NCBI GenBank assembly: GCA_958295805.1
Contig: OY282373.1
Location: 2,513,001-2,577,000 of the forward strand
Length of the DNA stretch: 64,000 nucleotides
Origin: an uncultured Nitrospirales bacterium
GTDB taxonomy: Bacteria; Nitrospirota; Nitrospiria; Nitrospirales; UBA8639
Reading direction: 5' to 3'
The notes under the pieces were generated by a model that was not told where the DNA came from, made no database searches, and was given only the letters and a program-made list of their open reading frames with translations. The position numbers were made by a program, and so were the translations under genes. This document shows, in pieces, positions 1 through 64,000 of this stretch (its first letter is position 1; each line of letters starts with the position of its first letter).

Positions 1-21
1 GAGAATTATCAAGGTCTCACC

Positions 22-564
22 ATGGCCGACCAGCACGACTCCCCGACTCGCGCAGCGGAATCGCCGTCCGCCGACCACAAAGCGCATGGTCCCGCGTCCG
101 TGGCGTGTCGCGTTATTACCTGTAGCGATACCCGGACGCCGGAAACCGATACAAGCGGGCAACTCATTCGAGCTTTGCTCGAAGAAGCCGGGCATCGAAT
201 CCATGCGTATCACGTCGTAAAAGATGAGCCGACCCACGTGCGGTCGCTCATCCGACAATCCGGCGTGGATGACACGTTGGACGCGCTCATCATCAACGGC
301 GGCACCGGCATGTCGCAACGGGATTCCACGTTTGAAGCCGTCAACGCGCTGCTGGAAAAACACATCCCCGGCTTCGGCGAACTCTTCCGATCGTTATCCT
401 ACAAAGACATTGGGTCATCAGCCATGCTAAGCAGAGCACTAGCCGGCCTTTATCGAGGGAAAGTGATTTTTTCGATTCCCGGATCAAGCGGCGCGGTTCG
501 ATTGGCCATGGAAGCCCTCATTCTTCCCGAACTTTCCCATCTTGTCGGGGAAATACGGAAATAA
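22..564 (+). CDS. moaB: MoaB/MogA-family molybdenum cofactor biosynthesis protein
   Basis: Predicted cytoplasmic protein of molybdopterin synthesis, of the family that adenylylates molybdopterin before metal insertion. The 180-aa product has the MoCF-binding fold: a VITCSD beta strand and ETDTSG near residues 31-46, the GGTG motif at 93-96, and PGSSGAV near 153-159. The first 25 residues are a polar extension beyond the usual start. An AAGG lies about 8 bases before the ATG. It stands alone on the plus strand, followed by a toxin-antitoxin patch. The family is clear; MoaB versus MogA specificity is not resolved from sequence. Confidence 0.9.
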   Translation: MADQHDSPTRAAESPSADHKAHGPASVACRVITCSDTRTPETDTSGQLIRALLEEAGHRIHAYHVVKDEPTHVRSLIRQSGVDDTLDALIINGGTGMSQRDSTFEAVNALLEKHIPGFGELFRSLSYKDIGSSAMLSRALAGLYRGKVIFSIPGSSGAVRLAMEALILPELSHLVGEIRK

Positions 565-631
565 CGTCCCCCCACTTACGTGTTCCTAACAGACACTTGC
601 CCGACTGTATCTTTTGGGATACGATTGGCTG

Positions 632-922
632 ATGATTGAGGTTCGCCAAACCGATGTCTATGCTCGATGGTTCAGGCGGCTTCGGGACAGACAGGTAAGA
701 GCGCGTATCAACGCTCGTATCAGGCGGCTGTCGTTGGGCAATCCCGGAAATGTTCGAGCGGTCGGGGAGGGCGTCTCGGAACTTCGCATCGACTATGGCC
801 CTGGCTATCGCGTTTACTTCATACAGCGAGGGCAATTTTTGGCGCTCTTGCTAGCTGGTGGCGATAAGAGTACCCAGGATCAGGATATTGAAAAGGCGCG
901 CAATCTGGCGCGAGAGCTATAA
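632..922 (+). CDS. RelE/HigB-type toxin (Gp49-like addiction module killer)
   Basis: A 96-aa basic protein of the RelE/ParE superfamily in its HigB/Gp49-like branch: an N-terminal YARWFRRLRD helix, INARIRRLSLGN, then ELRIDYGPGYRVYF and LLLAGGDKSTQ, which is the usual C-terminal core. Known members cleave mRNA on the ribosome and are neutralised by a partner. I chose the ATG at 632 because the protein then begins MIEVRQ as in relatives; a TTG at 614 would add six residues. The partner at 1129 follows after an unusually long gap of about 200 bp instead of overlapping. Confidence 0.85.
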   Translation: MIEVRQTDVYARWFRRLRDRQVRARINARIRRLSLGNPGNVRAVGEGVSELRIDYGPGYRVYFIQRGQFLALLLAGGDKSTQDQDIEKARNLAREL

Positions 923-1128
923 CGGAAGCATTGCCTTATCCTCCCCGGGAGAAAGAGAGCAATACGCGCCTCGACCTTGCTCTTGGGGGAATAACGGACA
1001 GGAACGGCACGGAGAACGGTATACAGTATTGTCCCAATTTCGGGAAGCAGGTGTGTTTCTGTGAAGAAGGGTCTTGAGGCGATAAACAAGAAATATCCCT
1101 GTTCGTAAAAATTCTAATGGAGGCGGCA
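923..1128. other. Spacer between toxin and antitoxin
   Basis: About 205 bases separate the toxin stop from the antitoxin start. I see no complete gene here. Modules of this type normally have a few bases of spacing or an overlap, so this may hold a separate antitoxin promoter or be the result of an insertion. No clear promoter boxes or long inverted repeats were seen. Confidence 0.4.
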
Positions 1129-1425
1129 ATGGCAAAGATGCAGACCCAGCCGTGGGACGCGGCAAATTACCTGGAGACGAAGGAGGACATCGTTCTCTAC
1201 CTTGAAGCGGCTTTTGAAGACGGCGACCCGGGACTGATAGCGGCTGCGTTGGGCGACATCGCGAGGGCCAAGGGGATGATGAAGATCGCCGCCAAAGCCG
1301 GTTTGGGTAGGGAGAGCCTGTACAAGGCACTGTCACCCGACGGCAACCCGGAGTTCGCCACCGTGCTCAAGGTCATGCGAGCCCTGGGCCTCCGGCTTCA
1401 CGCGTCCGCTTCGACTTCCCGATAA
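1129..1425 (+). CDS. HigA-like antitoxin (HI1420-type addiction module antidote)
   Basis: A 98-aa protein with the layout of the HI1420-type antidote family: an N-terminal WDAANYLET segment, a LYLEAAFEDGDP stretch, then a helix-turn-helix (IAAKAGLGRESLYKAL) and VMRALGLRLH. It should bind and silence the upstream RelE-type toxin and repress the locus. A GGAGG at 1119-1123, five bases before the ATG at 1129, fixes this start over the in-frame ATG at 1117. That good ribosome binding site and the gap to the toxin suggest independent translation. Confidence 0.85.
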   Translation: MAKMQTQPWDAANYLETKEDIVLYLEAAFEDGDPGLIAAALGDIARAKGMMKIAAKAGLGRESLYKALSPDGNPEFATVLKVMRALGLRLHASASTSR

Positions 1426-1468
1426 CGAGTGATGGGGGAATCGGTTAGTGGAAACAGGAGGATTTTTG

Positions 1469-1900
1469 ATGCGCTACCTGTATCCATGTGTTCTGACACC
1501 AGAAGAAGAAGGCGGGTTCTTTGTGGCCTTTCCCGACGTGCCTGGGGCGCTTACCAGTAGCATAAACCGGGCGGAAGCCTTGACGCTGGCCGAAGACGCT
1601 CTTGGTGCCGCTCTGGCTGGTTACGTTCACGAACGTTGGGATATTCCGACCCCGAGCCCCGTCGCCAAGGGTCAAGTGCTCATTGCCGTTCCTCCTGTTG
1701 TCGCCGCCAAGCTGGCCCTCTATACGGCAATGCGTGAACAGGGAATCACGAACGTTATGCTTGCTGCTAGAGTGGGTTTGAGCGAATCGGTCGTCCGCCG
1801 CCTTCTGAATCCCGATCACCGCTCGCACATCAGCCGAATCGAAAAGGCGCTCCGTGCCGTGGGCCGCAGCCTGGTGGTCGGAGACAGGAACGCGGCCTAG
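1469..1900 (+). CDS. HicB-family antitoxin, orphan
   Basis: A 143-aa protein. Residues 1-65 have the HicB partial RNase H-like fold (MRYLYPCVLTPEEEGGF, FPDVPGA, AEDALGAAL), and the C-terminus has a DNA-binding helix-turn-helix (MLAARVGLSESVVRRLLNP). Such proteins neutralise the HicA mRNA interferase and repress their operon. AGGAGG at 1456-1461, seven bases before the ATG at 1469, sets the start over the GTG at 1448. No HicA-like ORF of about 60-80 aa is seen on either side, so it is an orphan antitoxin or pairs with a toxin elsewhere. Confidence 0.82.
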   Translation: MRYLYPCVLTPEEEGGFFVAFPDVPGALTSSINRAEALTLAEDALGAALAGYVHERWDIPTPSPVAKGQVLIAVPPVVAAKLALYTAMREQGITNVMLAARVGLSESVVRRLLNPDHRSHISRIEKALRAVGRSLVVGDRNAA

Positions 1901-1938
1901 TGCTCTCGCGTCACGCCGTGCCTGATGAGCCGCTTGAT

Positions 1939-2976
1939 TCAGGGGCTTGGGACAAGGATGATTTTGCCGAAGGACTTTCTGGCGAGCATTCGTTCTTGGG
2001 CACGGCGGGCGTCAGACAATGGAAAGACCGAATCCACGACGGGTTTGAGTTTCCCGTCTCTGATGAAGCGGCTGACTTCCAGAAGTTCGGCGCGAGTGCC
2101 CATGTAGGAGCCCATGATCGTTAATTGCCTCGCATAGACGTATCGCACGTCCAATCGGCTCTCCGGCCCGGATGTCGAGCCACACGTGACCAACCGCCCG
2201 CCACGAGTTAATGAGCGCAGGCATTGCTCCCACACCGCCTGTCCGACGTGTTCGACGACCACGTCCACACCTTGACCGTCCGTGGCCGCCCGGATGCGTT
2301 CCGTCACGTCCTCCCTGGCGTGATTGATGACCACGTCGGCCCCGATCATTCCGGCGCGTTCAATCTTGTCATCAGTTCCGACCGTGCTCAGCACCCGCGC
2401 CCCGAGCAGACGGGCGATTTGAACCCCCATGCTCCCCACGCCGCTGCCGGCACCCATGACCAGCACGGTTTCCCCGGGTTGCACGTTGGCCAAGGTTTTC
2501 ACCATGTGCCACGCCGTCACCGACACCAAGGGATAGGCCGCGGCTTGTTCAACGGTCAACCCCTCCGGCATCGGCAGAAGGTTGACGGCGGGCACCTTGA
2601 CAAACTCCGCGTAGCCCCCATCCACCTGAGCCCCGACGAGACGGTACGTCGAACAGAAATTATCTTTTCCGGCTAAACAGTATTCACACTGCCAACAACT
2701 GATGCCCGGGGACACCACGACGGGCTGCCCGATGGAAAACGGCGCGTACACCCCTTCCCCGACCCGTTCGACCACGCCACTCACGTCGCACCCTGAAACA
2801 TGGGGAAGCGTGATCGGGTAATTGGGGATTCCTTGACGAATCCAGATGTCTAAATGGTTGAGGGCACAGGCGCGGACGCGGACCAGGACTTCGCCCGCTT
2901 GAGGCACGGGGACGGCTACGTCTTCATAGATAAGTTGCTCCGGGCCGCCGTGTTGATGAAAGGTGACCGCTTTCAT
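1939..2976 (-). CDS. Zinc-binding alcohol dehydrogenase / MDR-family oxidoreductase
   Basis: A 345-aa medium-chain dehydrogenase/reductase. It has an N-terminal GroES-like domain with candidate catalytic zinc ligands (C37, H59), a structural zinc lobe C94-X2-C97-X2-C100-X7-C108, and a Rossmann domain with GAGSGVGSMG. This layout predicts NAD(P)-dependent oxidation or reduction of an alcohol, aldehyde or enone; the substrate is unknown. The ATG at 2976 gives the usual MKAV start, while a GTG at 2988 adds four residues and has a GGGGAAG a few bases upstream, so the start is uncertain. It is convergent with the HicB gene and lies just downstream of the PhzF gene. Confidence 0.88.
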   Translation of the reverse strand: MKAVTFHQHGGPEQLIYEDVAVPVPQAGEVLVRVRACALNHLDIWIRQGIPNYPITLPHVSGCDVSGVVERVGEGVYAPFSIGQPVVVSPGISCWQCEYCLAGKDNFCSTYRLVGAQVDGGYAEFVKVPAVNLLPMPEGLTVEQAAAYPLVSVTAWHMVKTLANVQPGETVLVMGAGSGVGSMGVQIARLLGARVLSTVGTDDKIERAGMIGADVVINHAREDVTERIRAATDGQGVDVVVEHVGQAVWEQCLRSLTRGGRLVTCGSTSGPESRLDVRYVYARQLTIMGSYMGTRAELLEVSRFIRDGKLKPVVDSVFPLSDARRAQERMLARKSFGKIILVPSP

Positions 2977-3019
2977 GGTCCGTCTCACGGGCTTCTTCCC
3001 CCGGGCTGGTGAATTCCGA

Positions 3020-3952
3020 CTAGAACAGCAGTTTGCCTTCGGCCACCATCACGGCTTGTCCCCCGACTTTGATCTCTTGAATGACGTCGTCATCAGAAAA
3101 CACCTGGACGGTAATGCGCGACGGCCGATCAATTTCATATCCCTGTTCAATGAGCACTTCCGTAGTCGGGCCGACGTCCACGACGCCGTTGTTGACGAGA
3201 TAGGCCCCAAGTGCCCCACTCGCGCTTCCCGTGGCCGGGTCCTCCGATATGCCGATGGGCGCCGCGAACATGCGCGTATGGACGCTCGCCCAATCTTCGA
3301 CGGTCATGGTCGTGAACACCATGAGGCCGTTGACGCCCAGTTTCTCACACACCCCCTTCGTTTCGATCAGGTCGGCTTGAATCGATTTCACGGCGGTAAG
3401 CGTGCGGAGCGGAACGATCGCCACCGGCAAGCCGGTCGAGACCACTTCGACCGGCAGATGGGTGTCCGTAATCGTGGATTTGTTGACTCTCAAGGCCCGG
3501 CTGATTTCGTAGAGGTCCTGAATGTCATCGACCGTTCCCAGAAATTGCGGCGTGGGCTGAGACATCACGACGTGAGCAACCCGGCCGTCGGACACGTACA
3601 ATTCAATGGGAAAGAGGCCGATGTTGCACTCAAACGTGAACCGCGTCACGGGTTCCCGTAAGGGAAATTTCTGCAACGAACCAAGCACAAAAAAGGTGCC
3701 GATGACCGGATGACCCGCGAACGGAATTTCTTGAGTCGGCGTAAAGATACGCAGCTTGACCACCGCGGCAGGATCGGTCGGAGGCACGACGAACACGGTC
3801 TCCGAAAGATTCATCTCACGCGCAATCCGCTGGAATTCCCGGTCGGTTAAATCCTCAGCGTCCGGAATCACGGCGACGGGATTGCCGCCGAACGGCTCAT
3901 CCGCAAATACGTCCGCCTTGTAAAATTGCAAGCGTCTGGTGGGAGTGGTCAT
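3020..3952 (-). CDS. PhzF-family isomerase
   Basis: A 310-aa protein of the PhzF/diaminopimelate-epimerase-like fold. It shows FGGNPVAV near 21-28, the conserved NLSETVF with the predicted catalytic glutamate E51, AGHPVIGT, and GISEDPATGSASGALGAYL in the C-terminal half. PhzF itself isomerises a phenazine precursor, but most members are housekeeping isomerases or epimerases of unknown substrate, and no phenazine genes are near. It shares direction with the downstream dehydrogenase. Confidence 0.9.
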   Translation of the reverse strand: MTTPTRRLQFYKADVFADEPFGGNPVAVIPDAEDLTDREFQRIAREMNLSETVFVVPPTDPAAVVKLRIFTPTQEIPFAGHPVIGTFFVLGSLQKFPLREPVTRFTFECNIGLFPIELYVSDGRVAHVVMSQPTPQFLGTVDDIQDLYEISRALRVNKSTITDTHLPVEVVSTGLPVAIVPLRTLTAVKSIQADLIETKGVCEKLGVNGLMVFTTMTVEDWASVHTRMFAAPIGISEDPATGSASGALGAYLVNNGVVDVGPTTEVLIEQGYEIDRPSRITVQVFSDDDVIQEIKVGGQAVMVAEGKLLF

Positions 3953-4096
3953 ACGTCGAGAAAAGGCCGCAGGCCAAGTAGCTACGTCATTCTGAAGAGC
4001 AGACTGACATCAAGGGAGGGTGTTCAGCAAAATGCCCTCCTCCATTTATGAGACCGCTTCTCGTGCAGTCGAAAAACAGGGAGGTAGTAAAACACG

Positions 4097-5335
4097 TCAG
4101 GCACTGAAAGGCAAGGCTTCGTACTGGGTGGACAAGGGATTCCGCACGTAGTCTTCGACGTAATTGTGAAGGGTGCCGTTTCGGTACAATCGGGCATTGG
4201 CAAATTTCGTGTCGATTTGGTGGAGCACCCGGACCTTGACTCCCGTTTTTTTCGTAAATTCATCAACGGTCACGCCCATGATGTCCATGTTCGTCCCACG
4301 CCCGGATTCCATCACGCATTTAGGGACGTACAATCGTTTCTGATCGGTGAGCCGCCGTTGAATGTCTTCAAACGTCAGCAGCACGGTACAATCGGAATCG
4401 CCACCCAGAACGGCGTTCGGCACAAAGAAAAACCGGGCCCGGTTGCGTCGATACATCGTCAAAATTTTATGCACGCTGGCCGCCGTCACCACGTGATCCT
4501 TTTTGTCGAGTTCCAATGAATCAAACAGGCTCACGATCCGTTTCCGATTCAGAAAAGCCGTCACGGCCGCTTCAGTATGAATCGTCATCACGTTCGGCAA
4601 CCCGAGGTCATAAATGCGTTCCGCCTCAACGGGCAGAAACGTGCGCCCTTGCCGCATGAGAGCGGCCGTCTCCTCCTTGAGGCCGCGAACGGGCGTGAGA
4701 CAGCCCATCCACAACACGCATTGCTGATTGACGGCTGAAATCTCCGCCGCGTCCTTCGACATCGTCCCTTCGTCGAACGCGTAAAAATTGGCTGAAGACA
4801 CGGACGGGCCATCCAGCACTTTCATCAGATGCCGGACGGACGGCGCATGAGGCATCATCTGCTGCCGGTATCGGCTCAGCGTAATCACCGACAATTCAAA
4901 ATTGATCCGCCCGGGATATTGTGCCGCCAACTGATGAATCTTGGGCACGTGTACGAAGCCGACCGTAAAGAATTGAATGCTCTTATCGGTGTATTTCAGA
5001 AAATCTTCCACCCATTCCATGGCTTTCGGGTGGAGGAACAAATCCGTCCATTCCATGTATTCGTTCCCCCCCAGACACCAGAACTGCATGGGGTCGGTCG
5101 GCTTGGCGTTGATGTAGTTGAGGATAAATTCCCAATCATCCTGCGTGGTTTTCGGAGGGTCTTTGGTTTCACGATACGAATGGTCGAGTTCATAACAGAA
5201 GGAGCATTCCACGGGACACTTTTTCCCCAGACTCAACGGGATTTTGCCCGCGTCCATTTCGCGCGTCAGCACTTCCCGATGCCCTTTGCCCTGCAACACC
5301 AACGTGGGTTCTAAAACCGGAAGATCCCGTCCCAT
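4097..5335 (-). CDS. Radical SAM protein with DUF512-like C-terminal region
   Basis: A 412-aa predicted radical SAM enzyme. The cluster motif is canonical CX3CX2C (C40-X3-C44-X2-C47, then Y). A LGGNEYMEW segment resembles the GGE strand that contacts SAM. The C-terminal third (VPNAVLGGD, LLTFEDI, YVPKCVMESG, MGVTVDEF) resembles the tail of DUF512-type radical SAM proteins, but the N-terminal PDZ of that group is absent; this link is by eye. It has no signal peptide or membrane helix. It lies downstream of two B12-type radical SAM genes on the same strand, separated by a J-domain-like gene on the other strand. Substrate unknown. Confidence 0.75.
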   Translation of the reverse strand: MGRDLPVLEPTLVLQGKGHREVLTREMDAGKIPLSLGKKCPVECSFCYELDHSYRETKDPPKTTQDDWEFILNYINAKPTDPMQFWCLGGNEYMEWTDLFLHPKAMEWVEDFLKYTDKSIQFFTVGFVHVPKIHQLAAQYPGRINFELSVITLSRYRQQMMPHAPSVRHLMKVLDGPSVSSANFYAFDEGTMSKDAAEISAVNQQCVLWMGCLTPVRGLKEETAALMRQGRTFLPVEAERIYDLGLPNVMTIHTEAAVTAFLNRKRIVSLFDSLELDKKDHVVTAASVHKILTMYRRNRARFFFVPNAVLGGDSDCTVLLTFEDIQRRLTDQKRLYVPKCVMESGRGTNMDIMGVTVDEFTKKTGVKVRVLHQIDTKFANARLYRNGTLHNYVEDYVRNPLSTQYEALPFSA

Positions 5336-5448
5336 TTCGCTACGCTCCGCGACGCCCCGGCGCGTTCACGATCACCGAAGCCCGCATTGACACGCTCCGT
5401 ACACGTTTGCCACACTTTGTCCGACGCGAGAACACGATCCCTCCAACC

Positions 5449-5745
5449 ATGCACGGCCCCTCTTCATTGAACGAACCGCCCGATCCCGCACCCGACGAAT
5501 CAGTGACCACCGCCTTAACGCTCTTCAATCTCACCCTGCCGCTTCACCCCGCGACCCTGCACCAGCGATACCAGGAACTCCTGGTCACCTGGCATCCTCA
5601 CCGATACGCCAACCTGACCAACAATCCCACCAGATACATGCAAATGTACAAGAAAGGGGAAGCCATGACAAAGGAGATTCAGGCTGCGTATCGCGTGCTG
5701 AAGGAGTGGATGGACAACCAGGAAGGCACGCCCCTTTCAAGCTGA
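5449..5745 (+). CDS. Degenerate J-domain-like small protein
   Basis: A 98-aa protein resembling a J domain: helix LHPATLHQRYQELLVTWHP, a loop, then EAMTKEIQAAYRVLKEW like J-domain helix 3. The HPD tripeptide needed to stimulate DnaK is replaced by HPH (residues 49-51), so DnaK coupling is doubtful. The ATG at 5449 is preferred over a TTG at 5407; neither has a strong ribosome binding site. It is divergent from the radical SAM gene ending at 4097 and convergent with the B12-type radical SAM gene ending at 5776. Confidence 0.55.
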   Translation: MHGPSSLNEPPDPAPDESVTTALTLFNLTLPLHPATLHQRYQELLVTWHPHRYANLTNNPTRYMQMYKKGEAMTKEIQAAYRVLKEWMDNQEGTPLSS

Positions 5746-5775
5746 CGATCCGCCACGGGACGCACGTGGCGTCTA

Positions 5776-7737
5776 TTAGACCGAATGGGTGACGACCCTC
5801 GCCATTCCCGGCTCTCCCTCTTTTCCACCTTCAGGATCGGCTTTGGCTACGGGCCACGTAATCAAACCGGCGACCGTATCGGCTTGAGCGTCGGCCGGAC
5901 TGTGATGAGTGGCGTAAATTTGCGGCAGGACGTTGGAGCCGAACTTCGAGATATACAGAAAAATCTGCTCGCGCGCGTTGATCCGCACGGCCCACGGCTC
6001 AAAGTCATTCTGATAAAACTCTTCGCACAACTGCATGGCGTCCAGGCAGCTCACGCCGTCCGGTTCGTTCAGCGTGTAGTAATAATCCAGGGGCATGTCG
6101 TACTCGTCCTGTTTGTGAATCGTCATGCCGAACCGTTCGGGGTGCCTCACCATCGGGGTGTGCCGATACGCCACGAAATAAAACACCTCCACGGAATGAA
6201 TGTGGGATTTATTGTTCAGCAAGAACTGCCGGGTGTCTTCCGCTTCCCCCCGCGTTTCCCCGGGAAACCCGTAAAACGCCATGACGTGGTTCCAGATACC
6301 CACCCGCGCCGCCTCCCGTAAATTCCGTTCGATCACGCTCTTCTTCGCGTGTTTATCCATCAGTTCCAACACTCGTTCATTCGCCGATTCCATCCCGTAA
6401 TACAGCGTCTTGCACCCGGACTTGGCCGCAAGGTCCCAGATTTCCGGGTCCTGAAGCGTCTCTTCAAACCGGATCAACGTCGTCCATTTGATGTCCACCC
6501 GTTCTTCCACCAGCAATTGCGACACCTTTTTGAAGAGCGCGGGGGGATAGGATTCATCGGCGAACAGGAAATGCTCCGCGTGATATTTGTCTTTCAAGGC
6601 CTTGACCTCGCGCACCACGTCATGAGCCGGCTTGCCGCGATACTGGTCAAAGTATCCCTGCCCGTGGTCGCAGAACGTACACCGGCCCCAGTAACACCCG
6701 CGGGTGGCCAGATACGGCAGAATCCGGGTGGGCACGAAATAGGAGTCCAACGGCATCCCCTCGAAATCCGGCAGCGGCAGCGCCGTCGTCTTTTCCGTAT
6801 AAATCTCCGCGTTCGTGCAAATCCGTCCGGCGTCCCGATAGATCAGATTCGGCACCGCCTGCCACGCTCGATCACCCACCAGGGCTTCCAACAGCCACAG
6901 CAAGGCGTGTTCGCCTTCATACAGAATGGCCGAATCAAACACGGACGTGAAAAACGCTTCCTGTTTCGTCAAATCTTCCTGCAAGCGGGTCACCACGTTG
7001 CCGCCCACCGTCACGTGGACGTCCGGGAACGCCTCTTTAATCATTTTGCAGAAGGTGAACCCGGCAATCAGTTGCATTTTGGTTCCGATCGACACCCCGA
7101 CCACGTCGGGCCGCTCTTTACCGACCGCCGACAGCACCAACTGGCGGCAAACGTCCCGATACACGTTCACCTGCTCATCGTCCAGGCACGCGAGAACCTC
7201 CCGCGAGACCCCGGGCCGATAGCCCAAATGACTTTCCATGGGGTAATACACGAGAGACGCCGGATAATACGCCGCGGAAATATACCGCATGACGTCCCGA
7301 AACACGTTCAACGCCCATTCGAGTTTATCGGCGTCATAAAAATCTTCACTCCGGTTGATGCGTTTGGCCTCCTCGGCGTTCGCCGCCAGGTCCATCACGT
7401 CCAACGCTAACGCCTCGTCCAGACGGGCCCGCTGTTCCGTCTCCTTCTCACTCAAGCCTTCGCGTTGTGCCTTGGCCTCCAGCACGCGTTGCCGTTGCAC
7501 CATGCGGGCATTGACCCAGATCAGAAACACGTCGCTGAAGAACAACTCATACATCTCGATGTTGACGTCCTTCTGAATGACGTCATGGCCATTCGCGCGA
7601 AGGACCGACGTCAGACTCGGCAGCGCCAGATACGGCGCGGTGGGCACCCATTCCGGCGGGAACAGCAGCATGGTCTTCAACTTGCGACCGCTCTTGGGCT
7701 TGACGGATGAAGAATCGACGTGCAGCAGGGTGGACAT
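5776..7737 (-). CDS. B12-binding-type radical SAM protein (paralogue 2)
   Basis: A 653-aa enzyme. The N-terminus (MLLFPPEW, LTSVLRANGHDVIQKDV) matches the first part of a cobalamin-binding Rossmann domain. A helical insert at about 70-200 precedes its continuation (PDVVGVSIGTKMQL, VHVTVGGN). The radical SAM core follows, with C348-X4-C353-X2-C356 in RGCYWGRCTFC, then FADESYPP and YYGMESANERVLELM. The cluster spacing is CX4CX2C, not the common CX3CX2C. No DXHXXG cobalamin-ligand motif is seen, as in many of the family. It starts six bases after the upstream paralogue, so they are surely co-transcribed. Role unknown. Confidence 0.85.
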   Translation of the reverse strand: MSTLLHVDSSSVKPKSGRKLKTMLLFPPEWVPTAPYLALPSLTSVLRANGHDVIQKDVNIEMYELFFSDVFLIWVNARMVQRQRVLEAKAQREGLSEKETEQRARLDEALALDVMDLAANAEEAKRINRSEDFYDADKLEWALNVFRDVMRYISAAYYPASLVYYPMESHLGYRPGVSREVLACLDDEQVNVYRDVCRQLVLSAVGKERPDVVGVSIGTKMQLIAGFTFCKMIKEAFPDVHVTVGGNVVTRLQEDLTKQEAFFTSVFDSAILYEGEHALLWLLEALVGDRAWQAVPNLIYRDAGRICTNAEIYTEKTTALPLPDFEGMPLDSYFVPTRILPYLATRGCYWGRCTFCDHGQGYFDQYRGKPAHDVVREVKALKDKYHAEHFLFADESYPPALFKKVSQLLVEERVDIKWTTLIRFEETLQDPEIWDLAAKSGCKTLYYGMESANERVLELMDKHAKKSVIERNLREAARVGIWNHVMAFYGFPGETRGEAEDTRQFLLNNKSHIHSVEVFYFVAYRHTPMVRHPERFGMTIHKQDEYDMPLDYYYTLNEPDGVSCLDAMQLCEEFYQNDFEPWAVRINAREQIFLYISKFGSNVLPQIYATHHSPADAQADTVAGLITWPVAKADPEGGKEGEPGMARVVTHSV

Positions 7738-7743
7738 CGCGGT

Positions 7744-9639
7744 TCAGACCTTTGCCAAAGCCGCCGCGTTCTCTTCCGGCGAAACGCGGAACTGCAAGGC
7801 GGGCAGGTGATTAGTGCCGAAGTGCGCCACGTAGAGAAACACGTACTCGCGAATGTAGATTTTCAAGTCCCAACCCGCGTAATGCGTCCGTTCAAACTCC
7901 TCAAACACGCGTTCCGCGTCTTCGACGCCCAGGCCGTCCTTCACGGTAAAGTAATAATCCAGAGCCAGGTCCCATTCAGGATTCTGATAATAGGTAATCC
8001 CCCATCGCTCCGGATTCTTGGCTACCGGCGTGTGCTTGCTGAGATCAAACGTGCCGAACCCGATGGAGTGGACGTGCGCCTTGTTGTCTTCCAGAAACTG
8101 CATGGAAAATTTCGCATCCTCATACCGCTCGCCCGGAAACCCGAAAAAACCCATGACGTGGTTCCAGACCCCGTGCGTAGACGACAACTCCAGGCTCCGT
8201 TGCACCACGTCCGTCGTGGTGGCCTTATCCATGAGTTTCAGCACCCGCTCACTGCCGGATTCATAGCCCATGTGAAGAAATTTGCAACCGGAGTCCCGGG
8301 CGTCCCGCCACACTTCATCGTCCAACAGACTTTTCTCAAAGCGAATGTGCGTCGTCCACGCAATCCCCAATTTGTGTTCCTTGAGGTGGCGCGTCAGTTT
8401 GCGGAACAACGCCGGCGGATACGACTCATCCGTAAAGTGAAAATGATACGCCTGATATTTATCCCTGAGAAACTTCACTTCCGCGATGACTTCCTGAATC
8501 TTCTTGGTCCGATAGCCGGCCGTGTACCCTTCACCGTGATCGCAAAACTCGCACCGCCCCCAATAACACCCCCGGGTGGCCAGATACGGCAGCACGGGCT
8601 CCGGCACAAAATATTTCTCCAAGGGAAGCCCGTCGAAATCCGGCGGAGGCAACTCCGACATGTGTTCCGCGGAGGTCACGGGAGAAGTATGGATTCCGGC
8701 CTCGTCACGCCATAAGAGATTGGGAATGGTCTTGAAGTCGCGATCCGTCCCAATCGCTTCGACCAACTGCAAGAAAGCCGTTTCCCCTTCATATACAATC
8801 GCACTGTCAAAGAGCGCAAAGAGGCCGGGGGTCTTCGGCAACACGTCGCGCAGCCGCGTCACCGTATTGCCGCCGATGGTCACGTGAACGTGCGGAAAGT
8901 GCTCTTGAATCATGGCGCAGAACGTCATGGTGGAAAACAACTGCTGGCGCAAGACGATGGAAATCCCGATGACGTCCGGTTGTTCCTCCACGATGGCGGG
9001 CTTCACCACGTGCTCGAACACGTCGCGATAGACGTTCACCTGCGTATCCTCCACCGCGGCGAGCACCTCTGAAGACATGAACAATTTATACGACAAATCC
9101 GTTTCCATGGGCGGCAGACAAATGCGGGCGGGGGCGTACACCAGAGAAATCGTCGCCGTCACCTCCCGAAAAACGGTCATCGCCCAGTCAAGTTTCTCCA
9201 CGTCGTAGAAATCGGGGGAGCGAACGATGGCTTTCGCGCGCTCGGCCCGGTCAATCAACTCAGCCACGCGCGACCGCGTGCATTCGCACAAGGCCACTTG
9301 CAGCTCGGTTTCCGCCTCAGAGAGACCGCGATCCCGGGACAGTTTTTTCAAGCGATCAAACTGGTGAGGCACTCGTTTCAGCACGCGCCTAAGAAAATCC
9401 TCACTGAAAAACCAATCGTACATCTCCAGATTCACGTCTTTCTGCACCACCTCATGCCCGGCGGCCCGGAGGAACGCCGTCAGCGTGGGAAGACTCAGAT
9501 ACGGTTCGGAAGGATACCAATCAGGCGGGAAGAGCAGCATGACCTTCTTTGTAGGTCCGCGCTCCGACTTCGCATCGTTTCGGCGAAGCTGAATGAGCTG
9601 CGGGCTGAGCAACCCGCCTTTATTATAATCAATCCTCAT
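7744..9639 (-). CDS. B12-binding-type radical SAM protein (paralogue 1)
   Basis: A 631-aa paralogue of the next gene, alignable nearly end to end: MLLFPPDWYPSEPYLSL, a charged helical insert, PDVIGISIVLRQQL, VHVTIGGNTVTRL, C358-X4-C363-X2-C366 in RGCYWGRCEFCDHG, FTDESYPPALF and MGYESGSERVLKLM. The ATG at 9639 is preceded by AGGG seven bases upstream; the frame is open further upstream but that extension runs into a repeat region. Tandem duplication followed by divergence is the simplest origin. The two enzymes may act on related substrates or as a heteromer; this is inference. Confidence 0.85.
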   Translation of the reverse strand: MRIDYNKGGLLSPQLIQLRRNDAKSERGPTKKVMLLFPPDWYPSEPYLSLPTLTAFLRAAGHEVVQKDVNLEMYDWFFSEDFLRRVLKRVPHQFDRLKKLSRDRGLSEAETELQVALCECTRSRVAELIDRAERAKAIVRSPDFYDVEKLDWAMTVFREVTATISLVYAPARICLPPMETDLSYKLFMSSEVLAAVEDTQVNVYRDVFEHVVKPAIVEEQPDVIGISIVLRQQLFSTMTFCAMIQEHFPHVHVTIGGNTVTRLRDVLPKTPGLFALFDSAIVYEGETAFLQLVEAIGTDRDFKTIPNLLWRDEAGIHTSPVTSAEHMSELPPPDFDGLPLEKYFVPEPVLPYLATRGCYWGRCEFCDHGEGYTAGYRTKKIQEVIAEVKFLRDKYQAYHFHFTDESYPPALFRKLTRHLKEHKLGIAWTTHIRFEKSLLDDEVWRDARDSGCKFLHMGYESGSERVLKLMDKATTTDVVQRSLELSSTHGVWNHVMGFFGFPGERYEDAKFSMQFLEDNKAHVHSIGFGTFDLSKHTPVAKNPERWGITYYQNPEWDLALDYYFTVKDGLGVEDAERVFEEFERTHYAGWDLKIYIREYVFLYVAHFGTNHLPALQFRVSPEENAAALAKV

Positions 9640-9810
9640 GAGCAACCCTGCGAGGGAGCACGGACCAGCCCGTCCCCCATTGACCCGACATTCTATGGTG
9701 TAACAAAAGCACCGGTCAAGCACTCCTCCGCAAAACAACGAAAGGAAACGTCCCTCAAGATTCAAGGTGAGAGACAACACCCCCCTCATCACTCCCGCAC
9801 CTCCCCTGTC

Positions 9811-9952
9811 CTTCCCGCGAAGGCGGGAAGCCACAGGCTTCGATTCGGTTGCCTGGCGGTGTGCGTAGGTCATTCCCGCGCACGCGAGAATTCACGCCTT
9901 GACGCCGTTCCCCGATGTTCGGTGCCTGGTCACTCCCGCGCACGCGAGAATC
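9811..9952. repeat. REP-like palindromes (CATTCCCGCG family)
   Basis: Three short near-palindromes lie upstream of the B12-type radical SAM gene: CTTCCCGCGAAGGCGGGAAG at 9811-9830, and CATTCCCGCGCACGCGAGAA at 9871-9890 with a close copy at 9931-9950. Each is followed by a TCCACAG- or TTCACG-like tail. They are typical dispersed extragenic palindromes and could form hairpins in RNA. Confidence 0.7.
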
Positions 9953-9959
9953 CACAGGT

Positions 9960-10267
9960 CGTAGGGCGGCATCTCATGCCGCCACCACTGTCATTCCCGC
10001 GAAATCTGTCCCCGACATTTGTTATCGGGGAGCGGGAATCCAGGGATGATGCCGTGCGTGTTCATGGCGTGTCCTCCGTCATTCCGCCCTCCGCCGCCAT
10101 TCTCCCTTTCTCTGTCATTCTCTCCTTCCTCTGTCATTCTGAGCGAAGCGAAGAATCTTGCTTTCCGTTGGCACGGGCACGACGCCGGAGACAAAGGACA
10201 GAGGAGCGAGTGCAGGCCTTTCTTCCCCTCACCCCGCCCCTCTCCCTCAAGGGGAGAGGGAGTCCTA
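9960..10267 (+). repeat. Composite dispersed repeat module, copy 1
   Basis: This gene-free stretch between the radical SAM pair and the TPR gene starts with a GGCGGCATCTCATGCCGCC hairpin (about 9965-9983), related to the array at 30.9-31.7 kb. A composite module follows at about 10021-10267: GGGAATCCAGGGATGATG, a CATGGCGTGTCC segment, TCATTCTGAGCGAAGCGAAG at 10134, CCGTTGGCACGGGCAC, and a CCCTCTCCCTC-type palindrome ending near 10261. The same order recurs in reverse orientation at 13206-13440. Confidence 0.65.
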
Positions 10268-10376
10268 GGCGACCGCGCACGGGGTCTCTATTTGCTTGGG
10301 GTGGCAGTGGGTGGGACATCCGGGAGTAGAGACCCCTCACCTCGGCACTCTTCCGGAGGGAGAGGGAGAAAATGTT

Positions 10377-11402
10377 TCAGTCGTGATAGCCGCCGACGAT
10401 TTTGTCGATGAAATTCAAGATGGCGGTTTTTTTGACGGGGTCTTTTTCTAATTGCAGGGCCTGTTGGTAATGATCGCCGGCGATCTCGGGTTTTCGTTTG
10501 AGATCATAGACGCGGCCGACGCCGAAGACGGCCCGGGCATCATTGGGGTCGGCTTTGACCGCGACGCTGAAACTATCCAAGGCTGCGTCAATCTGCCCTT
10601 TTTCTATCAAAATCCATCCGACCTCAGTCGCGGCGACGCCGAAGTCCGGTTTGATGCGCAGGGCTTCCTGATAGGCGCGCAACGCGAGTTCCCGTCGCCC
10701 CTTCTGTTCGTGCAAGCCGGCTATGGCCACGTGGATCTCGGCATCCTCGGGGTTGAGCTTCAGGGCCACCTTATATTCCTGCATTGCGGCGTCGAGTTTT
10801 CCCTGTTCGGCCAGAGCACAGGCTAAATTCACGTGCCCCAGCGCCTCGTCGGGATCGAGTTTGATGATTTCTCGATATTGGGGAATGGCCATTTCCAATC
10901 GGCCGTGTTCTTGATAGGCCACGCCTAAATTCAATCGGGCGGCGACGTAGGCAGGGTCCAATTCGACGGCTCGACGATAGGCTTTGATGGCCTGATCCGC
11001 CTGGGCCATCCGCTGATAAATCTGCGCCAGGAAAAAATGCGGAAAGGGCGAGTCAGGTAACAGGGCAATCGCCTTGTGATATTTCTCGATGGACTGCTCG
11101 GATCGACCGGCCTGCGCCAGAAACACGCCCTCAACCAACTGCACGTAGCCGGCTTGGGGATGCGTCCGGCTCAACCGATCCACCCACTCGCGCACGATCT
11201 CCCTGTCGGCCTCTTCCTGCAAGGACTTGGCATACATCTGCCACACCCGTGCGAATTCGCCTTTCATGAGAGAGACGACGTTTAACGCAAAGAACGGCGT
11301 GGGGCCCGCCTCTTCTTGCTGCGACCACCGACCGGCCGCTTGGGCAACCGCTTCCCAGTCCCCTTTGACTATGGCTTGTTCGATTGTTTGTTCGTCGGTC
11401 AT
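10377..11402 (-). CDS. Tetratricopeptide repeat protein
   Basis: A 341-aa soluble protein. An N-terminal helical region of about 85 residues is followed by about seven TPR units, for example AIEKYHKAIALLPDSPF-type helices, AYRRAVELDPAYVAARLNLG and EYKVALKLNPEDAEIHV. TPRs mediate protein-protein contacts; the partner is unknown. No signal peptide is seen. The ATG at 11402 is chosen because further upstream the frame enters the ThyX-like gene; its ribosome binding site is weak. It follows the ThyX-like gene by about 50 bases and may share its transcript. Confidence 0.85.
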   Translation of the reverse strand: MTDEQTIEQAIVKGDWEAVAQAAGRWSQQEEAGPTPFFALNVVSLMKGEFARVWQMYAKSLQEEADREIVREWVDRLSRTHPQAGYVQLVEGVFLAQAGRSEQSIEKYHKAIALLPDSPFPHFFLAQIYQRMAQADQAIKAYRRAVELDPAYVAARLNLGVAYQEHGRLEMAIPQYREIIKLDPDEALGHVNLACALAEQGKLDAAMQEYKVALKLNPEDAEIHVAIAGLHEQKGRRELALRAYQEALRIKPDFGVAATEVGWILIEKGQIDAALDSFSVAVKADPNDARAVFGVGRVYDLKRKPEIAGDHYQQALQLEKDPVKKTAILNFIDKIVGGYHD

Positions 11403-11452
11403 GGGGATTGGGGAGTGATGATTGTTGGATTGCAGATTTCCAGATTGGGAGG

Positions 11453-12946
11453 TTATCGGGTCAGAGGGTCTTCCTCGTAGGGGGGAGTCGCCGGCATCCG
11501 TTCTCCTAACCAGGGATACTGTTTCATCATTTGTTGTTTCATCTCCCAGGCGACCGTGCGGTACGACCAATGACCTTTGACGCCTGACCGGAGTCGGCAA
11601 ATGTAATCGGCTTCGGCATAATCCATCTTGAAAAGACACCGTACCTTGAATCCGAAGGGAATCGCGTACAGCGCCGCTTCCTGATCCATGCCCCGCAATC
11701 GTTCGAGGTCTTGCTGCACCGCGTCCATGGCCATCCGATACTCTCGATCCAGGCCGGCGTCACACAACGGCCCGGGTGTTTCGTACCCGTGCGCGACGGT
11801 AAAATTTTGCTGGATCTGTTGGCACCGTCGATGCCGATGCAAATCCCGCCACCCTCCGATGTCCATCAACACGTCAAAGATCAAGGGATAGCCGCATCGA
11901 TATTCTTTGATGAGTTCGTCATGGGGGCCTCGTCGTCGAAAGGCAACGTCCAGGGTTTCCCGTTTGTCCTGCTCGGGCCACTCCCGGACCCACTCCAGAA
12001 TCCGGCGATACGGGGCATGCCCGACGCGATAGAGGACGCTCGTCACCAGTTCATCCATCAACGCATGGGGTTCGATCAAGTCTACCGGCCCCTCCTGCTC
12101 TCCCCACGCCGCCGGCAGGTCCAATCCGGCTTTCCGCAGGACTTTTTTCCCGTGCCTGGATAGTTCGCGGTAGACCTCGGCTTGGTCCTCATTGGCCCCG
12201 GCGTGCCGGGCCAACGTCGGCGCCACGGGATCCACGGCCTTGTCGGACATCCCGCACACCTGTCCCCACACGTCCGCGGGAGCCTTGGCACAGCTTTCCC
12301 GCAACGCCTCTCCCAGGTCCCGAAGTTCCGGCAGTTGCGCGGACAACCATCGCGTGATCTGCTTTTCCAGCGTTCGGATGCTGACCACCTGTCCGACGTT
12401 CGTCTTCGCGGCCAGCGGCAGCAGGTACCGCGTGTTGTCGTAGACGCGCGCGGCCAGGGTTCGCGTGTACGCGGCTTCGGTCATGGTCGCCGGTCTGGGA
12501 TATTTCTGCTGCAAATGGGCCAACAGCGGCTCGTGGACGGTCTGATACAGATGAAAGAGGCTGCCCAACGTTCCGCGATACACGGCTTCGGTTTCGGACT
12601 GCTTGATGCTCGCCGGCACGTAACAGCCCGACACGGCAAAGTTCTGATACCGGCTGGATTTGGCTTGTCCATCCCACAACGGTTCATCTTCCACGCGGAT
12701 CGCCGCCAATTCGGAAATGTTTTCCAGGCACACGGTCACGTGCCCGAGATCGGCGATCGACGCGTGGCCGTAGTCAAAATAGAATTGTTCCCAGAATTTT
12801 TCCGATGAGTGGCCGTGGACCCATTTGATACTGTCTTCAATGGAGTCCGGTGAGCGGCTGTATCGGGCCAAGGCATACGCAGATTTTTCCGGCGGCATGG
12901 GCGCGAGGATCACGACTCGTCGTTCAGCGGTTTCTTCATGAACCAT
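11453..12946 (-). CDS. Duplicated ThyX-like protein (FAD-dependent thymidylate synthase family)
   Basis: A 497-aa protein with two ThyX-like halves. The first has FDYGHASIADLGHV and ISELAAIRVED, then SSRYQNF at 97-103, matching the ThyX order GHxS, serine-arginine, RY. The second has YRCGYPLIFDVLMDIGGWRD followed by RHRRCQQIQQNFT at 371-383. The classical RHRX7S signature is not intact in either half: the first lacks RHR, and the second has Asn at the Ser position. Known ThyX enzymes make dTMP from dUMP with FAD and NADPH; activity here is uncertain. The ATG at 12946 is one of several possible starts and has a weak ribosome binding site. Confidence 0.7.
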   Translation of the reverse strand: MVHEETAERRVVILAPMPPEKSAYALARYSRSPDSIEDSIKWVHGHSSEKFWEQFYFDYGHASIADLGHVTVCLENISELAAIRVEDEPLWDGQAKSSRYQNFAVSGCYVPASIKQSETEAVYRGTLGSLFHLYQTVHEPLLAHLQQKYPRPATMTEAAYTRTLAARVYDNTRYLLPLAAKTNVGQVVSIRTLEKQITRWLSAQLPELRDLGEALRESCAKAPADVWGQVCGMSDKAVDPVAPTLARHAGANEDQAEVYRELSRHGKKVLRKAGLDLPAAWGEQEGPVDLIEPHALMDELVTSVLYRVGHAPYRRILEWVREWPEQDKRETLDVAFRRRGPHDELIKEYRCGYPLIFDVLMDIGGWRDLHRHRRCQQIQQNFTVAHGYETPGPLCDAGLDREYRMAMDAVQQDLERLRGMDQEAALYAIPFGFKVRCLFKMDYAEADYICRLRSGVKGHWSYRTVAWEMKQQMMKQYPWLGERMPATPPYEEDPLTR

Positions 12947-13167
12947 GGGGCAAGGCTCTTTTTGTAATTTTCCGGGAATCATGGCCAGCCCGTGCTGGAA
13001 TGTTTCCTGGATGGTGATGACGGTCCTGGTGAACATACGCATTCTGACGTGGATGTACAAGCCGTCGGTAGTCAGCGTCGAGGCATCCACTTGGGGATGG
13101 ACGGAAATGAAGGGCTTGAGAATGACATCAGCGACGGAAGCAAGGGGTAAGGGGAAGCATCCTCTCG

Positions 13168-13207
13168 CTACCACTGCCAACCCAGGCGGGTCGAGACGCT
13201 GTGCGAA
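13168..13207 (-). pseudogene. 3'-terminal remnant of a second autotransporter gene
   Basis: About 40 bases ending in TAG at 13168 match the 3' end of the giant autotransporter gene at 13694-13733 with roughly 35 of 40 bases equal. They encode HSVSTRLGWQW and stop, against HGVSIRLRWQW in the intact gene. Only this last beta strand remains; repeat modules lie immediately upstream of it. It looks like the scar of a duplicated or deleted neighbouring autotransporter. Confidence 0.6.
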
Positions 13208-13440
13208 GTCCCTTGGCTCCCTCTCCCCTTGAGGGAGAGGGGCGGGGTGAGGGGAAAACAAGGCTCGCACTCAATCCGCGATCCCACGCCCCCGACGGCA
13301 TGCCCATGCCAACGGAAAACCAGCTTCTTCACTTCGTTCAGAATGACAGAGAAGGGCGGACTGACGGAGGAAGGCGGACTGACGACGGACACGCCATGAA
13401 CATGCCCGGCATCATCCCTGAATTCCCGCTTGCGCGGAAA
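13206..13440 (-). repeat. Composite dispersed repeat module, copy 2
   Basis: Read on the minus strand this carries the same ordered blocks as the copy near 10.0-10.3 kb: GGGAATTCAGGGATGATGCC, a CATGTTCATGGCGTGTCC segment, TCTGTCATTCTGAACGAAG, CCGTTGGCATGGGCATG, and a CCCTCACCCCGCCCCTCTCC palindrome. It lies between the ThyX-like gene and the giant autotransporter and contains no gene that I can support. Confidence 0.65.
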
Positions 13441-13690
13441 GGACAGGGAGGCGTGCTCCCTCTCCCCTTGCGGGAGAGGGCTGGGGTGAGGGGAAAAAAC
13501 GCTCGCTCGCGACCCGCAGGCCCACGCCCCCGACGGCATGCCCGTGTCAACGGAAAGCCAGCTTCTTCACTTCGTTCAGAATGACAGAGGAAGGCGAGAA
13601 GGACAGGAGAGGCGGAAAGGACGTCGGGAGCATGCTCCCTCTCCCCTTGCGGGAGAGGGCCGGGGTGAGGGGTCTCTCCTCCGGATGTTT
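13441..13690 (-). repeat. Composite dispersed repeat module, partial copies 3 and 4
   Basis: A partial third copy has a CCCTCTCCCCTTGCGGGAGA palindrome near 13458, the CCGTGTCAACGGAAAGCC block, and the TTCACTTCGTTCAGAATGAC block at about 13566. A fourth palindrome of the same CCCTCTCCCC type sits near 13638, just beyond the stop of the autotransporter gene, where its hairpin could help end transcription. Confidence 0.6.
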
Positions 13691-13693
13691 CAA

Positions 13694-16600
13694 CTACCAC
13701 TGCCAGCGCAGGCGGATCGAGACGCCGTGCGAGGGCCGCTCGCCGGGTTGCTTGGCTCGTTCGCCCTCAATGCTCAGGTTCAGCGAGTCACTCAACGCCA
13801 AGCGGCCACCGAGGCGGTACCGGGCCACCACGGGCCCGGCCAGCGCCAGCCCTCCATACGGCGTCACCAGTCCCCGGCCCCCAGCCAACCCCAGCCCGTA
13901 CCCGCCCTCAACCTCAACCCGATCAGGCGACCACCCCGCCGCGCCAGGCCGCGCACCTCCGCCGGCTCCCTCCAGACCCGCCGCACTCCCCCAGAGCCGC
14001 TCCACCCCGCTGGCCGCCTCTCCCCACACCGGCGCCACCGTCAGATACGCCCCCTGACCCGCGGGCCCCGGAGCCAGCCGCACCTGCACACTGGCCCCCC
14101 AGTCCTCATACGCTCCCTCCTCATGCGCGACCAGATACCGCCCCTGACCGTCTATGTGCAACCCCCACGCCGGCCGCGTGTAGACCAGCCCCCCGCCCAC
14201 TTCCACTCCCACCCCGCGCGCGACGTCGCCCCGATCCCACCGGCCCCCCGACTTCCAGCCGGGGCACCACACGCGACGCCGCAGACCCCCATTCCGTCCG
14301 GCCTTCCAGCAACAGCCGCACCCGCTCCGCGTCGCCCCGCGCCGCCGGCACGCTCTCGTTGCCCCCGGTGGTCATCGTCGACACCAACGCATCCGCTTTC
14401 GCCGCCAAGTCAATCCCGTGCAACGTCGTCAACGCCTGCCGCCCCCCGACCGCACCCAGCAGGAAAGACAGGGCCGTCGGCCGCAGGCGCTCCCCGGTTC
14501 CAGTCACCTCGATCGCCAGAGTACCCCAGCCCATGCCCAGCAGACTCCACACGCCCAGCCCGGGCCGGGGTTGCCAGTGCGCATACGGCAACACGCTCGT
14601 CACCTCCACGTCTCCGGCTACCTCCTGGTCCGTCTCGCCGGTTCGCTCGTACTCCACGTCCCCGGTACTGTGGGCCAGAGCCAGTCCCAGCAGCACGGCC
14701 GGCCGGGGCCGGTAGTCCACGCCAACGTAGCCGCTGGCGAGCCGCCCGGCCAGCGTGAAGCCGGGCTCAGGCTGCCCGGCGAAGCCGCTCGCCGCCCCCC
14801 GGCCCCACAATGTCCAGGTGGGCCGCCCGGCCGCCCCAGTCCGGCTCAGGGGCACTTCGAACGCACTCCGGGACAGCAGGTCCTCCCCGGAGACGGGCGA
14901 GACACCCACCGGCTGCCACGAGACCGCCCCTCTCAGGTCGTCGGCATGGCCCGGCACGTGCGCCGCAGCCCTTGGGGCTCGGGCCGCGGAGCCGTCTAGT
15001 GCCACCCCCAACGCCCGGGCCACGCCGACGACGAGCCCCGTCACTCGCCGCCACGTGCCAGGCTCGGCCCCGGCCGCACTCCCGACCCCGCTCTCTCTGC
15101 CCTCGGTCAGCCGCAGCACCTGCCCGCCCAAGGTCACCTGCACCCTAGACGCCGCCGGCGCCCCAAACCGCCCCCACAACATCTCCACCGCGTCCGTCGC
15201 CAGCGTCCGCCCAACCCCAGCCAGCACCAGCCCCACATCCCGGCCGTGGACGCCGGGCACCACCTCCATGGTGAACGCCAGCGTGTCCGCGTCGCCGTCC
15301 GCATCCCGCACCGTCCATGTGTACCGCGTCCGGGCCTGAACCGCCGTCGGCGTACCAAAAAGCAGCCGCGTGCTGGCGTCAACGGTCAAGCCCGCCGGCA
15401 GGGGCGGGACCAAGGCATAGCGGAGAGCCCCGTCGCCACCTGTCGCCTCCGGTAACGTCAGCCTGACGGCGATGCCGACCCGATAGCGTTGCGCCGCCAC
15501 TCCGTCCCGAAACACCGGCTGCAAGTCCGCCGCCACCGTGATGGTAAAGAGGAGGTTGGCCGTGGCTCCGGTCCCGTCGGTGGCCCGCCACGTGTAGATC
15601 GTCGGCGGCCCATGGACCACCGGGGTGCCAGTAATCACGTGGGACTCAGCAGCGAGAGTCACGCCCGTAGGCAGGGCCGGGCTCAGGTCGTAGGTCACCG
15701 TCCCCATGCCCCCCGTTGCCGTCGGCAATGTCAAGACCGGAATCTCCGTGTTCTGCGTCCACATCTGATCGGCGATGGTCGTGTCGCCGAAAGTCGGCCT
15801 CACCTCTCCCCCAGGCGAGCGGGTCAGCACCGTGATCGCCACCGTGTCGGTCGCACTGGCACCGCCAGCCATGACCGTCAGCGTGAACGTCAGGGTCGCG
15901 TCCGCCGCTAGCTCCGGCGCGGGGAATGTCGGCGTGGCCGTCGCCGCCCCCGTCAGCGGGACGGAGGGCACTCCCCCGGTCTGCGTCCAAGCGTAGCTCA
16001 ACATATCGCCCTCCGGGTCCTCGCCCCGGCCGCTGAGAGTCACGGCGTCCCCTTCGGGCACCGTCTGGTCGGCCCCGGCGTCGGCGGTAGGCGGGTCGTT
16101 GTCCGCTTGGATGGTCACCGCCACCGTGTCGCTGCCGCTCACGCCCCCGGCGTCCGTCACCGTCAGCGTGAACGTCAGGGTCGTCTCCGCCGACAATTCC
16201 GGGGCGGTGAACGTCACCGTGGCCGTCGTGGCCCCCCCGCTCAGCGTCACGCCGGGCAAGCCCCCGGTCTGCAGCCAGCCGTAGGTCAGCGTGCCCCCTT
16301 CCGGGTCCTCGCCCGTGCCGGTCAGGGTCACGGCGTCGCCTTCGGTGACGGTCTGATCCGTCCCCGCGTCCGCCGTCGGCGCGTCGTTGTTCGCTTGGAT
16401 GGTCACCGCCACCGTGTCGGTGCCACTCCCGCCCCCGGCCGTCACCGTCAGCGTGAACGTCAGGGTCGTCTCCGCCGACAATTCCGGGGCGGTGAATGTC
16501 GCCGTGGTCGTCGTCGCCCCCGTCAGCGTCACGGTCGGCGAGCCCCCGGTCTGCGTCCAGGCGTAGCTCAGCGCCGCGTTCTCCGGGTCCTGGCCGCTGC

Positions 16601-19600
16601 CGCTCAGGGTCACGGCGTCGCCTTCGCTCACCGTCTGATCCGTCCCCGCGTCCGCGGTCGGTAGGTCGTTGTCCGCATTGACCGTGACCACCACCACGTC
16701 GGTGCCACTCTGTTTCCCGGTCCCGGGGCTTCCTCCGGCGTCCGTCACCGTCAGCGTGAACGTCAGGGTCGTGGGCCCCGTCAACTCCGGGACGGTGAAC
16801 GTCGTGGTGGCCGTGGCCGCCCCCGTCAGCGTCATGGTGGGCGACCCCCCGGTCTGCCGCCAGGCGTAGGTCAGCACGCTCTGCTCCGGGTCCTGCCCCG
16901 TGCCGGTCAGGGTCACGGCGTCGCCCTCGCTCACCGTCTGATCCGACCCCGCCGCCGCGGTCGGCGCGTCGTTGTTCGCCCAGACCCGAATCGCCACCGT
17001 GTCGGTGCCACTCGCGCCCCCGGCGTCCGTCACCGTCAGCGTGAACGTCAGGGTCACATCCTCTACCAACTCCGGCGCGGTGAACGTCGCCGTGGTCGTC
17101 GTGCCCCCCGTCAGCGTCACGGTCGGCGACCCCCCGGTCTGCGTCCAGGCGTAGCTCAGCGCCGTGTTCTCCGGATCCTCACCGCTGCCGGTCAGGGTCA
17201 CGACCGTGCCTTCGTGGATGAACTGATTCGTTCCCGCCTCCGCGGTCGGCGCGTCGTTGTCCGCGTTGACCGTGACCACCACCTCGTCGGTCACACTGGC
17301 TCCGCCGGCCGTCACCGTCAGTTGGAACGTCAGGGCGGTGGGCCCCGTCAACTCCGAGAGGCTGAACGTCGGCGTGGTCGTCGTCGCCCCCGTCAGCGTC
17401 ACGGTCGGCGAGCCCCCGGTCTGCGTCCAGGCGTAGCTCAGCGCCGCGTTCTCCGGATCCTGGCCGCTGCCGCTCAGGGTCACGGCGTCGCCTTCGCTCA
17501 CCGTCTGATCCGTCCCCGCGTCCGCGGTCGGTAGGTCGTTGTCCGCATTGACCGTGACCACCACCACGTCGGTGCCACTCTGTTTCCCGGTCCCGGGGCT
17601 TCCTCCGGCGTCCGTCACCGTCAGCGTGAACGTCAGGGTCGTGGGCCCCGTCAACTCCGGGACGGTGAACGTCGTGGTGGCCGTGGCCGCCCCCGTCAGC
17701 GTCATGGTGGGCGACCCCCCGGTCTGCCGCCAGGCGTAGGTCAGCACGCTCTGCTCCGGGTCCTGCCCCGTGCCGGTCAGGGTCACGGCGTCGCCCTCGC
17801 TCACCGTCTGATCCGACCCCGCCGCCGCGGTCGGCGCGTCGTTGTTCGCCCAGACCCGAATCGCCACCGTGTCGGTGCCACTCGCGCCCCCGGCGTCCGT
17901 CACCGTCAGCGTGAACGTCAGGGTCACATCCTCTACCAACTCCGGCGCGGTGAACGTCGCCGTGGTCGTCGTGCCCCCCGTCAGCGTCACGGTCGGCGAC
18001 CCCCCGGTCTGCGTCCAGGCGTAGCTCAGCGCCGTGTTCTCCGGATCCTCACCGCTGCCGGTCAGGGTCACGACCGTGCCTTCGTGGATGAACTGATTCG
18101 TTCCCGCCTCCGCGGTCGGCGCGTCGTTGTCCGCGTTGACCGTGACCACCACCTCGTCGGTCACACTGGCTCCGCCGGCCGTCACCGTCAGTTGGAACGT
18201 CAGGGCGGTGGGCCCCGTCAACTCCGAGAGGCTGAACGTCGGCGTGGTCGTCGTCGCCCCCGTCAGCGTCACGGTCGGCGAGCCCCCGGTCTGCGTCCAG
18301 GCGTAGCTCAGCGCCGCGTTCTCCGGATCCTGGCCGCTGCCGCTCAGGGTCACGGCGTCGCCTTCGCTCACCGTCTGATCCGTCCCCGCGTCCGCGGTCG
18401 GTAGGTCGTTGTCCGCATTGACCGTGACCACCACCACGTCGGTGCCACTCTGTTTCCCGGTCCCGGGGCTTCCTCCGGCGTCCGTCACCGTCAGCGTGAA
18501 CGTCAGGGTCGTGGGCCCCGTCAACTCCGGGACGGTGAACGTCGTGGTGGCCGTGGCCGCCCCCGTCAGCGTCATGGTGGGCGACCCCCCGGTCTGCCGC
18601 CAGGCGTAGGTCAGCACGCTCTGCTCCGGGTCCTGCCCCGTGCCGGTCAGGGTCACGGCGTCGCCCTCGCTCACCGTCTGATCCGACCCCGCCGCCGCGG
18701 TCGGCGCGTCGTTGTTCGCCCAGACCCGAATCGCCACCGTGTCGGTGCCACTCGCGCCCCCGGCGTCCGTCACCGTCAGCGTGAACGTCAGGGTCACATC
18801 CTCTACCAACTCCGGCGCGGTGAACGTCGCCGTGGTCGTCGTGCCCCCCGTCAGCGTCACGGTCGGCGACCCCCCGGTCTGCGTCCAGGCGTAGCTCAGC
18901 GCCGTGTTCTCCGGATCCTCACCGCTGCCGGTCAGGGTCACGACCGTGCCTTCGTGGATGAACTGATTCGTTCCCGCCTCCGCGGTCGGCGCGTCGTTGT
19001 CCGCGTTGACCGTGACCACCACCTCGTCGGTCACACTGGCTCCGCCGGCCGTCACCGTCAGTTGGAACGTCAGGGCGGTGGGCCCCGTCAACTCCGAGAG
19101 GCTGAACGTCGGCGTGGTCGTCGTCGCCCCCGTCAGCGTCACGGTCGGCGAGCCCCCGGTCTGCGTCCAGGCGTAGCTCAGCGCCGCGTTCTCCGGATCC
19201 TGGCCGCTGCCGCTCAGGGTCACGGCGTCGCCTTCGCTCACCGTCTGATCCGTCCCCGCGTCCGCGGTCGGTAGGTCGTTGTCCGCATTGACCGTGACCA
19301 CCACCACGTCGGTGCCACTCTGTTTCCCGGTCCCGGGGCTTCCTCCGGCGTCCGTCACCGTCAGCGTGAACGTCAGGGTCGTGGGCCCCGTCAACTCCGG
19401 GACGGTGAACGTCGTGGTGGCCGTGGCCGCCCCCGTCAGCGTCATGGTGGGCGACCCCCCGGTCTGCCGCCAGGCGTAGGTCAGCACGCTCTGCTCCGGG
19501 TCCTGCCCCGTGCCGGTCAGGGTCACGGCGTCGCCCTCGCTCACCGTCTGATCCGACCCCGCCGCCGCGGTCGGCGCGTCGTTGTTCGCCCAGACCCGAA

Positions 19601-20978
19601 TCGCCACCGTGTCGGTGCCACTCGCGCCCCCGGCGTCCGTCACCGTCAGCGTGAACGTCAGGGTCACATCCTCTACCAACTCCGGCGCGGTGAACGTCGC
19701 CGTGGTCGTCGTGCCCCCCGTCAGCGTCACGGTCGGCGACCCCCCGGTCTGCGTCCAGGCGTAGCTCAGCGCCGTGTTCTCCGGATCCTCACCGCTGCCG
19801 GTCAGGGTCACGACCGTGCCTTCGTGGATGAACTGATTCGTTCCCGCCTCCGCGGTCGGCGCGTCGTTGTCCGCGTTGACCGTGACCACCACCTCGTCGG
19901 TCACACTGGCTCCGCCGGCCGTCACCGTCAGTTGGAACGTCAGGGCGGTGGGCCCCGTCAACTCCGAGAGGCTGAACGTCGGCGTGGTCGTCGTCGCCCC
20001 CGTCAGCGTCACGGTCGGCGAGCCCCCGGTCTGCGTCCAGGCGTAGCTCAGCGCCGCGTTCTCCGGATCCTGGCCGCTGCCGCTCAGGGTCACGGCGTCG
20101 CCTTCGCTCACCGTCTGATCCGTCCCCGCGTCCGCGGTCGGTAGGTCGTTGTCCGCATTGACCGTGACCACCACCACGTCGGTGCCACTCTGTTTCCCGG
20201 TCCCGGGGCTTCCTCCGGCGTCCGTCACCGTCAGCGTGAACGTCAGGGTCGTGGGCCCCGTCAACTCCGGGACGGTGAACGTCGTGGTGGCCGTGGCCGC
20301 CCCCGTCAGCGTCATGGTGGGCGACCCCCCGGTCTGCCGCCAGGCGTAGGTCAGCACGCTCTGCTCCGGGTCCTGCCCCGTGCCGGTCAGGGTCACGGCG
20401 TCGCCCTCGCTCACCGTCTGATCCGACCCCGCCGCCGCGGTCGGCGCGTCGTTGTTCGCCCAGACCCGAATCGCCACCGTGTCGGTGCCACTCGCGCCCC
20501 CGGCGTCCGTCACCGTCAGCGTGAACGTCAGGGTCACATCCTCTACCAACTCCGGCGCGGTGAACGTCGCCGTGGTCGTCGTGCCCCCCGTCAGCGTCAC
20601 GGTCGGCGACCCCCCGGTCTGCGTCCAGGCGTAGCTCAGCGCCGTGTTCTCCGGATCCTCACCGCTGCCGGTCAGGGTCACGACCGTGCCTTCGTGGATG
20701 AACTGATTCGTTCCCGCCTCCGCGGTCGGCGCGTCGTTGTCCGCGTTGACCGTGACCACCACCGTGGGAGTTGCGGCCACGGCCACGATTGGCGTGGTGG
20801 CGTCGCACATGCCGGCAATCGCAAGTAGTCCACCAGCAACGGCAACCGCTCGCCGCAACGCTTGCTTCCGGGACCGCGTGGGGGGTGGATGGGGGGTAGA
20901 GACCGATGACCGCATACAGGCCGAAGCACAAAAGGACGTGAGAATCTTCCCGAGCCCGAGACGAGGTGCCTCACCCAT
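13694..20978 (-). CDS. Giant Ig/PKD-repeat autotransporter with C-terminal beta-barrel, frameshifted
   Basis: A predicted outer-membrane autotransporter adhesin of about 2,427 aa once one extra base is removed. Order: an N-terminal basic region and hydrophobic signal-like segment (residues 40-70); 17 PKD/Ig-like domains of about 96 aa with the pattern NDAPTA-AG-DQTV-EGDAVTLTG-G-DPE and YAWTQTGG; two putative-Ig (He_PIG-like) domains; then an autotransporter beta domain ending in RLRWQW, the usual aromatic outer-membrane terminus. Five copies of a three-domain block are nearly identical in DNA. As written, the frame breaks at a C6 run (14244-14249) and the first frame ends at 14121 inside the barrel. 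The start may be 20978 or 20915; neither has a clear ribosome binding site. Confidence 0.85.
14244..14249 (-). other. C6 homopolymer at a coding frameshift
   Basis: A run of six C (six G on the coding strand) lies in the beta-barrel region. With six, translation passes from RLEVGG into PVGSGRR and ends at 14121. With five, it continues as GGRWDRGDVARG through a well-formed barrel to RLRWQW at 13694. Either a slippage-prone phase-variation tract or a sequencing or assembly error. Confidence 0.75.
16502..20763 (-). repeat. Tandem 870-bp repeat, about 4.9 copies
   Basis: An 870-bp unit (290 codons, three Ig/PKD-like domains) repeats with exact period: identical text starts at 16669, 17539, 18409, 19279 and 20149. 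The copies appear identical apart from the edges; for example the copy nearest the 3' end has GGGTCC at 16585-16590 where later copies have GGATCC. Such identity points to very recent expansion or gene conversion, and the copy number is likely to vary or be misassembled. Confidence 0.95.
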
Positions 20979-21098
20979 CTACGTTTCTCACCCATTTCTT
21001 CTTCATCTTCGTCTCATGCCCTCTGAATCCAGAGAAAAAAGTATCTCATCAAAAATTCCTATTCAAAGACCGGGAAGAGAATTCCTCGTGCTTGTAAC

Positions 21099-21144
21099 TT
21101 ATTAAAAGACGATAAATATGTGGTCAATTTTTGACATAAGTCAA
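21099..21144 (-). promoter_or_regulatory. Candidate promoter with FNR/CRP-like box for the giant autotransporter
   Basis: On the minus strand there is TTGACC (21127-21122), 17 bases, then TAATAA (21104-21099). Just upstream is TTGAC-ATAA-GTCAA at 21131-21144, a perfect 5-bp inverted repeat with the half-site spacing of FNR/CRP-family operators; a third half-site overlaps the -35 box. The box centre is about 45 bases from the expected start of transcription, close to a class II activator position. Inference from pattern only. Confidence 0.4.
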
Positions 21145-21168
21145 TCTAAAAATGCTGAAGAAAGAGGG

Positions 21169-21183
21169 CAGAAAAAATCTTCT
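21169..21183. repeat. Target site duplication, left
   Basis: CAGAAAAAATCTTCT directly abuts the left inverted repeat of the IS and is identical to the copy at 23006-23020. The bases just outside both copies differ, which delimits the duplication to 15 bp. Confidence 0.85.
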
Positions 21184-23005
21184 GTCAACCCAAAGCCAAG
21201 ATGTCCCCTTTGAGCAAAGCGAAGATGTCCCCTTGGGAGGTTTTGGAATGGGAGGTTGGTGCTCCAAGGGCGTCGTGGGGTGGCCTGTGGACAACCCCGT
21301 CGCTGCCTCCCCCCGACCGCCGGTTGCCCACAGGCTTCACGCGCTCGCGCGAAGGGGGGCAGGAACGGTCAAGACAAGACAGGGAGAGGGTGTCGAGGAG
21401 ATACCCCTGGAGGGGCCCGGTTCGGCTTGGGCCGGGTGATGATCGCTGCGGTGAGTGGCTGGAGGCTGACCCACCCCCAGGGGGCTGTGGATGATCAGGC
21501 GCAGGGCCATGGGCGGGTTTGAGGCAGCGCAGAGTTGCAACCGCTCACGCGGTTGCAGTCCCCCTCCCTTGGCTGCGGCGCCGGAAGCCCCTGAGGCCAA
21601 CCCTTCCGCTCCGAGGGGCGGGGGGTTAGCGGGGAGGGTGCGAGACAGGAGAGGAGGGGGGGTGTCTCCAGCGGTTCCAGGGGTGGTCTGGGGAGGGTTT
21701 GTACTTGGGGCGTTTGCGTTGGAGCCCACGGGCGGTGTCGACGGTTCGGTGGAGGCTCTTCTCGTCGTCCACCGGGATGGGAGTTGGGCCTTGGGCGAGG
21801 ATGCGGTAGTCGAGGGTCTGGCCCTGACATAACAGGGTGACGCGACCGTCGAAGTCCTCGCACACGGTGACGGGGCTTGAGCGCAGGCGGTAGCCCCTGC
21901 CTTGGTTCAAGACTTGGTATTCCCTGTTGCGGTATCTCAGGGTGAGGTTGCGGCTCAGCTTGCGGGTGGAGTGGCAGCTCACGATGAGGTTGAGGGAATC
22001 GGGGTCGTGCAGCACTGGGCGGTGGGCGTCGTGGGGGTTGTGGGGCGGGCGGGCGAAGCGGCGGTTGTGGTCAGCCATGTACTTGGGCACGAAGGCATTG
22101 GCCTCGTTGATGGAGTGGATGCCGCAAAGGCGCAACTCCTTGACCAAGCGGTCCTGGAGGGTCTCGTTGGCCCGTTCCACCCGGCCCTTGGCCTGGGGGG
22201 TGTTGGCGTGGATGGGTTGGATGTCCAGGGTTTGAAGCGCCCGGGTGAACTGAGTCCGTTCGCCCTCGCGGTCCTGTTGAGTGACCCGGAAGATGCTGTG
22301 CTTGTCCGAATAGATGGCCACCGGACGACCGTACTGGTCCAGATACCCGCGCAGGGTCCTCATGTAGGCTTCGGTGGTCTCGGCCTCGACGAAACGCAGG
22401 GCCATGAGCCGGCTGGTGGCGTCGTCGATGAACACGATCAGGGTGCATGACGGCCCCCGCTCCTCGAACCATCGGTGCGGCGAGCCGTCGATCTGCACCA
22501 ACTCGCCCACGGCCTGTCGCCGGGGACGGCTGTGATGCACCCGCATCCCCCGGCGCTTCTTCGACCGCCACAGCCCCGCTGCCGCCATCCACTTGCGCAA
22601 GGTCTCCACCGACACCCGGTAGCCGTGCCCCTCCCACAGCTTCTCCCAGGCCAGGGTCGGTGAAAAATCTTCGTAGCGCTCCCGCACCACCGCCAAGATC
22701 TCTGCCCGAACCTCCGGCGCTATCGCGTTGCTCGCCTTGCGCCCCCGATGCCCCGAAATCAGCCCCTTCGCCCCCAACTCCCGGTAGCGCCGCACCAGCC
22801 GCTTCACTTGCCGCACACTCAGCCTCAACCGCTCCCCCGCTTCCCGTTGCACCAGCCGCTTCCCCACGACCTCCCGGATCACTTCCAGCCGGTCCACCTC
22901 GCGCATGGTCATCCCCTCTTCTGGCTTCGCCATCCCTTGTCCCCCTTCCTCAAAGGGGACATCTTAGCTTTGCTCATTAGGGGACATTATCGCTTTGCTC
23001 TAACA
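21184..23005 (-). mobile_element. Insertion sequence, IS1202/ISNCY type
   Basis: An intact 1,822-bp element. Its ends are imperfect inverted repeats of about 50 bp that each carry two copies of an AAGC-GA-GATGTCCCC motif: GTCAACCCAAAGCCAAGATG on the left, and TGTTAGAGCAAAGCGATAAT when the right end is read inward. It is flanked by a perfect 15-bp direct repeat. Long target duplications are characteristic of the IS1202 group; from memory, 15-18 bp marks an ISTde1-like subgroup. About 440 bp between the left end and the transposase stop has no supported gene. Confidence 0.85.
21626..22933 (-). CDS. IS1202/ISNCY-type DDE transposase
   Basis: A 435-aa transposase. N-terminal helix-turn-helix domains (residues about 10-125) include VRQVKRLVRRYRELGAKGL and VSVETLRKWMAAAGLW. 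The rve-type catalytic core has D149 (QIDGSP), D210 (IYSDKH) and E253 (GRVERANETLQ), and then a basic, proline-rich tail. The reading frame is intact, so the element may be active. It is the only gene in the IS. Confidence 0.9.
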   Translation of the reverse strand: MAKPEEGMTMREVDRLEVIREVVGKRLVQREAGERLRLSVRQVKRLVRRYRELGAKGLISGHRGRKASNAIAPEVRAEILAVVRERYEDFSPTLAWEKLWEGHGYRVSVETLRKWMAAAGLWRSKKRRGMRVHHSRPRRQAVGELVQIDGSPHRWFEERGPSCTLIVFIDDATSRLMALRFVEAETTEAYMRTLRGYLDQYGRPVAIYSDKHSIFRVTQQDREGERTQFTRALQTLDIQPIHANTPQAKGRVERANETLQDRLVKELRLCGIHSINEANAFVPKYMADHNRRFARPPHNPHDAHRPVLHDPDSLNLIVSCHSTRKLSRNLTLRYRNREYQVLNQGRGYRLRSSPVTVCEDFDGRVTLLCQGQTLDYRILAQGPTPIPVDDEKSLHRTVDTARGLQRKRPKYKPSPDHPWNRWRHPPSSPVSHPPR

Positions 23006-23020
23006 CAGAAAAAATCTTCT
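23006..23020. repeat. Target site duplication, right
   Basis: CAGAAAAAATCTTCT directly follows the right inverted repeat of the IS and is identical to 21169-21183. A perfect duplication suggests recent insertion. Confidence 0.85.
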
Positions 23021-23089
23021 TGAAACCAGGGACGTCGGTTGTTATAGTTGGCGTCTTTTTCCCTCTCGATACGATCACATACTGCTTGG

Positions 23090-24454
23090 ATGAACATGGA
23101 TCATTCTCCATCACGACACGGCCAATGGTCTTCACGATTGGCCTTTATTCTGGCAGCCACCGGCTCCGCGGTCGGCCTCGGCAACATCTGGAAATTTCCT
23201 TACATTACCGGAGAGAACGGCGGAAGCGCCTTTGTCCTGGTTTATCTCCTCTGCGTGGCCGCTCTCGGAGTTCCGCTGATGATGGCGGAGGTGATGCTGG
23301 GCCGGTACGGGAAACAGACGCCGATCAATACCATGCGGATGCTGGCGAAGAAGGCTCAGGCCGGCCAAGGCTGGCAATTTCTCGGATGGGCCGGGACCCT
23401 TGCCGGCTTCTTGATCCTTACCTATTACAGCGTCATCGGCGGCTGGACCCTTGGGTACGTCTTCTACGCGGTGAGCGGGAGGTTCTCCGGTCTCAGCGGG
23501 GAGGGAGCCTCCGGACTCTTCGGCAACTTTGTCGGGAGTCCCCTGGTGCAGGTGGGGTGGCACACGGTGTTCATGCTGATGACCATGTGGATCATCTCCC
23601 GAGGGGTGCGGCGCGGCCTGGAAAAGGCCGTGACGACTCTCATGCCGGCGCTGGTGGTGCTGTTGCTCATCATGGTGGGGTACGCCATGACGACCGGCTT
23701 CTTCCTGAAGGGCGTGGCCTTTTTATTCACCCCGGACTTCAGCCATTTTTCCGAAACCAGTATGCTCACGGCCATGGGCCACGCCTTCTTTACCTTGAGC
23801 CTGGGGATGGGCGCCATTATGATGTACGGGGCCTACGTTCCCGAAACAACGTCCATCGGGACGACGTCCCTGGTCATTGCCATCGTCGATACCGTGGTGG
23901 CTCTCCTGGCGGGATTGGCTATCTTCCCCATCGTGTTTGCTCACGGTCTGGAACCCGGGGCCGGGCCAAGTCTGATTTTTGAAACCCTCCCCGTGGCTTT
24001 CGGCGACATAGCCGGCGGGACGTTGCTCGGGACGCTCTTTTTTGTGTTGCTCATGATTGCCGCATGGACTTCGTCCATTTCCCTGGTTGAACCGGCGGTC
24101 ACCATGCTGATTGAACGGTTCAACGTGACCCGCCTGCAAGCCAGCGCGTGGGTGGGGCTGACGGCTTGGCTCCTGGGCTTCGCGACGGCGTTTTCATTCA
24201 ACGTGTGGTCGGAGGTCACGGTCCTGGGCATGACGTTTTTCGATCACCTCGATTTTCTCACTTCCAACCTGATGCTGCCCTTGGGCGGAGTCGGTATCGC
24301 CATGTTTGCAGGCTGGTGCATGACGACGGAATCTACCCGGACGGCGCTTGGCCTGCACCAGGGTCCCTGGTATTCCCTCTGGCTCTTCTTGATTCGCTTC
24401 GTGGCTCCGGTCGCGGTGTCAATCGTCCTTCTCCACGCCGTCGGCGCGTTCTAA
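23090..24454 (+). CDS. Sodium:neurotransmitter symporter-family transporter
   Basis: A 454-aa integral membrane protein with about 11-12 predicted helices. It opens with the family signature WSSRLAFILAATGSAVGLGN followed by IWKFPY and GGSAFVLVYL. Members import amino acids or related solutes with Na+; the substrate here is unknown. The ATG at 23090 is chosen over a TTG at 23048 because the conserved helix 1 then starts about 15 residues in. The IS lies just upstream, so its native promoter may have been displaced. Confidence 0.9.
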   Translation: MNMDHSPSRHGQWSSRLAFILAATGSAVGLGNIWKFPYITGENGGSAFVLVYLLCVAALGVPLMMAEVMLGRYGKQTPINTMRMLAKKAQAGQGWQFLGWAGTLAGFLILTYYSVIGGWTLGYVFYAVSGRFSGLSGEGASGLFGNFVGSPLVQVGWHTVFMLMTMWIISRGVRRGLEKAVTTLMPALVVLLLIMVGYAMTTGFFLKGVAFLFTPDFSHFSETSMLTAMGHAFFTLSLGMGAIMMYGAYVPETTSIGTTSLVIAIVDTVVALLAGLAIFPIVFAHGLEPGAGPSLIFETLPVAFGDIAGGTLLGTLFFVLLMIAAWTSSISLVEPAVTMLIERFNVTRLQASAWVGLTAWLLGFATAFSFNVWSEVTVLGMTFFDHLDFLTSNLMLPLGGVGIAMFAGWCMTTESTRTALGLHQGPWYSLWLFLIRFVAPVAVSIVLLHAVGAF

Positions 24455-24557
24455 CGTTTTGCAGTTTTCAGCAATCGGCACTCCACAATCCCCTCACCCC
24501 CGGATCACGTCCGGGGCAGCCTCTGAGCCTATCCCTTCAGGGGAGAAGGGAAGAGGG

Positions 24558-26159
24558 ATGTCGTCGGTCCCGCGCACGTGGTTCTTTTGTCTGCTCACGG
24601 GGGTGGGGTACTCGCTTTCTGCGTCTAATCTGCTTGAGGGTTTTCCTTGGGGCGTGCTGGCCTGGGTCGTCCTGCTTCCTCTTCATCGCGTGCTCATCGA
24701 TACCACGGAACGGCAGGCGTTCTGCCGGGGATGGTTGGCCGGCTTTTTTGCGTTTGTCGGTACCATGTACTGGGTGGTGATCGCGATGCACCTCTACGGG
24801 AAGGTGCCGCTCCCCGTCAGCTTCGCGCTGATGGTGTTATTGGCCGCGTATCTGGGGTTGTATTTCGGGGCGTATGCGTGGGGATTCGTATGGCTGGAAC
24901 GCCGATGGCCAGCCATGGCGTGGGTTCTGGCTCCCTGCTGGTGGGTGTCGCTGGAGTTTGTGCGCACCTACGCCTTGAGCGGGTTGCCTTGGGGTCTCCT
25001 GGGGTATTCTCAGTTTCAATGGTTGCCTCTCATCCAAATTGCCAATATTACCGGCGTCTACGGTGTGTCCTTTCTCATCGTGCTGGTGAACGTGTCAGTG
25101 TTTTTTCTGCTGCGGTGGATGGTGGCGGTGAGAGGGGAAGCGGGAAAGAGGGAAGGTGGAGTGGCAACAGGTCCCGACGGTCTTCCACGGCCGTGGGTGC
25201 CTCTGGTTGTTGCCGCGGCTACGGTGTTGGTCGTCTGGCTCTACGGGATGAGTCAGCTCACTTTCCCGGCTTCCCCTACTCTGACGGTCGGGATCGTGCA
25301 GGCCAATATCGATCAGGCACTGAAATGGGACGAAGCGTATCGCCTGGAAACGTTGGCGCGATACGACCGGCTTACGAAAACCGTGAGCCCCGACGCCGAC
25401 GTGATTCTGTGGCCCGAGGCGGCTACGCCTTTTTTGTTTGCGCGAGAAGTCGGCTATCAATCGCTGGTGGCGGAGACGGTGCGAGACGCGCAGGTGCCCC
25501 TGGTGTTTGGAAGTCCGGCCCTCGGACGGCACGCCGACGGCCGAACGGCGTTGCTGAACAGCGCGTACGTGTTGTCCCCCGACGGGCACGTGACCGGACG
25601 GTACGATAAGCAACATCTTGTGCCTTTTGGTGAATATATTCCCCTGAAATCCGTGCTCTTTTTTCTGGATAAACTGGTTGAAGGGATCGGCGATTTTCAG
25701 CCGGGGCCAGGGCCTACCCTGCTCTCGATTCCCCACGAAGCCGGGCAGGTTCCGTTCGGCGTCGCCATCTGTTATGAGGTTATTTTTCCGGATCTGGTTC
25801 GGCGTCTCGCCGCGACGGGGGCCGCCTTTCTGGTGACGCTCACCAATGACGCCTGGTTCGGCTCTACCGTGGCGCCCTCTCAGCACTTTGCCATGGTGGT
25901 GTTTCGTGCGGTGGAACATCGGCTGGCGTTCGCCCGTGCGGCGAATACCGGTATTTCCGGCGTGATTGATCCCACCGGCCGCATCCTGGCCGCCACGCCC
26001 CTGTTTGCCGAACGCACCTTGACCCGGACGATTCCACTGGGTGCGCCGACGACGTTCTATACCCGATTCGGCGACGTGTTTGCCTGGACCTGTGTTATTC
26101 TGTCTCTGTTTTTGTTATTGTTGACGCGATTGTTGAGGAATCGCAGGATCGTTGATTGA
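24558..26159 (+). CDS. lnt: Apolipoprotein N-acyltransferase
   Basis: A 533-aa inner-membrane enzyme that adds the third acyl chain to lipoproteins in the periplasm. About six N-terminal membrane helices (LLTGVGYSLSASNLL, FFAFVGTMYWVVIAM) precede a nitrilase-like domain with the Glu-Lys-Cys triad seen as WPEAATPF, YDKQHLVPFGEY and AICYEVIFPD; one more helix ends the protein. The ATG at 24558 has a purine-rich AGAAGGG upstream; the frame is open further up through a repeat-like sequence. It heads lnt-prfB-lysS-lolC-lolD. Confidence 0.93.
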   Translation: MSSVPRTWFFCLLTGVGYSLSASNLLEGFPWGVLAWVVLLPLHRVLIDTTERQAFCRGWLAGFFAFVGTMYWVVIAMHLYGKVPLPVSFALMVLLAAYLGLYFGAYAWGFVWLERRWPAMAWVLAPCWWVSLEFVRTYALSGLPWGLLGYSQFQWLPLIQIANITGVYGVSFLIVLVNVSVFFLLRWMVAVRGEAGKREGGVATGPDGLPRPWVPLVVAAATVLVVWLYGMSQLTFPASPTLTVGIVQANIDQALKWDEAYRLETLARYDRLTKTVSPDADVILWPEAATPFLFAREVGYQSLVAETVRDAQVPLVFGSPALGRHADGRTALLNSAYVLSPDGHVTGRYDKQHLVPFGEYIPLKSVLFFLDKLVEGIGDFQPGPGPTLLSIPHEAGQVPFGVAICYEVIFPDLVRRLAATGAAFLVTLTNDAWFGSTVAPSQHFAMVVFRAVEHRLAFARAANTGISGVIDPTGRILAATPLFAERTLTRTIPLGAPTTFYTRFGDVFAWTCVILSLFLLLLTRLLRNRRIVD

Positions 26160-26213
26160 AGACGGCTGATTGCTCATTGGCTTTTATTCACAACACTTTC
26201 ACGGGAGTGCGTC

Positions 26214-27321
26214 ATGTTAGAGGATATTCGAAGTCGGTTGGACGTCACGGGGGATCACATTCAAGCACTGCGGAGGCGGCTTTGACTTGCCCGGCTTGGA
26301 ACGCATTTTAGAAGAACTGGCTCACGCGCGCGCGCAGCCCGGGTTCTGGAACGATGCACGGGCCGCGGCTCAGGTTGAACGGCGCACGGCCGCGATTGAA
26401 CGGGACATCGCCCAACTCACCGACGCTGAACGCCGTCAGGTTGATCTCGACGCCACGCTTGCCCTGCTGGCCGAAGCAGAAGACCCCGACCTGTACGCTG
26501 AACTCACTCAGGGCGTGCAGGCTCTGGAAACGTTCGTGGCTCACTTGCGCACGGAGCAGTTGTTGTCGGGCGAACACGATCACCGGTCCGCTATTCTGGG
26601 TCTTAATCCCGGCGCGGGTGGGACGGAATCGCAAGATTGGGCCCACATGTTGATGCGGATGTTCGTGCGATGGGCCGAACACAAGGGGTTCAAGGTCAGC
26701 CCCATTGACCTGCAAGCCGGGGATGAAGCCGGCATCAAGAGCGTCACCTTGAGTATTGACGGGCCGTATGCGTATGGGTATCTGCGCTCTGAAGCCGGCG
26801 TCCACCGTCTGGTGCGGATTTCCCCGTTTGACGCCAATAAGCGCCGCCACACGTCGTTTGCCGCGGTGTCGGTGCTTCCTGAACTGGACGACGACGTGCA
26901 GGTGGAGATCGACGACAACGATCTCAAGATTGATACGTTCCGGGCCGGCGGGGCCGGCGGACAGAACGTCAACAAGGTCGAAACCGCAATCCGCGTAACC
27001 CACCTCCCCACCGGAATCGTCGTGCAGTGTCAGAACGAGCGGTCGCAGTTGCAAAACCGGCTGGGGGCCATGCGCGTCCTGAAGGCGAAGCTCTTTGAAC
27101 TCGAACGGCAAAAGCAGGAGGCGGCGTTTCAGACGATCGTCGGCGAGAAGAAGGAGATTGCCTGGGGCAGTCAAATCCGCTCCTACGTGTTCCAACCGTA
27201 TCAACTCGTGAAAGACCACCGGACGAATCATGAGTCCGGGAACGTCGCCTCGGTGATGGACGGAAACCTGGACCCGTTCATTGAGGCGTCTCTGAAACTG
27301 AACGCCGCGGGGGGAGGTTGA
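26214..27321 (+). CDS. prfB: Peptide chain release factor 2, with programmed +1 frameshift
   Basis: RF2 recognises UAA and UGA and triggers release of the finished peptide. Translation starts at ATG 26214, reads 23 codons to CTT, then shifts +1 at CTT-TGA-C (TGA at 26283-26285) and continues to 27321, giving 368 aa. The products show SPFDANKRR (the SPF specificity tripeptide) and [16 protein letters not shown] with the catalytic GGQ. Purine-rich CGGAGGCGG just before CTT is the internal Shine-Dalgarno-like stimulator. Confidence 0.95.
26270..26286 (+). promoter_or_regulatory. Programmed +1 frameshift site of prfB
   Basis: CGGAGGCGG followed by CTTTGAC. The in-frame TGA is read slowly when RF2 is scarce, letting the tRNA on CTT slip to TTT and autoregulate RF2 synthesis. 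This is the classical arrangement. Confidence 0.93.
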
Positions 27322-27410
27322 CGGCTTCGCGCCTCCAGCCTCGTCCCTCACCTTGGCCTTCTCCCTTGTGGGGGCGGGGAAAGGAATGAGGGGCGAGGGG
27401 AGTGAGTGTG

Positions 27411-28898
27411 ATGGATGACTTGAACGATCAACGGACTCAACGTCTTCAGAAACTTGAGACGTTGAGGGGCATGGGGGTGCCGCCTTATGGTGCCCGCTTC
27501 GAGGGGACGCAGCCGATTGCGCGGCTGGTGGAGGCTTACGGCTCGACGTCTCAAGATGAACTGACGCACCAGCGGGTCACGTGCCGGATCGCCGGACGCA
27601 TCGTTGCCCTGCGCCGGTTCGGGAAAGCGGCGTTTGCCTCGCTCCAGGAGGGTGCGCATCGGCTTCAGGTGTATTTCCGCAAGGACACGTTGGGAGATGA
27701 GGCTTTTCGCCTTTCGCAAACCTTGGATCTCGGCGATTGGATCGGCGTTGACGGTTCCGTGTTCCGCACGAAGACCGATGAACTCACCGTAGAGGTTCAG
27801 ACGCTGACGTTTTTGTCGAAAGGGCTCCGGCCCCTTCCTGAAAAATGGCACGGGTTGACGGACATCGAAACCCGCTACCGGCAACGCTACGTTGACCTGG
27901 TCTCCAACCCCAGCGTCCACCACGTGTTTGAGACGCGCAGCCGGTTGATCGCCGGCCTTCGCTCTTATCTCACCGACCGCGGGTTTCTTGAAGTCGAAAC
28001 GCCGATGATGCACCCCATCCCCGGTGGGGCCGCTGCCCGTCCCTTCACGACGCACCATCACGCGCTGCACGCCGATTTGTATCTGCGCATCGCCCCGGAA
28101 CTGTATCTGAAGCGGTTGATCGTCGGCGGATTCCGGCGGGTGTTTGAATTGAATCGCAATTTTCGTAATGAAGGTCTTTCGACGATCCATAATCCTGAGT
28201 TCACCATGCTGGAGTTTTATCAAGCCTACGCCGATTATCACGACCTCATGGCGCTGACTGAAGACGTGTTCCAGGTCCTCGCACGAGAGGTTTGCGGCGG
28301 GATCACGTTGACGTACCAGGGCCAGCGCATTGACCTGACGCCCCCCTGGCGCCGACTTTCCTATTTCGACGCCATTCTGTCGTCCACGTCATTTGATCGG
28401 CGCGTTCTGGAGGATCGGGCCGCGGCGGAGGCCGCGGCGACGGACTTGGGGTTGGCGATTCCCCCTGGTGCCACGTTGACGGGTATCGTGAACGCGATGT
28501 TTGAACACGCGGTGGAACCTCACCTGACGCAACCCACGTTTATTACGGAGTATCCCGCGGACTTGTCTCCGCTCTCGCGGCGAACCGATTCGGACCCTCG
28601 GCTCACCGACCGCTTTGAATTATTTATTGCCGGACGGGAACTCGCGAACGGATTTTCGGAGTTAAATGATCCGCTGGATCAACGCCGACGCTTCGAAGCG
28701 CAGGCGACGCAACGGGCCGCGGGTGACGATGAAGCTCACGCGCTGGACGAAGATTTTCTGCGCGCCCTGGAATACGGGATGCCGCCGACGGCCGGAGAGG
28801 GCATCGGCATTGACCGGCTCGTGATGCTGTTCACCGATCAGGCGTCGATTCGGGACGTCATCCTGTTTCCCCAGCTCCGACCGGAGCCCCCGTCGTGA
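27411..28898 (+). CDS. lysS: Lysyl-tRNA synthetase, class II
   Basis: A 495-aa class II synthetase. The N-terminal OB-fold anticodon domain includes CRIAGRIVALRRFGKAAFASL. The catalytic core shows motif 1 (FLEVETPMMHPIPGGAAARPF), motif 2 (ELNRNFRNEG) and motif 3 (GMPPTAGEGIGIDRL). It charges tRNA-Lys in the cytoplasm. The ATG at 27411 has GGGGAG eight bases upstream; GTG 27402 is too close to it. Confidence 0.95.
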   Translation: MDDLNDQRTQRLQKLETLRGMGVPPYGARFEGTQPIARLVEAYGSTSQDELTHQRVTCRIAGRIVALRRFGKAAFASLQEGAHRLQVYFRKDTLGDEAFRLSQTLDLGDWIGVDGSVFRTKTDELTVEVQTLTFLSKGLRPLPEKWHGLTDIETRYRQRYVDLVSNPSVHHVFETRSRLIAGLRSYLTDRGFLEVETPMMHPIPGGAAARPFTTHHHALHADLYLRIAPELYLKRLIVGGFRRVFELNRNFRNEGLSTIHNPEFTMLEFYQAYADYHDLMALTEDVFQVLAREVCGGITLTYQGQRIDLTPPWRRLSYFDAILSSTSFDRRVLEDRAAAEAAATDLGLAIPPGATLTGIVNAMFEHAVEPHLTQPTFITEYPADLSPLSRRTDSDPRLTDRFELFIAGRELANGFSELNDPLDQRRRFEAQATQRAAGDDEAHALDEDFLRALEYGMPPTAGEGIGIDRLVMLFTDQASIRDVILFPQLRPEPPS

Positions 28899-30160
28899 CG
28901 CCTCCGTACGAAGTGTTCGTGGGCCTTCGGTATCTCCGAGCCAAGCGGCGGACCCGGACGCTTTCTCTGAATACCTTTATTTCCATTACCGGCATGACCT
29001 TGGGCGTTGCCGCCCTCATCGGCACGCTCGGCATCATGACGGGGTTTCAGGAAGACATGCAGGAGAAAATTCTGGGCACGACGTCGCACGTCGTCGTGCA
29101 GGAACGGGGTCAGCCGTCCATGGCCGGCTCTTCGACGTTGCTGCCTCAGGTGGAATCCGTGCCGGGCGTGGTCGCCGCCACTCCCTACATTTTCAAACAG
29201 GTCCTGCTCACCTCCACCACCGGGGTGCAGGGAATCGTGCTGCGCGGCATTGATCCACGGACGGAACCCACGGTCACGGATCTTGCGAAGAACGTGCGGT
29301 TCGGGACGCTCCAGGATTTGGCCACACCACGGCCACTTGCCTCCTCTACGGCGTCTTCCTCTCCGGCGTCGCCGGTTCCTGGCGTCATCCTGGGAAAAGA
29401 GTTGGCCATGCGTCTGGGCGTGTTCGTCGGCCAGCGCGTGAACGTGGTGTCTCCCGTCGGCTCCGTCAGCGCGTTGGGGATGACGCCGAAAATTCGTCCG
29501 TTTCAGGTCGTGGGCCTGTTTGAATCGGGCATGTACGAGTATGACTCTTCGCTGGCGTACATTGCGTTGGACGCGGCTCAGCAGTTTTTCGGCCTCGGTC
29601 AGCGCGTGACGGGTCTCGAAGTCAAAGTCGAGGACGTGTTTGCCGCGGACGCCGTGGCTGCCCGCATCACGGCCGTCCTCGGCACGCGATATTCGGCACG
29701 AGATTGGATGGAATTGAATCGTAATTTGTTTTCGGCTCTGCGCCTGGAAAAAACCATGATGTTTTTGTTGTTGGTCCTGATTACGCTGGTCGCCTCTTTC
29801 AACATCGTGGGCACGCTCACGATGATCGTGAATGAAAAACAGCGCGAGATCGCCGTGCTCAAGGCCATCGGGGCGACGCCGACCGCCATCATGCGCATTT
29901 TCATGTTGAACGGCCTAGTCATCGGCTTCACGGGCACCGCCATCGGCATCCCCCTGGGGTATACGTTTCTGTACTTCATTGAACATTATTGGACGTTTGA
30001 TCAGACGGTCTATTACCTTTCGCACATTCCGGTCCACGTGAAGGCACTGGACGTGTGTCTGGTTTCGTTTTCCGCTATTCTGATCAGTTTTGTTGCGACG
30101 CTGTATCCCTCGTCGCAGGCCGCGAAACTGGCTCCCCTCAGCGCGTTCCGGTACGAGTAA
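28895..30160 (+). CDS. lolC: LolC/LolE-type lipoprotein-releasing ABC permease
   Basis: A 421-aa inner-membrane permease of the LolCDE complex that extracts lipoproteins for transport to the outer membrane. A first helix (LSLNTFISITGMTLGVAALI) is followed by a large periplasmic domain (residues about 45-270) and three C-terminal helices in the FtsX domain (MMFLLLVLITLVASFNIVGT). It overlaps the lysS stop by four bases with a GTG start, implying coupling, and is followed two bases later by lolD. Only one permease gene is present, so it may act as a homodimer. Confidence 0.92.
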   Translation: MTPPYEVFVGLRYLRAKRRTRTLSLNTFISITGMTLGVAALIGTLGIMTGFQEDMQEKILGTTSHVVVQERGQPSMAGSSTLLPQVESVPGVVAATPYIFKQVLLTSTTGVQGIVLRGIDPRTEPTVTDLAKNVRFGTLQDLATPRPLASSTASSSPASPVPGVILGKELAMRLGVFVGQRVNVVSPVGSVSALGMTPKIRPFQVVGLFESGMYEYDSSLAYIALDAAQQFFGLGQRVTGLEVKVEDVFAADAVAARITAVLGTRYSARDWMELNRNLFSALRLEKTMMFLLLVLITLVASFNIVGTLTMIVNEKQREIAVLKAIGATPTAIMRIFMLNGLVIGFTGTAIGIPLGYTFLYFIEHYWTFDQTVYYLSHIPVHVKALDVCLVSFSAILISFVATLYPSSQAAKLAPLSAFRYE

Positions 30161-30162
30161 TC

Positions 30163-30858
30163 ATGCACCCTGCTCCTGATTCCACTTCTTTTTTGCTTCA
30201 GGCCGCCAACGTCTCCAAATCCTTTCCCCTGGGCACCCACGCCGTTGAGGTTCTCAACGACGTGACCCTCAGCGTCCGACGCGGCGAATTGCTCGCCATG
30301 GTCGGCGCGTCCGGCGCAGGGAAAAGTACGCTGCTTCACATTCTCGGAACTCTGGATCGACCCACGCGCGGCACCGTCCTCTATGACGATCACGACGTGT
30401 TCCGCCTGTCGGAACGTGAACTGGCCGCGTTTCGCAATCGGCGCATCGGGTTCGTGTTTCAATTTCATCACCTCCTGCCTGAGTTTACGGCTCTCGAAAA
30501 CACGTACCTGCCGAGCCTCATTGACAAACGGCCGCTCAGAGAATGTCGGGACGCGGCGCGTGCGCTCCTTTCGGAAGTCGGATTGGAACACCGTTTGCAC
30601 CATAAACCCGGGGAACTCTCCGGCGGTGAGCAACAGCGCGTCGCCGTGGCCCGCGCGCTCATTCAACGTCCGGACCTCGTCCTGGCCGATGAACCCACGG
30701 GCAATCTGGACGCCCGCTCCGGCGAAACCTTGTTTGCCTTGTTGCGATATTTTAACGAGCAGCGAGGGACCGCGTTCGTCATCGTCACGCACAACGCCCA
30801 CCTCTCTGCACGCGCGGATCGCGTGATCCACATGATGGACGGACGGATCGTGGATTAA
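30163..30858 (+). CDS. lolD: LolD lipoprotein-releasing ABC ATPase
   Basis: A 231-aa ABC ATPase that powers LolC. Walker A is GASGAGKST, the signature LSGGEQQRVAVARAL, Walker B LVLADEPTGNLD, and the switch histidine is in VTHN. The ATG at 30163 starts two bases after the lolC stop. Last gene of the block before the repeat array. Confidence 0.94.
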   Translation: MHPAPDSTSFLLQAANVSKSFPLGTHAVEVLNDVTLSVRRGELLAMVGASGAGKSTLLHILGTLDRPTRGTVLYDDHDVFRLSERELAAFRNRRIGFVFQFHHLLPEFTALENTYLPSLIDKRPLRECRDAARALLSEVGLEHRLHHKPGELSGGEQQRVAVARALIQRPDLVLADEPTGNLDARSGETLFALLRYFNEQRGTAFVIVTHNAHLSARADRVIHMMDGRIVD

Positions 30859-30899
30859 GAATCCCTCACCTTTCTCTCTCCCGCCGACGTTTTTGCAAA

Positions 30900-31700
30900 A
30901 GTCCCGGACGGCCCCATAAGATGGAGCCGCTACACCCAAGAGCCTCCCCGGTATTCCGCCCGGACACCTCATACAACGTAGCGGCGGCATCTCATGCCGC
31001 CATCGGCCCCCCGTCCCGGACGGCCCCATAAGATGGAGCCGCTACACCCAAGAGCCTCTCCCCGATATTCCGCCCGGACACCTCATACAACGTAGCGGCG
31101 GCATCTTATGCCGCCATCGGCCCCCCGTCCCGGACGGCCCCATAAGATGGAGCCGCTACACCCAAGAGTCTCTCCCTCAGCATTCCGCCTGGACACCTCA
31201 TACAACGTAGCGGCGGCATCTTATGCCGCCATCGGCCACCCATGCCGGACGGCCCCATAAGATGGGGCCGCTACACCCAAGAGCCTCTCCCCGATATTCC
31301 GACCGGACACCTCATACAACGTAGCGGCGGCATCTTATGCCGCCATCGGCCCCCCGTCCCGGACGGCCCCATAAGATGGAGCCGCTACACCCAAGAGTCT
31401 CTCCCTCAGCATTCCGCCCGGACACCTCATACAACGTAGCGGCGGCATCTCATGCCGCCATCGGCCACCCGTACCGGACGGCCCCATAAGATGGAGCCGC
31501 TACACCAAAGAGTCTCTCCCTCAGCATTCCGCCCGGACACCTCATACAACGTAGCGGCGGCATCTTATGCCGCCATCGGCCACCCGTGCCGGACGGCACC
31601 ATAAGATGGGGCCGCTACACCCAAGAGTTTCTCCCCGGTATTCCGCCTGGACACCTCATACAACGTAGCGGCGGCATCTCATACCGCCATCGGCTACCGT
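30900..31700. repeat. Tandem array of about 114-bp double-palindrome units, seven copies
   Basis: A CATAAGATGG marker recurs at 30915, 31027, 31141, 31256, 31370, 31485 and 31600, a period of 112-115 bp. Each unit has GTAGCGGCGGCATCTTATG followed by CCGCC, which folds on itself, and, head to head with it, GGCCCCATAAGATGGAGCCG, which is an inverted relative of the first. Related single palindromes occur near 9965 and 38833. It fits a clustered REP/BIME-like repeat. No gene is supported inside. Confidence 0.85.
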
Positions 31701-32014
31701 GCCGGACTTGGGTCATGCGGCGATAATTCGTCCACACGGCCTGGTTGTCCGATGGATAGAACGGCGGGTCTGGTGCAATGCTGAAGTTCGTGCAGGTGAG
31801 ACGTACCGGCCTTCCCGCGCACGCAGGCGCGGCGATTTTCATGTGACCGGAGATTTGACCTAAAGATTCTGAATTCCCATTGGCACGGGAATGACGGTGG
31901 GGCACTGCGGGAATCGGTCACGAGGGACTTACGAACATCGCCACGAGCGACGAAAATAACAGGGCTGGGCAAGGTTGGGATCCACTCACCACTGCCCACA
32001 GGCCTCAACCGACG
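31701..32014. other. Gene-free stretch with one REP-like palindrome
   Basis: No gene supported. Contains a TTCCCATTGGCACGGGAATG palindrome near 31873-31892 and an ACAGGGCTGGGCAAGG run. It lies between the repeat array and the 3' end of the lipoprotein gene. Confidence 0.4.
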
Positions 32015-32812
32015 CTATCGGGAACGAGGTCTGGGGGCCGCCGTAATTTTGTCTCTAATCACGTCAAAGGTGACTTTCGGGAGGACTCGTTTTGCGATCA
32101 ATTCTCCCCGAAGCCGATAGGGGCGATTGGCAACGATTCGTTCGGCCGTTTCTCTGTTGAGCCCTAGAAGCAATACGAGGTTCTGGACGGAGGCACTGTT
32201 AATATTCACGGGGCGCGCGGTATCTTTGAGAGGCGTCGCTGCCGGGGCCGATGCCGAGCCGGACCGGCGTGTCTTCTTGGTCATGGATTGGCCCGACGCC
32301 GCGGGTGCTTTTGCCGGGGCGACGGCAGACGCCTTGCTTCCCGTTCCGGTTTTCCGGGCTTCACGGGCTTCTTTGAGTTCTTTCTGATATCGCTGGATGG
32401 TATCCCGTAAGGCGCGGTTCTGGGTTTTTACCTTCTGGTGTTCCTGCTGAAATTTTTTCAGATTTTGTTTGACGGCTTGACTTTTCTTTTCCAGTTCAGC
32501 TTCACGTTCATCCAGCGAGTTGCGTTCATTTTCACGACTTTCCTTGATCCGTTGAATCTCGGCACTCATGACGTCCAAATCCTGAGCCACTTTGTCGTTT
32601 TCGGCTCGCAATTTTTCATTTTTCCGTTGGAGCGCCTCATGCGCCATGCGGCTTGTTTCGAGTTCCGTCTTGGCTGATTCCATGTCTGCTACGGCCTCGT
32701 CATATTTGCTCTCGGTGACGACGCAGCCCCCCAAGACAAATCCGATCAGACAGACGAGACCGACGGCTCGCCCCCCGTTTCTCCGCTTTTCTTCACTGTC
32801 CACGTGTTTCAT
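32015..32812 (-). CDS. Lipoprotein with coiled coil and C-terminal helix-hairpin-helix domain
   Basis: A 265-aa predicted lipoprotein: signal II peptide with lipobox LGGC (C30), a long charged coiled coil at about 38-165, an Ala/Lys-rich linker, and a ComEA-like HhH domain (PVNINSASVQNLVLLLGLN, then AERIVANRP). HhH domains bind DNA non-specifically in ComEA, which suggests DNA or another polyanion is held at the envelope; function otherwise unknown. GAGAGG six bases before the ATG at 32812 fixes the start. Predicted to be processed by Lnt and Lol, both encoded nearby. Confidence 0.8.
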   Translation of the reverse strand: MKHVDSEEKRRNGGRAVGLVCLIGFVLGGCVVTESKYDEAVADMESAKTELETSRMAHEALQRKNEKLRAENDKVAQDLDVMSAEIQRIKESRENERNSLDEREAELEKKSQAVKQNLKKFQQEHQKVKTQNRALRDTIQRYQKELKEAREARKTGTGSKASAVAPAKAPAASGQSMTKKTRRSGSASAPAATPLKDTARPVNINSASVQNLVLLLGLNRETAERIVANRPYRLRGELIAKRVLPKVTFDVIRDKITAAPRPRSR

Positions 32813-33023
32813 GAGTGCCTCTCTCGCTGGCAAATGGTTATTCGGTGACGTTTTTGAACGTTGATCGTGGTTGACGATGTCTCTCAAATGTTTTCACAGA
32901 ACTTGGCATTAGCATGAAATGACTGGTATCTTTTGTCAATACCGACGACGCGTCATCATGGACCGTCATTTTCATAAACGCAACCATCCCGCCTTCTTTA
33001 CGCTGTAATCATTTTCCTTTCTC

Positions 33024-33899
33024 ATGGACACGTTCGGACCAGGCGTCGCCAGTCTTCTCGGTTTGTTGGAAGGCTTGACGGAGTATCTGCCCGTTTCTTC
33101 AACCGGTCACTTGATTCTTCTGGGGCACTGGCTGAACTTTATCGGCGAGTTTGCCGTGAGCGTCGAAATCTGCATCCAACTGGGGGCCGTCCTGGCCGTG
33201 GTGGCGTATGAACGGACCACGATCGCTTCTTTGGTCAGGCACGCCTACCAGGAACAGCAGGTTCTGCGGTGCCACCTTCAGGCCTTACCCCGGTCTGCTT
33301 CATTGACGGATTTCTTCAGACGTTCCACTACCGTTCACCGCCATTTCTGGTTTCTTATCGGCCTGGGCGCGGCGTTTCTGCCGGCGGCACTGGTGGGATT
33401 CCTAGCTCATGACTGGATCAAGGCCTACCTTTTTTCTCCTCACACGGTTGCCGTGGCTCTCATCATCGGCGGCATCGTTCTCCTTATCGTGGAAACGTGG
33501 CCGCCTCCCGTTCGCTGTTCGGAGTTGACGCACGTCGGTCCGTGGCAAGCCGTGGGCATCGGCTTGGCTCAGTGCATGGCCTTGATTCCTGGCACGTCCC
33601 GCTCGGGAGCCACCATTGTCGGGGGGCTTCTGTTGGGGCTCGACCGACGCGTGGCAACGGAATTTTCCTTTTTTCTGGCCCTGCCGACCATGTTTGCCGC
33701 TACGGGCTACACGTTCGTGCAATCGTTTCATCTTTTCAACGTTCACGATGCCCTTGCGCTCGCGCTCGGCACGGTGGTGTCGTTTCTGACGGCCTGGGCC
33801 GTGATTGCGGCGTTTCTTTTCTACGTGAAACGACGCAGTTTGCACGTGTTCGGGTACTACCGCATCGTTCTCGGGGCAACCATTCTCCTCGTGCTGTAG
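33024..33899 (+). CDS. uppP: Undecaprenyl-diphosphatase
   Basis: A 291-aa membrane phosphatase (BacA/UppP family) that recycles undecaprenyl diphosphate to the carrier used in peptidoglycan and O-antigen synthesis. It has both conserved motifs: EGLTEYLPVSSTGHLIL near residues 16-32 and IPGTSRSGATI near 190. About eight helices. Longer than the common 265-275 aa because of a polar loop at about 75-110. It stands alone, convergent with the amidohydrolase gene. Confidence 0.93.
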   Translation: MDTFGPGVASLLGLLEGLTEYLPVSSTGHLILLGHWLNFIGEFAVSVEICIQLGAVLAVVAYERTTIASLVRHAYQEQQVLRCHLQALPRSASLTDFFRRSTTVHRHFWFLIGLGAAFLPAALVGFLAHDWIKAYLFSPHTVAVALIIGGIVLLIVETWPPPVRCSELTHVGPWQAVGIGLAQCMALIPGTSRSGATIVGGLLLGLDRRVATEFSFFLALPTMFAATGYTFVQSFHLFNVHDALALALGTVVSFLTAWAVIAAFLFYVKRRSLHVFGYYRIVLGATILLVL

Positions 33900-33965
33900 G
33901 AAAGGAATTTCGTCAATGGCAGTAGAGTGGCTCCACTCCCCTGGAATTGCAAAAATTTCTGGCAC

Positions 33966-34757
33966 TCAGGAGGAATAATACTCGGGCCGGCGATCTTTCA
34001 AAACGTCGTTGTACGGCGTGATCGACTTATTGCGCGCCTCGTTGAGATCAATTTCCACCACCGTGAGTTCTTCCTGATCTTGAGACGCTCGGGACAGGAC
34101 CTGCCCTTTCGGTGACACCACTTCACTCCGTCCAATGTAGGTCAGCGGCGGTTTGCCGCCTCTGGCTTCTTTGCCGATTCTGTCGGCCGTCACGCTGAAG
34201 ATCCGATTTTCCAGGGCACGGGTCACCATGGCGTCCGGGCAGTGGGGCAAGACTAAATTGGCTGGATGACACACAATCTCGGCTCCTCGTAGGGTGAGGG
34301 TCCGGGCAACTTCGGGATAGTACCAGTCAAAACAGATCATGACTCCTATGCGAGCCGGGCCAATGTCCCAGACGTGCAACCCGGAGTTTCCCGGACTGAA
34401 GAACAGGGTTTCTTCAAAAAATAAATGTGTTTTGCGGTACGATCCCAGGAACCCCGATGGACCGACCACGATCGCCGAGTTGTAGCACCGGTTTCCGTCT
34501 CTCTCCGGTAGCCCGACCACGAGATGGAGGTGATGGCGTTGCGCCAGCGCCATACACGCTTGCGTCGTCGGACCATCCGGAATCGGTTCGGATAAGGCCA
34601 CGACTTCTTCTTGATTGACAAATTGATACCCGGAAAAGGCCAATTCCGGCAGGACAAGCAATTCGCACTCCACCGACTCCAGTTTCGAGGCGAACCGTTC
34701 ACGATTGCCTTGGATGTTTCCGAATTCAGGATGCGATTGGAAGTAGCCGACTTTCAT
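33966..34757 (-). CDS. Carbon-nitrogen hydrolase (nitrilase superfamily)
   Basis: A 263-aa soluble enzyme with the Glu-Lys-Cys triad: E38 in LPELAFSGY, K109 in SYRKTHLF and C142 in VMICFDWYYPE. It hydrolyses an amide or carbamoyl bond; the substrate cannot be told from sequence. The ATG at 34757 (MKVGYFQ) is chosen over 34793. No clear operon partner. Confidence 0.88.
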   Translation of the reverse strand: MKVGYFQSHPEFGNIQGNRERFASKLESVECELLVLPELAFSGYQFVNQEEVVALSEPIPDGPTTQACMALAQRHHLHLVVGLPERDGNRCYNSAIVVGPSGFLGSYRKTHLFFEETLFFSPGNSGLHVWDIGPARIGVMICFDWYYPEVARTLTLRGAEIVCHPANLVLPHCPDAMVTRALENRIFSVTADRIGKEARGGKPPLTYIGRSEVVSPKGQVLSRASQDQEELTVVEIDLNEARNKSITPYNDVLKDRRPEYYSS

Positions 34758-34869
34758 GAAGACGTTCTTTGATCCGGGCGTGGCCGCGGCCACCGCGTCT
34801 GTTCATTCATTCGTTGACACGCATCGTTCACGTGTTCGGGTAAGGAGGGGGAGAGGAGGTAGCGTTTTC

Positions 34870-34908
34870 AAAAAAGAACGGGCAGGGGTGCCTGCCCGTT
34901 CTTTTTTG
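34870..34908. terminator. Bidirectional intrinsic terminator
   Basis: A stem of GAACGGGCAGG and CCTGCCCGTTC with a GGTG-type loop, flanked by A6 on one side and T6 on the other. It would end the smbP transcript on the minus strand and could also act on the plus strand. Confidence 0.9.
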
Positions 34909-34928
34909 CTGCACCGATGCACGTCAGG

Positions 34929-35294
34929 TTATTCCATTCCTTTGTGCTCTTCCTTGTGCATTTCTTTGAAGTGCATGACGGCACTTTGGGCGTGTTTGGT
35001 CGCGACTTCGGCATGGCCTTGGTTGCCATGGTCAATCGCTTGTTCCAACGCGGCGACGCCTTCGTCAAGATGAGGATTTTTGACTTCTTCCTGCGCCATT
35101 TTCGCGTGGCCCAACGCCACCTCTGCATGTTTGACCACGGCATCCGCGTGCCCCATGCCGCCGTGCTCAATCGCTTCTTCGGCATGCGCCACGGCTTCTG
35201 CCACGTGGGCATTGCCTCCGGCCCACGCCGGCGCGGCAACCAGCAACACCACTGCGATCAACGCTCCGCCTACCAGAACGCTATCTTTGAACAT
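34929..35294 (-). CDS. smbP: SmbP-like small metal-binding protein
   Basis: A 121-aa exported protein. Signal peptide of about 25 residues (VLVGGALIAVVLLVAAPAWA), then a mature part of helical repeats rich in His, Ala and Glu (HVAEAVAHAEEAIEHG, HADAVVKHAEVALGHA). This matches SmbP of Nitrosomonas, a periplasmic copper-binding protein. AGGAGG about seven bases before the ATG at 35294 decides the start. A strong terminator follows. Role in metal buffering is inferred. Confidence 0.82.
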   Translation of the reverse strand: MFKDSVLVGGALIAVVLLVAAPAWAGGNAHVAEAVAHAEEAIEHGGMGHADAVVKHAEVALGHAKMAQEEVKNPHLDEGVAALEQAIDHGNQGHAEVATKHAQSAVMHFKEMHKEEHKGME

Positions 35295-35393
35295 CTCAGA
35301 CCTCCTTTCAGATTGCAAACAGGTTTCCTCTGCACCACGTCCGTCAACGGGATCTCATTTCTTCTCTTATCCTTGCATGATTTCTCCGTGACT

Positions 35394-36263
35394 TCAAGAC
35401 GCCTCTTCGTCGGCTTTGGCCGTGACCTGATAGAGTAATTTCATGTCTTTTTCCGCGGGAGCCGCAAAATCCCGGCTCCATTCCCACCAGGACCCGGGAT
35501 AATTCCGTACTCTCTCATATCCGACCAACTTGAGCAGAAAATAGACCCACGCCGACCGAACCCCTCCTAAACAATAGGTGATGATTTCCTGCTGCTCGTT
35601 CAACCCACGGGCGTGAAACATTTCCCGCAGCGTCCCAAGGGGTTTGACCGTGGCATCGGGCTGGAGAAACCCGTTCCAGGGAATATTGACGGCGGACGGG
35701 ATGTGTCCGGGTCTCGGCAATCCATCGATTTCCTTCCCGGCGTATTCCTCCACGCTGCGGGCATCCACGATGATCGTATCGGGATGGGCGCGTTTGACCA
35801 ATTGTTTCAGTTCATTTTTTTGAATAATGACTTCCGGGTGAACCGACACTCGAACGTTTCCAGGGGCGGCGTTCACCGGCACGTGCTCATAGAGTCGATG
35901 TTCCGCGGTCCATTTGGGCCACCCGCCGTCAAGTACCTTGACGTTCCGATGCCCGAGATAGTGCAGCATCCAGAACATCCGGCCTTCGTCACCCCAGTTA
36001 TCGAATGGATTCGAGTAAATCACCACGTCGCTCGAATGGGTGATCCCCAAGGCTTGCAGCCGCTTCTCCAACCGCGAGACGTCGGGATCGATCAATCCTT
36101 TGGCCGTGGCCTGCGGGTCGCTATATTCATGCCAGCTACTCTGCACGGCCCCGGGAATATGAGCGGTGTATGCGCCCTCGCCACGCACGTCGATGATCAC
36201 TAAATCTTCACGGCCCAGGTTCTGGAACAAGGTTTCGGTATCGATGAGAGACATGCCTGACAT
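35394..36263 (-). CDS. Rhodanese-type sulfurtransferase, two-domain
   Basis: A 289-aa tandem rhodanese. The N-terminal domain (residues about 5-125) lacks the cysteine; the C-terminal domain has the active loop CLGGVRS with C231. This loop resembles thiosulfate sulfurtransferases. No signal peptide, so cytoplasmic. AAGGAG lies eight bases before the ATG at 36263. It starts 26 bases after the cytochrome gene and probably shares its transcript. Confidence 0.9.
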   Translation of the reverse strand: MSGMSLIDTETLFQNLGREDLVIIDVRGEGAYTAHIPGAVQSSWHEYSDPQATAKGLIDPDVSRLEKRLQALGITHSSDVVIYSNPFDNWGDEGRMFWMLHYLGHRNVKVLDGGWPKWTAEHRLYEHVPVNAAPGNVRVSVHPEVIIQKNELKQLVKRAHPDTIIVDARSVEEYAGKEIDGLPRPGHIPSAVNIPWNGFLQPDATVKPLGTLREMFHARGLNEQQEIITYCLGGVRSAWVYFLLKLVGYERVRNYPGSWWEWSRDFAAPAEKDMKLLYQVTAKADEEAS

Positions 36264-36289
36264 TCTTTACGCTCCTTGGAACATCGTGC

Positions 36290-37615
36290 TTAACTGATCG
36301 CTTCTTCGGCGTGACCCGACTTCTCGGCAACGGAACAGCCTCTATGAGAATCGGCGCCGGTCTCTGCGTGTAACGCCACCGCCAACTCGTTACTGAGAGG
36401 GAATCGGCGCGTATATATTGTATACCGATACGGATCGTTCGATCGCAACCCATAGTTTTTTCGCAACATGTCATGCTGGCCGTCCGTCAGAATGTGATAC
36501 CGAACTTGAGCGTCCACCACCAGGTCCGATCGTCCTTCAGGGATGCGATAGGAGAATCGATAGGCACGGCTCGCCAACGGCAGGAGCCGATTGTCATACA
36601 CTTCCAGAATCACCGGTTGCCAGAGAATCCAGCGGCCCATGGTGTCGGTTTGCTCTTGCACGACTTGCCCCGACGGGTCTTTGACGTAAAATTCCACGGT
36701 AAAGTGACGATCCGGGTCGCCCGTGGGGATTTTATGGCCGGCGCCCGCGTTGATCAGGGTAAGCGTCATGGTGACGGTGTCTCCCGGTTCGGGGTCGGGC
36801 GGGTCGGCCTGGACCTGAATCGCCACGGCCCGCTTAATCATCTCCGGATCGTGCCCACCGCGCCAGAGATGTTGCCGGCCCTGCCGAATGGGGCCGCCGT
36901 CTGCAACCGGTCGTGAAATTTCCGGCATATGGCAGTGCTGACACGTGAAACCCTTTTCTTTCATGAAAAATTCGCCTTCATATTCCGCATAGGTGCCGCA
37001 CGGTCCCACGTTATAAAATTGGAAGGGACCGGACACAACGTTGTGACACCGATGACACACGGCGGTGGTGCGAAAGGCAGGATCGTATTCCGTGGGGTGC
37101 GGGGCCGCGGAATCATCAAACGGCCCCATGATTTTTCCGTTGCGCACGTGACACGCCGCGCAGGTCACGCCTTCCTGCTGATAGGCCGTATCGTAGCGCG
37201 GATTTTCCACCTGGACCGCCTTTTCCACTCGATTGTCGGGAATGTGCTGAATGAGCGTGGGCTGTTGATTTTCTAAAGGCGCGTGACAGTTGAGACACAC
37301 CCAGACGTGCTGATCTTTTGTCCAATAGGCTTGAAAAAACGGGTCCGTGTAGGCATGGGCGTGAATGCTGGTTTTCCATTCTTCATAAATCGCTTGATGA
37401 CATTCGCCGCACGCTTCGGCCCGTAACGAGTCTATCCCCGCCGGAACCTCCTGAAAGGGAATGGCATGGGCATAGTCCTCGCGCAATCCAAAAATGACCG
37501 TGGGCCGGATTTCGGTGTAAAAATAGTAGATGCCGACCGGAGCCAGCGCGAGCAGGATGAGGAACGCATACCATCTGCTTCTGCTTCGCCGTCTCAGTCG
37601 CCATCTCGCCATCAT
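36290..37615 (-). CDS. Membrane-anchored five-haem cytochrome c
   Basis: A 441-aa protein with an uncleaved N-terminal helix (residues about 15-35) and a periplasmic part with five CXXCH haem-binding motifs: C69, C107, C152, C187 and C225. The layout resembles the cytochrome c554-like multihaem group. The C-terminal 200 residues are a beta-rich region without haem motifs (VTMTLTLINAGAGHKIPTG). It is likely to pass electrons in the periplasm. Its start is one base after the stop of the deacetylase-like gene. Confidence 0.88.
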   Translation of the reverse strand: MMARWRLRRRSRSRWYAFLILLALAPVGIYYFYTEIRPTVIFGLREDYAHAIPFQEVPAGIDSLRAEACGECHQAIYEEWKTSIHAHAYTDPFFQAYWTKDQHVWVCLNCHAPLENQQPTLIQHIPDNRVEKAVQVENPRYDTAYQQEGVTCAACHVRNGKIMGPFDDSAAPHPTEYDPAFRTTAVCHRCHNVVSGPFQFYNVGPCGTYAEYEGEFFMKEKGFTCQHCHMPEISRPVADGGPIRQGRQHLWRGGHDPEMIKRAVAIQVQADPPDPEPGDTVTMTLTLINAGAGHKIPTGDPDRHFTVEFYVKDPSGQVVQEQTDTMGRWILWQPVILEVYDNRLLPLASRAYRFSYRIPEGRSDLVVDAQVRYHILTDGQHDMLRKNYGLRSNDPYRYTIYTRRFPLSNELAVALHAETGADSHRGCSVAEKSGHAEEAIS

Positions 37616-38560
37616 TCAGATTTCCATCAACGCGAGAATGTGCCGTTCCACCGAAGCCGCCAGTGCCCGAAGGTTGTACCCCCCTTCCAGGCAGGCCACC
37701 ATACGCCCGTAACAATGCGTCGCCGCAATGGCCCCCACAAGCCGGGTGAGTTCTCCATAGCCTTCATCCGTCACGGCCATGTCAGCCAACGGATCATCCC
37801 GGTGCGCGTCGAAACCGGCTGAAATCAACACAAACTCCGGCTTGAACTCGTCAGCGGCCGGCACCAGGATTTTCTGGAACGTTTCTTGATAGTCGTCAGT
37901 GCCCTGCCCCCCTTCCATGGGTACGTTGATGGTCGCTCCTGTGCCTGCGCCTCTGCCGCGTTCCCCGCTGGCCCCGGTGCCGGGATAATGCGGATATTGG
38001 TGCGTGCTGAAAAAGAGCACGGACGGGTCATCTTCAAACGCGTGTTGGGTTCCATTGCCGTGATGCACGTCCCAGTCCACAATCAGCACGCGCTTGAGGC
38101 CGTGCCGCTCTTGAAGATAGCGCGCGGCAATGGCCACGTTATTCAAGAAACAGAATCCCATGGCTCGATCGGCTTCCGCGTGATGGCCTGGCGGACGCAC
38201 CGCGCAAAACACCTGATCCACTCGATTGTCCATAATCGCATCAACCGCGGCCAACGCCCCGCCGGCGGCCAAACGGGCCGCGTACCACGAACCGGGTGAC
38301 ATGGCGGTGTCCGGGTCGAGTGCGGCATAACCCGTGCTCGGGGCCCGCGTTTCCAACCGCTGCACGTAGGCCGGATCGTGAATACGGGTCATCCACTCCT
38401 TTTCAGCGATTCGCGGTTCAATCCGTGTCAACTGCGACATGGTTCCGGTTGATTCAAGTTGTGCAAGAATCGCCCGCAATCGCTCCGGCGACTCCGGATG
38501 GTGCGAACCCATCTCATGTTCCAAATACGCCGGATGCGTGACAATGCCGACGCGCCCCAT
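37616..38560 (-). CDS. Histone deacetylase family protein (AcuC-like)
   Basis: A 314-aa zinc-dependent deacylase of the arginase/deacetylase fold: FCAVRPPGHHAE, VDWDVHHGNGTQHAF and ISAGFDAHRDDPL carry the catalytic His pair and the Asp-His-Asp metal ligands. Bacterial members deacylate acetyl-lysine, acetylpolyamines or other amides. AAGGA lies five bases before the ATG at 38560. First gene of a three-gene unit with the five-haem cytochrome and the sulfurtransferase. Confidence 0.9.
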   Translation of the reverse strand: MGRVGIVTHPAYLEHEMGSHHPESPERLRAILAQLESTGTMSQLTRIEPRIAEKEWMTRIHDPAYVQRLETRAPSTGYAALDPDTAMSPGSWYAARLAAGGALAAVDAIMDNRVDQVFCAVRPPGHHAEADRAMGFCFLNNVAIAARYLQERHGLKRVLIVDWDVHHGNGTQHAFEDDPSVLFFSTHQYPHYPGTGASGERGRGAGTGATINVPMEGGQGTDDYQETFQKILVPAADEFKPEFVLISAGFDAHRDDPLADMAVTDEGYGELTRLVGAIAATHCYGRMVACLEGGYNLRALAASVERHILALMEI

Positions 38561-38599
38561 AACAATCCTTAGGAATAGGTTTCTTTGTGCAAGGCGGTT

Positions 38600-38890
38600 T
38601 ATACCCTTTTCCCCCTCGCTCCTTGCGGAAGAGGGCGAGAACCTGCCCCTGCGAAAGCGGGGGTGAGGTGGGGAAACGGGATGGTAACACAGGGTCTACG
38701 GTTAGACAACGCGAAGACGACAATGCTACAGTCCTGTACTAGAGGCGTCTCATATAGGCCCTCAAAGGGAAGAATCTCAATCCGCTCTACCTGGGCGTAT
38801 CCGCACGCAGAGAGGTGCTTTGACCCGAACTGTAGGGCCGCATCTTATGCGGCTACTGCAGGCGCCATGAGATGGCGCCCCTACAAGAGA
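38600..38890. repeat. Gene-free region with REP-like palindromes
   Basis: Contains an imperfect CTCCTTGCGGAAGAGGGCGAG / CCCCTGCGAAAGCGGGGG cluster near 38620-38665, and at about 38831-38886 two palindromes, GGCCGCATCTTATGCGGC-like and GGCGCCATGAGATGGCGCC, related to the tandem array at 30.9-31.7 kb. No gene supported. Confidence 0.6.
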
Positions 38891-38929
38891 GACCGCCAAG
38901 AACGTTCAAACCATTCAACAGGAGACGCT

Positions 38930-39253
38930 ATGGCAGATCCCAAGATAGAGAAATTCAAAAAAGTTCTCCAAATGGACCCCAATGATGAGACTCTCTGGTT
39001 CGGGTTGGGGAAAGCGTACATGGGGGACGAAAACTGGGAAGAGGCCATTTCGGCCCTTGATCGCTGCCTCACGGTGAAGCCTACCTACTCCGCAGCGATT
39101 CTGGCACTAGCGCAATCCCTCCAACGTGCCAGTCGACCGGACCGCTGCCGCGAGGTTTGTGCGCAAGGCATTGACGTAGCCACGGCCAACGGCGATTTGC
39201 TCGTGATTAAACAACTGGAAGAGCTGGGGGATTCGCTTCCTCCAAATTCTTAA
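38930..39253 (+). CDS. Small TPR protein
   Basis: A 107-aa protein with about two and a half TPR units (MDPNDETLWFGLGKAYMGDE, AISALDRCLTVKPTYSAAIL). No signal peptide. AGGAG six bases before the ATG at 38930 decides the start. Probably an adaptor; partner unknown. Both neighbours are separated from it by gene-poor DNA. Confidence 0.8.
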   Translation: MADPKIEKFKKVLQMDPNDETLWFGLGKAYMGDENWEEAISALDRCLTVKPTYSAAILALAQSLQRASRPDRCREVCAQGIDVATANGDLLVIKQLEELGDSLPPNS

Positions 39254-39654
39254 ACATCCGGTGCCCTCAGCTTTGCCGCGATTTGCACTGTTTCCGAAGC
39301 TAGTCCGCTACGTCTGCTTCCGTCATGGTTTTCTCAGTTGACCCACCCCGAGTACCAAAGGTGGTAGACTTATACAAAAACAAAAGCGTAGCTGGAATTC
39401 CAACTACGGAAAGGGAAGGAGTGCGTCCTGCTGGAATCAGTTTCCGTTCTGTTGTCGGCCAAGCCAAAACAGTACCAGACGTATCAACGAATGGACCGTT
39501 CCCGCAAGTCCCAAAGGTAAAGCGATATGCGTATAACCTAACCACGTCGCAAGACCGGCAACGGCAATCATAGACCAGCTTTTCCCTTGGACCGACAACA
39601 GCTTGAAATTGCGTCCATCCGCATCGCGTCCCTGTCCAGCCTGAGAGACCCGAC
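39254..39654. other. Unresolved stretch with overlapping small ORFs
   Basis: Lower in GC than its surroundings. There is an 82-codon frame on the plus strand (39325-39573) and an 81-codon frame opposite (39300-39545); neither has a ribosome binding site or a family I recognise. It may be a decayed mobile or viral fragment. Confidence 0.3.
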
Positions 39655-40608
39655 TTAAGTCATTTCACTCGACAATTCATCAAAGTAACGAGTCACATCC
39701 GCGTTGCCGCCGGAGATGATGACGCCGACGCGTTTGTGTTGCAACGCGGGTTCTGGGCGGAGGAGCGGGGCGACGGCGACGGCCGCGGCAGGTTCGATCA
39801 CCAACTTCATTCGTTCGTAGATGAAACGCATGGCCGTGACAATTTCCCGTTCTTCCACCACGAAAAATCCGGCCAGATGGTTTCGCAGGACAGGCAGCGT
39901 GAGGGTGCCCACGCTCGTTCGTAACCCTTCGGCAATGGTTTGAGGATTTTCTTGCGGCACGATGCGATTGTCCTGCACGGAATACAGGGCATCCAGAGCC
40001 CCCGCCGGCTCACAGGCGTAGACCTGAATTCCAGGATTGAGACCGTGCGCCGCCAGACAGGTTCCCGACACCAAGCCTCCACCGCCAATGGGTGCGAGCA
40101 GGACGTCCAGATTTTCGACTTGCCCCAGCAATTCTAATGCCGCGGTTCCCTGTCCCGCGATCACGTGAGGATCGTTGAAAGCCTCAATCCATTCGCCCCG
40201 GAGTTCTTGCACGAGGTCCCGAGCACATGATTCCGCTTCACGGGGGTCGGCGGGAACGTGGACGATGCCCCCGTATTCTTGGACCGCCGCCCGTTTCACG
40301 GGATTGACGGGTTCCGGCATCACCAGATGCGCGCGTTTTCTCAAAATCCGACAGGCGAGCGCAATGCCCTGAGCATGGTTCCCGGACGACAGGGCCACCA
40401 CCGGCTTCGACGCGTGACGATTCGTCACGGCATTGTACGCTCCTCGAAATTTGAACGCCCCGACCCGCTGAAAATTTTCACACTTCACAAACACCGCGGC
40501 CTTCGACGTTTCATCGAGCCGTCGGGACGTCTGCACGGGCGTGAGATTTGCCACGCCCGTTAATACGGCAGCAGCCCGCTGAACGTCTGCAAAGGTCGGA
40601 GCGGTCAT
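39655..40608 (-). CDS. PLP-dependent threonine/serine dehydratase family protein
   Basis: A 317-aa fold type II PLP enzyme. The lysine is K53 in GAFKFRGAYN; SSGNHAQG at 74-81 and GGGGLVSG grip the phosphate and cofactor. No C-terminal ACT domain, so it is of the short, unregulated (catabolic threonine dehydratase or serine racemase-like) kind. The ATG at 40608 is chosen since upstream the frame enters the next gene. Product specificity is undecided. Confidence 0.88.
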   Translation of the reverse strand: MTAPTFADVQRAAAVLTGVANLTPVQTSRRLDETSKAAVFVKCENFQRVGAFKFRGAYNAVTNRHASKPVVALSSGNHAQGIALACRILRKRAHLVMPEPVNPVKRAAVQEYGGIVHVPADPREAESCARDLVQELRGEWIEAFNDPHVIAGQGTAALELLGQVENLDVLLAPIGGGGLVSGTCLAAHGLNPGIQVYACEPAGALDALYSVQDNRIVPQENPQTIAEGLRTSVGTLTLPVLRNHLAGFFVVEEREIVTAMRFIYERMKLVIEPAAAVAVAPLLRPEPALQHKRVGVIISGGNADVTRYFDELSSEMT

Positions 40609-40648
40609 GACGACGTGATGGAGGCGACGGCGACGGCGGCGGAACCGC

Positions 40649-41365
40649 CTACGGCCGATTCGGCTCTTCTCCGGACGCGCCCGATTGTTTCCGCTCGGGC
40701 GTGAGTTCCTCCAGTCTGAACTGCTTGGGAAGCAGGACCGGCACGACCACGGCGACGGGGTCGCCGCGTTTGAGCGTCGTAGGTTTTTCCAATTGCAACA
40801 GGACGTTGGCCACAAACGCGTCGTAGTCCGGAAGAAAGTCGTAACGATTGGGGGTGAGCTTGTATTCTTGCGATTTGATTCCTTCCCAGACCGAAAAGGT
40901 GCGGTCGGGCTCATGATAAAAATGGTTGGGAACGTCCTTGAGCATGATCCCGAGTTGCTTCGGGTAGTAGAATCGAATTCCGCAGCAGAGTTTGGCGTAC
41001 CCGCTGTTCAAAATCGTGTCGACATACATCCCGGAAAACGATTTGTAGCCGAGCAGGCGTTCTTCGGGCCTGATTTCCGGGGCTTGCCATTTCAATCCGT
41101 CCCTGGTGCGTCGAATCTTGCAATCCACCGGACACCGGACCAGCCACCCATACTGCCCCACCATGCGCACCGGCCCGCAATCATCCGGCAGGACTTTGTA
41201 GCCGCCGGCGGCTAATTCCCGTTGTGCAGGCAACGGCATATTCGTCATCAGCGGGCGGTGGGGATGAAAATCGAGTTTCAAGCGTTCCGGGGCAATCGCC
41301 GTGGTATACTCGCGCTCCCAATAAATCGTCCACTGAAAATCGCTGATATCCCGTGCGTCGCTCAT
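40649..41365 (-). CDS. Conserved hypothetical protein
   Basis: A 238-aa soluble protein with no family I can name. It has aromatic-rich strands (FQWTIYWEREY, FHPHRPLMTNMPLPAQ), a LCCGIRFYYPKQLGI segment with paired cysteines and an acidic, polar C-terminus. No membrane helix or signal peptide. Its ATG overlaps the stop of the upstream flavodoxin gene as ATGA, so the two are translationally coupled and probably related in function. Confidence 0.6.
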   Translation of the reverse strand: MSDARDISDFQWTIYWEREYTTAIAPERLKLDFHPHRPLMTNMPLPAQRELAAGGYKVLPDDCGPVRMVGQYGWLVRCPVDCKIRRTRDGLKWQAPEIRPEERLLGYKSFSGMYVDTILNSGYAKLCCGIRFYYPKQLGIMLKDVPNHFYHEPDRTFSVWEGIKSQEYKLTPNRYDFLPDYDAFVANVLLQLEKPTTLKRGDPVAVVVPVLLPKQFRLEELTPERKQSGASGEEPNRP

Positions 41366-42021
41366 GGTCCGCGTTCTGCCCCTCGCTTCACCTGCCACGC
41401 GACGTGAGCAACGCGTGTGCCTAATGCCCGGGCCTCGGCCAACTCCACGTCGTTAATCCCCGGGCTCTCCCCTTCCGTTGTCGCGGATGCCCCGAACGCG
41501 CCGCCTCCGCTGACGACGATCATTTGATTCCCCAACATCGCCGCCAGAATAGTCAGCATGGTGACTTCCTTGCCGCCCGCCGCCTGACCTCCGGTGGCAA
41601 ACGCGGCTCCGACTTTATTGCGCATTTTGAAGTCGGGCCACACGCCGAATTTCAATTGCCAGTTATCAAAAAACGTTTTGACTTCCCCTGCCATGTTTGC
41701 CCAGTACACGGGAGAACCCACCACGACGGCGTCCGCACTGAACAGCGCGTCAGCCGTGACCTCCTGGACACGCTCCACTCGCACCCGCGTGCCGGGGACG
41801 GACCGGACGCCTTCAGCCACGGCTTGGGCCATGTTTTCGGTATGACCTGAAACCGAATGGTAGGCGACTAAGACCGTGACCGTTGGTTCCGCCTGCACGG
41901 ATTGGCCGGCAAGGACCAGACAGCACACACTCATCCACCCGATAAGGCAGGGGATTCTGCGTCGCGTAGACGTGACGAGGACTCGCGTCAACGGACACCG
42001 GAGGGAATGAAAACTCGGCAT
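41362..42021 (-). CDS. WrbA-like flavodoxin/NAD(P)H:quinone oxidoreductase with signal peptide
   Basis: A 219-aa protein. Residues about 46-200 are flavodoxin-like as in WrbA (VAYHSVSGHTENMAQ phosphate loop, VVGSPVYWANM, AAFATGG). An N-terminal extension, STRRRIPCLIGWMSVCCLVLAG then VQA, looks like a signal peptide with an AXA-type site near residue 44, and RRR before the hydrophobic core hints at Tat export. WrbA is normally cytoplasmic. Followed by an overlapping gene of unknown function. Confidence 0.8.
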   Translation of the reverse strand: MPSFHSLRCPLTRVLVTSTRRRIPCLIGWMSVCCLVLAGQSVQAEPTVTVLVAYHSVSGHTENMAQAVAEGVRSVPGTRVRVERVQEVTADALFSADAVVVGSPVYWANMAGEVKTFFDNWQLKFGVWPDFKMRNKVGAAFATGGQAAGGKEVTMLTILAAMLGNQMIVVSGGGAFGASATTEGESPGINDVELAEARALGTRVAHVAWQVKRGAERGP

Positions 42022-42129
42022 GAATCTGGATGGCTTTCCGGGGAGGTCCCCACTGTCACATCCAGCCTTATTTTGAAGAGAGAACCTTTGCCCAACGCGC
42101 AGGTGGTGAGCGAGCCCCCACCCTGCTCT

Positions 42130-42315
42130 TCAGATCCGCTCAGTTTCTTCTTCCATGTGTTCTTCTACGGAAACATGGGTGAGCGTACCGCGATACTCAC
42201 ATTTATGGCACCGCACCCGCCACTCTTCAACCCATCGTTCTTGGACAAACGTCTGATTGCACTTTGGACAGACAAAGACGCCTTTGACGTAATGCACTTG
42301 CCGCTTATGCTTCAT
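42130..42315 (-). CDS. Small zinc-ribbon protein
   Basis: A 61-aa protein with two CXXC knuckles (C16-X2-C19 and C36-X2-C39), as in zinc ribbons of transcription- or RNA-associated proteins. The C-terminus is acidic. AAGGAGG six or so bases before the ATG at 42315 makes it a convincing gene despite its size. Downstream of the Xer recombinase gene on the same strand. Function unknown. Confidence 0.7.
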   Translation of the reverse strand: MKHKRQVHYVKGVFVCPKCNQTFVQERWVEEWRVRCHKCEYRGTLTHVSVEEHMEEETERI

Positions 42316-42429
42316 CCTCTTCCTCCTTCAGGAGCACGAACCGGACCACCCATCTGCAACCAGCCTGAGACCAACGTAGCCTGCCACAGGGTTTTTTCCT
42401 TTGCAACCAAACCGGCACCGGCGTATGGC

Positions 42430-43374
42430 TCAGGAAGTGGGTGGTTCTTGCCGTCGCTGTTTTCTGGGAAATCGCTCGGTATGGACTTGCTTGAGTCGCT
42501 TCTGCTCCACGTGCGTATAAATCTGGGTCGTGGCAATGTTGACGTGGCCGAGCATCATTTGGACGGCGCGCAAATCGGCGCCGTGCTCCAGCAGATGCGT
42601 GGCAAACGAATGTCGCAACACGTGCGGGGAGATGGGATGCGTCACGCCGGCCCGCAAGGCACGCCGGCAGAGCACGCGCCAGAAGTTCTGTCGCGTCATG
42701 GGCGCGCCGCGCCTCGTGATAAACATGGCCGACGACGATCGGCCCTTCAGCAAGACCGGCCGCACGTCCCGGCAATAGGTCGCCAATCTGTGACGCGCCA
42801 GTTCGCCGATCGGCACCATCCGTTGTTTGGCGCGTTTTCCCGTGGCCAGCACCCACCCCACTTCCAAATTCACCGACAAGACGTCAAGCAAGACCAGTTC
42901 GGAGACGCGAAGACCGGCCGCGTACATCAGTTCCACCATAGCGGAATCCCGAACGTCTTCAGGGGTCCGACCCACGGGTAACTCCAACAAGGCCGTGACT
43001 TCGGATTCCGTCATGACCCTGGGCAGTTTTTTCCATTGTTTGGGAGGGCCGGGAAGTTGAGACCGGACTTCCGGGGCGCCATGTTCCGTGCTGAGAAATC
43101 GATAAAACCCGCGGATGGCCGCCAGACACCTGGACACTGACGCCGGCGATAATTGTTGTCGGCGAAGATGCTCCAGAAACCCGGTCAGATTCGGCGCGAT
43201 TTCCAGCGGATCGTCTATGCCGCTCAACTTCAGGTAGGCCCGCAATTTTTCGAGGTCCCGTCGATAGGCCTGGACGGTATTATCGGCCAGACCGCCCTCG
43301 ACCCGCACGTTGGTCAAATAGTGATCGACGAGGTCGTCAATGCACTCGGATTTCGGCGCGTGCTCATGCTCCAT
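42430..43374 (-). CDS. xerD: Tyrosine recombinase XerC/XerD
   Basis: A 314-aa site-specific recombinase. An N-terminal SAM-like core-binding domain (residues about 10-95) precedes a catalytic domain with R156, K180, H251, R254, H277 and the nucleophile Y286. Size and sequence fit the XerC/D chromosome-dimer resolvases; which of the two is not certain. The ATG at 43374 has GGGGA five bases upstream. It is divergent from the TPR/periplasmic-binding gene. Confidence 0.9.
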   Translation of the reverse strand: MEHEHAPKSECIDDLVDHYLTNVRVEGGLADNTVQAYRRDLEKLRAYLKLSGIDDPLEIAPNLTGFLEHLRRQQLSPASVSRCLAAIRGFYRFLSTEHGAPEVRSQLPGPPKQWKKLPRVMTESEVTALLELPVGRTPEDVRDSAMVELMYAAGLRVSELVLLDVLSVNLEVGWVLATGKRAKQRMVPIGELARHRLATYCRDVRPVLLKGRSSSAMFITRRGAPMTRQNFWRVLCRRALRAGVTHPISPHVLRHSFATHLLEHGADLRAVQMMLGHVNIATTQIYTHVEQKRLKQVHTERFPRKQRRQEPPTS

Positions 43375-43532
43375 GCTCGTCCCCGTGTATTTCCCGACGG
43401 CACGTCTTCGTGCCGCCGACGCGTTCACCAATACCGATCGGCCGCAACGGTCCGCCTTCTTGATATTCTTGACTGTCGTCTCTCCTGGCTTTATATAGAC
43501 CATAGGGCAAGCCCACTTCGTTTGTCACCCTC

Positions 43533-45503
43533 ATGGTTGTTCGACGACCTTCTCTTTTCCCTTCTCCCTCTCCCGCTCTCCGGTCTGCTCTCACTCTCAT
43601 GACCGTGATCGTTGCGCTGGGGCCGATGGTGACTTGGGCCCAGTTGACGCCCCGTCAGGTGGAGGAGAAGCAAGCTCTCGCGGACGTTCGGACCTTGCTT
43701 GACCAGGATCGGAGTAACGAGGCGTTACGGCTGATTGGACGATTCCTCGATCGCTCTTCTCCGCCTTCCCTGATTGATCGATTTACGTTTTTCCACGCCG
43801 TGGCGCTTCAGGCTCAGGGTCAGGAGGAGACGGCGATCATTCTCCTTGAACAATTCCTGGAAGATTATCCCGCATCCGCTCTGACCCATAAGGCTCGATT
43901 GCGGTTAGGCACTCTCTATACCGATTCTTCCCGACCCACCAGGGCCATTCCCGTTCTGTCTCAGGCGGTGGACCAGGCTCAGTCCCCCGCGATGCGGGTT
44001 GAAGCCCAAGATCAATTGCGTCTGGCATACGAGCGAACGGGTGATGACCTTCAGGCCGTTCGCGTCGCCCTGACTCAAACGAGTGAATCCGCGGAAGACG
44101 GACGACGCGATCTCTCGGAGTATGTCCGACGTCTGATTCTGGAACACATGAGCGAACGGTCGCTGAACGACGTCCTGGATCAATTTCCCAACGCGTATCC
44201 CGGCGATCTGGCCTTGATCCGCCTTATTGAGTTGCACGCGGCACGGGGCGACACCGTGTCGGCGGAAGGGGATATCCGCGCCTTTTTGCAACGATTTCCG
44301 ACTCATCCCTATACCCAGACCGCGGGCGCCCTGCTGCGCGCCTTCGTAGCCAAGATCAAAACCCATCGTCTCATCGTTGCCGCGGTCTTGCCCCTTTCCG
44401 GAAACTTGAAGCCGTTCGGGATCGAGGCGTTACACGGGATCCGGTTGGCCCTGGAACGCGAAACCACTTCGTTGGGTTCCGACGCCGTGGGCCTGGTGGT
44501 CAAGGACAGCGCGCTTCCACCGGTTCCATTTCGCCGTGAAGTCTCGCGCCTGATTGAGGAATTCGATCCGATTGCCCTGATCGGACCGCTGTCGGCACAA
44601 GAGATTCAGCGCGTCGCCGACGTGCCCGATCTCGCTCAGGTGCCGTTTATTACTCCCGCCTCCACCCTTCCCGACGTGAAACGATTCGGACGGTATTGGT
44701 TCAGCACCGCCATGACGCCCCTTCTCCAAGTGCAACGGATCGTCGAGTACGTCATGCAGCATTTCGGGTATAGCCGGTTTTGCATCCTGGCTCCGCGGAC
44801 TGCCCACGGCAAGCGATTGAACCGCGTGTTTCAACGGGTCGTCATCGAGAACGGCGGGGAAGTGATTGCCGCCGAGTGGTATCAACCGGGAACCACCGAC
44901 GCCACGAAGCAACTGACTCGAATCAAAGAGACGGATTTGAGCTTCTATGGAACCATGTTGCCGCCCGAACCAGCGGAACCGGTTACGCCGCCGAATCCTC
45001 CCGTTCAGGACGCGACAGAGGAAGAACGTCTCGTGTATACGCCTGGATTTGACGCGTTGTTTCTCCCGGGTCGTCCCACCGACGTGGCCTTTCTTTCCGC
45101 GCAACTGGCGTTTTTAGACATTCAGGTGCCCTTGATCGGGACCAATGGTTGGAACCATCCGGATATCTTGACGTTGGGGCGCAACACCCTTGAAGGAGGG
45201 CTATTCGGGGATGCCCTGTTTCTTCAAAGCGACGAACCGGACGTTCAGCGTTTTATTGCCGAGTATCGAGAACGCTTTCAGACCGACCCTTCGATTTTTG
45301 CCAGCCAAGCCTACGACGCCATGCGCGCCATTCTGTGGACGATCAAGCGTGGGGCCACCACCGGCACTGAAATCCAAGAACACTTTGCTCGATATGATCT
45401 TGCGACGTTGGGCGGAGTGACTCGCTTCGGCGAGGATGGCATTCTTGAACGCAAAGTGTACATGATCCAGATTCGTCGCGGGCAATTTATTCAAGTGGAT
45501 TAG
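43533..45503 (+). CDS. TPR plus periplasmic-binding domain protein (LpoA/LivJ-like)
   Basis: A 656-aa exported protein. Signal peptide near residues 15-36 (LTLMTVIVALGPMVTWAQ), TPR-like helices at about 40-270, then a Leu/Ile/Val-type periplasmic-binding domain from about 280 (LIVAAVLPLSGNLKPFG, LIGPLSAQE, VPFITPAST, VPLIGTNGWN). The order TPR then PBP domain matches LpoA-type activators of penicillin-binding proteins, but it has no lipobox cysteine. Ligand unknown. Confidence 0.8.
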   Translation: MVVRRPSLFPSPSPALRSALTLMTVIVALGPMVTWAQLTPRQVEEKQALADVRTLLDQDRSNEALRLIGRFLDRSSPPSLIDRFTFFHAVALQAQGQEETAIILLEQFLEDYPASALTHKARLRLGTLYTDSSRPTRAIPVLSQAVDQAQSPAMRVEAQDQLRLAYERTGDDLQAVRVALTQTSESAEDGRRDLSEYVRRLILEHMSERSLNDVLDQFPNAYPGDLALIRLIELHAARGDTVSAEGDIRAFLQRFPTHPYTQTAGALLRAFVAKIKTHRLIVAAVLPLSGNLKPFGIEALHGIRLALERETTSLGSDAVGLVVKDSALPPVPFRREVSRLIEEFDPIALIGPLSAQEIQRVADVPDLAQVPFITPASTLPDVKRFGRYWFSTAMTPLLQVQRIVEYVMQHFGYSRFCILAPRTAHGKRLNRVFQRVVIENGGEVIAAEWYQPGTTDATKQLTRIKETDLSFYGTMLPPEPAEPVTPPNPPVQDATEEERLVYTPGFDALFLPGRPTDVAFLSAQLAFLDIQVPLIGTNGWNHPDILTLGRNTLEGGLFGDALFLQSDEPDVQRFIAEYRERFQTDPSIFASQAYDAMRAILWTIKRGATTGTEIQEHFARYDLATLGGVTRFGEDGILERKVYMIQIRRGQFIQVD

Positions 45504-45513
45504 TCCGCCTTTG

Positions 45514-45533
45514 TCATTGACGGCCAACGTTCT
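45514..45533 (+). repeat. Direct repeat flanking the membrane-protein gene, left
   Basis: CATTGACGGCCAACGTTCTG matches 18 of 20 bases with 46549-46568, where the last three bases are the ATG of the M50 protease gene. Confidence 0.6.
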
Positions 45534-45623
45534 GTTTTCCTTTTTTATACCTCCCGGCCCCCGACGGTTTCATGGTCCGGCTGGCGAAGTTCGTTCCCGT
45601 TTATTCCGAGGTTTGCGCCAACC

Positions 45624-46448
45624 GTGTTGCAGCGCATTGATTGGTTCAGGCTCTTCAAGTATTCGATTTATTCCTTGCTGACGCTCAACGTTGCGCTTTT
45701 TTTTCTCGACGAATGGGCGGCGGCAATGCACACGTTCGGGGCGGGTCCGCCGTTACCGCAGATTATTGAAGCCTTTGCAGCCAGCATCGATACGGCCGCC
45801 TGGGTCGTCCTGTTGTTGCTGTTCGAGTTGGAAACCTGGCAGATCCCGGACCACGCGCTCACTCCCCGCGTCAGCACGGCACTTCGTTCGCTGCGCGCCC
45901 TGTGCTACCTGTTCATCGTCTCCGCGTTCTACGGTTACCTGACGAAAGCCCTCGGTTTTGCGAACTACGCGATCCACACCGGCCAGGACCCGTGCCGCCT
46001 GGTTGCCGATGGTTTCGCCCTGGTCACCGGTCTCGATGAATACGAACCTCTCACGAGCGACGTCTGCCGAGCGATGGGGGGTGGGGAGCATTATGTGAAT
46101 CGGGCGATCAAGACCGTGGCGGACGCGGCAACCTTGACTGGGGTGGTACGACTGGCCTGGGTTGACGTAATCAATTCAGCCGCCTGGATATTGGTGGTGT
46201 TGAACCTGGAGATGGATGTATCGCTCAGCGTGAAACCCCTGCTGCGCGACAGGCTGGAGACCTGGAGCAAATGTGCCAAGTATGCGCTTTATGCCGTTCT
46301 CTTGGCGGTGGCAATCTATTGGGGCATCTTCGGCACGTTTCTGGATTTCTGGGATGCGTTCTTGTGGATTGCCGCCTTCGTCTTCATCGAACGCAACGTC
46401 TTCGCGTGGGAACGGGAATCGGCAGAGAGTGGCAGTTGGAAGGATTGA
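45624..46448 (+). CDS. Integral membrane protein of unknown function
   Basis: A 274-aa protein with about six predicted helices (YSIYSLLTLNVALFF, AAWVVLLLLFELETW, YLFIVSAFYGYLTKA, AAWILVVLNLEM, LYAVLLAVAIYWGIFG, AFLWIAAFVFIERN). No family recognised. A GTG start is used. The gene sits between two nearly identical 20-bp sequences (45514 and 46549), one of which abuts the start codon of the M50 protease, so it may be an inserted gene. Confidence 0.65.
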   Translation: MLQRIDWFRLFKYSIYSLLTLNVALFFLDEWAAAMHTFGAGPPLPQIIEAFAASIDTAAWVVLLLLFELETWQIPDHALTPRVSTALRSLRALCYLFIVSAFYGYLTKALGFANYAIHTGQDPCRLVADGFALVTGLDEYEPLTSDVCRAMGGGEHYVNRAIKTVADAATLTGVVRLAWVDVINSAAWILVVLNLEMDVSLSVKPLLRDRLETWSKCAKYALYAVLLAVAIYWGIFGTFLDFWDAFLWIAAFVFIERNVFAWERESAESGSWKD

Positions 46449-46548
46449 CCCGCTTCGGCAAGAGTTGTAAAAGTTCAGTCATTCGCTGATGGAATGAGGG
46501 GAGGATTCTTGTCAACGAATAAGTGAACACGTACACTTCCCCGTTGTT

Positions 46549-46568
46549 CATTGACGGCCACCGTTATG
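46549..46568 (+). repeat. Direct repeat flanking the membrane-protein gene, right
   Basis: CATTGACGGCCACCGTTATG, the partner of 45514-45533, about 1,035 bp apart. Confidence 0.6.
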
Positions 46569-47288
46569 AATTCCTTGAGTCAGATTCTTTCAACCGTATC
46601 CATTATGGCCCTTCCGCTTTTGTTGGCCGTCGTGCTTCACGAGTACGCCCACGGCTGGGTGGCCAATTTTTTCGGCGATTCCACGGCCAAAGATCTCGGG
46701 CGATTGACGCTCAATCCGATTCCGCACATCGACCGCATGGGTACGATCATCGTTCCAATCCTGTGCCTGCTGCTCCCCGGCAGTTTTCTGGTGGGATGGG
46801 CGAAACCCGTTCCCGTCCATTCCGCCCGTTTGTTCAATCCTCGTCGAGACATGGCCTTAGTGGCCGCCGCGGGCCCGGCCATGAATTTCTTGTTAGTGCT
46901 GGCCAGCGCCGTGCTGCTCAGCGTGCTGATCTCTCTTGATTCCTCCATGCTTTCCGGTGACCGTCCGCAGGACGACGGCGCGTCGTCTCTCACTCAGGCC
47001 GTCACGTTGCCTTTGGCCGCAATGGCCCAATTTTCCATTGTCATCAACACCATTCTCATGGTGATCAATCTGGTTCCGATTCCTCCCCTTGACGGCGGAC
47101 GCATCATGACCAGTCTGTTGCCGCAACGCCAAGCGTTGCTGTTGAGCCGCCTTGAGCCGTATGGGATGTTTCTGTTCATCGGCTTGTTGATGACCGACTC
47201 GTATACGCATATTCTTCGCACCATTCTGATGGGGGTGTTTTCCCTGTTGACCACCCTGATTCTTCCGAATGAACTCATGGCCACATGA
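46566..47288 (+). CDS. Site-2 protease family (peptidase M50) membrane protein
   Basis: A 240-aa membrane metalloprotease. The zinc motif is HEYAHG (VVLHEYAHGWVANFFGD), the third ligand region is LVPIPPLDGGRI, and five or so helices are predicted. It lacks PDZ domains, as in the small-S2P group. Substrate unknown. The ATG at 46566 is chosen over a TTG at 46551. Just upstream of trpS. Confidence 0.9.
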   Translation: MNSLSQILSTVSIMALPLLLAVVLHEYAHGWVANFFGDSTAKDLGRLTLNPIPHIDRMGTIIVPILCLLLPGSFLVGWAKPVPVHSARLFNPRRDMALVAAAGPAMNFLLVLASAVLLSVLISLDSSMLSGDRPQDDGASSLTQAVTLPLAAMAQFSIVINTILMVINLVPIPPLDGGRIMTSLLPQRQALLLSRLEPYGMFLFIGLLMTDSYTHILRTILMGVFSLLTTLILPNELMAT

Positions 47289-47316
47289 TTGTTTCGGCCA
47301 AAAGGAAACCGCGTTG

Positions 47317-48294
47317 ATGCAACGAGTATTAAGCGGTATGCAGCCCAGCGGGCGACTCCACCTGGGCAATTATCTGGGAGCCCTCACCAACTGGAAAGCG
47401 CTTCAGGACGACCATGAATGTTTTTTCTTCGTGGCGGATTGGCACGCCCTGTCCACCAATTATGAAGATACCAGCCGGATGACCACCTACGTCAGGGAAT
47501 TGCTGATTGATTGGCTCGCCGTCGGGATTGACCCGGAGCGATCCACCGTGTTTATCCAATCCCACGTGCCGGCCCATGCCGTCTTGCATTTACTCCTGTC
47601 GATGATCACCCCGATCCCCTGGCTCGAACGGAATCCCTCCTATAAAGAAAAGCAGGAGCACGTTGAAGGACGCGATCTCTCGACGCACGGGTTTCTGGGC
47701 TATCCCGTTCTGCAAGCCGCGGACATTCTGCTCTATAAAGCCGACGCCGTGCCGGTCGGCCACGATCAACTCCCCCACCTGGAATTGACCCGTGAACTCG
47801 CTCGACGCTTCAACAGCCTCTATACACCGGTGTTGGTGGAACCCACGGCCTTGCTGACGGATTTTCCCAAAGTCGTGGGCACCGACGGGCGGAAGATGAG
47901 CAAGAGTTACGGGAATACCATCCATCTGTCGGACCCTGAACCCGTGGTCCGGCAAAAGATGAAGACCATGGTCACCGACCCCGCCCGAGTGAGGAGAAAC
48001 GATCCCGGAAACCCTGAGGTCTGCCCGGTGTTTGCCTTGCACAAGACGTATTCCGACTCCACGGTCATTGACCGGATCAATCACGAGTGCCGGACCGCGG
48101 CGGTCGGCTGCATTGACTGTAAGCAATTCCTGGCGAATCGCATCGTTGAGCAACTCTCCCCCATCTGGGAGGCCCGCCGGACGTTCGAAGCCAACCCCGC
48201 GCGCGTGGACGAGGTGGTCCAATCCGGTCGTGCATCCGCCTCGAAGACCGCGGCTCACACCCTTGCGGAAGTCAAAGAGGCCATGAAGATTTAG
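47317..48294 (+). CDS. trpS: Tryptophanyl-tRNA synthetase
   Basis: A 325-aa class I synthetase: the HIGH-type motif is HLGN in QPSGRLHLGNYLGAL, and KMSKS is in DGRKMSKSYGN. It charges tRNA-Trp. AAAGGAAA before the ATG at 47317 supports this start; the frame is open upstream into the protease gene. Length is normal. Confidence 0.95.
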   Translation: MQRVLSGMQPSGRLHLGNYLGALTNWKALQDDHECFFFVADWHALSTNYEDTSRMTTYVRELLIDWLAVGIDPERSTVFIQSHVPAHAVLHLLLSMITPIPWLERNPSYKEKQEHVEGRDLSTHGFLGYPVLQAADILLYKADAVPVGHDQLPHLELTRELARRFNSLYTPVLVEPTALLTDFPKVVGTDGRKMSKSYGNTIHLSDPEPVVRQKMKTMVTDPARVRRNDPGNPEVCPVFALHKTYSDSTVIDRINHECRTAAVGCIDCKQFLANRIVEQLSPIWEARRTFEANPARVDEVVQSGRASASKTAAHTLAEVKEAMKI

Positions 48295-48465
48295 TGCCTT
48301 GACCGGGCTGCGAGTGTTTCAACGACGCCGGCACTTCGTTCGTCAACCGAGAAGTGGTTTTCGGACGAACGGTTGACTTCCTCTCTCCTCAAACGTACCA
48401 TAGCTGTTTGTTTTCCTACCGTACGATTTTTTAGAAACTATCTCATTTTCGAAAACAGGAGAAGG

Positions 48466-49494
48466 ATGGGGATTCGCGTCGGGATCAATGGGTTTGGACG
48501 AATCGGGAGAAACTTTCTACGGGCCTGCGTCGGCGATCCGGCCATTCACTGCGTCGGCATCAATGACCTGGCTGATTCCAGAACCCTGAGCCACCTGTTG
48601 ACCTTTGATTCGGTCCATGGACGTTTTCAAGGCACGGTGGAGGCGAAGGACGATCACCTGCTGGTCAACAACCAACCCATCACGGTGACGGCCAAACGCG
48701 TGCCCAAGGAATTGCCGTGGAAAGAATTGGCCGTGGACGTGGTCATCGAATCAACGGGGCGCTTCACCGACCGAGAGGGCGCAAGCCAACACGTATCCGC
48801 GGGAGCGCCCCGCGTGGTGATCTCCGCACCCGGGAAAAACGCCGACCTCACGGTCGTGTTGGGCGTGAACGAAACCGCCTATGATCCCGCCTCACATTCC
48901 GTCATTTCCAATGCCTCGTGTACGACCAACTGCTTGGCCGTGGTGGCCAACGTTTTGCTCAAACGCTTCGGAATCGACCACGGCTACATGACCACGATCC
49001 ACTCGTATACCAACGATCAACAACTGCTGGATCTGCCGCATAAAGATCTGCGGCGCGCCAGAAGCGCGGGACTCTCCATGATTCCCACTTCCACTGGCGC
49101 GGCCAACGCCTTGCACTTGGTGATCCCTGAACTTCGAGGCAAACTCGAAGGCATGGCCATCCGGGTCCCTACCCCCAACGTCTCCCTCATTGATCTTGGG
49201 GTCGAAACCGAACGGGATTGTGACGTGGCCGAAGTCAACGCGGCGTTTGCCGCGGCCGCGGCCGACGACCTCAAGGGTATTCTCGGGTATTCGGAATTGC
49301 CCCTGGTGTCCATCGATTTAACGGGAAGCCCCTACTCGGCGATCGTTGACGCGCCGCTCACCGCCGTGATGAATCGCCGATTCGTCAAGGTGTTTGCCTG
49401 GTACGACAACGAGTGGGGCTATTCATGCCGGCTCAGGGATCTGGTGAAATTTTTAGCCTCTCAATCCCATCCCTCTCTCGCAGGGGGCGGGTAA
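48466..49494 (+). CDS. gap: Glyceraldehyde-3-phosphate dehydrogenase, type I
   Basis: A 342-aa NAD-dependent enzyme of glycolysis and gluconeogenesis. It begins with INGFGRIGRN, has the catalytic cysteine C152 in SNASCTTNCLA and ends with FAWYDNEWGYSCRL. AGGAG lies just before the ATG at 48466. First gene of gap-pgk-tpiA-secG. Confidence 0.96.
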   Translation: MGIRVGINGFGRIGRNFLRACVGDPAIHCVGINDLADSRTLSHLLTFDSVHGRFQGTVEAKDDHLLVNNQPITVTAKRVPKELPWKELAVDVVIESTGRFTDREGASQHVSAGAPRVVISAPGKNADLTVVLGVNETAYDPASHSVISNASCTTNCLAVVANVLLKRFGIDHGYMTTIHSYTNDQQLLDLPHKDLRRARSAGLSMIPTSTGAANALHLVIPELRGKLEGMAIRVPTPNVSLIDLGVETERDCDVAEVNAAFAAAAADDLKGILGYSELPLVSIDLTGSPYSAIVDAPLTAVMNRRFVKVFAWYDNEWGYSCRLRDLVKFLASQSHPSLAGGG

Positions 49495-49548
49495 GCACGA
49501 AGAGTGGCTGGTGGTCAGTGCTTGGCCACCGACCATCGGCACCGACTC

Positions 49549-50742
49549 ATGCGCATCACAAAACGAACCATTGATGAGGTGAATCTCCAAGGAAAACGCG
49601 TGATTATCCGCGTGGACTTTAACGTTCCACTCGATGATTCGCTCAAAATCGCGGATGATTCCCGCATTCGGGCGGTGCTCCCCACGATCAATCACGTAGC
49701 AGACGAAGGCGCCGGCGTGATTCTCTGTTCACATCTGGGTCGCCCAAAAGGACGCGTCTGCCCGGAATTCAGTCTGGCACCCGTGGCTAAACGGTTGAAA
49801 CGCTTGCTTGGCAAGGACGTGACGTTTGCTCCGGACTGCGTGGGACCGAAAGTTATCAACCTGGCGAGTCAACTCAAACCCGGTGACGTGTTGTTGCTTG
49901 AAAATCTCCGTTTCCATCCAGGTGAGGAAACCAATGATCCCCAGTTCGCTTCAGAGCTGGCTTCGTTGGGGGACGTGTACATCAACGAAGCCTTTGGAGC
50001 CGCTCATCGGGTTCACGCCTCCACCGTCGGGATTCCCACGTTCATCAAAACCTCCGCCGCGGGATATTTGATGAGAAAGGAAGTGGAATGCCTTGAGGGA
50101 GCCGTGGAAAATCCCACTCGGCCCTTTGTCGCCGTGTTAGGCGGGGCCAAAGTGTCGGGAAAAATCGGCGTCATCGAAAACCTGGGGAAAAAAGTGGATA
50201 AAGTCATCATCGGTGGCGGTATGGCTTTTACGTTTCTCAAGGCCACGGGCCTCGAAATCGGTCAATCCCTGCTTGAAGACGAAATGATTGCATTCGCCAA
50301 AGGCATTCATGCCCATGCCCTGGAACGTGGGGTGAAATTCTATCTGCCCGTGGATTGCGTGGTCGCGGCCAGCTTGGAGCCGGGTGCCGAAACGAAAATT
50401 GTGCCCATTCAGGAAATTCCCGAAGGATGGTACGGCATGGATATTGGGCCAGCCTCCGTCAAACTCTTTTCGGAGGCGATTCAAAATGCCAAAACCATTC
50501 TCTGGAACGGACCGATGGGCATGTTTGAACGAGACGCCTTTGCCCGGGGAACCCAGGCCATGGCCCATGCCGTGGCGAACGCCTACGCCCTCACGATCGT
50601 CGGGGGAGGGGATACGGCCCTGGCCGTCCACCGGGCCGGGGAAACCGACAGCATGTCGTTCATTTCAACGGGAGGAGGCGCGGCACTGCAACTGTTGGAG
50701 GGCGGTCATATGCCCGGACTGGCCGCACTGCCGGACCGGTAA
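49549..50742 (+). CDS. pgk: Phosphoglycerate kinase
   Basis: A 397-aa monomeric kinase interconverting 1,3-bisphosphoglycerate and ADP with 3-phosphoglycerate and ATP. VIIRVDFNVPLD, CSHLGRPKG and the nucleotide loop IVGGGDTALAV are all present. The ATG at 49549 has a poor ribosome binding site; its position between gap and tpiA is the classical order. Confidence 0.96.
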   Translation: MRITKRTIDEVNLQGKRVIIRVDFNVPLDDSLKIADDSRIRAVLPTINHVADEGAGVILCSHLGRPKGRVCPEFSLAPVAKRLKRLLGKDVTFAPDCVGPKVINLASQLKPGDVLLLENLRFHPGEETNDPQFASELASLGDVYINEAFGAAHRVHASTVGIPTFIKTSAAGYLMRKEVECLEGAVENPTRPFVAVLGGAKVSGKIGVIENLGKKVDKVIIGGGMAFTFLKATGLEIGQSLLEDEMIAFAKGIHAHALERGVKFYLPVDCVVAASLEPGAETKIVPIQEIPEGWYGMDIGPASVKLFSEAIQNAKTILWNGPMGMFERDAFARGTQAMAHAVANAYALTIVGGGDTALAVHRAGETDSMSFISTGGGAALQLLEGGHMPGLAALPDR

Positions 50743-50780
50743 CTCCCTCACCCCTTTCGTCTCTAACCGATGCGCCCTTC

Positions 50781-51536
50781 GTGAAACCCCGACTCATCGC
50801 AGGAAATTGGAAAATGTACAAAACGGCGGCCGAAGCCGTGGCGTTTGTTCATCAATTCCGGCAAGCACTGGTGCCGCACGTCTCCGTGGAGATTCTGATT
50901 CTGCCTCCGTTCACGTCTCTTCACGGTATTCAGGCGGTTCTTCGGCCTGATGATCGATTCAGTCTGGGGGCACAGAATCTGCATTGGGAATCCGAAGGGG
51001 CCTACACGGGAGAGATCTCCGGCCTTATGCTGAAAGCCCTAGGGTGCCGGGCGGTGCTCATCGGACATTCGGAACGCCGGCGACTGTTCGGCGAAACCAA
51101 TGCACACGTCAACAAAAAACTCAGGGCCGCCTTGCGGCAAAACCTCGCTCCCATTCTTTGCGTGGGGGAAACCTTGGAGGAACGAGAAGCCGGGCACACG
51201 GAATCCGTGGTGAAGGCACAACTGCTCCACGGCCTTCGGGGCGTGCCTGCCGATCACGTGGCCGACCTCACCATTGCGTATGAACCGGTTTGGGCCATCG
51301 GCACCGGACGCGCCGCGACCGTGCAACAAGCGGAAGAGGTCCACGCCTCTCTGCGCGCAATCCTACACGCGGAATGGGCGGACATCGGAACGGAGACGCG
51401 GATTATCTACGGAGGAAGCGTGTCTCCTCACAATGCCCGGGAATTCTTTGAGTCGGATGAAATCAACGGGGCGTTGGTCGGCAACGCTTGTCTTGAACCT
51501 GAAGGCTTTGCTAAAATTTGCGAATTGGCATCGTAG
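50781..51536 (+). CDS. tpiA: Triose-phosphate isomerase
   Basis: A 251-aa TIM barrel. Lysine in GNWKMYK, the catalytic histidine in IGHSERR and glutamate in AYEPVWAIGTG. It starts with GTG, 38 bases after pgk. Confidence 0.96.
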   Translation: MKPRLIAGNWKMYKTAAEAVAFVHQFRQALVPHVSVEILILPPFTSLHGIQAVLRPDDRFSLGAQNLHWESEGAYTGEISGLMLKALGCRAVLIGHSERRRLFGETNAHVNKKLRAALRQNLAPILCVGETLEEREAGHTESVVKAQLLHGLRGVPADHVADLTIAYEPVWAIGTGRAATVQQAEEVHASLRAILHAEWADIGTETRIIYGGSVSPHNAREFFESDEINGALVGNACLEPEGFAKICELAS

Positions 51537-51572
51537 CCCGGATCGGGCCGCGCCGCCAGGAAGGAAACTCCC

Positions 51573-51986
51573 ATGTATACCATCACGGTTATTCTGCACC
51601 TCGCCGTCTGTTTTTTAATGATTGCCGCCATCCTGCTTCAGGCGGGAAAGGGCGCAGAAATCGGGGCCGCGTTCGGCGGGTCCAGCCAAACGGTGTTCGG
51701 AAGCCGCGGCCCGGCTAATTTTCTCAGCAAAGTCACCGTCGTCGCCGCCATTATTTTTATGCTGACGTCGCTCTCTCTTGCGTTACTTTCCAAACGCGAG
51801 AACGTCTCGTCTTCAGTCATTGATCCTTCTTCGACCATTGACGTTCCGGCTACGTCCGGTCAATCATCCGCTCCCGATACGGAAAGCACGGACGCGCCCC
51901 TTCCTACTTCTAATGCACCCGCTCCCGATGCGGAAAACACGGAAGGCCGCCTTCCCCCCTCTGATTCCCCTGAATCAGCATCGTAA
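51573..51986 (+). CDS. secG: Preprotein translocase subunit SecG
   Basis: A 137-aa inner-membrane protein. Two helices (VILHLAVCFLMIAAILLQAG and FLSKVTVVAAIIFMLTSLSL) flank the conserved GGSSQTVFGSRG. The C-terminal tail of about 55 residues is rich in Pro, Ser and Asp and longer than in most SecG. A GGAAGG region precedes the ATG. Its place after tpiA is common. Convergent with ilvE. Confidence 0.92.
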   Translation: MYTITVILHLAVCFLMIAAILLQAGKGAEIGAAFGGSSQTVFGSRGPANFLSKVTVVAAIIFMLTSLSLALLSKRENVSSSVIDPSSTIDVPATSGQSSAPDTESTDAPLPTSNAPAPDAENTEGRLPPSDSPESAS

Positions 51987-52082
51987 GTTCTCAACATTGA
52001 ATTGGACCGACTAACGCCCAGACGAATCGACGCGACTCGACCGGCGTTCAGGGCAGGGCCTCGGGATTGTCCGAAGCAGACG

Positions 52083-52997
52083 TTAGACGGGAGTCAGCCA
52101 ATGGGCGTGGGATGGGTCTTGGCCCCTGACGATATCAAAAAAGGACTGCTGGAGAAGAGTCGTCACCGGCCCTCGTTTTCCGGTTCCGACCTGACGGTCA
52201 TCAATGGACCGAACCGGAGCCACCTCGGCGGCGGTTCCCGTGAAAAACGCTTCATCGGCCACGTACAACGCGTCCCGAGTAAACCGTTCCTCACTCACGG
52301 GAATGTTCTTTTCGCGCGCCAGTTCCAGAATGGAATTCCGAGTGATGCCTTCCAGGATGGAGGTTAACGGAGTGGTTTTGAGGACCCCATTCTTCACCAG
52401 AAACACGTTTTCTCCGGCCCCTTCAGCCACGTAGCCTTCCGTATCCAAGAGCAGCGCCTCATCGTACCCCGCGTGTTTCGCTTCACACTTGGCTAAAATC
52501 GAATTCACGTAGTACCCGGAAACTTTTGCCCGGGTCATGGCGACATTGACGTGGTGGCGGGTAAATGAGGACACCTTCGCCCGAATGCCCTGAACCAAAC
52601 CCTCCTCTCCCAGATAGGTTCCCCAGGACCACGCGGCAATCGCCAACTTCACGGGATTGTTCCCGTGGTACAGCCCCATTTCCCCGTGCCCCACGTAGAG
52701 CAAGGGACGAATGTAACAAGATTTCAGCTTATTGATCCGAACGGTTTCGACGATGGCTTCGGCGACGTCCTTCTGACTATAGGGGACGTTCATCATGATG
52801 ATGTGGGCCGATTCAAACAGCCGTTCAACGTGCTCGTGCAATCGAAAAATCGCCGACGCCGCGGTTCCCTCGTAGCATCGAATGCCTTCGAAGGCCCCCA
52901 GGCCGTAATGCAAGGAATGCGTCAACACGTGGACGGACGCCTCGTTCCAATCGACAAAGGTTCCGTCCATCCAGATTTTGTCACTCGGGGTCACCAT
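52083..52997 (-). CDS. ilvE: Branched-chain amino acid aminotransferase
   Basis: A 304-aa fold type IV PLP enzyme: HYGLGAFEGIRCY, the lysine in AKVSGYYVNSILAKCEA, EGAGENVF and the phosphate loop following ILEGITRNS. It transfers amino groups in the last step of Ile, Leu and Val synthesis. AGGAG seven bases before the ATG at 52997. Divergent from rplU with a 156-bp shared upstream region. Confidence 0.95.
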   Translation of the reverse strand: MVTPSDKIWMDGTFVDWNEASVHVLTHSLHYGLGAFEGIRCYEGTAASAIFRLHEHVERLFESAHIIMMNVPYSQKDVAEAIVETVRINKLKSCYIRPLLYVGHGEMGLYHGNNPVKLAIAAWSWGTYLGEEGLVQGIRAKVSSFTRHHVNVAMTRAKVSGYYVNSILAKCEAKHAGYDEALLLDTEGYVAEGAGENVFLVKNGVLKTTPLTSILEGITRNSILELAREKNIPVSEERFTRDALYVADEAFFTGTAAEVAPVRSIDDRQVGTGKRGPVTTLLQQSFFDIVRGQDPSHAHWLTPV

Positions 52998-53088
52998 GAA
53001 TATCTCCTCTCTCTTTCAGTTATACCGAGGGGGGCAGGTTCTGTCAATCAACCTGCACCATGCTCAAAGCAAAGACGTCCCACACGCC

Positions 53089-53117
53089 TTGACACTTCGA
53101 CAAGGGGCATGATACAT
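53089..53117 (+). promoter_or_regulatory. Candidate sigma-70 promoter of rplU
   Basis: A perfect TTGACA (53089-53094) is followed 16 bases later by GATACA/T (53111-53117), a weak -10 with a preceding TG. It sits about 35 bases before the rplU ATG. Pattern only. Confidence 0.45.
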
Positions 53118-53153
53118 CACGCATCTGCTTCAATAGAAAGGACAACTGAGATC

Positions 53154-53468
53154 ATGTACGCAATTCTGGAAACCGGCGGCAAACAATATCGGGTGGAACC
53201 GGGAACGATCCTTCAGGTTGAGGTGCTTCACGCCGATGCCGGACAAACGTTGGAATTACAACCCGTTCGGTTTATTTCGAGTGACGAGGGTCCCGCCATC
53301 GGGCAACCGACCGTTGAACGCGCCCACGTCAAAGCCACCGTCCTGGGAAACGGTCGAACGCGATCAATCACCGTCTTCAAGAAAAAACGGCGTAAGAATT
53401 ACCGAAGAACACGCGGACATCGTCAATCATTCACCCGCATCCGCGTCGATGAAATCGTCCTCGGGTAA
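53154..53468 (+). CDS. rplU: 50S ribosomal protein L21
   Basis: A 104-aa protein: [15 protein letters not shown] at the N-terminus and [16 protein letters not shown] near the C-terminus. First of rplU-rpmA-obgE-proB-nadD-rsfS. A GAAAGGA precedes the ATG. Confidence 0.97.
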
Positions 53469-53489
53469 GGGAAAAGAACAGGAGACGCC

Positions 53490-53744
53490 ATGGCACATAA
53501 AAAAGGCGGCGGGTCCTCTCGAAACGGTCGCGATAGTAATCCGCAATATCTGGGAGTTAAACGGTACGCCGGCGAACAGGTTCGAGCGGGGCACATTCTC
53601 ATTCGCCAACGAGGAACCAAGTTTTATCCAGGCTATAACGTCGGCATGGGCAAGGACCACACCCTCTTTGCCAAGGCGGCCGGAGTCGTGAAATTCGAGG
53701 GGGGACACGCGAGACGCAAGATCAGCGTCTATCCTTCCCCCTAA
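53490..53744 (+). CDS. rpmA: 50S ribosomal protein L27
   Basis: An 84-aa protein that reaches the peptidyl-transferase centre: [34 protein letters not shown]. It starts with MAHKKGG directly, so no N-terminal prepeptide needs removal. AGGAG before the ATG. Confidence 0.97.
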
Positions 53745-53831
53745 CCCGCGATCCGGGTCTTCTTTCCATCTCTCCTGCTTTTTTCTTTCTTCCCGAGTTT
53801 TTTCATCCGACAAGAGTGCCGAAGGTGCCGG

Positions 53832-54839
53832 ATGTTTATTGATCACGCCAAAATTTTTGTCAGAGCCGGCAACGGCGGTCATGGAGCCTGTAGTTTTCGT
53901 CGGGAAAAATTCGTGCCCCAGGGCGGACCGGACGGCGGCGACGGCGGCGGCGGCGGAAACGTCATCGTCAAAGCCTCACCCCGGGTCACGACCCTGCTTG
54001 ATCTGAAATACCGACGCCATTATGAAGCTGCACCAGGACGTCCGGGAGAAAAAGCGAATCGACACGGTCGTTCCGGCTCCGACGTAACCATTACCGTGCC
54101 GGTCGGGACCATCATCAAAGACGCCGGGACTCAAGACCTTCTCGCGGATATGGTGGCCCCCGACCAATCCGCGGTCGTGGCCTTGGGAGGAAAAGGCGGA
54201 AAGGGGAACGCCCGGTTTGCAACCTCGACAAACCGCGCGCCCAGACAGGTTGAAGACGGTACGCCCGGCGCAGAATTGTGGCTCGACCTGGAACTCAAAC
54301 TCTTGGCCGACGTGGGTCTCGTGGGACGTCCGAACGCCGGAAAGTCTACGCTGATTTCTACGCTCTCGGCTGCACGACCGGAGATTGCCGCCTATCCCTT
54401 CACGACCCTTCGTCCCCACTTGGGAGTCGTCTCAATCGGAGCCTACAACCATTTCGTCATGGCCGACGTTCCGGGACTGATTGAAGGTGCCCATCACGGC
54501 AAAGGATTGGGACACCAATTTCTCAAGCATATTCAACGCACCAGGTTTCTCCTGTACTTGATCGACGTATCGGACTGGATGACGGAGGATCCCGTGGGCA
54601 CGTTTCAGGTGTTGCAAGAAGAGCTCGTCGCGTTTGATCCCACGTTGGGAGAGCGGTCGTTTGCCGTCCTCGGCACGAAAACGGACGTCCAAGGAGACGG
54701 GCGACGCCTTCGGGAACTCCACCGCCATTGCAGGGACCGCGGCCTTGCTTTTTTCCCGATCTCCTCGGTCACAGGTGAAGGCGTAGACGCGGTCCTGGCC
54801 TTTCTCGCCCGACGCCTTCAGGAAATCAGAGCGGCATGA
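53832..54839 (+). CDS. obgE: Obg family GTPase (CgtA)
   Basis: A 335-aa ribosome-associated GTPase. The Obg fold (residues 1-158) has a Gly/Asp-rich GPDGGDGGGGGN region; the G domain has GRPNAGKST, TTLRPH, DVPGLIEGA and TKTD. No C-terminal OCT domain. Its TGA overlaps the proB ATG by four bases. Confidence 0.95.
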   Translation: MFIDHAKIFVRAGNGGHGACSFRREKFVPQGGPDGGDGGGGGNVIVKASPRVTTLLDLKYRRHYEAAPGRPGEKANRHGRSGSDVTITVPVGTIIKDAGTQDLLADMVAPDQSAVVALGGKGGKGNARFATSTNRAPRQVEDGTPGAELWLDLELKLLADVGLVGRPNAGKSTLISTLSAARPEIAAYPFTTLRPHLGVVSIGAYNHFVMADVPGLIEGAHHGKGLGHQFLKHIQRTRFLLYLIDVSDWMTEDPVGTFQVLQEELVAFDPTLGERSFAVLGTKTDVQGDGRRLRELHRHCRDRGLAFFPISSVTGEGVDAVLAFLARRLQEIRAA

Positions 54840-55960
54840 GAGAGCGTATCCTCTCCAACGCAACGCGCCTGGTGATTAAAATCGGGAGCAGCATTCTGGC
54901 CTCGCAAACCGGCGGATTGCGGCTCGACCACGTTCAACGCCTCTCCAACGAAGTCGCTCAACTCAAACGCGACGGACGAGAGGTCGTCCTGGTATCCTCG
55001 GGGGCCATTGTCGCGGGCATTGAGAAACTCGGACTCTCGTCTTATCCGCACACCATCCCATTGCAACAAGCCGCGGCGTCGGCCGGACAAAGTCACCTGA
55101 TTCACGCGTATGAACACAGCTTTCACGAAGCCGGACACAACGTTGCCCAGGTCTTGCTCACCCATCAAGACCTAGCCGATCGAAAACGGTTCCTCAACGC
55201 GAGGCACACGCTGACCACGTTACTGGAATTGGACGTGATTCCGATCGTCAATGAAAACGACGCGGTCGCCGTGGAAGAAATTCGTTTCGGGGATAATGAC
55301 ACGCTCGCGGCGCAAGTCGCCCATTTGGTGGACGCCGATCTTCTGCTTATCCTCTCCGACGTGGACGGATTGTTCACCCAAGACCCCCGACGCCATCCAG
55401 AGGCGACGTTGATGTCTCAGATCACCGATATTACCCCCGACGTCGAACAAGGAGCCGGAACCTCCAGGAGCCGGGAAAGCCGCGGGGGGATGGTCACAAA
55501 AATTCAAGCGGCCAAACTCGTTGGTCAGTACGGTCTCCCGACGTTGTTGCTCAACGGTGAAACCCCCGGCTTGCTGCCTCGCGTTTTTACCGGATCCGAG
55601 GACGGCACCCTGTTCCTTCCTCAGGGACGAAAACTGCCGAGTCGCAAGCATTGGATCGCGTTTACTCTGCGACCCAAGGGCCAGCTCGTGCTGGATTCCG
55701 GGGCCGTGGAGGCACTGACACTGCGAGGCAAAAGCTTGCTGCCTTCCGGGATCGTGGACGTGAAGGGAACCTTCGTGTCCGGTGATCCGGTTTCTTGCGT
55801 GGACGCAACGGGCAAAGAGTTTGCCAAAGGCCTGGTGAATTTTTCTTCCGACGTCGTGTTCGAGATGAAAGGCCGCAAAACGCAAGACATCCGTCGGGAG
55901 AGAGGCACGCACGACTATGAGGAAGTGATCCATCGTGATAACTTGGCCGTGCTGTCCTGA
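54836..55960 (+). CDS. proB: Glutamate 5-kinase
   Basis: A 374-aa enzyme for the first step of proline synthesis. Amino acid kinase domain (LVIKIGSSIL, VSSGAIVAG, IVNENDAVA, DVDGLFTQDPR) and a C-terminal PUA domain from about residue 280. Coupled to obgE by ATGA. No proA is near. Confidence 0.95.
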   Translation: MRERILSNATRLVIKIGSSILASQTGGLRLDHVQRLSNEVAQLKRDGREVVLVSSGAIVAGIEKLGLSSYPHTIPLQQAAASAGQSHLIHAYEHSFHEAGHNVAQVLLTHQDLADRKRFLNARHTLTTLLELDVIPIVNENDAVAVEEIRFGDNDTLAAQVAHLVDADLLLILSDVDGLFTQDPRRHPEATLMSQITDITPDVEQGAGTSRSRESRGGMVTKIQAAKLVGQYGLPTLLLNGETPGLLPRVFTGSEDGTLFLPQGRKLPSRKHWIAFTLRPKGQLVLDSGAVEALTLRGKSLLPSGIVDVKGTFVSGDPVSCVDATGKEFAKGLVNFSSDVVFEMKGRKTQDIRRERGTHDYEEVIHRDNLAVLS

Positions 55961-56004
55961 CGGTCCGGCCCGTTCTTCTTGACACGGTGAGCGATTCCCG
56001 TCAC

Positions 56005-56667
56005 ATGCGCGTTGGATTACTGGGCGGCTCCTTTAACCCGATCCATCGTTGCCACCTGTCGGTTGCCGAACACGCGCAACGCGCTTTGGCTCTGGATCGG
56101 ATGATCTTCATTCCGTCCGGAGACCCGCCGCACAAATCGAATGAATCGCTGGCCCCGGCACACCATCGCTTGGCCATGGTCAAGCAAGCCGTTGCCGAGT
56201 CCCCACACTATGCAGTCTCCGACGTGGAGTCCACCGTGCCCGGCCCATCCTATACCGTTGATACCGTCCGAACGCTAAGACGCACCGTGGCGGGGGAACT
56301 CTGGTTTATCATCGGGCTGGACGCGTTCCTGGAGATTGGCAGTTGGAAATCGGGGGAGACGTTAGTATCCTCCGCGAACTTTCTCGTGGTTTCACGACCA
56401 CCCGCTCGTTTTTCTCAGGCGGCCGAGCTGACGTTGTTGCCGCCGTTACCCGTCTATCAACTTCACGAGTTGGACGCCGGCCGGCTTGATCGACTGGACG
56501 TCCCCGTCGAAGCGCACGCGATGGTCACCTTTCTTCGGATTGCCCCCTGTCCTGTGTCTGCCTCAGCCATACGCGAACGCATTCACGAAGGACTCGACGT
56601 CACCGATTGGTTGCCGCGAGGCGTCCAGTCTTATATAATCCGACACCACCTGTACGGTGGAGCGTAA
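56005..56667 (+). CDS. nadD: Nicotinate-nucleotide adenylyltransferase
   Basis: A 220-aa enzyme of NAD synthesis: GGSFNPIHRCHL holds the HXGH-like (HRCH) nucleotidyl-transfer motif, with the ISASAIRER-type SASAIRERI near the end. The ATG at 56005 gives the usual MRVGLLGGS start; a GTG at 55987 would add six residues, and neither has a clear ribosome binding site. Followed by rsfS after 11 bases. Confidence 0.92.
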   Translation: MRVGLLGGSFNPIHRCHLSVAEHAQRALALDRMIFIPSGDPPHKSNESLAPAHHRLAMVKQAVAESPHYAVSDVESTVPGPSYTVDTVRTLRRTVAGELWFIIGLDAFLEIGSWKSGETLVSSANFLVVSRPPARFSQAAELTLLPPLPVYQLHELDAGRLDRLDVPVEAHAMVTFLRIAPCPVSASAIRERIHEGLDVTDWLPRGVQSYIIRHHLYGGA

Positions 56668-56678
56668 GGAGGAGACCG

Positions 56679-57098
56679 ATTTCAGACGTCAAACGCAAAG
56701 TCCTGGTCATCGGCGGCGTGGTCCTGGATAAACAAGCCTCCGACGTCGTCGTCCTTCACACCGAAGCCCTCACCTCGATTGCCGACTATTTCGTCATATG
56801 CTCTGGAAATTCCGAACGCCACGTCAAAGCCATTGCCGAAGCCGTTCGACGGGAAACGCTGCGCCGGTTCGGAGACCGCGGCACCGTGGAAGGAGAAACC
56901 GCGGCGAAGTGGATCCTTCTTGATTATGGAGACATTCTCGTTCATATTTTTCAGGAAGACGTTCGGGCCTACTACGGCCTTGAAAACATGTGGAGAGACG
57001 CGCCCCACGTCCCCCAAGCCGACTATGATTCTCTCGACGTTGGTCCCCGAGCATCACGGCAACCTGAAGCGATCAACGTGATCCATCAAGCCAGTTGA
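56679..57098 (+). CDS. rsfS: Ribosomal silencing factor RsfS, ATT start
   Basis: A 139-aa protein that binds L14 and blocks subunit joining: VLHTEALTSIADYFVICSGN, AEAVRRETLRRFGD, EGETAAKWILLDYGDILVHIF and YYGLENMWRDAP are the family core. No ATG, GTG or TTG lies at the right place. AAGGAGG at 56666-56672 followed six bases later by ATT (56679) argues that ATT is the start; a TTG at 56607 inside nadD is the alternative, and would add 24 Arg/Pro-rich residues. Confidence 0.9.
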   Translation: MSDVKRKVLVIGGVVLDKQASDVVVLHTEALTSIADYFVICSGNSERHVKAIAEAVRRETLRRFGDRGTVEGETAAKWILLDYGDILVHIFQEDVRAYYGLENMWRDAPHVPQADYDSLDVGPRASRQPEAINVIHQAS

Positions 57099-57146
57099 CG
57101 ATTCGTTTCGACACCGACGCACCTACGGCAAACGGAGAGGACGCGA

Positions 57147-58136
57147 ATGACGCCATTTGACAATCTCGCAGACCGCATCCTGCACGGCCACGCGTTAACC
57201 CGCGAAGAAGGATTGACGCTTCTCCAAACCGACGACGCTCAACTCTTACCCCTGATTGCCGCAGCGTATAAAATTCGCCACGCCTCTTTCGGTCGAACCG
57301 TCACCATCCAGATGTTGTTCAACGCGAAAAGCGGAGCGTGTCAAGAAGATTGCGGGTATTGTTCCCAATCCAGTATCTCCACCGCTTCCATTGACCGCTA
57401 CGCGTTGGTGTCCCCCGACGACGTACTGAACGGGGCCCGGCAAGCCCATGAGGCCGACGCTCAACGATACTGCGTGGTGATCAGCGGAAGAAGCCCGCTC
57501 GACAAAGAAATCCACGGCATTGCGTCCGCGGTGAAACGGATCAAACAAGAACTCCCGCTTCAAGTCTGCTGTTCGTTAGGCCTCCTGACGGCACCCCAGG
57601 CGGAACAACTCAAGGCCGCGGGAGTGGATCGCATCAACCATAATCTGAACACGAGCGAAGCCTATCACTCCTCCATCTGCACGACGCACACGTATCAAGA
57701 CCGGCTGACCACGTTACGACACGCCCGAGCCGCGGGACTGGAATTATGCTCAGGCGGGATCGTCGGGATGGGAGAATCCGACGACGATCTCCTGGATCTG
57801 GCCTTCGCCCTTCGCGACCTGAACCCGGACTCGATCCCGCTCAACATGCTGCACCCGATTCCCGGCACCCCCTTGGCCGACGCCAGACACCTCACGCCGC
57901 GGCGATGCCTCACCATCTTGTGCCTGTTCCGTTTTATCCATCCGCAACGGGAACTTCGCGCGGCCGGCGGGCGCGAATTCAATCTGCGATCCCTCCAACC
58001 CCTGGCCCTGTACGTCGCGGACTCGCTGTTCGTCAACGGCTATTTAACGACGCCCGGAGACCCCGCCCGCGAGGTTCACCAGATGATCGAAGACATGGGC
58101 TTTGAAGTAGCGGTAGCAAACCCGGCTCTGACGTGA
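57147..58136 (+). CDS. bioB: Biotin synthase
   Basis: A 329-aa radical SAM enzyme that inserts sulfur into dethiobiotin. The radical SAM cysteines are C65, C69 and C72 in GACQEDCGYCSQS; GGIVGMGES and RSLQPLALYVADSLFVNGYL are conserved. GGAGAGG precedes the ATG. Last gene of the block; no other bio gene is in the window. Confidence 0.95.
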   Translation: MTPFDNLADRILHGHALTREEGLTLLQTDDAQLLPLIAAAYKIRHASFGRTVTIQMLFNAKSGACQEDCGYCSQSSISTASIDRYALVSPDDVLNGARQAHEADAQRYCVVISGRSPLDKEIHGIASAVKRIKQELPLQVCCSLGLLTAPQAEQLKAAGVDRINHNLNTSEAYHSSICTTHTYQDRLTTLRHARAAGLELCSGGIVGMGESDDDLLDLAFALRDLNPDSIPLNMLHPIPGTPLADARHLTPRRCLTILCLFRFIHPQRELRAAGGREFNLRSLQPLALYVADSLFVNGYLTTPGDPAREVHQMIEDMGFEVAVANPALT

Positions 58137-58167
58137 TTCCCTGAAATCGACGACGCGCTTCACTCTC

Positions 58168-58399
58168 TCATGTCCCGTCGGAAACGTTCTTGACGATCTC
58201 TGGAACATCCGATGCCTTCTGGGCAATGGCGTAGTGCCATTGCCCAAATGTTCCATCCGCATTGACCGCCGTGACCCATCGCTCCGCGGCGGCACGCTTG
58301 ACCTCTTCCAACGGATCATACCCCTTTGTTTCAAAAATCAGGTGTTGCGTCGGATCGGATTTCAGTCGAACGATAAAATCAGGAAGGAGAAATGCGCTC
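58168..58399 (-). pseudogene. C-terminal remnant of a restriction-endonuclease-like helicase (type III-like)
   Basis: A minus-strand frame of about 77 codons encodes LPDFIVRLKSDPTQHLIFETKGYDP then AAAERWVTAVNADGTFGQWHYA, which matches the C-terminus of type III-like restriction/DEAD helicase proteins with the PD-(D/E)XK core (D at PDF, E-x-K in ETK). The rest of the gene is absent, and a ParD-like gene begins where it would extend. A remnant. Confidence 0.6.
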
Positions 58400-58537
58400 A
58401 TGCATGTTTCATTGACCCCGGAACTGGAAAATTTGGTGAAAAAGCAGGTTGAAAGTGGCCGCTATCATTCATCCAGCGAGGTCGTTCGAGAAGCGTTACA
58501 CTTATGGGGAGAACAAGAAAAAATTCTCGCATCACTC
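58400..58537 (+). pseudogene. Truncated ParD-like antitoxin
   Basis: From ATG 58400 the frame reads MHVSLTPELENLVKKQVESG, then a YHSSSEVVREALHLWGEQEK segment, the ribbon-helix-helix DNA-binding part of ParD. After about 45 residues the frame enters the antisense of the ABC permease gene without a ParD end or a stop, so its 3' end is lost. No ParE follows. AAGGAG lies ten bases before the ATG. Confidence 0.6.
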
Positions 58538-61105
58538 ATATCGCAACCCGTCGGCGATGGGGCCGCGGGTGGCCCAGCGGGCGGGGAGATAGCCGGCGAC
58601 CAGGCCGGTGATGCCTGCGACGAGGACGGCTTCCAGGATGGTTTTGAGGGGGATGGTCATGTGAATGGTCCATCCGAAGGATTGTTTGTTAATCACGCCA
58701 ATCAGCAAGGCGGCCAGCAAGATTCCGGCCAGGAGCCCGAGAGCCAATCCCAACGTTCCCAGACAGAGCGATTCTCGAATCACCAAGCCTTGCACGTACC
58801 GGCGACTGCCTCCAATCGCGCGGATCGTTGCCAACTCCCGTTGTCGCTCAATCACGGTGGTCAACAGCGTATTCATAATTCCCAGCAGGCCGACGATGAC
58901 CGCGACGATTTCCAACCCGACGGTCAATCGAAAGGTTCGGTCAAAAATGTCGAGAACGTGCGCTCGCAGTTCTTTGTTGCTGATGATCGACATGGGCACG
59001 AGCGAATCGAGTGCGTGTTTCAGGCCGTCCCGCACGCGTTGTTGGTTCGCATCCGGCTTAAGGTACACCGCCAAGACCGTTGCCGTGGGATCATCCCACC
59101 ATTGTTCATAGATCGACCGATCCATCACGATTTTTCCGCCATCCGTGGCATAGTCGTAAAAGACGCCCACCACCGGGAAAGCCTTTTGTCCCTTGGCCGT
59201 CGGCAAAGACAACGCGTCGCCCACGGTGACGCCGAGTCGATGGGCCAACACTTCCGAAACTACCACGCCCCGTTCGTCAATCGCCTGATGGAGAAGGCGA
59301 GATGATTCCCCGTTCATGAACAGGTAGTGACTCCGGTTCGCGTGAAGGGCGAGATCACGCGCCACGACAAAGGCTTGTGTGGCTCCGACTTGCATACGCA
59401 CGTGACGATACGGGTCCACGGCAGCCACCCCGGGAACCGCCATGGCTCGTCGAACCGCTTCGGGTGAAAGGCCAAGGGCGTTCTCGTGGAGATCGGCGTC
59501 CAATGCTTCGTCATGGGGCGTCACCACGAGATCCGCCATAAGGGTCTGGTCAATCCAGTGCTCCACGGTCTTGCGAAAACTCTCCACCATGACGCCGACG
59601 CCCACGACGATCGCAATGCCCACCATAAAGGCCGAGAGCGTGACGCTGCTTCGGCCCGACGACCCGGCAATGTGATCGACGGCAAGGCGCGTCATGGACC
59701 CCGACGATGGTCTGAACGAGGTCGCCAGATTCAGCAAATGAATGCTCAGCGGGGCGAGCAGGGTACACCCCAACAAGATACAAAACGCGGCCCCATAGCC
59801 AAACACGGGGATGCCGTTGACCGGACCGGGCAACGTAAGCATCCCGGCCACGCCCAGCACGACCACGGCCAGGGCGGTCAACCGTCCATGATGCCGACGC
59901 GTGGCGTGGTATTGCCCGGAGGCGATAGCCCGGGCCGGATCGGTCCGGCTGGCTTCCCAGCACGGCCCCACGGCTCCCATCATCGACAGCACCATTCCCA
60001 AGACGCAGCCTCCCAATAAAACGGGCAGACTGAATGGACGTTCTCCCGGCGCCTCTATTCCATAGAGCTCGGACACGGTGGTCTGTTCGAGCGTCGCCAG
60101 TGATTGCGCCAAGCCACTCCCGATCACGGACCCGAGGCCACCACCGACGGCGCCGACGATCAGCGCTTCACCCAGAAATAATAAGCCAACGTGCGTTGGC
60201 ATCATGCCGATTGCGCGCAGGATGCCGATCTCTCGTCGATACTGGACAACGGAAAATCCCACGGCGTTGTAGACTAAAAACACGCCGACGAAGAGTCCGA
60301 CGGTACTGAGCGTGGCAAGATTCAACTGAAACGAGGTAAGCATCCGTTGCACCTGCACGTTCCGCTGAGACGGGCGATTGACCAGAACGGACGGGCCTAC
60401 CCGCGCCTGAAGTTCCTGAATCAGGCGATTCACGGATACGCCCGGAGTCGTCACCAAATCCAGCCCGTCGAGCCGACCGAGCCGTCTCAATTGCACCTGG
60501 GCAGCGGCCAGGTCCATGACGGCCACGGAATCCCACCGTGTTTCATCATTGGAAAACGTCAACACGCCACTCACGGTTGCTTGGAATTGACGTGACCCGA
60601 CGTTCACCGTCACGGGATCACCCCGGGTTACGCCCAAGCTGGTTGACAACTCGCGGCCCAGGTAGATGGTCTCAACGCTGAGCAGCGAATCAAGCGAGAA
60701 GTTTTCTTGCGCGGAGGATTGCCCCGCCACCGTTTCTTCATGGATCAACTCCAGAAGGTCGAGCCCCCAGACCATGCCGACCCGGCTGTTGCCTTCATTC
60801 GTTTCGAACGTGACGGATTGCGCAAGATACGGATGGACCGCTTGGACGTCAGGGTGGAGGCGAATCCGTTCAATGAGCGTTTCATTGATCCGATGGTCCG
60901 TCCCTGAAACGTGAATCGTGGCCTCTCCTACCACCTGCGTCACGGCTCGTTGAAACGCTTCAAAAATGGTTTGATTCGCCAAGGAGACGGCAAGAGCCGC
61001 GGCCACTCCGACCCCGACCCCACCCACGGTGAGCGCGGTTCGCAACGGCCGACTTCTCAAGTGCTTGCAGGCCAGATGGCCCAATAAAACGGATCGTTCA
61101 AACAA
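58532..61105 (-). CDS. FtsX-type ABC transporter permease
   Basis: An 857-aa inner-membrane permease with two FtsX domains and eight or so helices: RTALTVGGVGVGVAAALAV at the N-terminus, a large MacB-like periplasmic domain, GFSVVQYRREIGILRAIGM, a second periplasmic domain, then ERQRELATIRAIGGSRR and the last helices. No ATP-binding partner is seen next to it. Substrate unknown, possibly a lipoprotein or lipid. Its last residues overlap the ParD remnant. Confidence 0.88.
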   Translation of the reverse strand: MFERSVLLGHLACKHLRSRPLRTALTVGGVGVGVAAALAVSLANQTIFEAFQRAVTQVVGEATIHVSGTDHRINETLIERIRLHPDVQAVHPYLAQSVTFETNEGNSRVGMVWGLDLLELIHEETVAGQSSAQENFSLDSLLSVETIYLGRELSTSLGVTRGDPVTVNVGSRQFQATVSGVLTFSNDETRWDSVAVMDLAAAQVQLRRLGRLDGLDLVTTPGVSVNRLIQELQARVGPSVLVNRPSQRNVQVQRMLTSFQLNLATLSTVGLFVGVFLVYNAVGFSVVQYRREIGILRAIGMMPTHVGLLFLGEALIVGAVGGGLGSVIGSGLAQSLATLEQTTVSELYGIEAPGERPFSLPVLLGGCVLGMVLSMMGAVGPCWEASRTDPARAIASGQYHATRRHHGRLTALAVVVLGVAGMLTLPGPVNGIPVFGYGAAFCILLGCTLLAPLSIHLLNLATSFRPSSGSMTRLAVDHIAGSSGRSSVTLSAFMVGIAIVVGVGVMVESFRKTVEHWIDQTLMADLVVTPHDEALDADLHENALGLSPEAVRRAMAVPGVAAVDPYRHVRMQVGATQAFVVARDLALHANRSHYLFMNGESSRLLHQAIDERGVVVSEVLAHRLGVTVGDALSLPTAKGQKAFPVVGVFYDYATDGGKIVMDRSIYEQWWDDPTATVLAVYLKPDANQQRVRDGLKHALDSLVPMSIISNKELRAHVLDIFDRTFRLTVGLEIVAVIVGLLGIMNTLLTTVIERQRELATIRAIGGSRRYVQGLVIRESLCLGTLGLALGLLAGILLAALLIGVINKQSFGWTIHMTIPLKTILEAVLVAGITGLVAGYLPARWATRGPIADGLRYE

Positions 61106-61229
61106 ACGTTGTTTCTCGAAATCCAGTTATGGTAGGTTGCGACCGTCCCAATTGCGCCATTGAAACATTTGCATGATTCACTGCCTTCAGTGTCACGTGA
61201 AGCGATGAGGCACACGCGGGAACTTTCTT

Positions 61230-61535
61230 ATGGCCGACGGCAAATCCATTGGCAAATCCGTTTCTAGAGACAGCAAGAGCCATTCAAAAGAAAGACCGAA
61301 AGACAAACCCGAAGAAGCCTTCTCGCTGACGGCTCGTCAAAAAAAAATACTTCGACTCGTGGCCCAAGGCTACACGAATCGAGAAATCGGACAACAACTC
61401 AACATCAGCGTCCGGACGGTTGAAGTGCATCGGTTTAATCTGATGCGCCGCCTTCGCGTGCGAAACGTGGCACAACTTCTCAGACAAGCCATGCTCTTAC
61501 GGCTTATCCCCAAACATACCGTTCCCACCGAGTAA
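61230..61535 (+). CDS. Stand-alone LuxR-type HTH regulator
   Basis: A 101-aa protein consisting of a Lys-rich leader and a LuxR/GerE helix-turn-helix (LTARQKKILRLVAQGYTNRE, IGQQLNISVRTVEVHRFNLM). No receiver or ligand-binding domain, so its signal must come by expression or a partner. Divergent from the permease gene and convergent with pyrD. Targets unknown. Confidence 0.85.
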   Translation: MADGKSIGKSVSRDSKSHSKERPKDKPEEAFSLTARQKKILRLVAQGYTNREIGQQLNISVRTVEVHRFNLMRRLRVRNVAQLLRQAMLLRLIPKHTVPTE

Positions 61536-61597
61536 ATTCCACTGACTTGGCCGAAGAGGTTGACGACGTGACGAGGCCAGCAGAAGGGAGCACTTCG

Positions 61598-62524
61598 TTA
61601 CAGCTCTTGCAACGTTCCACGGCATTGTAAAAGGGACTCGTAGCCTTTCCGGTGCAAGATTTCGCTGACTTCCTTTTCCAGTCGTTGAAAGACCGTAACC
61701 CCTTCGTCAACGAAAGCCGTTCCAATTTGAACGGCAGACGCTCCGCACAACACGTGTTCGAAGACGTCCGTGCCTGAGACGATTCCCCCCGTGCCGATGA
61801 TCGGCATCTGCCCGTCAAACAACTTCCAGAAGGCCCGCACGTTGGCTAACGCCACGGGTTTAATCATGCGTCCGCCAATCCCGCCGAACCCGGCTTTTGG
61901 TTTGATGACCACGCGTTCTTTGTCTGGATCAACCACCAATCCATTGCCCACGGAGTTAATGACCGACAGAAAATCCACCCCGACCTCTTGTAACACGCCG
62001 GCCACGGCTTCATGATGCACCGGATCAAAATACGGAGGAAGCTTGACCCCAAAGGGAACAGTGAGCACGTCTTTCAGTTGGAGCAGTAACGAGCGCGAGG
62101 CTTCCACGTCATAGCCGATTTGAGGCTTTCCCGGGATGTTGGGGCAGGAGAGATTGATTTCGATCAGGTCAGGCTGAACGGACGTGATGGTTTGCGCCGC
62201 TTCAAGAAAATCAACAGGACTCAACCCGGCGATGCTGGCAATAATGGGCTTGCCGAATTTGCGAAGTTTCGGAATGATTTCGGCATAGGCTGGATAGCCC
62301 AGATTGGGAAGCCCCATGGAATTGATGGACCCGCCGGGAAAACTGTAATACCGCGGCTCAGGATTTCCCTGCCGGAACGCCGGGGTCATGGATTTGGTGA
62401 CGATCGCCCCGCTCCGTGAGCGACCCAAGGTTTCCAGTTCCTCCTGCGTCACGCACAAGGCCCCGGCCGCGTTCATCAGGCAGGTTGAAAAATGTACATC
62501 GGCAATCGTGGTGGAGAGATTCAT
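61598..62524 (-). CDS. pyrD: Dihydroorotate dehydrogenase, class 1A-like
   Basis: A 308-aa cytosolic FMN enzyme of pyrimidine synthesis. The catalytic cysteine C127 is in EINLSCPNIPGKPQIGYD, and FPGGSINSMGLPNLGY and GTGGIVSGTDVFEHVLCG are present. The pattern SINSMGLPNLG with no membrane helix fits class 1A, which uses fumarate, more than 1B (no PyrK nearby) or 2. The assignment of acceptor is inference. Confidence 0.88.
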   Translation of the reverse strand: MNLSTTIADVHFSTCLMNAAGALCVTQEELETLGRSRSGAIVTKSMTPAFRQGNPEPRYYSFPGGSINSMGLPNLGYPAYAEIIPKLRKFGKPIIASIAGLSPVDFLEAAQTITSVQPDLIEINLSCPNIPGKPQIGYDVEASRSLLLQLKDVLTVPFGVKLPPYFDPVHHEAVAGVLQEVGVDFLSVINSVGNGLVVDPDKERVVIKPKAGFGGIGGRMIKPVALANVRAFWKLFDGQMPIIGTGGIVSGTDVFEHVLCGASAVQIGTAFVDEGVTVFQRLEKEVSEILHRKGYESLLQCRGTLQEL

Positions 62525-62662
62525 GGATGGGCTGACTTTTTTCTCGTGGGGCCTGGTCGGATACTATCTTACCCTTCCTGAACCGTTCAACATGAGGAGC
62601 CGCTTGATCTTGACAGTGGTTTTCACATTGCCTGGATTTTTTCTCAACTCTACCTCGACGCC

Positions 62663-63394
62663 ATGACGACATCCGGATTGTTCCGCTGTCTTCTACACAC
62701 TATTTTCCCCACGAATTGTGCCACGTGTAGTGATTTTCTCTGGGATGATCCGATTCCATTTTTTTGTCGACGCTGTTGGAGTCAGATTTCTCCCATTCCT
62801 TCGCCGGTCTGCCCCCGGTGTGCTCGCCCGTTTGCTTCGTCGTCTGCACTTTCCCACAGTCCCAACCATGAGTGCGGAAAATGTCGAAGACGCTCGCCCT
62901 CCTACAATCACGCACGGACGCCTTATGCCTACCAATCGCCCCTCAAGGAGGCCATTGTGCTCTTGAAGCACAAGGGAAAGACCCAATTGGCGCCGTTACT
63001 GGCTCAACTGATGGCGCAAACGGGTCCCCCCGTCGTGATCATTGATGCAATTGTTGCCGTTCCCTTGCACCCCACTCGTCTCCGAAAACGAGAATTTAAT
63101 CAATCCCTGCTGCTCGCTCGCTCTCTCGGCAAACGTTGGAACCTTCCCGTATTGACCAACGTTCTCCTCCGCACAAAATTGACCCCACCGCAAACGTCCT
63201 TGAGCCGACGAGCGCGTTTGACCAATCTTCGAAAATGCTTTGCGGTGAAGAGGCCGGACGTGATTGAGGGAAAAAACATCTTGGTCGTCGACGACGTGTT
63301 TACAACCGGAACCACGGTCAACGAATGCGCCAAAACCCTGCGAAAAGCCGGAGCTCAGTCCGTCCACGTTCAAACCCTGGCCAGAACGGTCTGA
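62663..63394 (+). CDS. comF: ComF family phosphoribosyltransferase-like protein
   Basis: A 243-aa protein. An N-terminal zinc ribbon uses CXXC pairs (C19/C22, C35/C38, C50/C53), followed by a PRTase domain with VVDDVFTTGTTV. ComF takes part in DNA uptake in competent bacteria, though the family is widespread and the role is unsettled. Other com genes are not in the window, apart from the HhH lipoprotein. Confidence 0.9.
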   Translation: MTTSGLFRCLLHTIFPTNCATCSDFLWDDPIPFFCRRCWSQISPIPSPVCPRCARPFASSSALSHSPNHECGKCRRRSPSYNHARTPYAYQSPLKEAIVLLKHKGKTQLAPLLAQLMAQTGPPVVIIDAIVAVPLHPTRLRKREFNQSLLLARSLGKRWNLPVLTNVLLRTKLTPPQTSLSRRARLTNLRKCFAVKRPDVIEGKNILVVDDVFTTGTTVNECAKTLRKAGAQSVHVQTLARTV

Positions 63395-63407
63395 GGAGGA
63401 TATGGAA

Positions 63408-64000
63408 TTATACCGGTGGGATCCAAGATTGTGGTGGATAACGTATGCCGAAAAAAGTGGGATGGGTTAGTTTGAGAATATCTTGAACACTTTTTTCTTC
63501 CGTCTTCGACATTCCTGCCAGCAAAAGGGTGTTATCGCGGGATTTTGTGGAGAGCATTTCCCAATACATCAACTGGTCGACGGCACTTTGATAGTCTCGT
63601 TGAAAAAAATAGCACTCGGCATCATGCCCTTCCCGGCGCAAAACAACGGCAAGATTGTATGTATCGGTAAGTCTCGGTAAATCTTTTTGAATTTCGCTCG
63701 GGTATTTTTCTTCCCATTCCCTGATTTGCTCCGAACGCGAAGAGAGTTCTCGCTTGGTTTCGGAATTGGCGACTCCTTCTTTTGCCCGTTCTCCAAAGGA
63801 TTCCGAATATATTGCCCACATATGTTGATAATACGTGCGTACCTGGACTTCAAAAGAAACTCGCAGAAATTTATCGCTTTGTGGAAATTCTTGTGAGAAT
63901 TCAAAGATATGATGGATGGCACGGTAGCCGGTATTCCGTGGTTCACGGATATAGTTTTTTGTTCTTTTGTGGTTTGACACGGATTCCATGCGAGAGGAAA
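63408..64000 (-). CDS. RelA/SpoT-domain protein, 5' end outside window
   Basis: The last 193 or more residues of a Rel/Spo nucleotidyltransferase-like protein: NYIREPRNTGYRAIHHIFEF and VSFEVQVRTYYQHMWAIYSE correspond to the synthetase motifs GYRSLH and EIQIRT..W. The frame remains open to the window edge, so ATG 63989 is not the true start. The C-terminal half (YNLAVVLRREGHDAECYFFQ) has no hydrolase, TGS or ACT domain, as in small alarmone synthetases. Lower GC than the rest of the window. Confidence 0.75.
   Translation of the reverse strand, partial: SSRMESVSNHKRTKNYIREPRNTGYRAIHHIFEFSQEFPQSDKFLRVSFEVQVRTYYQHMWAIYSESFGERAKEGVANSETKRELSSRSEQIREWEEKYPSEIQKDLPRLTDTYNLAVVLRREGHDAECYFFQRDYQSAVDQLMYWEMLSTKSRDNTLLLAGMSKTEEKSVQDILKLTHPTFFGIRYPPQSWIPPV

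Follow-up and report, generated by a model that had tools for sequence, protein, structure and literature searches.

Periscope Proteins are long single-chain surface proteins built of tandem, individually folding domains that are encoded by near-identical DNA copies, and in-frame recombination is the proposed cause of their length change. Their repeats exceed 50 residues at very high DNA identity and, in known examples, are SHIRT, Rib, G5-E or Ig-like domains, most of them held by a Gram-positive cell-wall anchor or an inverse autotransporter; a rod projecting from the surface is a feature, and a distal head is typical, though not strictly defining. The group also includes Gram-negative inverse autotransporters that carry Ig repeats, as well as ShdA, a classical autotransporter built with PATR repeats (PMC8201768, PMC9704523).

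Other described systems share single traits with such proteins. Type Va autotransporters (Hbp, BrkA, EspP, AIDA-I, and ShdA for repeat-number variation) have a Sec signal peptide, a passenger that is usually, but not universally, a right-handed beta-helix, and a C-terminal beta-barrel. Inverse autotransporters (type Ve, intimin/invasin) carry an Ig-fold stalk on an N-terminal outer-membrane barrel, and repeat number varies there. RTX and other fibrillar adhesins contain tandem Ig-like extenders, e.g. the extender repeats of Aeromonas hydrophila (6xi1), and use type 1 secretion with a C-terminal secretion signal. Finally, K319L-like PKD domains (Pfam) occur in the eukaryotic membrane receptor KIAA0319L/AAVR.

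Here, we analysed a 64,000-nucleotide stretch of DNA (the window) from the genome of an uncultured Nitrospirales bacterium and found a gene in which a nearly perfect array of PKD-encoding units precedes a C-terminal barrel. With moderate confidence, we propose that it represents a genus-restricted, autotransporter-type fibrillar protein whose PKD stalk was expanded by unequal recombination.

Results

An array of near-identical 870-bp units

On the minus strand, an 870-bp unit is repeated 4.9 times head-to-tail over window positions 16503–20763, and these 4,261 bp contain a single mismatch. In a self-comparison, the sequence matches itself exactly at an offset of 870 bp, unbroken over 16588–20763 (4,176 bp, 4.8 copies), and a single mismatch at 16587 is followed by 84 identical bases down to 16503. 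Array matches of this length cannot be due to chance. Other repeat finders agree with the 870-bp array, and a whole-genome BLAST search returned four complete units and one of 696 bp, all at 100%, followed by a degenerate block at 80%. Genome-wide, the same search found no second locus for the unit; the best match elsewhere, in a paralog of 12,361 aa, covers 434 bp at 73%. A first-pass annotation of the window had described five near-identical copies at 16502–20763. The position is correct to within one base and the near-identity holds, but strictly there are 4.9 copies, the last of which is chimeric with the next domain.

Units 1 (19894–20763), 2 (19024–19893), 3 (18154–19023) and 4 (17284–18153), as delimited by the self-comparison, are identical. 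The fifth, incomplete unit (16503–17283, 781 bp) contains the mismatch at 16587 and turns chimeric, its second half resembling the next diverged PKD domain, as unequal crossing-over would be expected to leave behind. The unit keeps the reading frame and comprises 290 codons for three PKD (Ig-like) domains of 95, 101 and 94 residues, in agreement with the 290-aa three-domain block noted at first pass. PKD domains that lie beyond the identical series diverge from those of the array by 11–25% at the DNA level, against one substitution array-wide; this comparison bears out the earlier suggestion of a recent expansion or homogenisation, and we read the 870-bp array as a sign of very recent expansion. 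We also weighed phase variation via a simple sequence repeat but dismissed it, since 870 is a multiple of 3 and the gene's frame break (see below) lies outside any long simple repeat.

Could the assembler have inflated or collapsed the number of identical units, so that the real copy number differs? A short-read assembly cannot count identical units exceeding the read length. However, the window genome is a single closed 2.90-Mb contig, 99.85% complete, which normally requires long reads spanning 4.3 kb. The boundaries of the array are clean, the last unit is chimeric with a diverged domain, and comparable arrays are present in a second single-contig congener (see below). We therefore consider such an artefact improbable.

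Domain architecture of the gene

The array is part of a 2,285-aa ORF (14121–20978, minus strand, as are all parts of the gene given below), in which Pfam recognises 17 K319L-like PKD domains and two He_PIG (putative Ig) domains. The ORF opens with a leader of about 70 residues (20769–20978), basic and then hydrophobic, which by eye resembles a signal peptide. The PKD array starts directly after it, and no head domain is recognisable N-terminal to the stalk. PKD domains 16 and 17 (15825–16391) are diverged and lie outside the array; the He_PIG domains (15258–15800) and the in-frame N-terminal part of the barrel (14250–14876; PF03797 match 14517–14768) follow, and the last ~40 residues are out-of-frame. 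The protein had been called giant at first pass, yet 2,285 aa is a middling length in this genome, where paralogs reach 13,364 aa.

An NCBIfam name, 'myxosortase-dependent M36 metallopeptidase', was discarded, as the match rests on the repeated PKD domains and Pfam finds no peptidase domain. A tRNA-like ARAGORN call within the ORF (14936–15029, minus strand, no assigned amino acid) was taken as spurious, and Rfam gave no match in the window. Just downstream of the gene, an intergenic repeat is present in two 119-bp copies (83%) at 13240–13358 and 13478–13596.

An AlphaFold model of one three-domain unit shows three beta-sandwich domains (pLDDT 94). In Foldseek searches, this model matched cadherin arrays and the RTX-adhesin tandem repeat 6xi1 (probability 1.0), while the nearest solved relative by sequence is the PKD chain of KIAA0319L (6nz0, E 3e-7). 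These results support a stalk-like array of Ig-fold domains. The likeness to RTX adhesins concerns the extenders, whereas the secretion signal of those adhesins has its place taken by a barrel here; with KIAA0319L/AAVR, the domain alone is in common.

Because no head domain is recognisable before the array, the stalk itself may be a binding or shielding surface. Its PKD and He_PIG domains would then contact carbohydrates or the matrix, i.e. sponge or mesohyl polymers, or shield the cell, instead of acting as the spacer of an adhesin, and copy number would tune avidity and not reach. The position of the array directly behind the leader is consistent with this possibility, and PKD, cadherin-like and Ig domains in marine bacteria are often linked with matrix and carbohydrate binding. 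However, K319L-like PKD domains are mostly structural, and we regard a binding or shielding stalk as rather unlikely. Cadherins in sponge symbionts have been discussed before (PMC10947273).

The barrel and its frameshift

The barrel measures ~390 aa in the family; in most members, the match to PF03797 is confined to the first ~100 of 255 positions. The model of an intact paralog barrel has ~18 strands, compared with 12 in the classical barrel (pLDDT 76, one weak stretch), and its best matches are the autotransporter beta-domains of Hbp, BrkA, EspP, NalP and AIDA-I (probability 1.0). The PF03797 matches and the predicted fold support a C-terminal, autotransporter-type barrel family; its alignment was too diverse for a pattern search. 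The order of leader, passenger and C-terminal barrel is that of type Va autotransporters, from which the gene differs by a PKD and He_PIG passenger instead of a beta-helix and by the longer barrel. With type Ve it shares an Ig-fold stalk on an outer-membrane barrel, but the barrel is C-terminal here and the domain families differ.

In the window copy, the barrel is distributed over two reading frames. The sequence leaves the family alignment (A1, 28 relatives) near 14,240, and the remaining barrel (13697–14240) continues in another, open frame that ends in ...RLRWQW before the stop. The first-pass assignment to beta-barrel autotransporters consequently holds for the family, but as assembled this copy has a frameshift within its barrel. 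As assembled, the protein would lack its C-terminal strands and would not be expected to insert into the outer membrane; surface display of the window copy is doubtful because of this frameshift. The gene is therefore either just inactivated or affected by a sequencing error.

Just inactivated, it would be a decaying pseudogene, possibly also disturbed by an insertion sequence upstream, and the array would be a neutral leftover of recombination with no present function. Indeed, the sequence is generally accurate, because 12 paralogous ORFs (~191 kb in total) are uninterrupted, which argues against a high assembly error rate. Moreover, an ISNCY-family element lies upstream (21182–23006, minus strand; transposase 21626–22933), its end 204 bp from the ATG. 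It has a ~14-bp target duplication, AGAAAAAATCTTCT, on its flanks, is identical to two other genomic copies and was inserted recently. Against decay, the post-shift sequence is 61–65% identical to most intact paralogs and as well kept as the pre-shift part, with no further stop or shift. A possible sigma-70-type promoter (TTGACT-18-CATATT, 21115–21144, minus strand) also persists in the AT-rich leader that separates the IS from the gene, where one match to the consensus was found against 0.1 expected. Furthermore, the lone indel lies in a G+C-rich tract and may be a single sequencing error. We see the pseudogene as a real, if lesser, possibility. The function of the fibrillar protein that we propose is presumably carried by the intact paralogs.

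The barrel family in the genus

Identical lysS sequences connect two congeners to named MAGs, Nitrospira sp. bin75 (G006) and Nitrospira sp. SB0677_bin_15 (G009). By these identities, the genus is GTDB 'bin75', Candidatus Nitrosymbion, within which lysS places the window genome on a deep branch (75–76% DNA identity). MAGs of Ca. Nitrosymbion come predominantly from marine sponges, and the described species is extracellular in the sponge mesohyl and present in larvae (PMC11812461). We infer a sponge origin for the window genome itself.

Is the barrel family a common trait of Nitrospirota? In a comparison with one genome per species, it was found in each of the 14 bin75 species covered and in none of the 382 other Nitrospirota genomes searched. 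In the window genome, the family barrel is present in at least 13 ORFs, which range from 847 to 13,364 aa and together make up 198 kb (6.8%) of the sequence. Two of them, uninterrupted ORFs of 13,364 aa (G000:C1:2109083-2149177, minus strand) and 12,361 aa (~2462956-2500038, minus strand), are among the longer bacterial ORFs. A search of the genome collection with the whole protein returned no relative; among plasmids, a DNA-level search with the repeats yielded nothing beyond a weak haloarchaeal PKD match, and tblastn with the barrel was negative. None of the papers in the literature searched linked sponge Nitrospira to autotransporters.

Within the family, the 12,361-aa protein is the nearest paralog of the window gene and agrees with it in C-terminal order but has just two PKD domains, so that the PKD stalk of the window gene is probably a recent expansion. 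In congener G010, a single closed contig, a 3,182-aa member contains a 675-bp array of six copies that are 98–100% identical (0–14 differences), and a 2,802-aa member contains 690- and 1,728-bp arrays; these are built of other domain types than the PKD domains of the window. Since this congener has near-identical arrays of its own, recent expansion recurs in the family. Exchange is also visible between genes: two giant paralogs 800 kb apart (G000:C1:639342-666896 and 1446536-1474399, plus strand) are identical over the final 8,751 bp of the gene and the 442 bp that follow it (~9.2 kb), which points to a recent conversion or duplication. No such arrays were seen in the fragmented congener assemblies, where 7 of the 14 barrel ORFs are cut off on their passenger side by the end of the contig. 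This suggests that arrays break the assembly there.

Elsewhere in the window, a non-coding-looking tandem array at 30901–31707 consists of ~7 copies of a 115-bp unit (~92% identity); related copies occur in other parts of the genome, e.g. near 802–816 kb. Two adjacent B12-binding radical SAM enzymes (5776–9873, minus strand) are related to RiPP C-methyltransferases and PhpK and, with a nearby TPR protein (10377–11639), form a possible peptide-modification cluster.

Discussion

In the mechanism that we propose, the leader would direct the protein to the periplasm and the C-terminal barrel would anchor it in the outer membrane, so that a stalk of 17 PKD and two He_PIG domains, probably rod-shaped, would be exposed. 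Most PKD domains would have arisen by unequal homologous (RecA-type) recombination between 870-bp units. Each gain or loss of a unit would keep the frame and lengthen or shorten the stalk by three PKD domains, i.e. by ~12 nm if judged from the size of Ig domains. We speculate that the protein serves adhesion in the sponge matrix.

The first-pass annotation had noted that recombination alters adhesin length in other bacteria, and length-variable tandem-domain proteins are indeed established, autotransporter examples included (PMC8201768, PMC9704523). The window protein resembles Periscope Proteins in being a long single chain of tandem, individually folding domains, with 290-aa units at near-identity on the DNA level that are folded domains by both the AlphaFold model and Pfam, and for both, length change is proposed to come from in-frame recombination. 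The fold of the unit is similar to that of extended arrays, and the stalk may project from the surface as a rod. As a surface anchor, the barrel family is present, with the window copy frameshifted. The protein differs from Periscope Proteins by its PKD stalk, its C-terminal barrel and the lack of a recognised head, and its array is known from one genome. We therefore propose that the window protein works like a Periscope Protein, which is not to claim firm membership.

More tentatively, the gene may belong to a lineage-specific, recombining repertoire of autotransporters, in which one conserved barrel family with exchangeable stalk domains and repeatedly expanded arrays, ~7% of the genome, would vary the cell surface in sponge hosts and would be hidden in short-read MAGs by breakage or collapse of the arrays. 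Such genes tend to lie at the ends of contigs when an assembly is fragmented, so they are probably more abundant in symbionts than is apparent.

A recombining array of this kind could alter the length of the fibre. It would extend length-variable tandem-domain surface proteins, best known from pathogens, to a mainly sponge-dwelling nitrite-oxidising genus, here combining a PKD stalk with a C-terminal barrel. In our searches, the barrel family set bin75 apart from every other Nitrospirota genome sampled and is therefore a candidate trait of host association.
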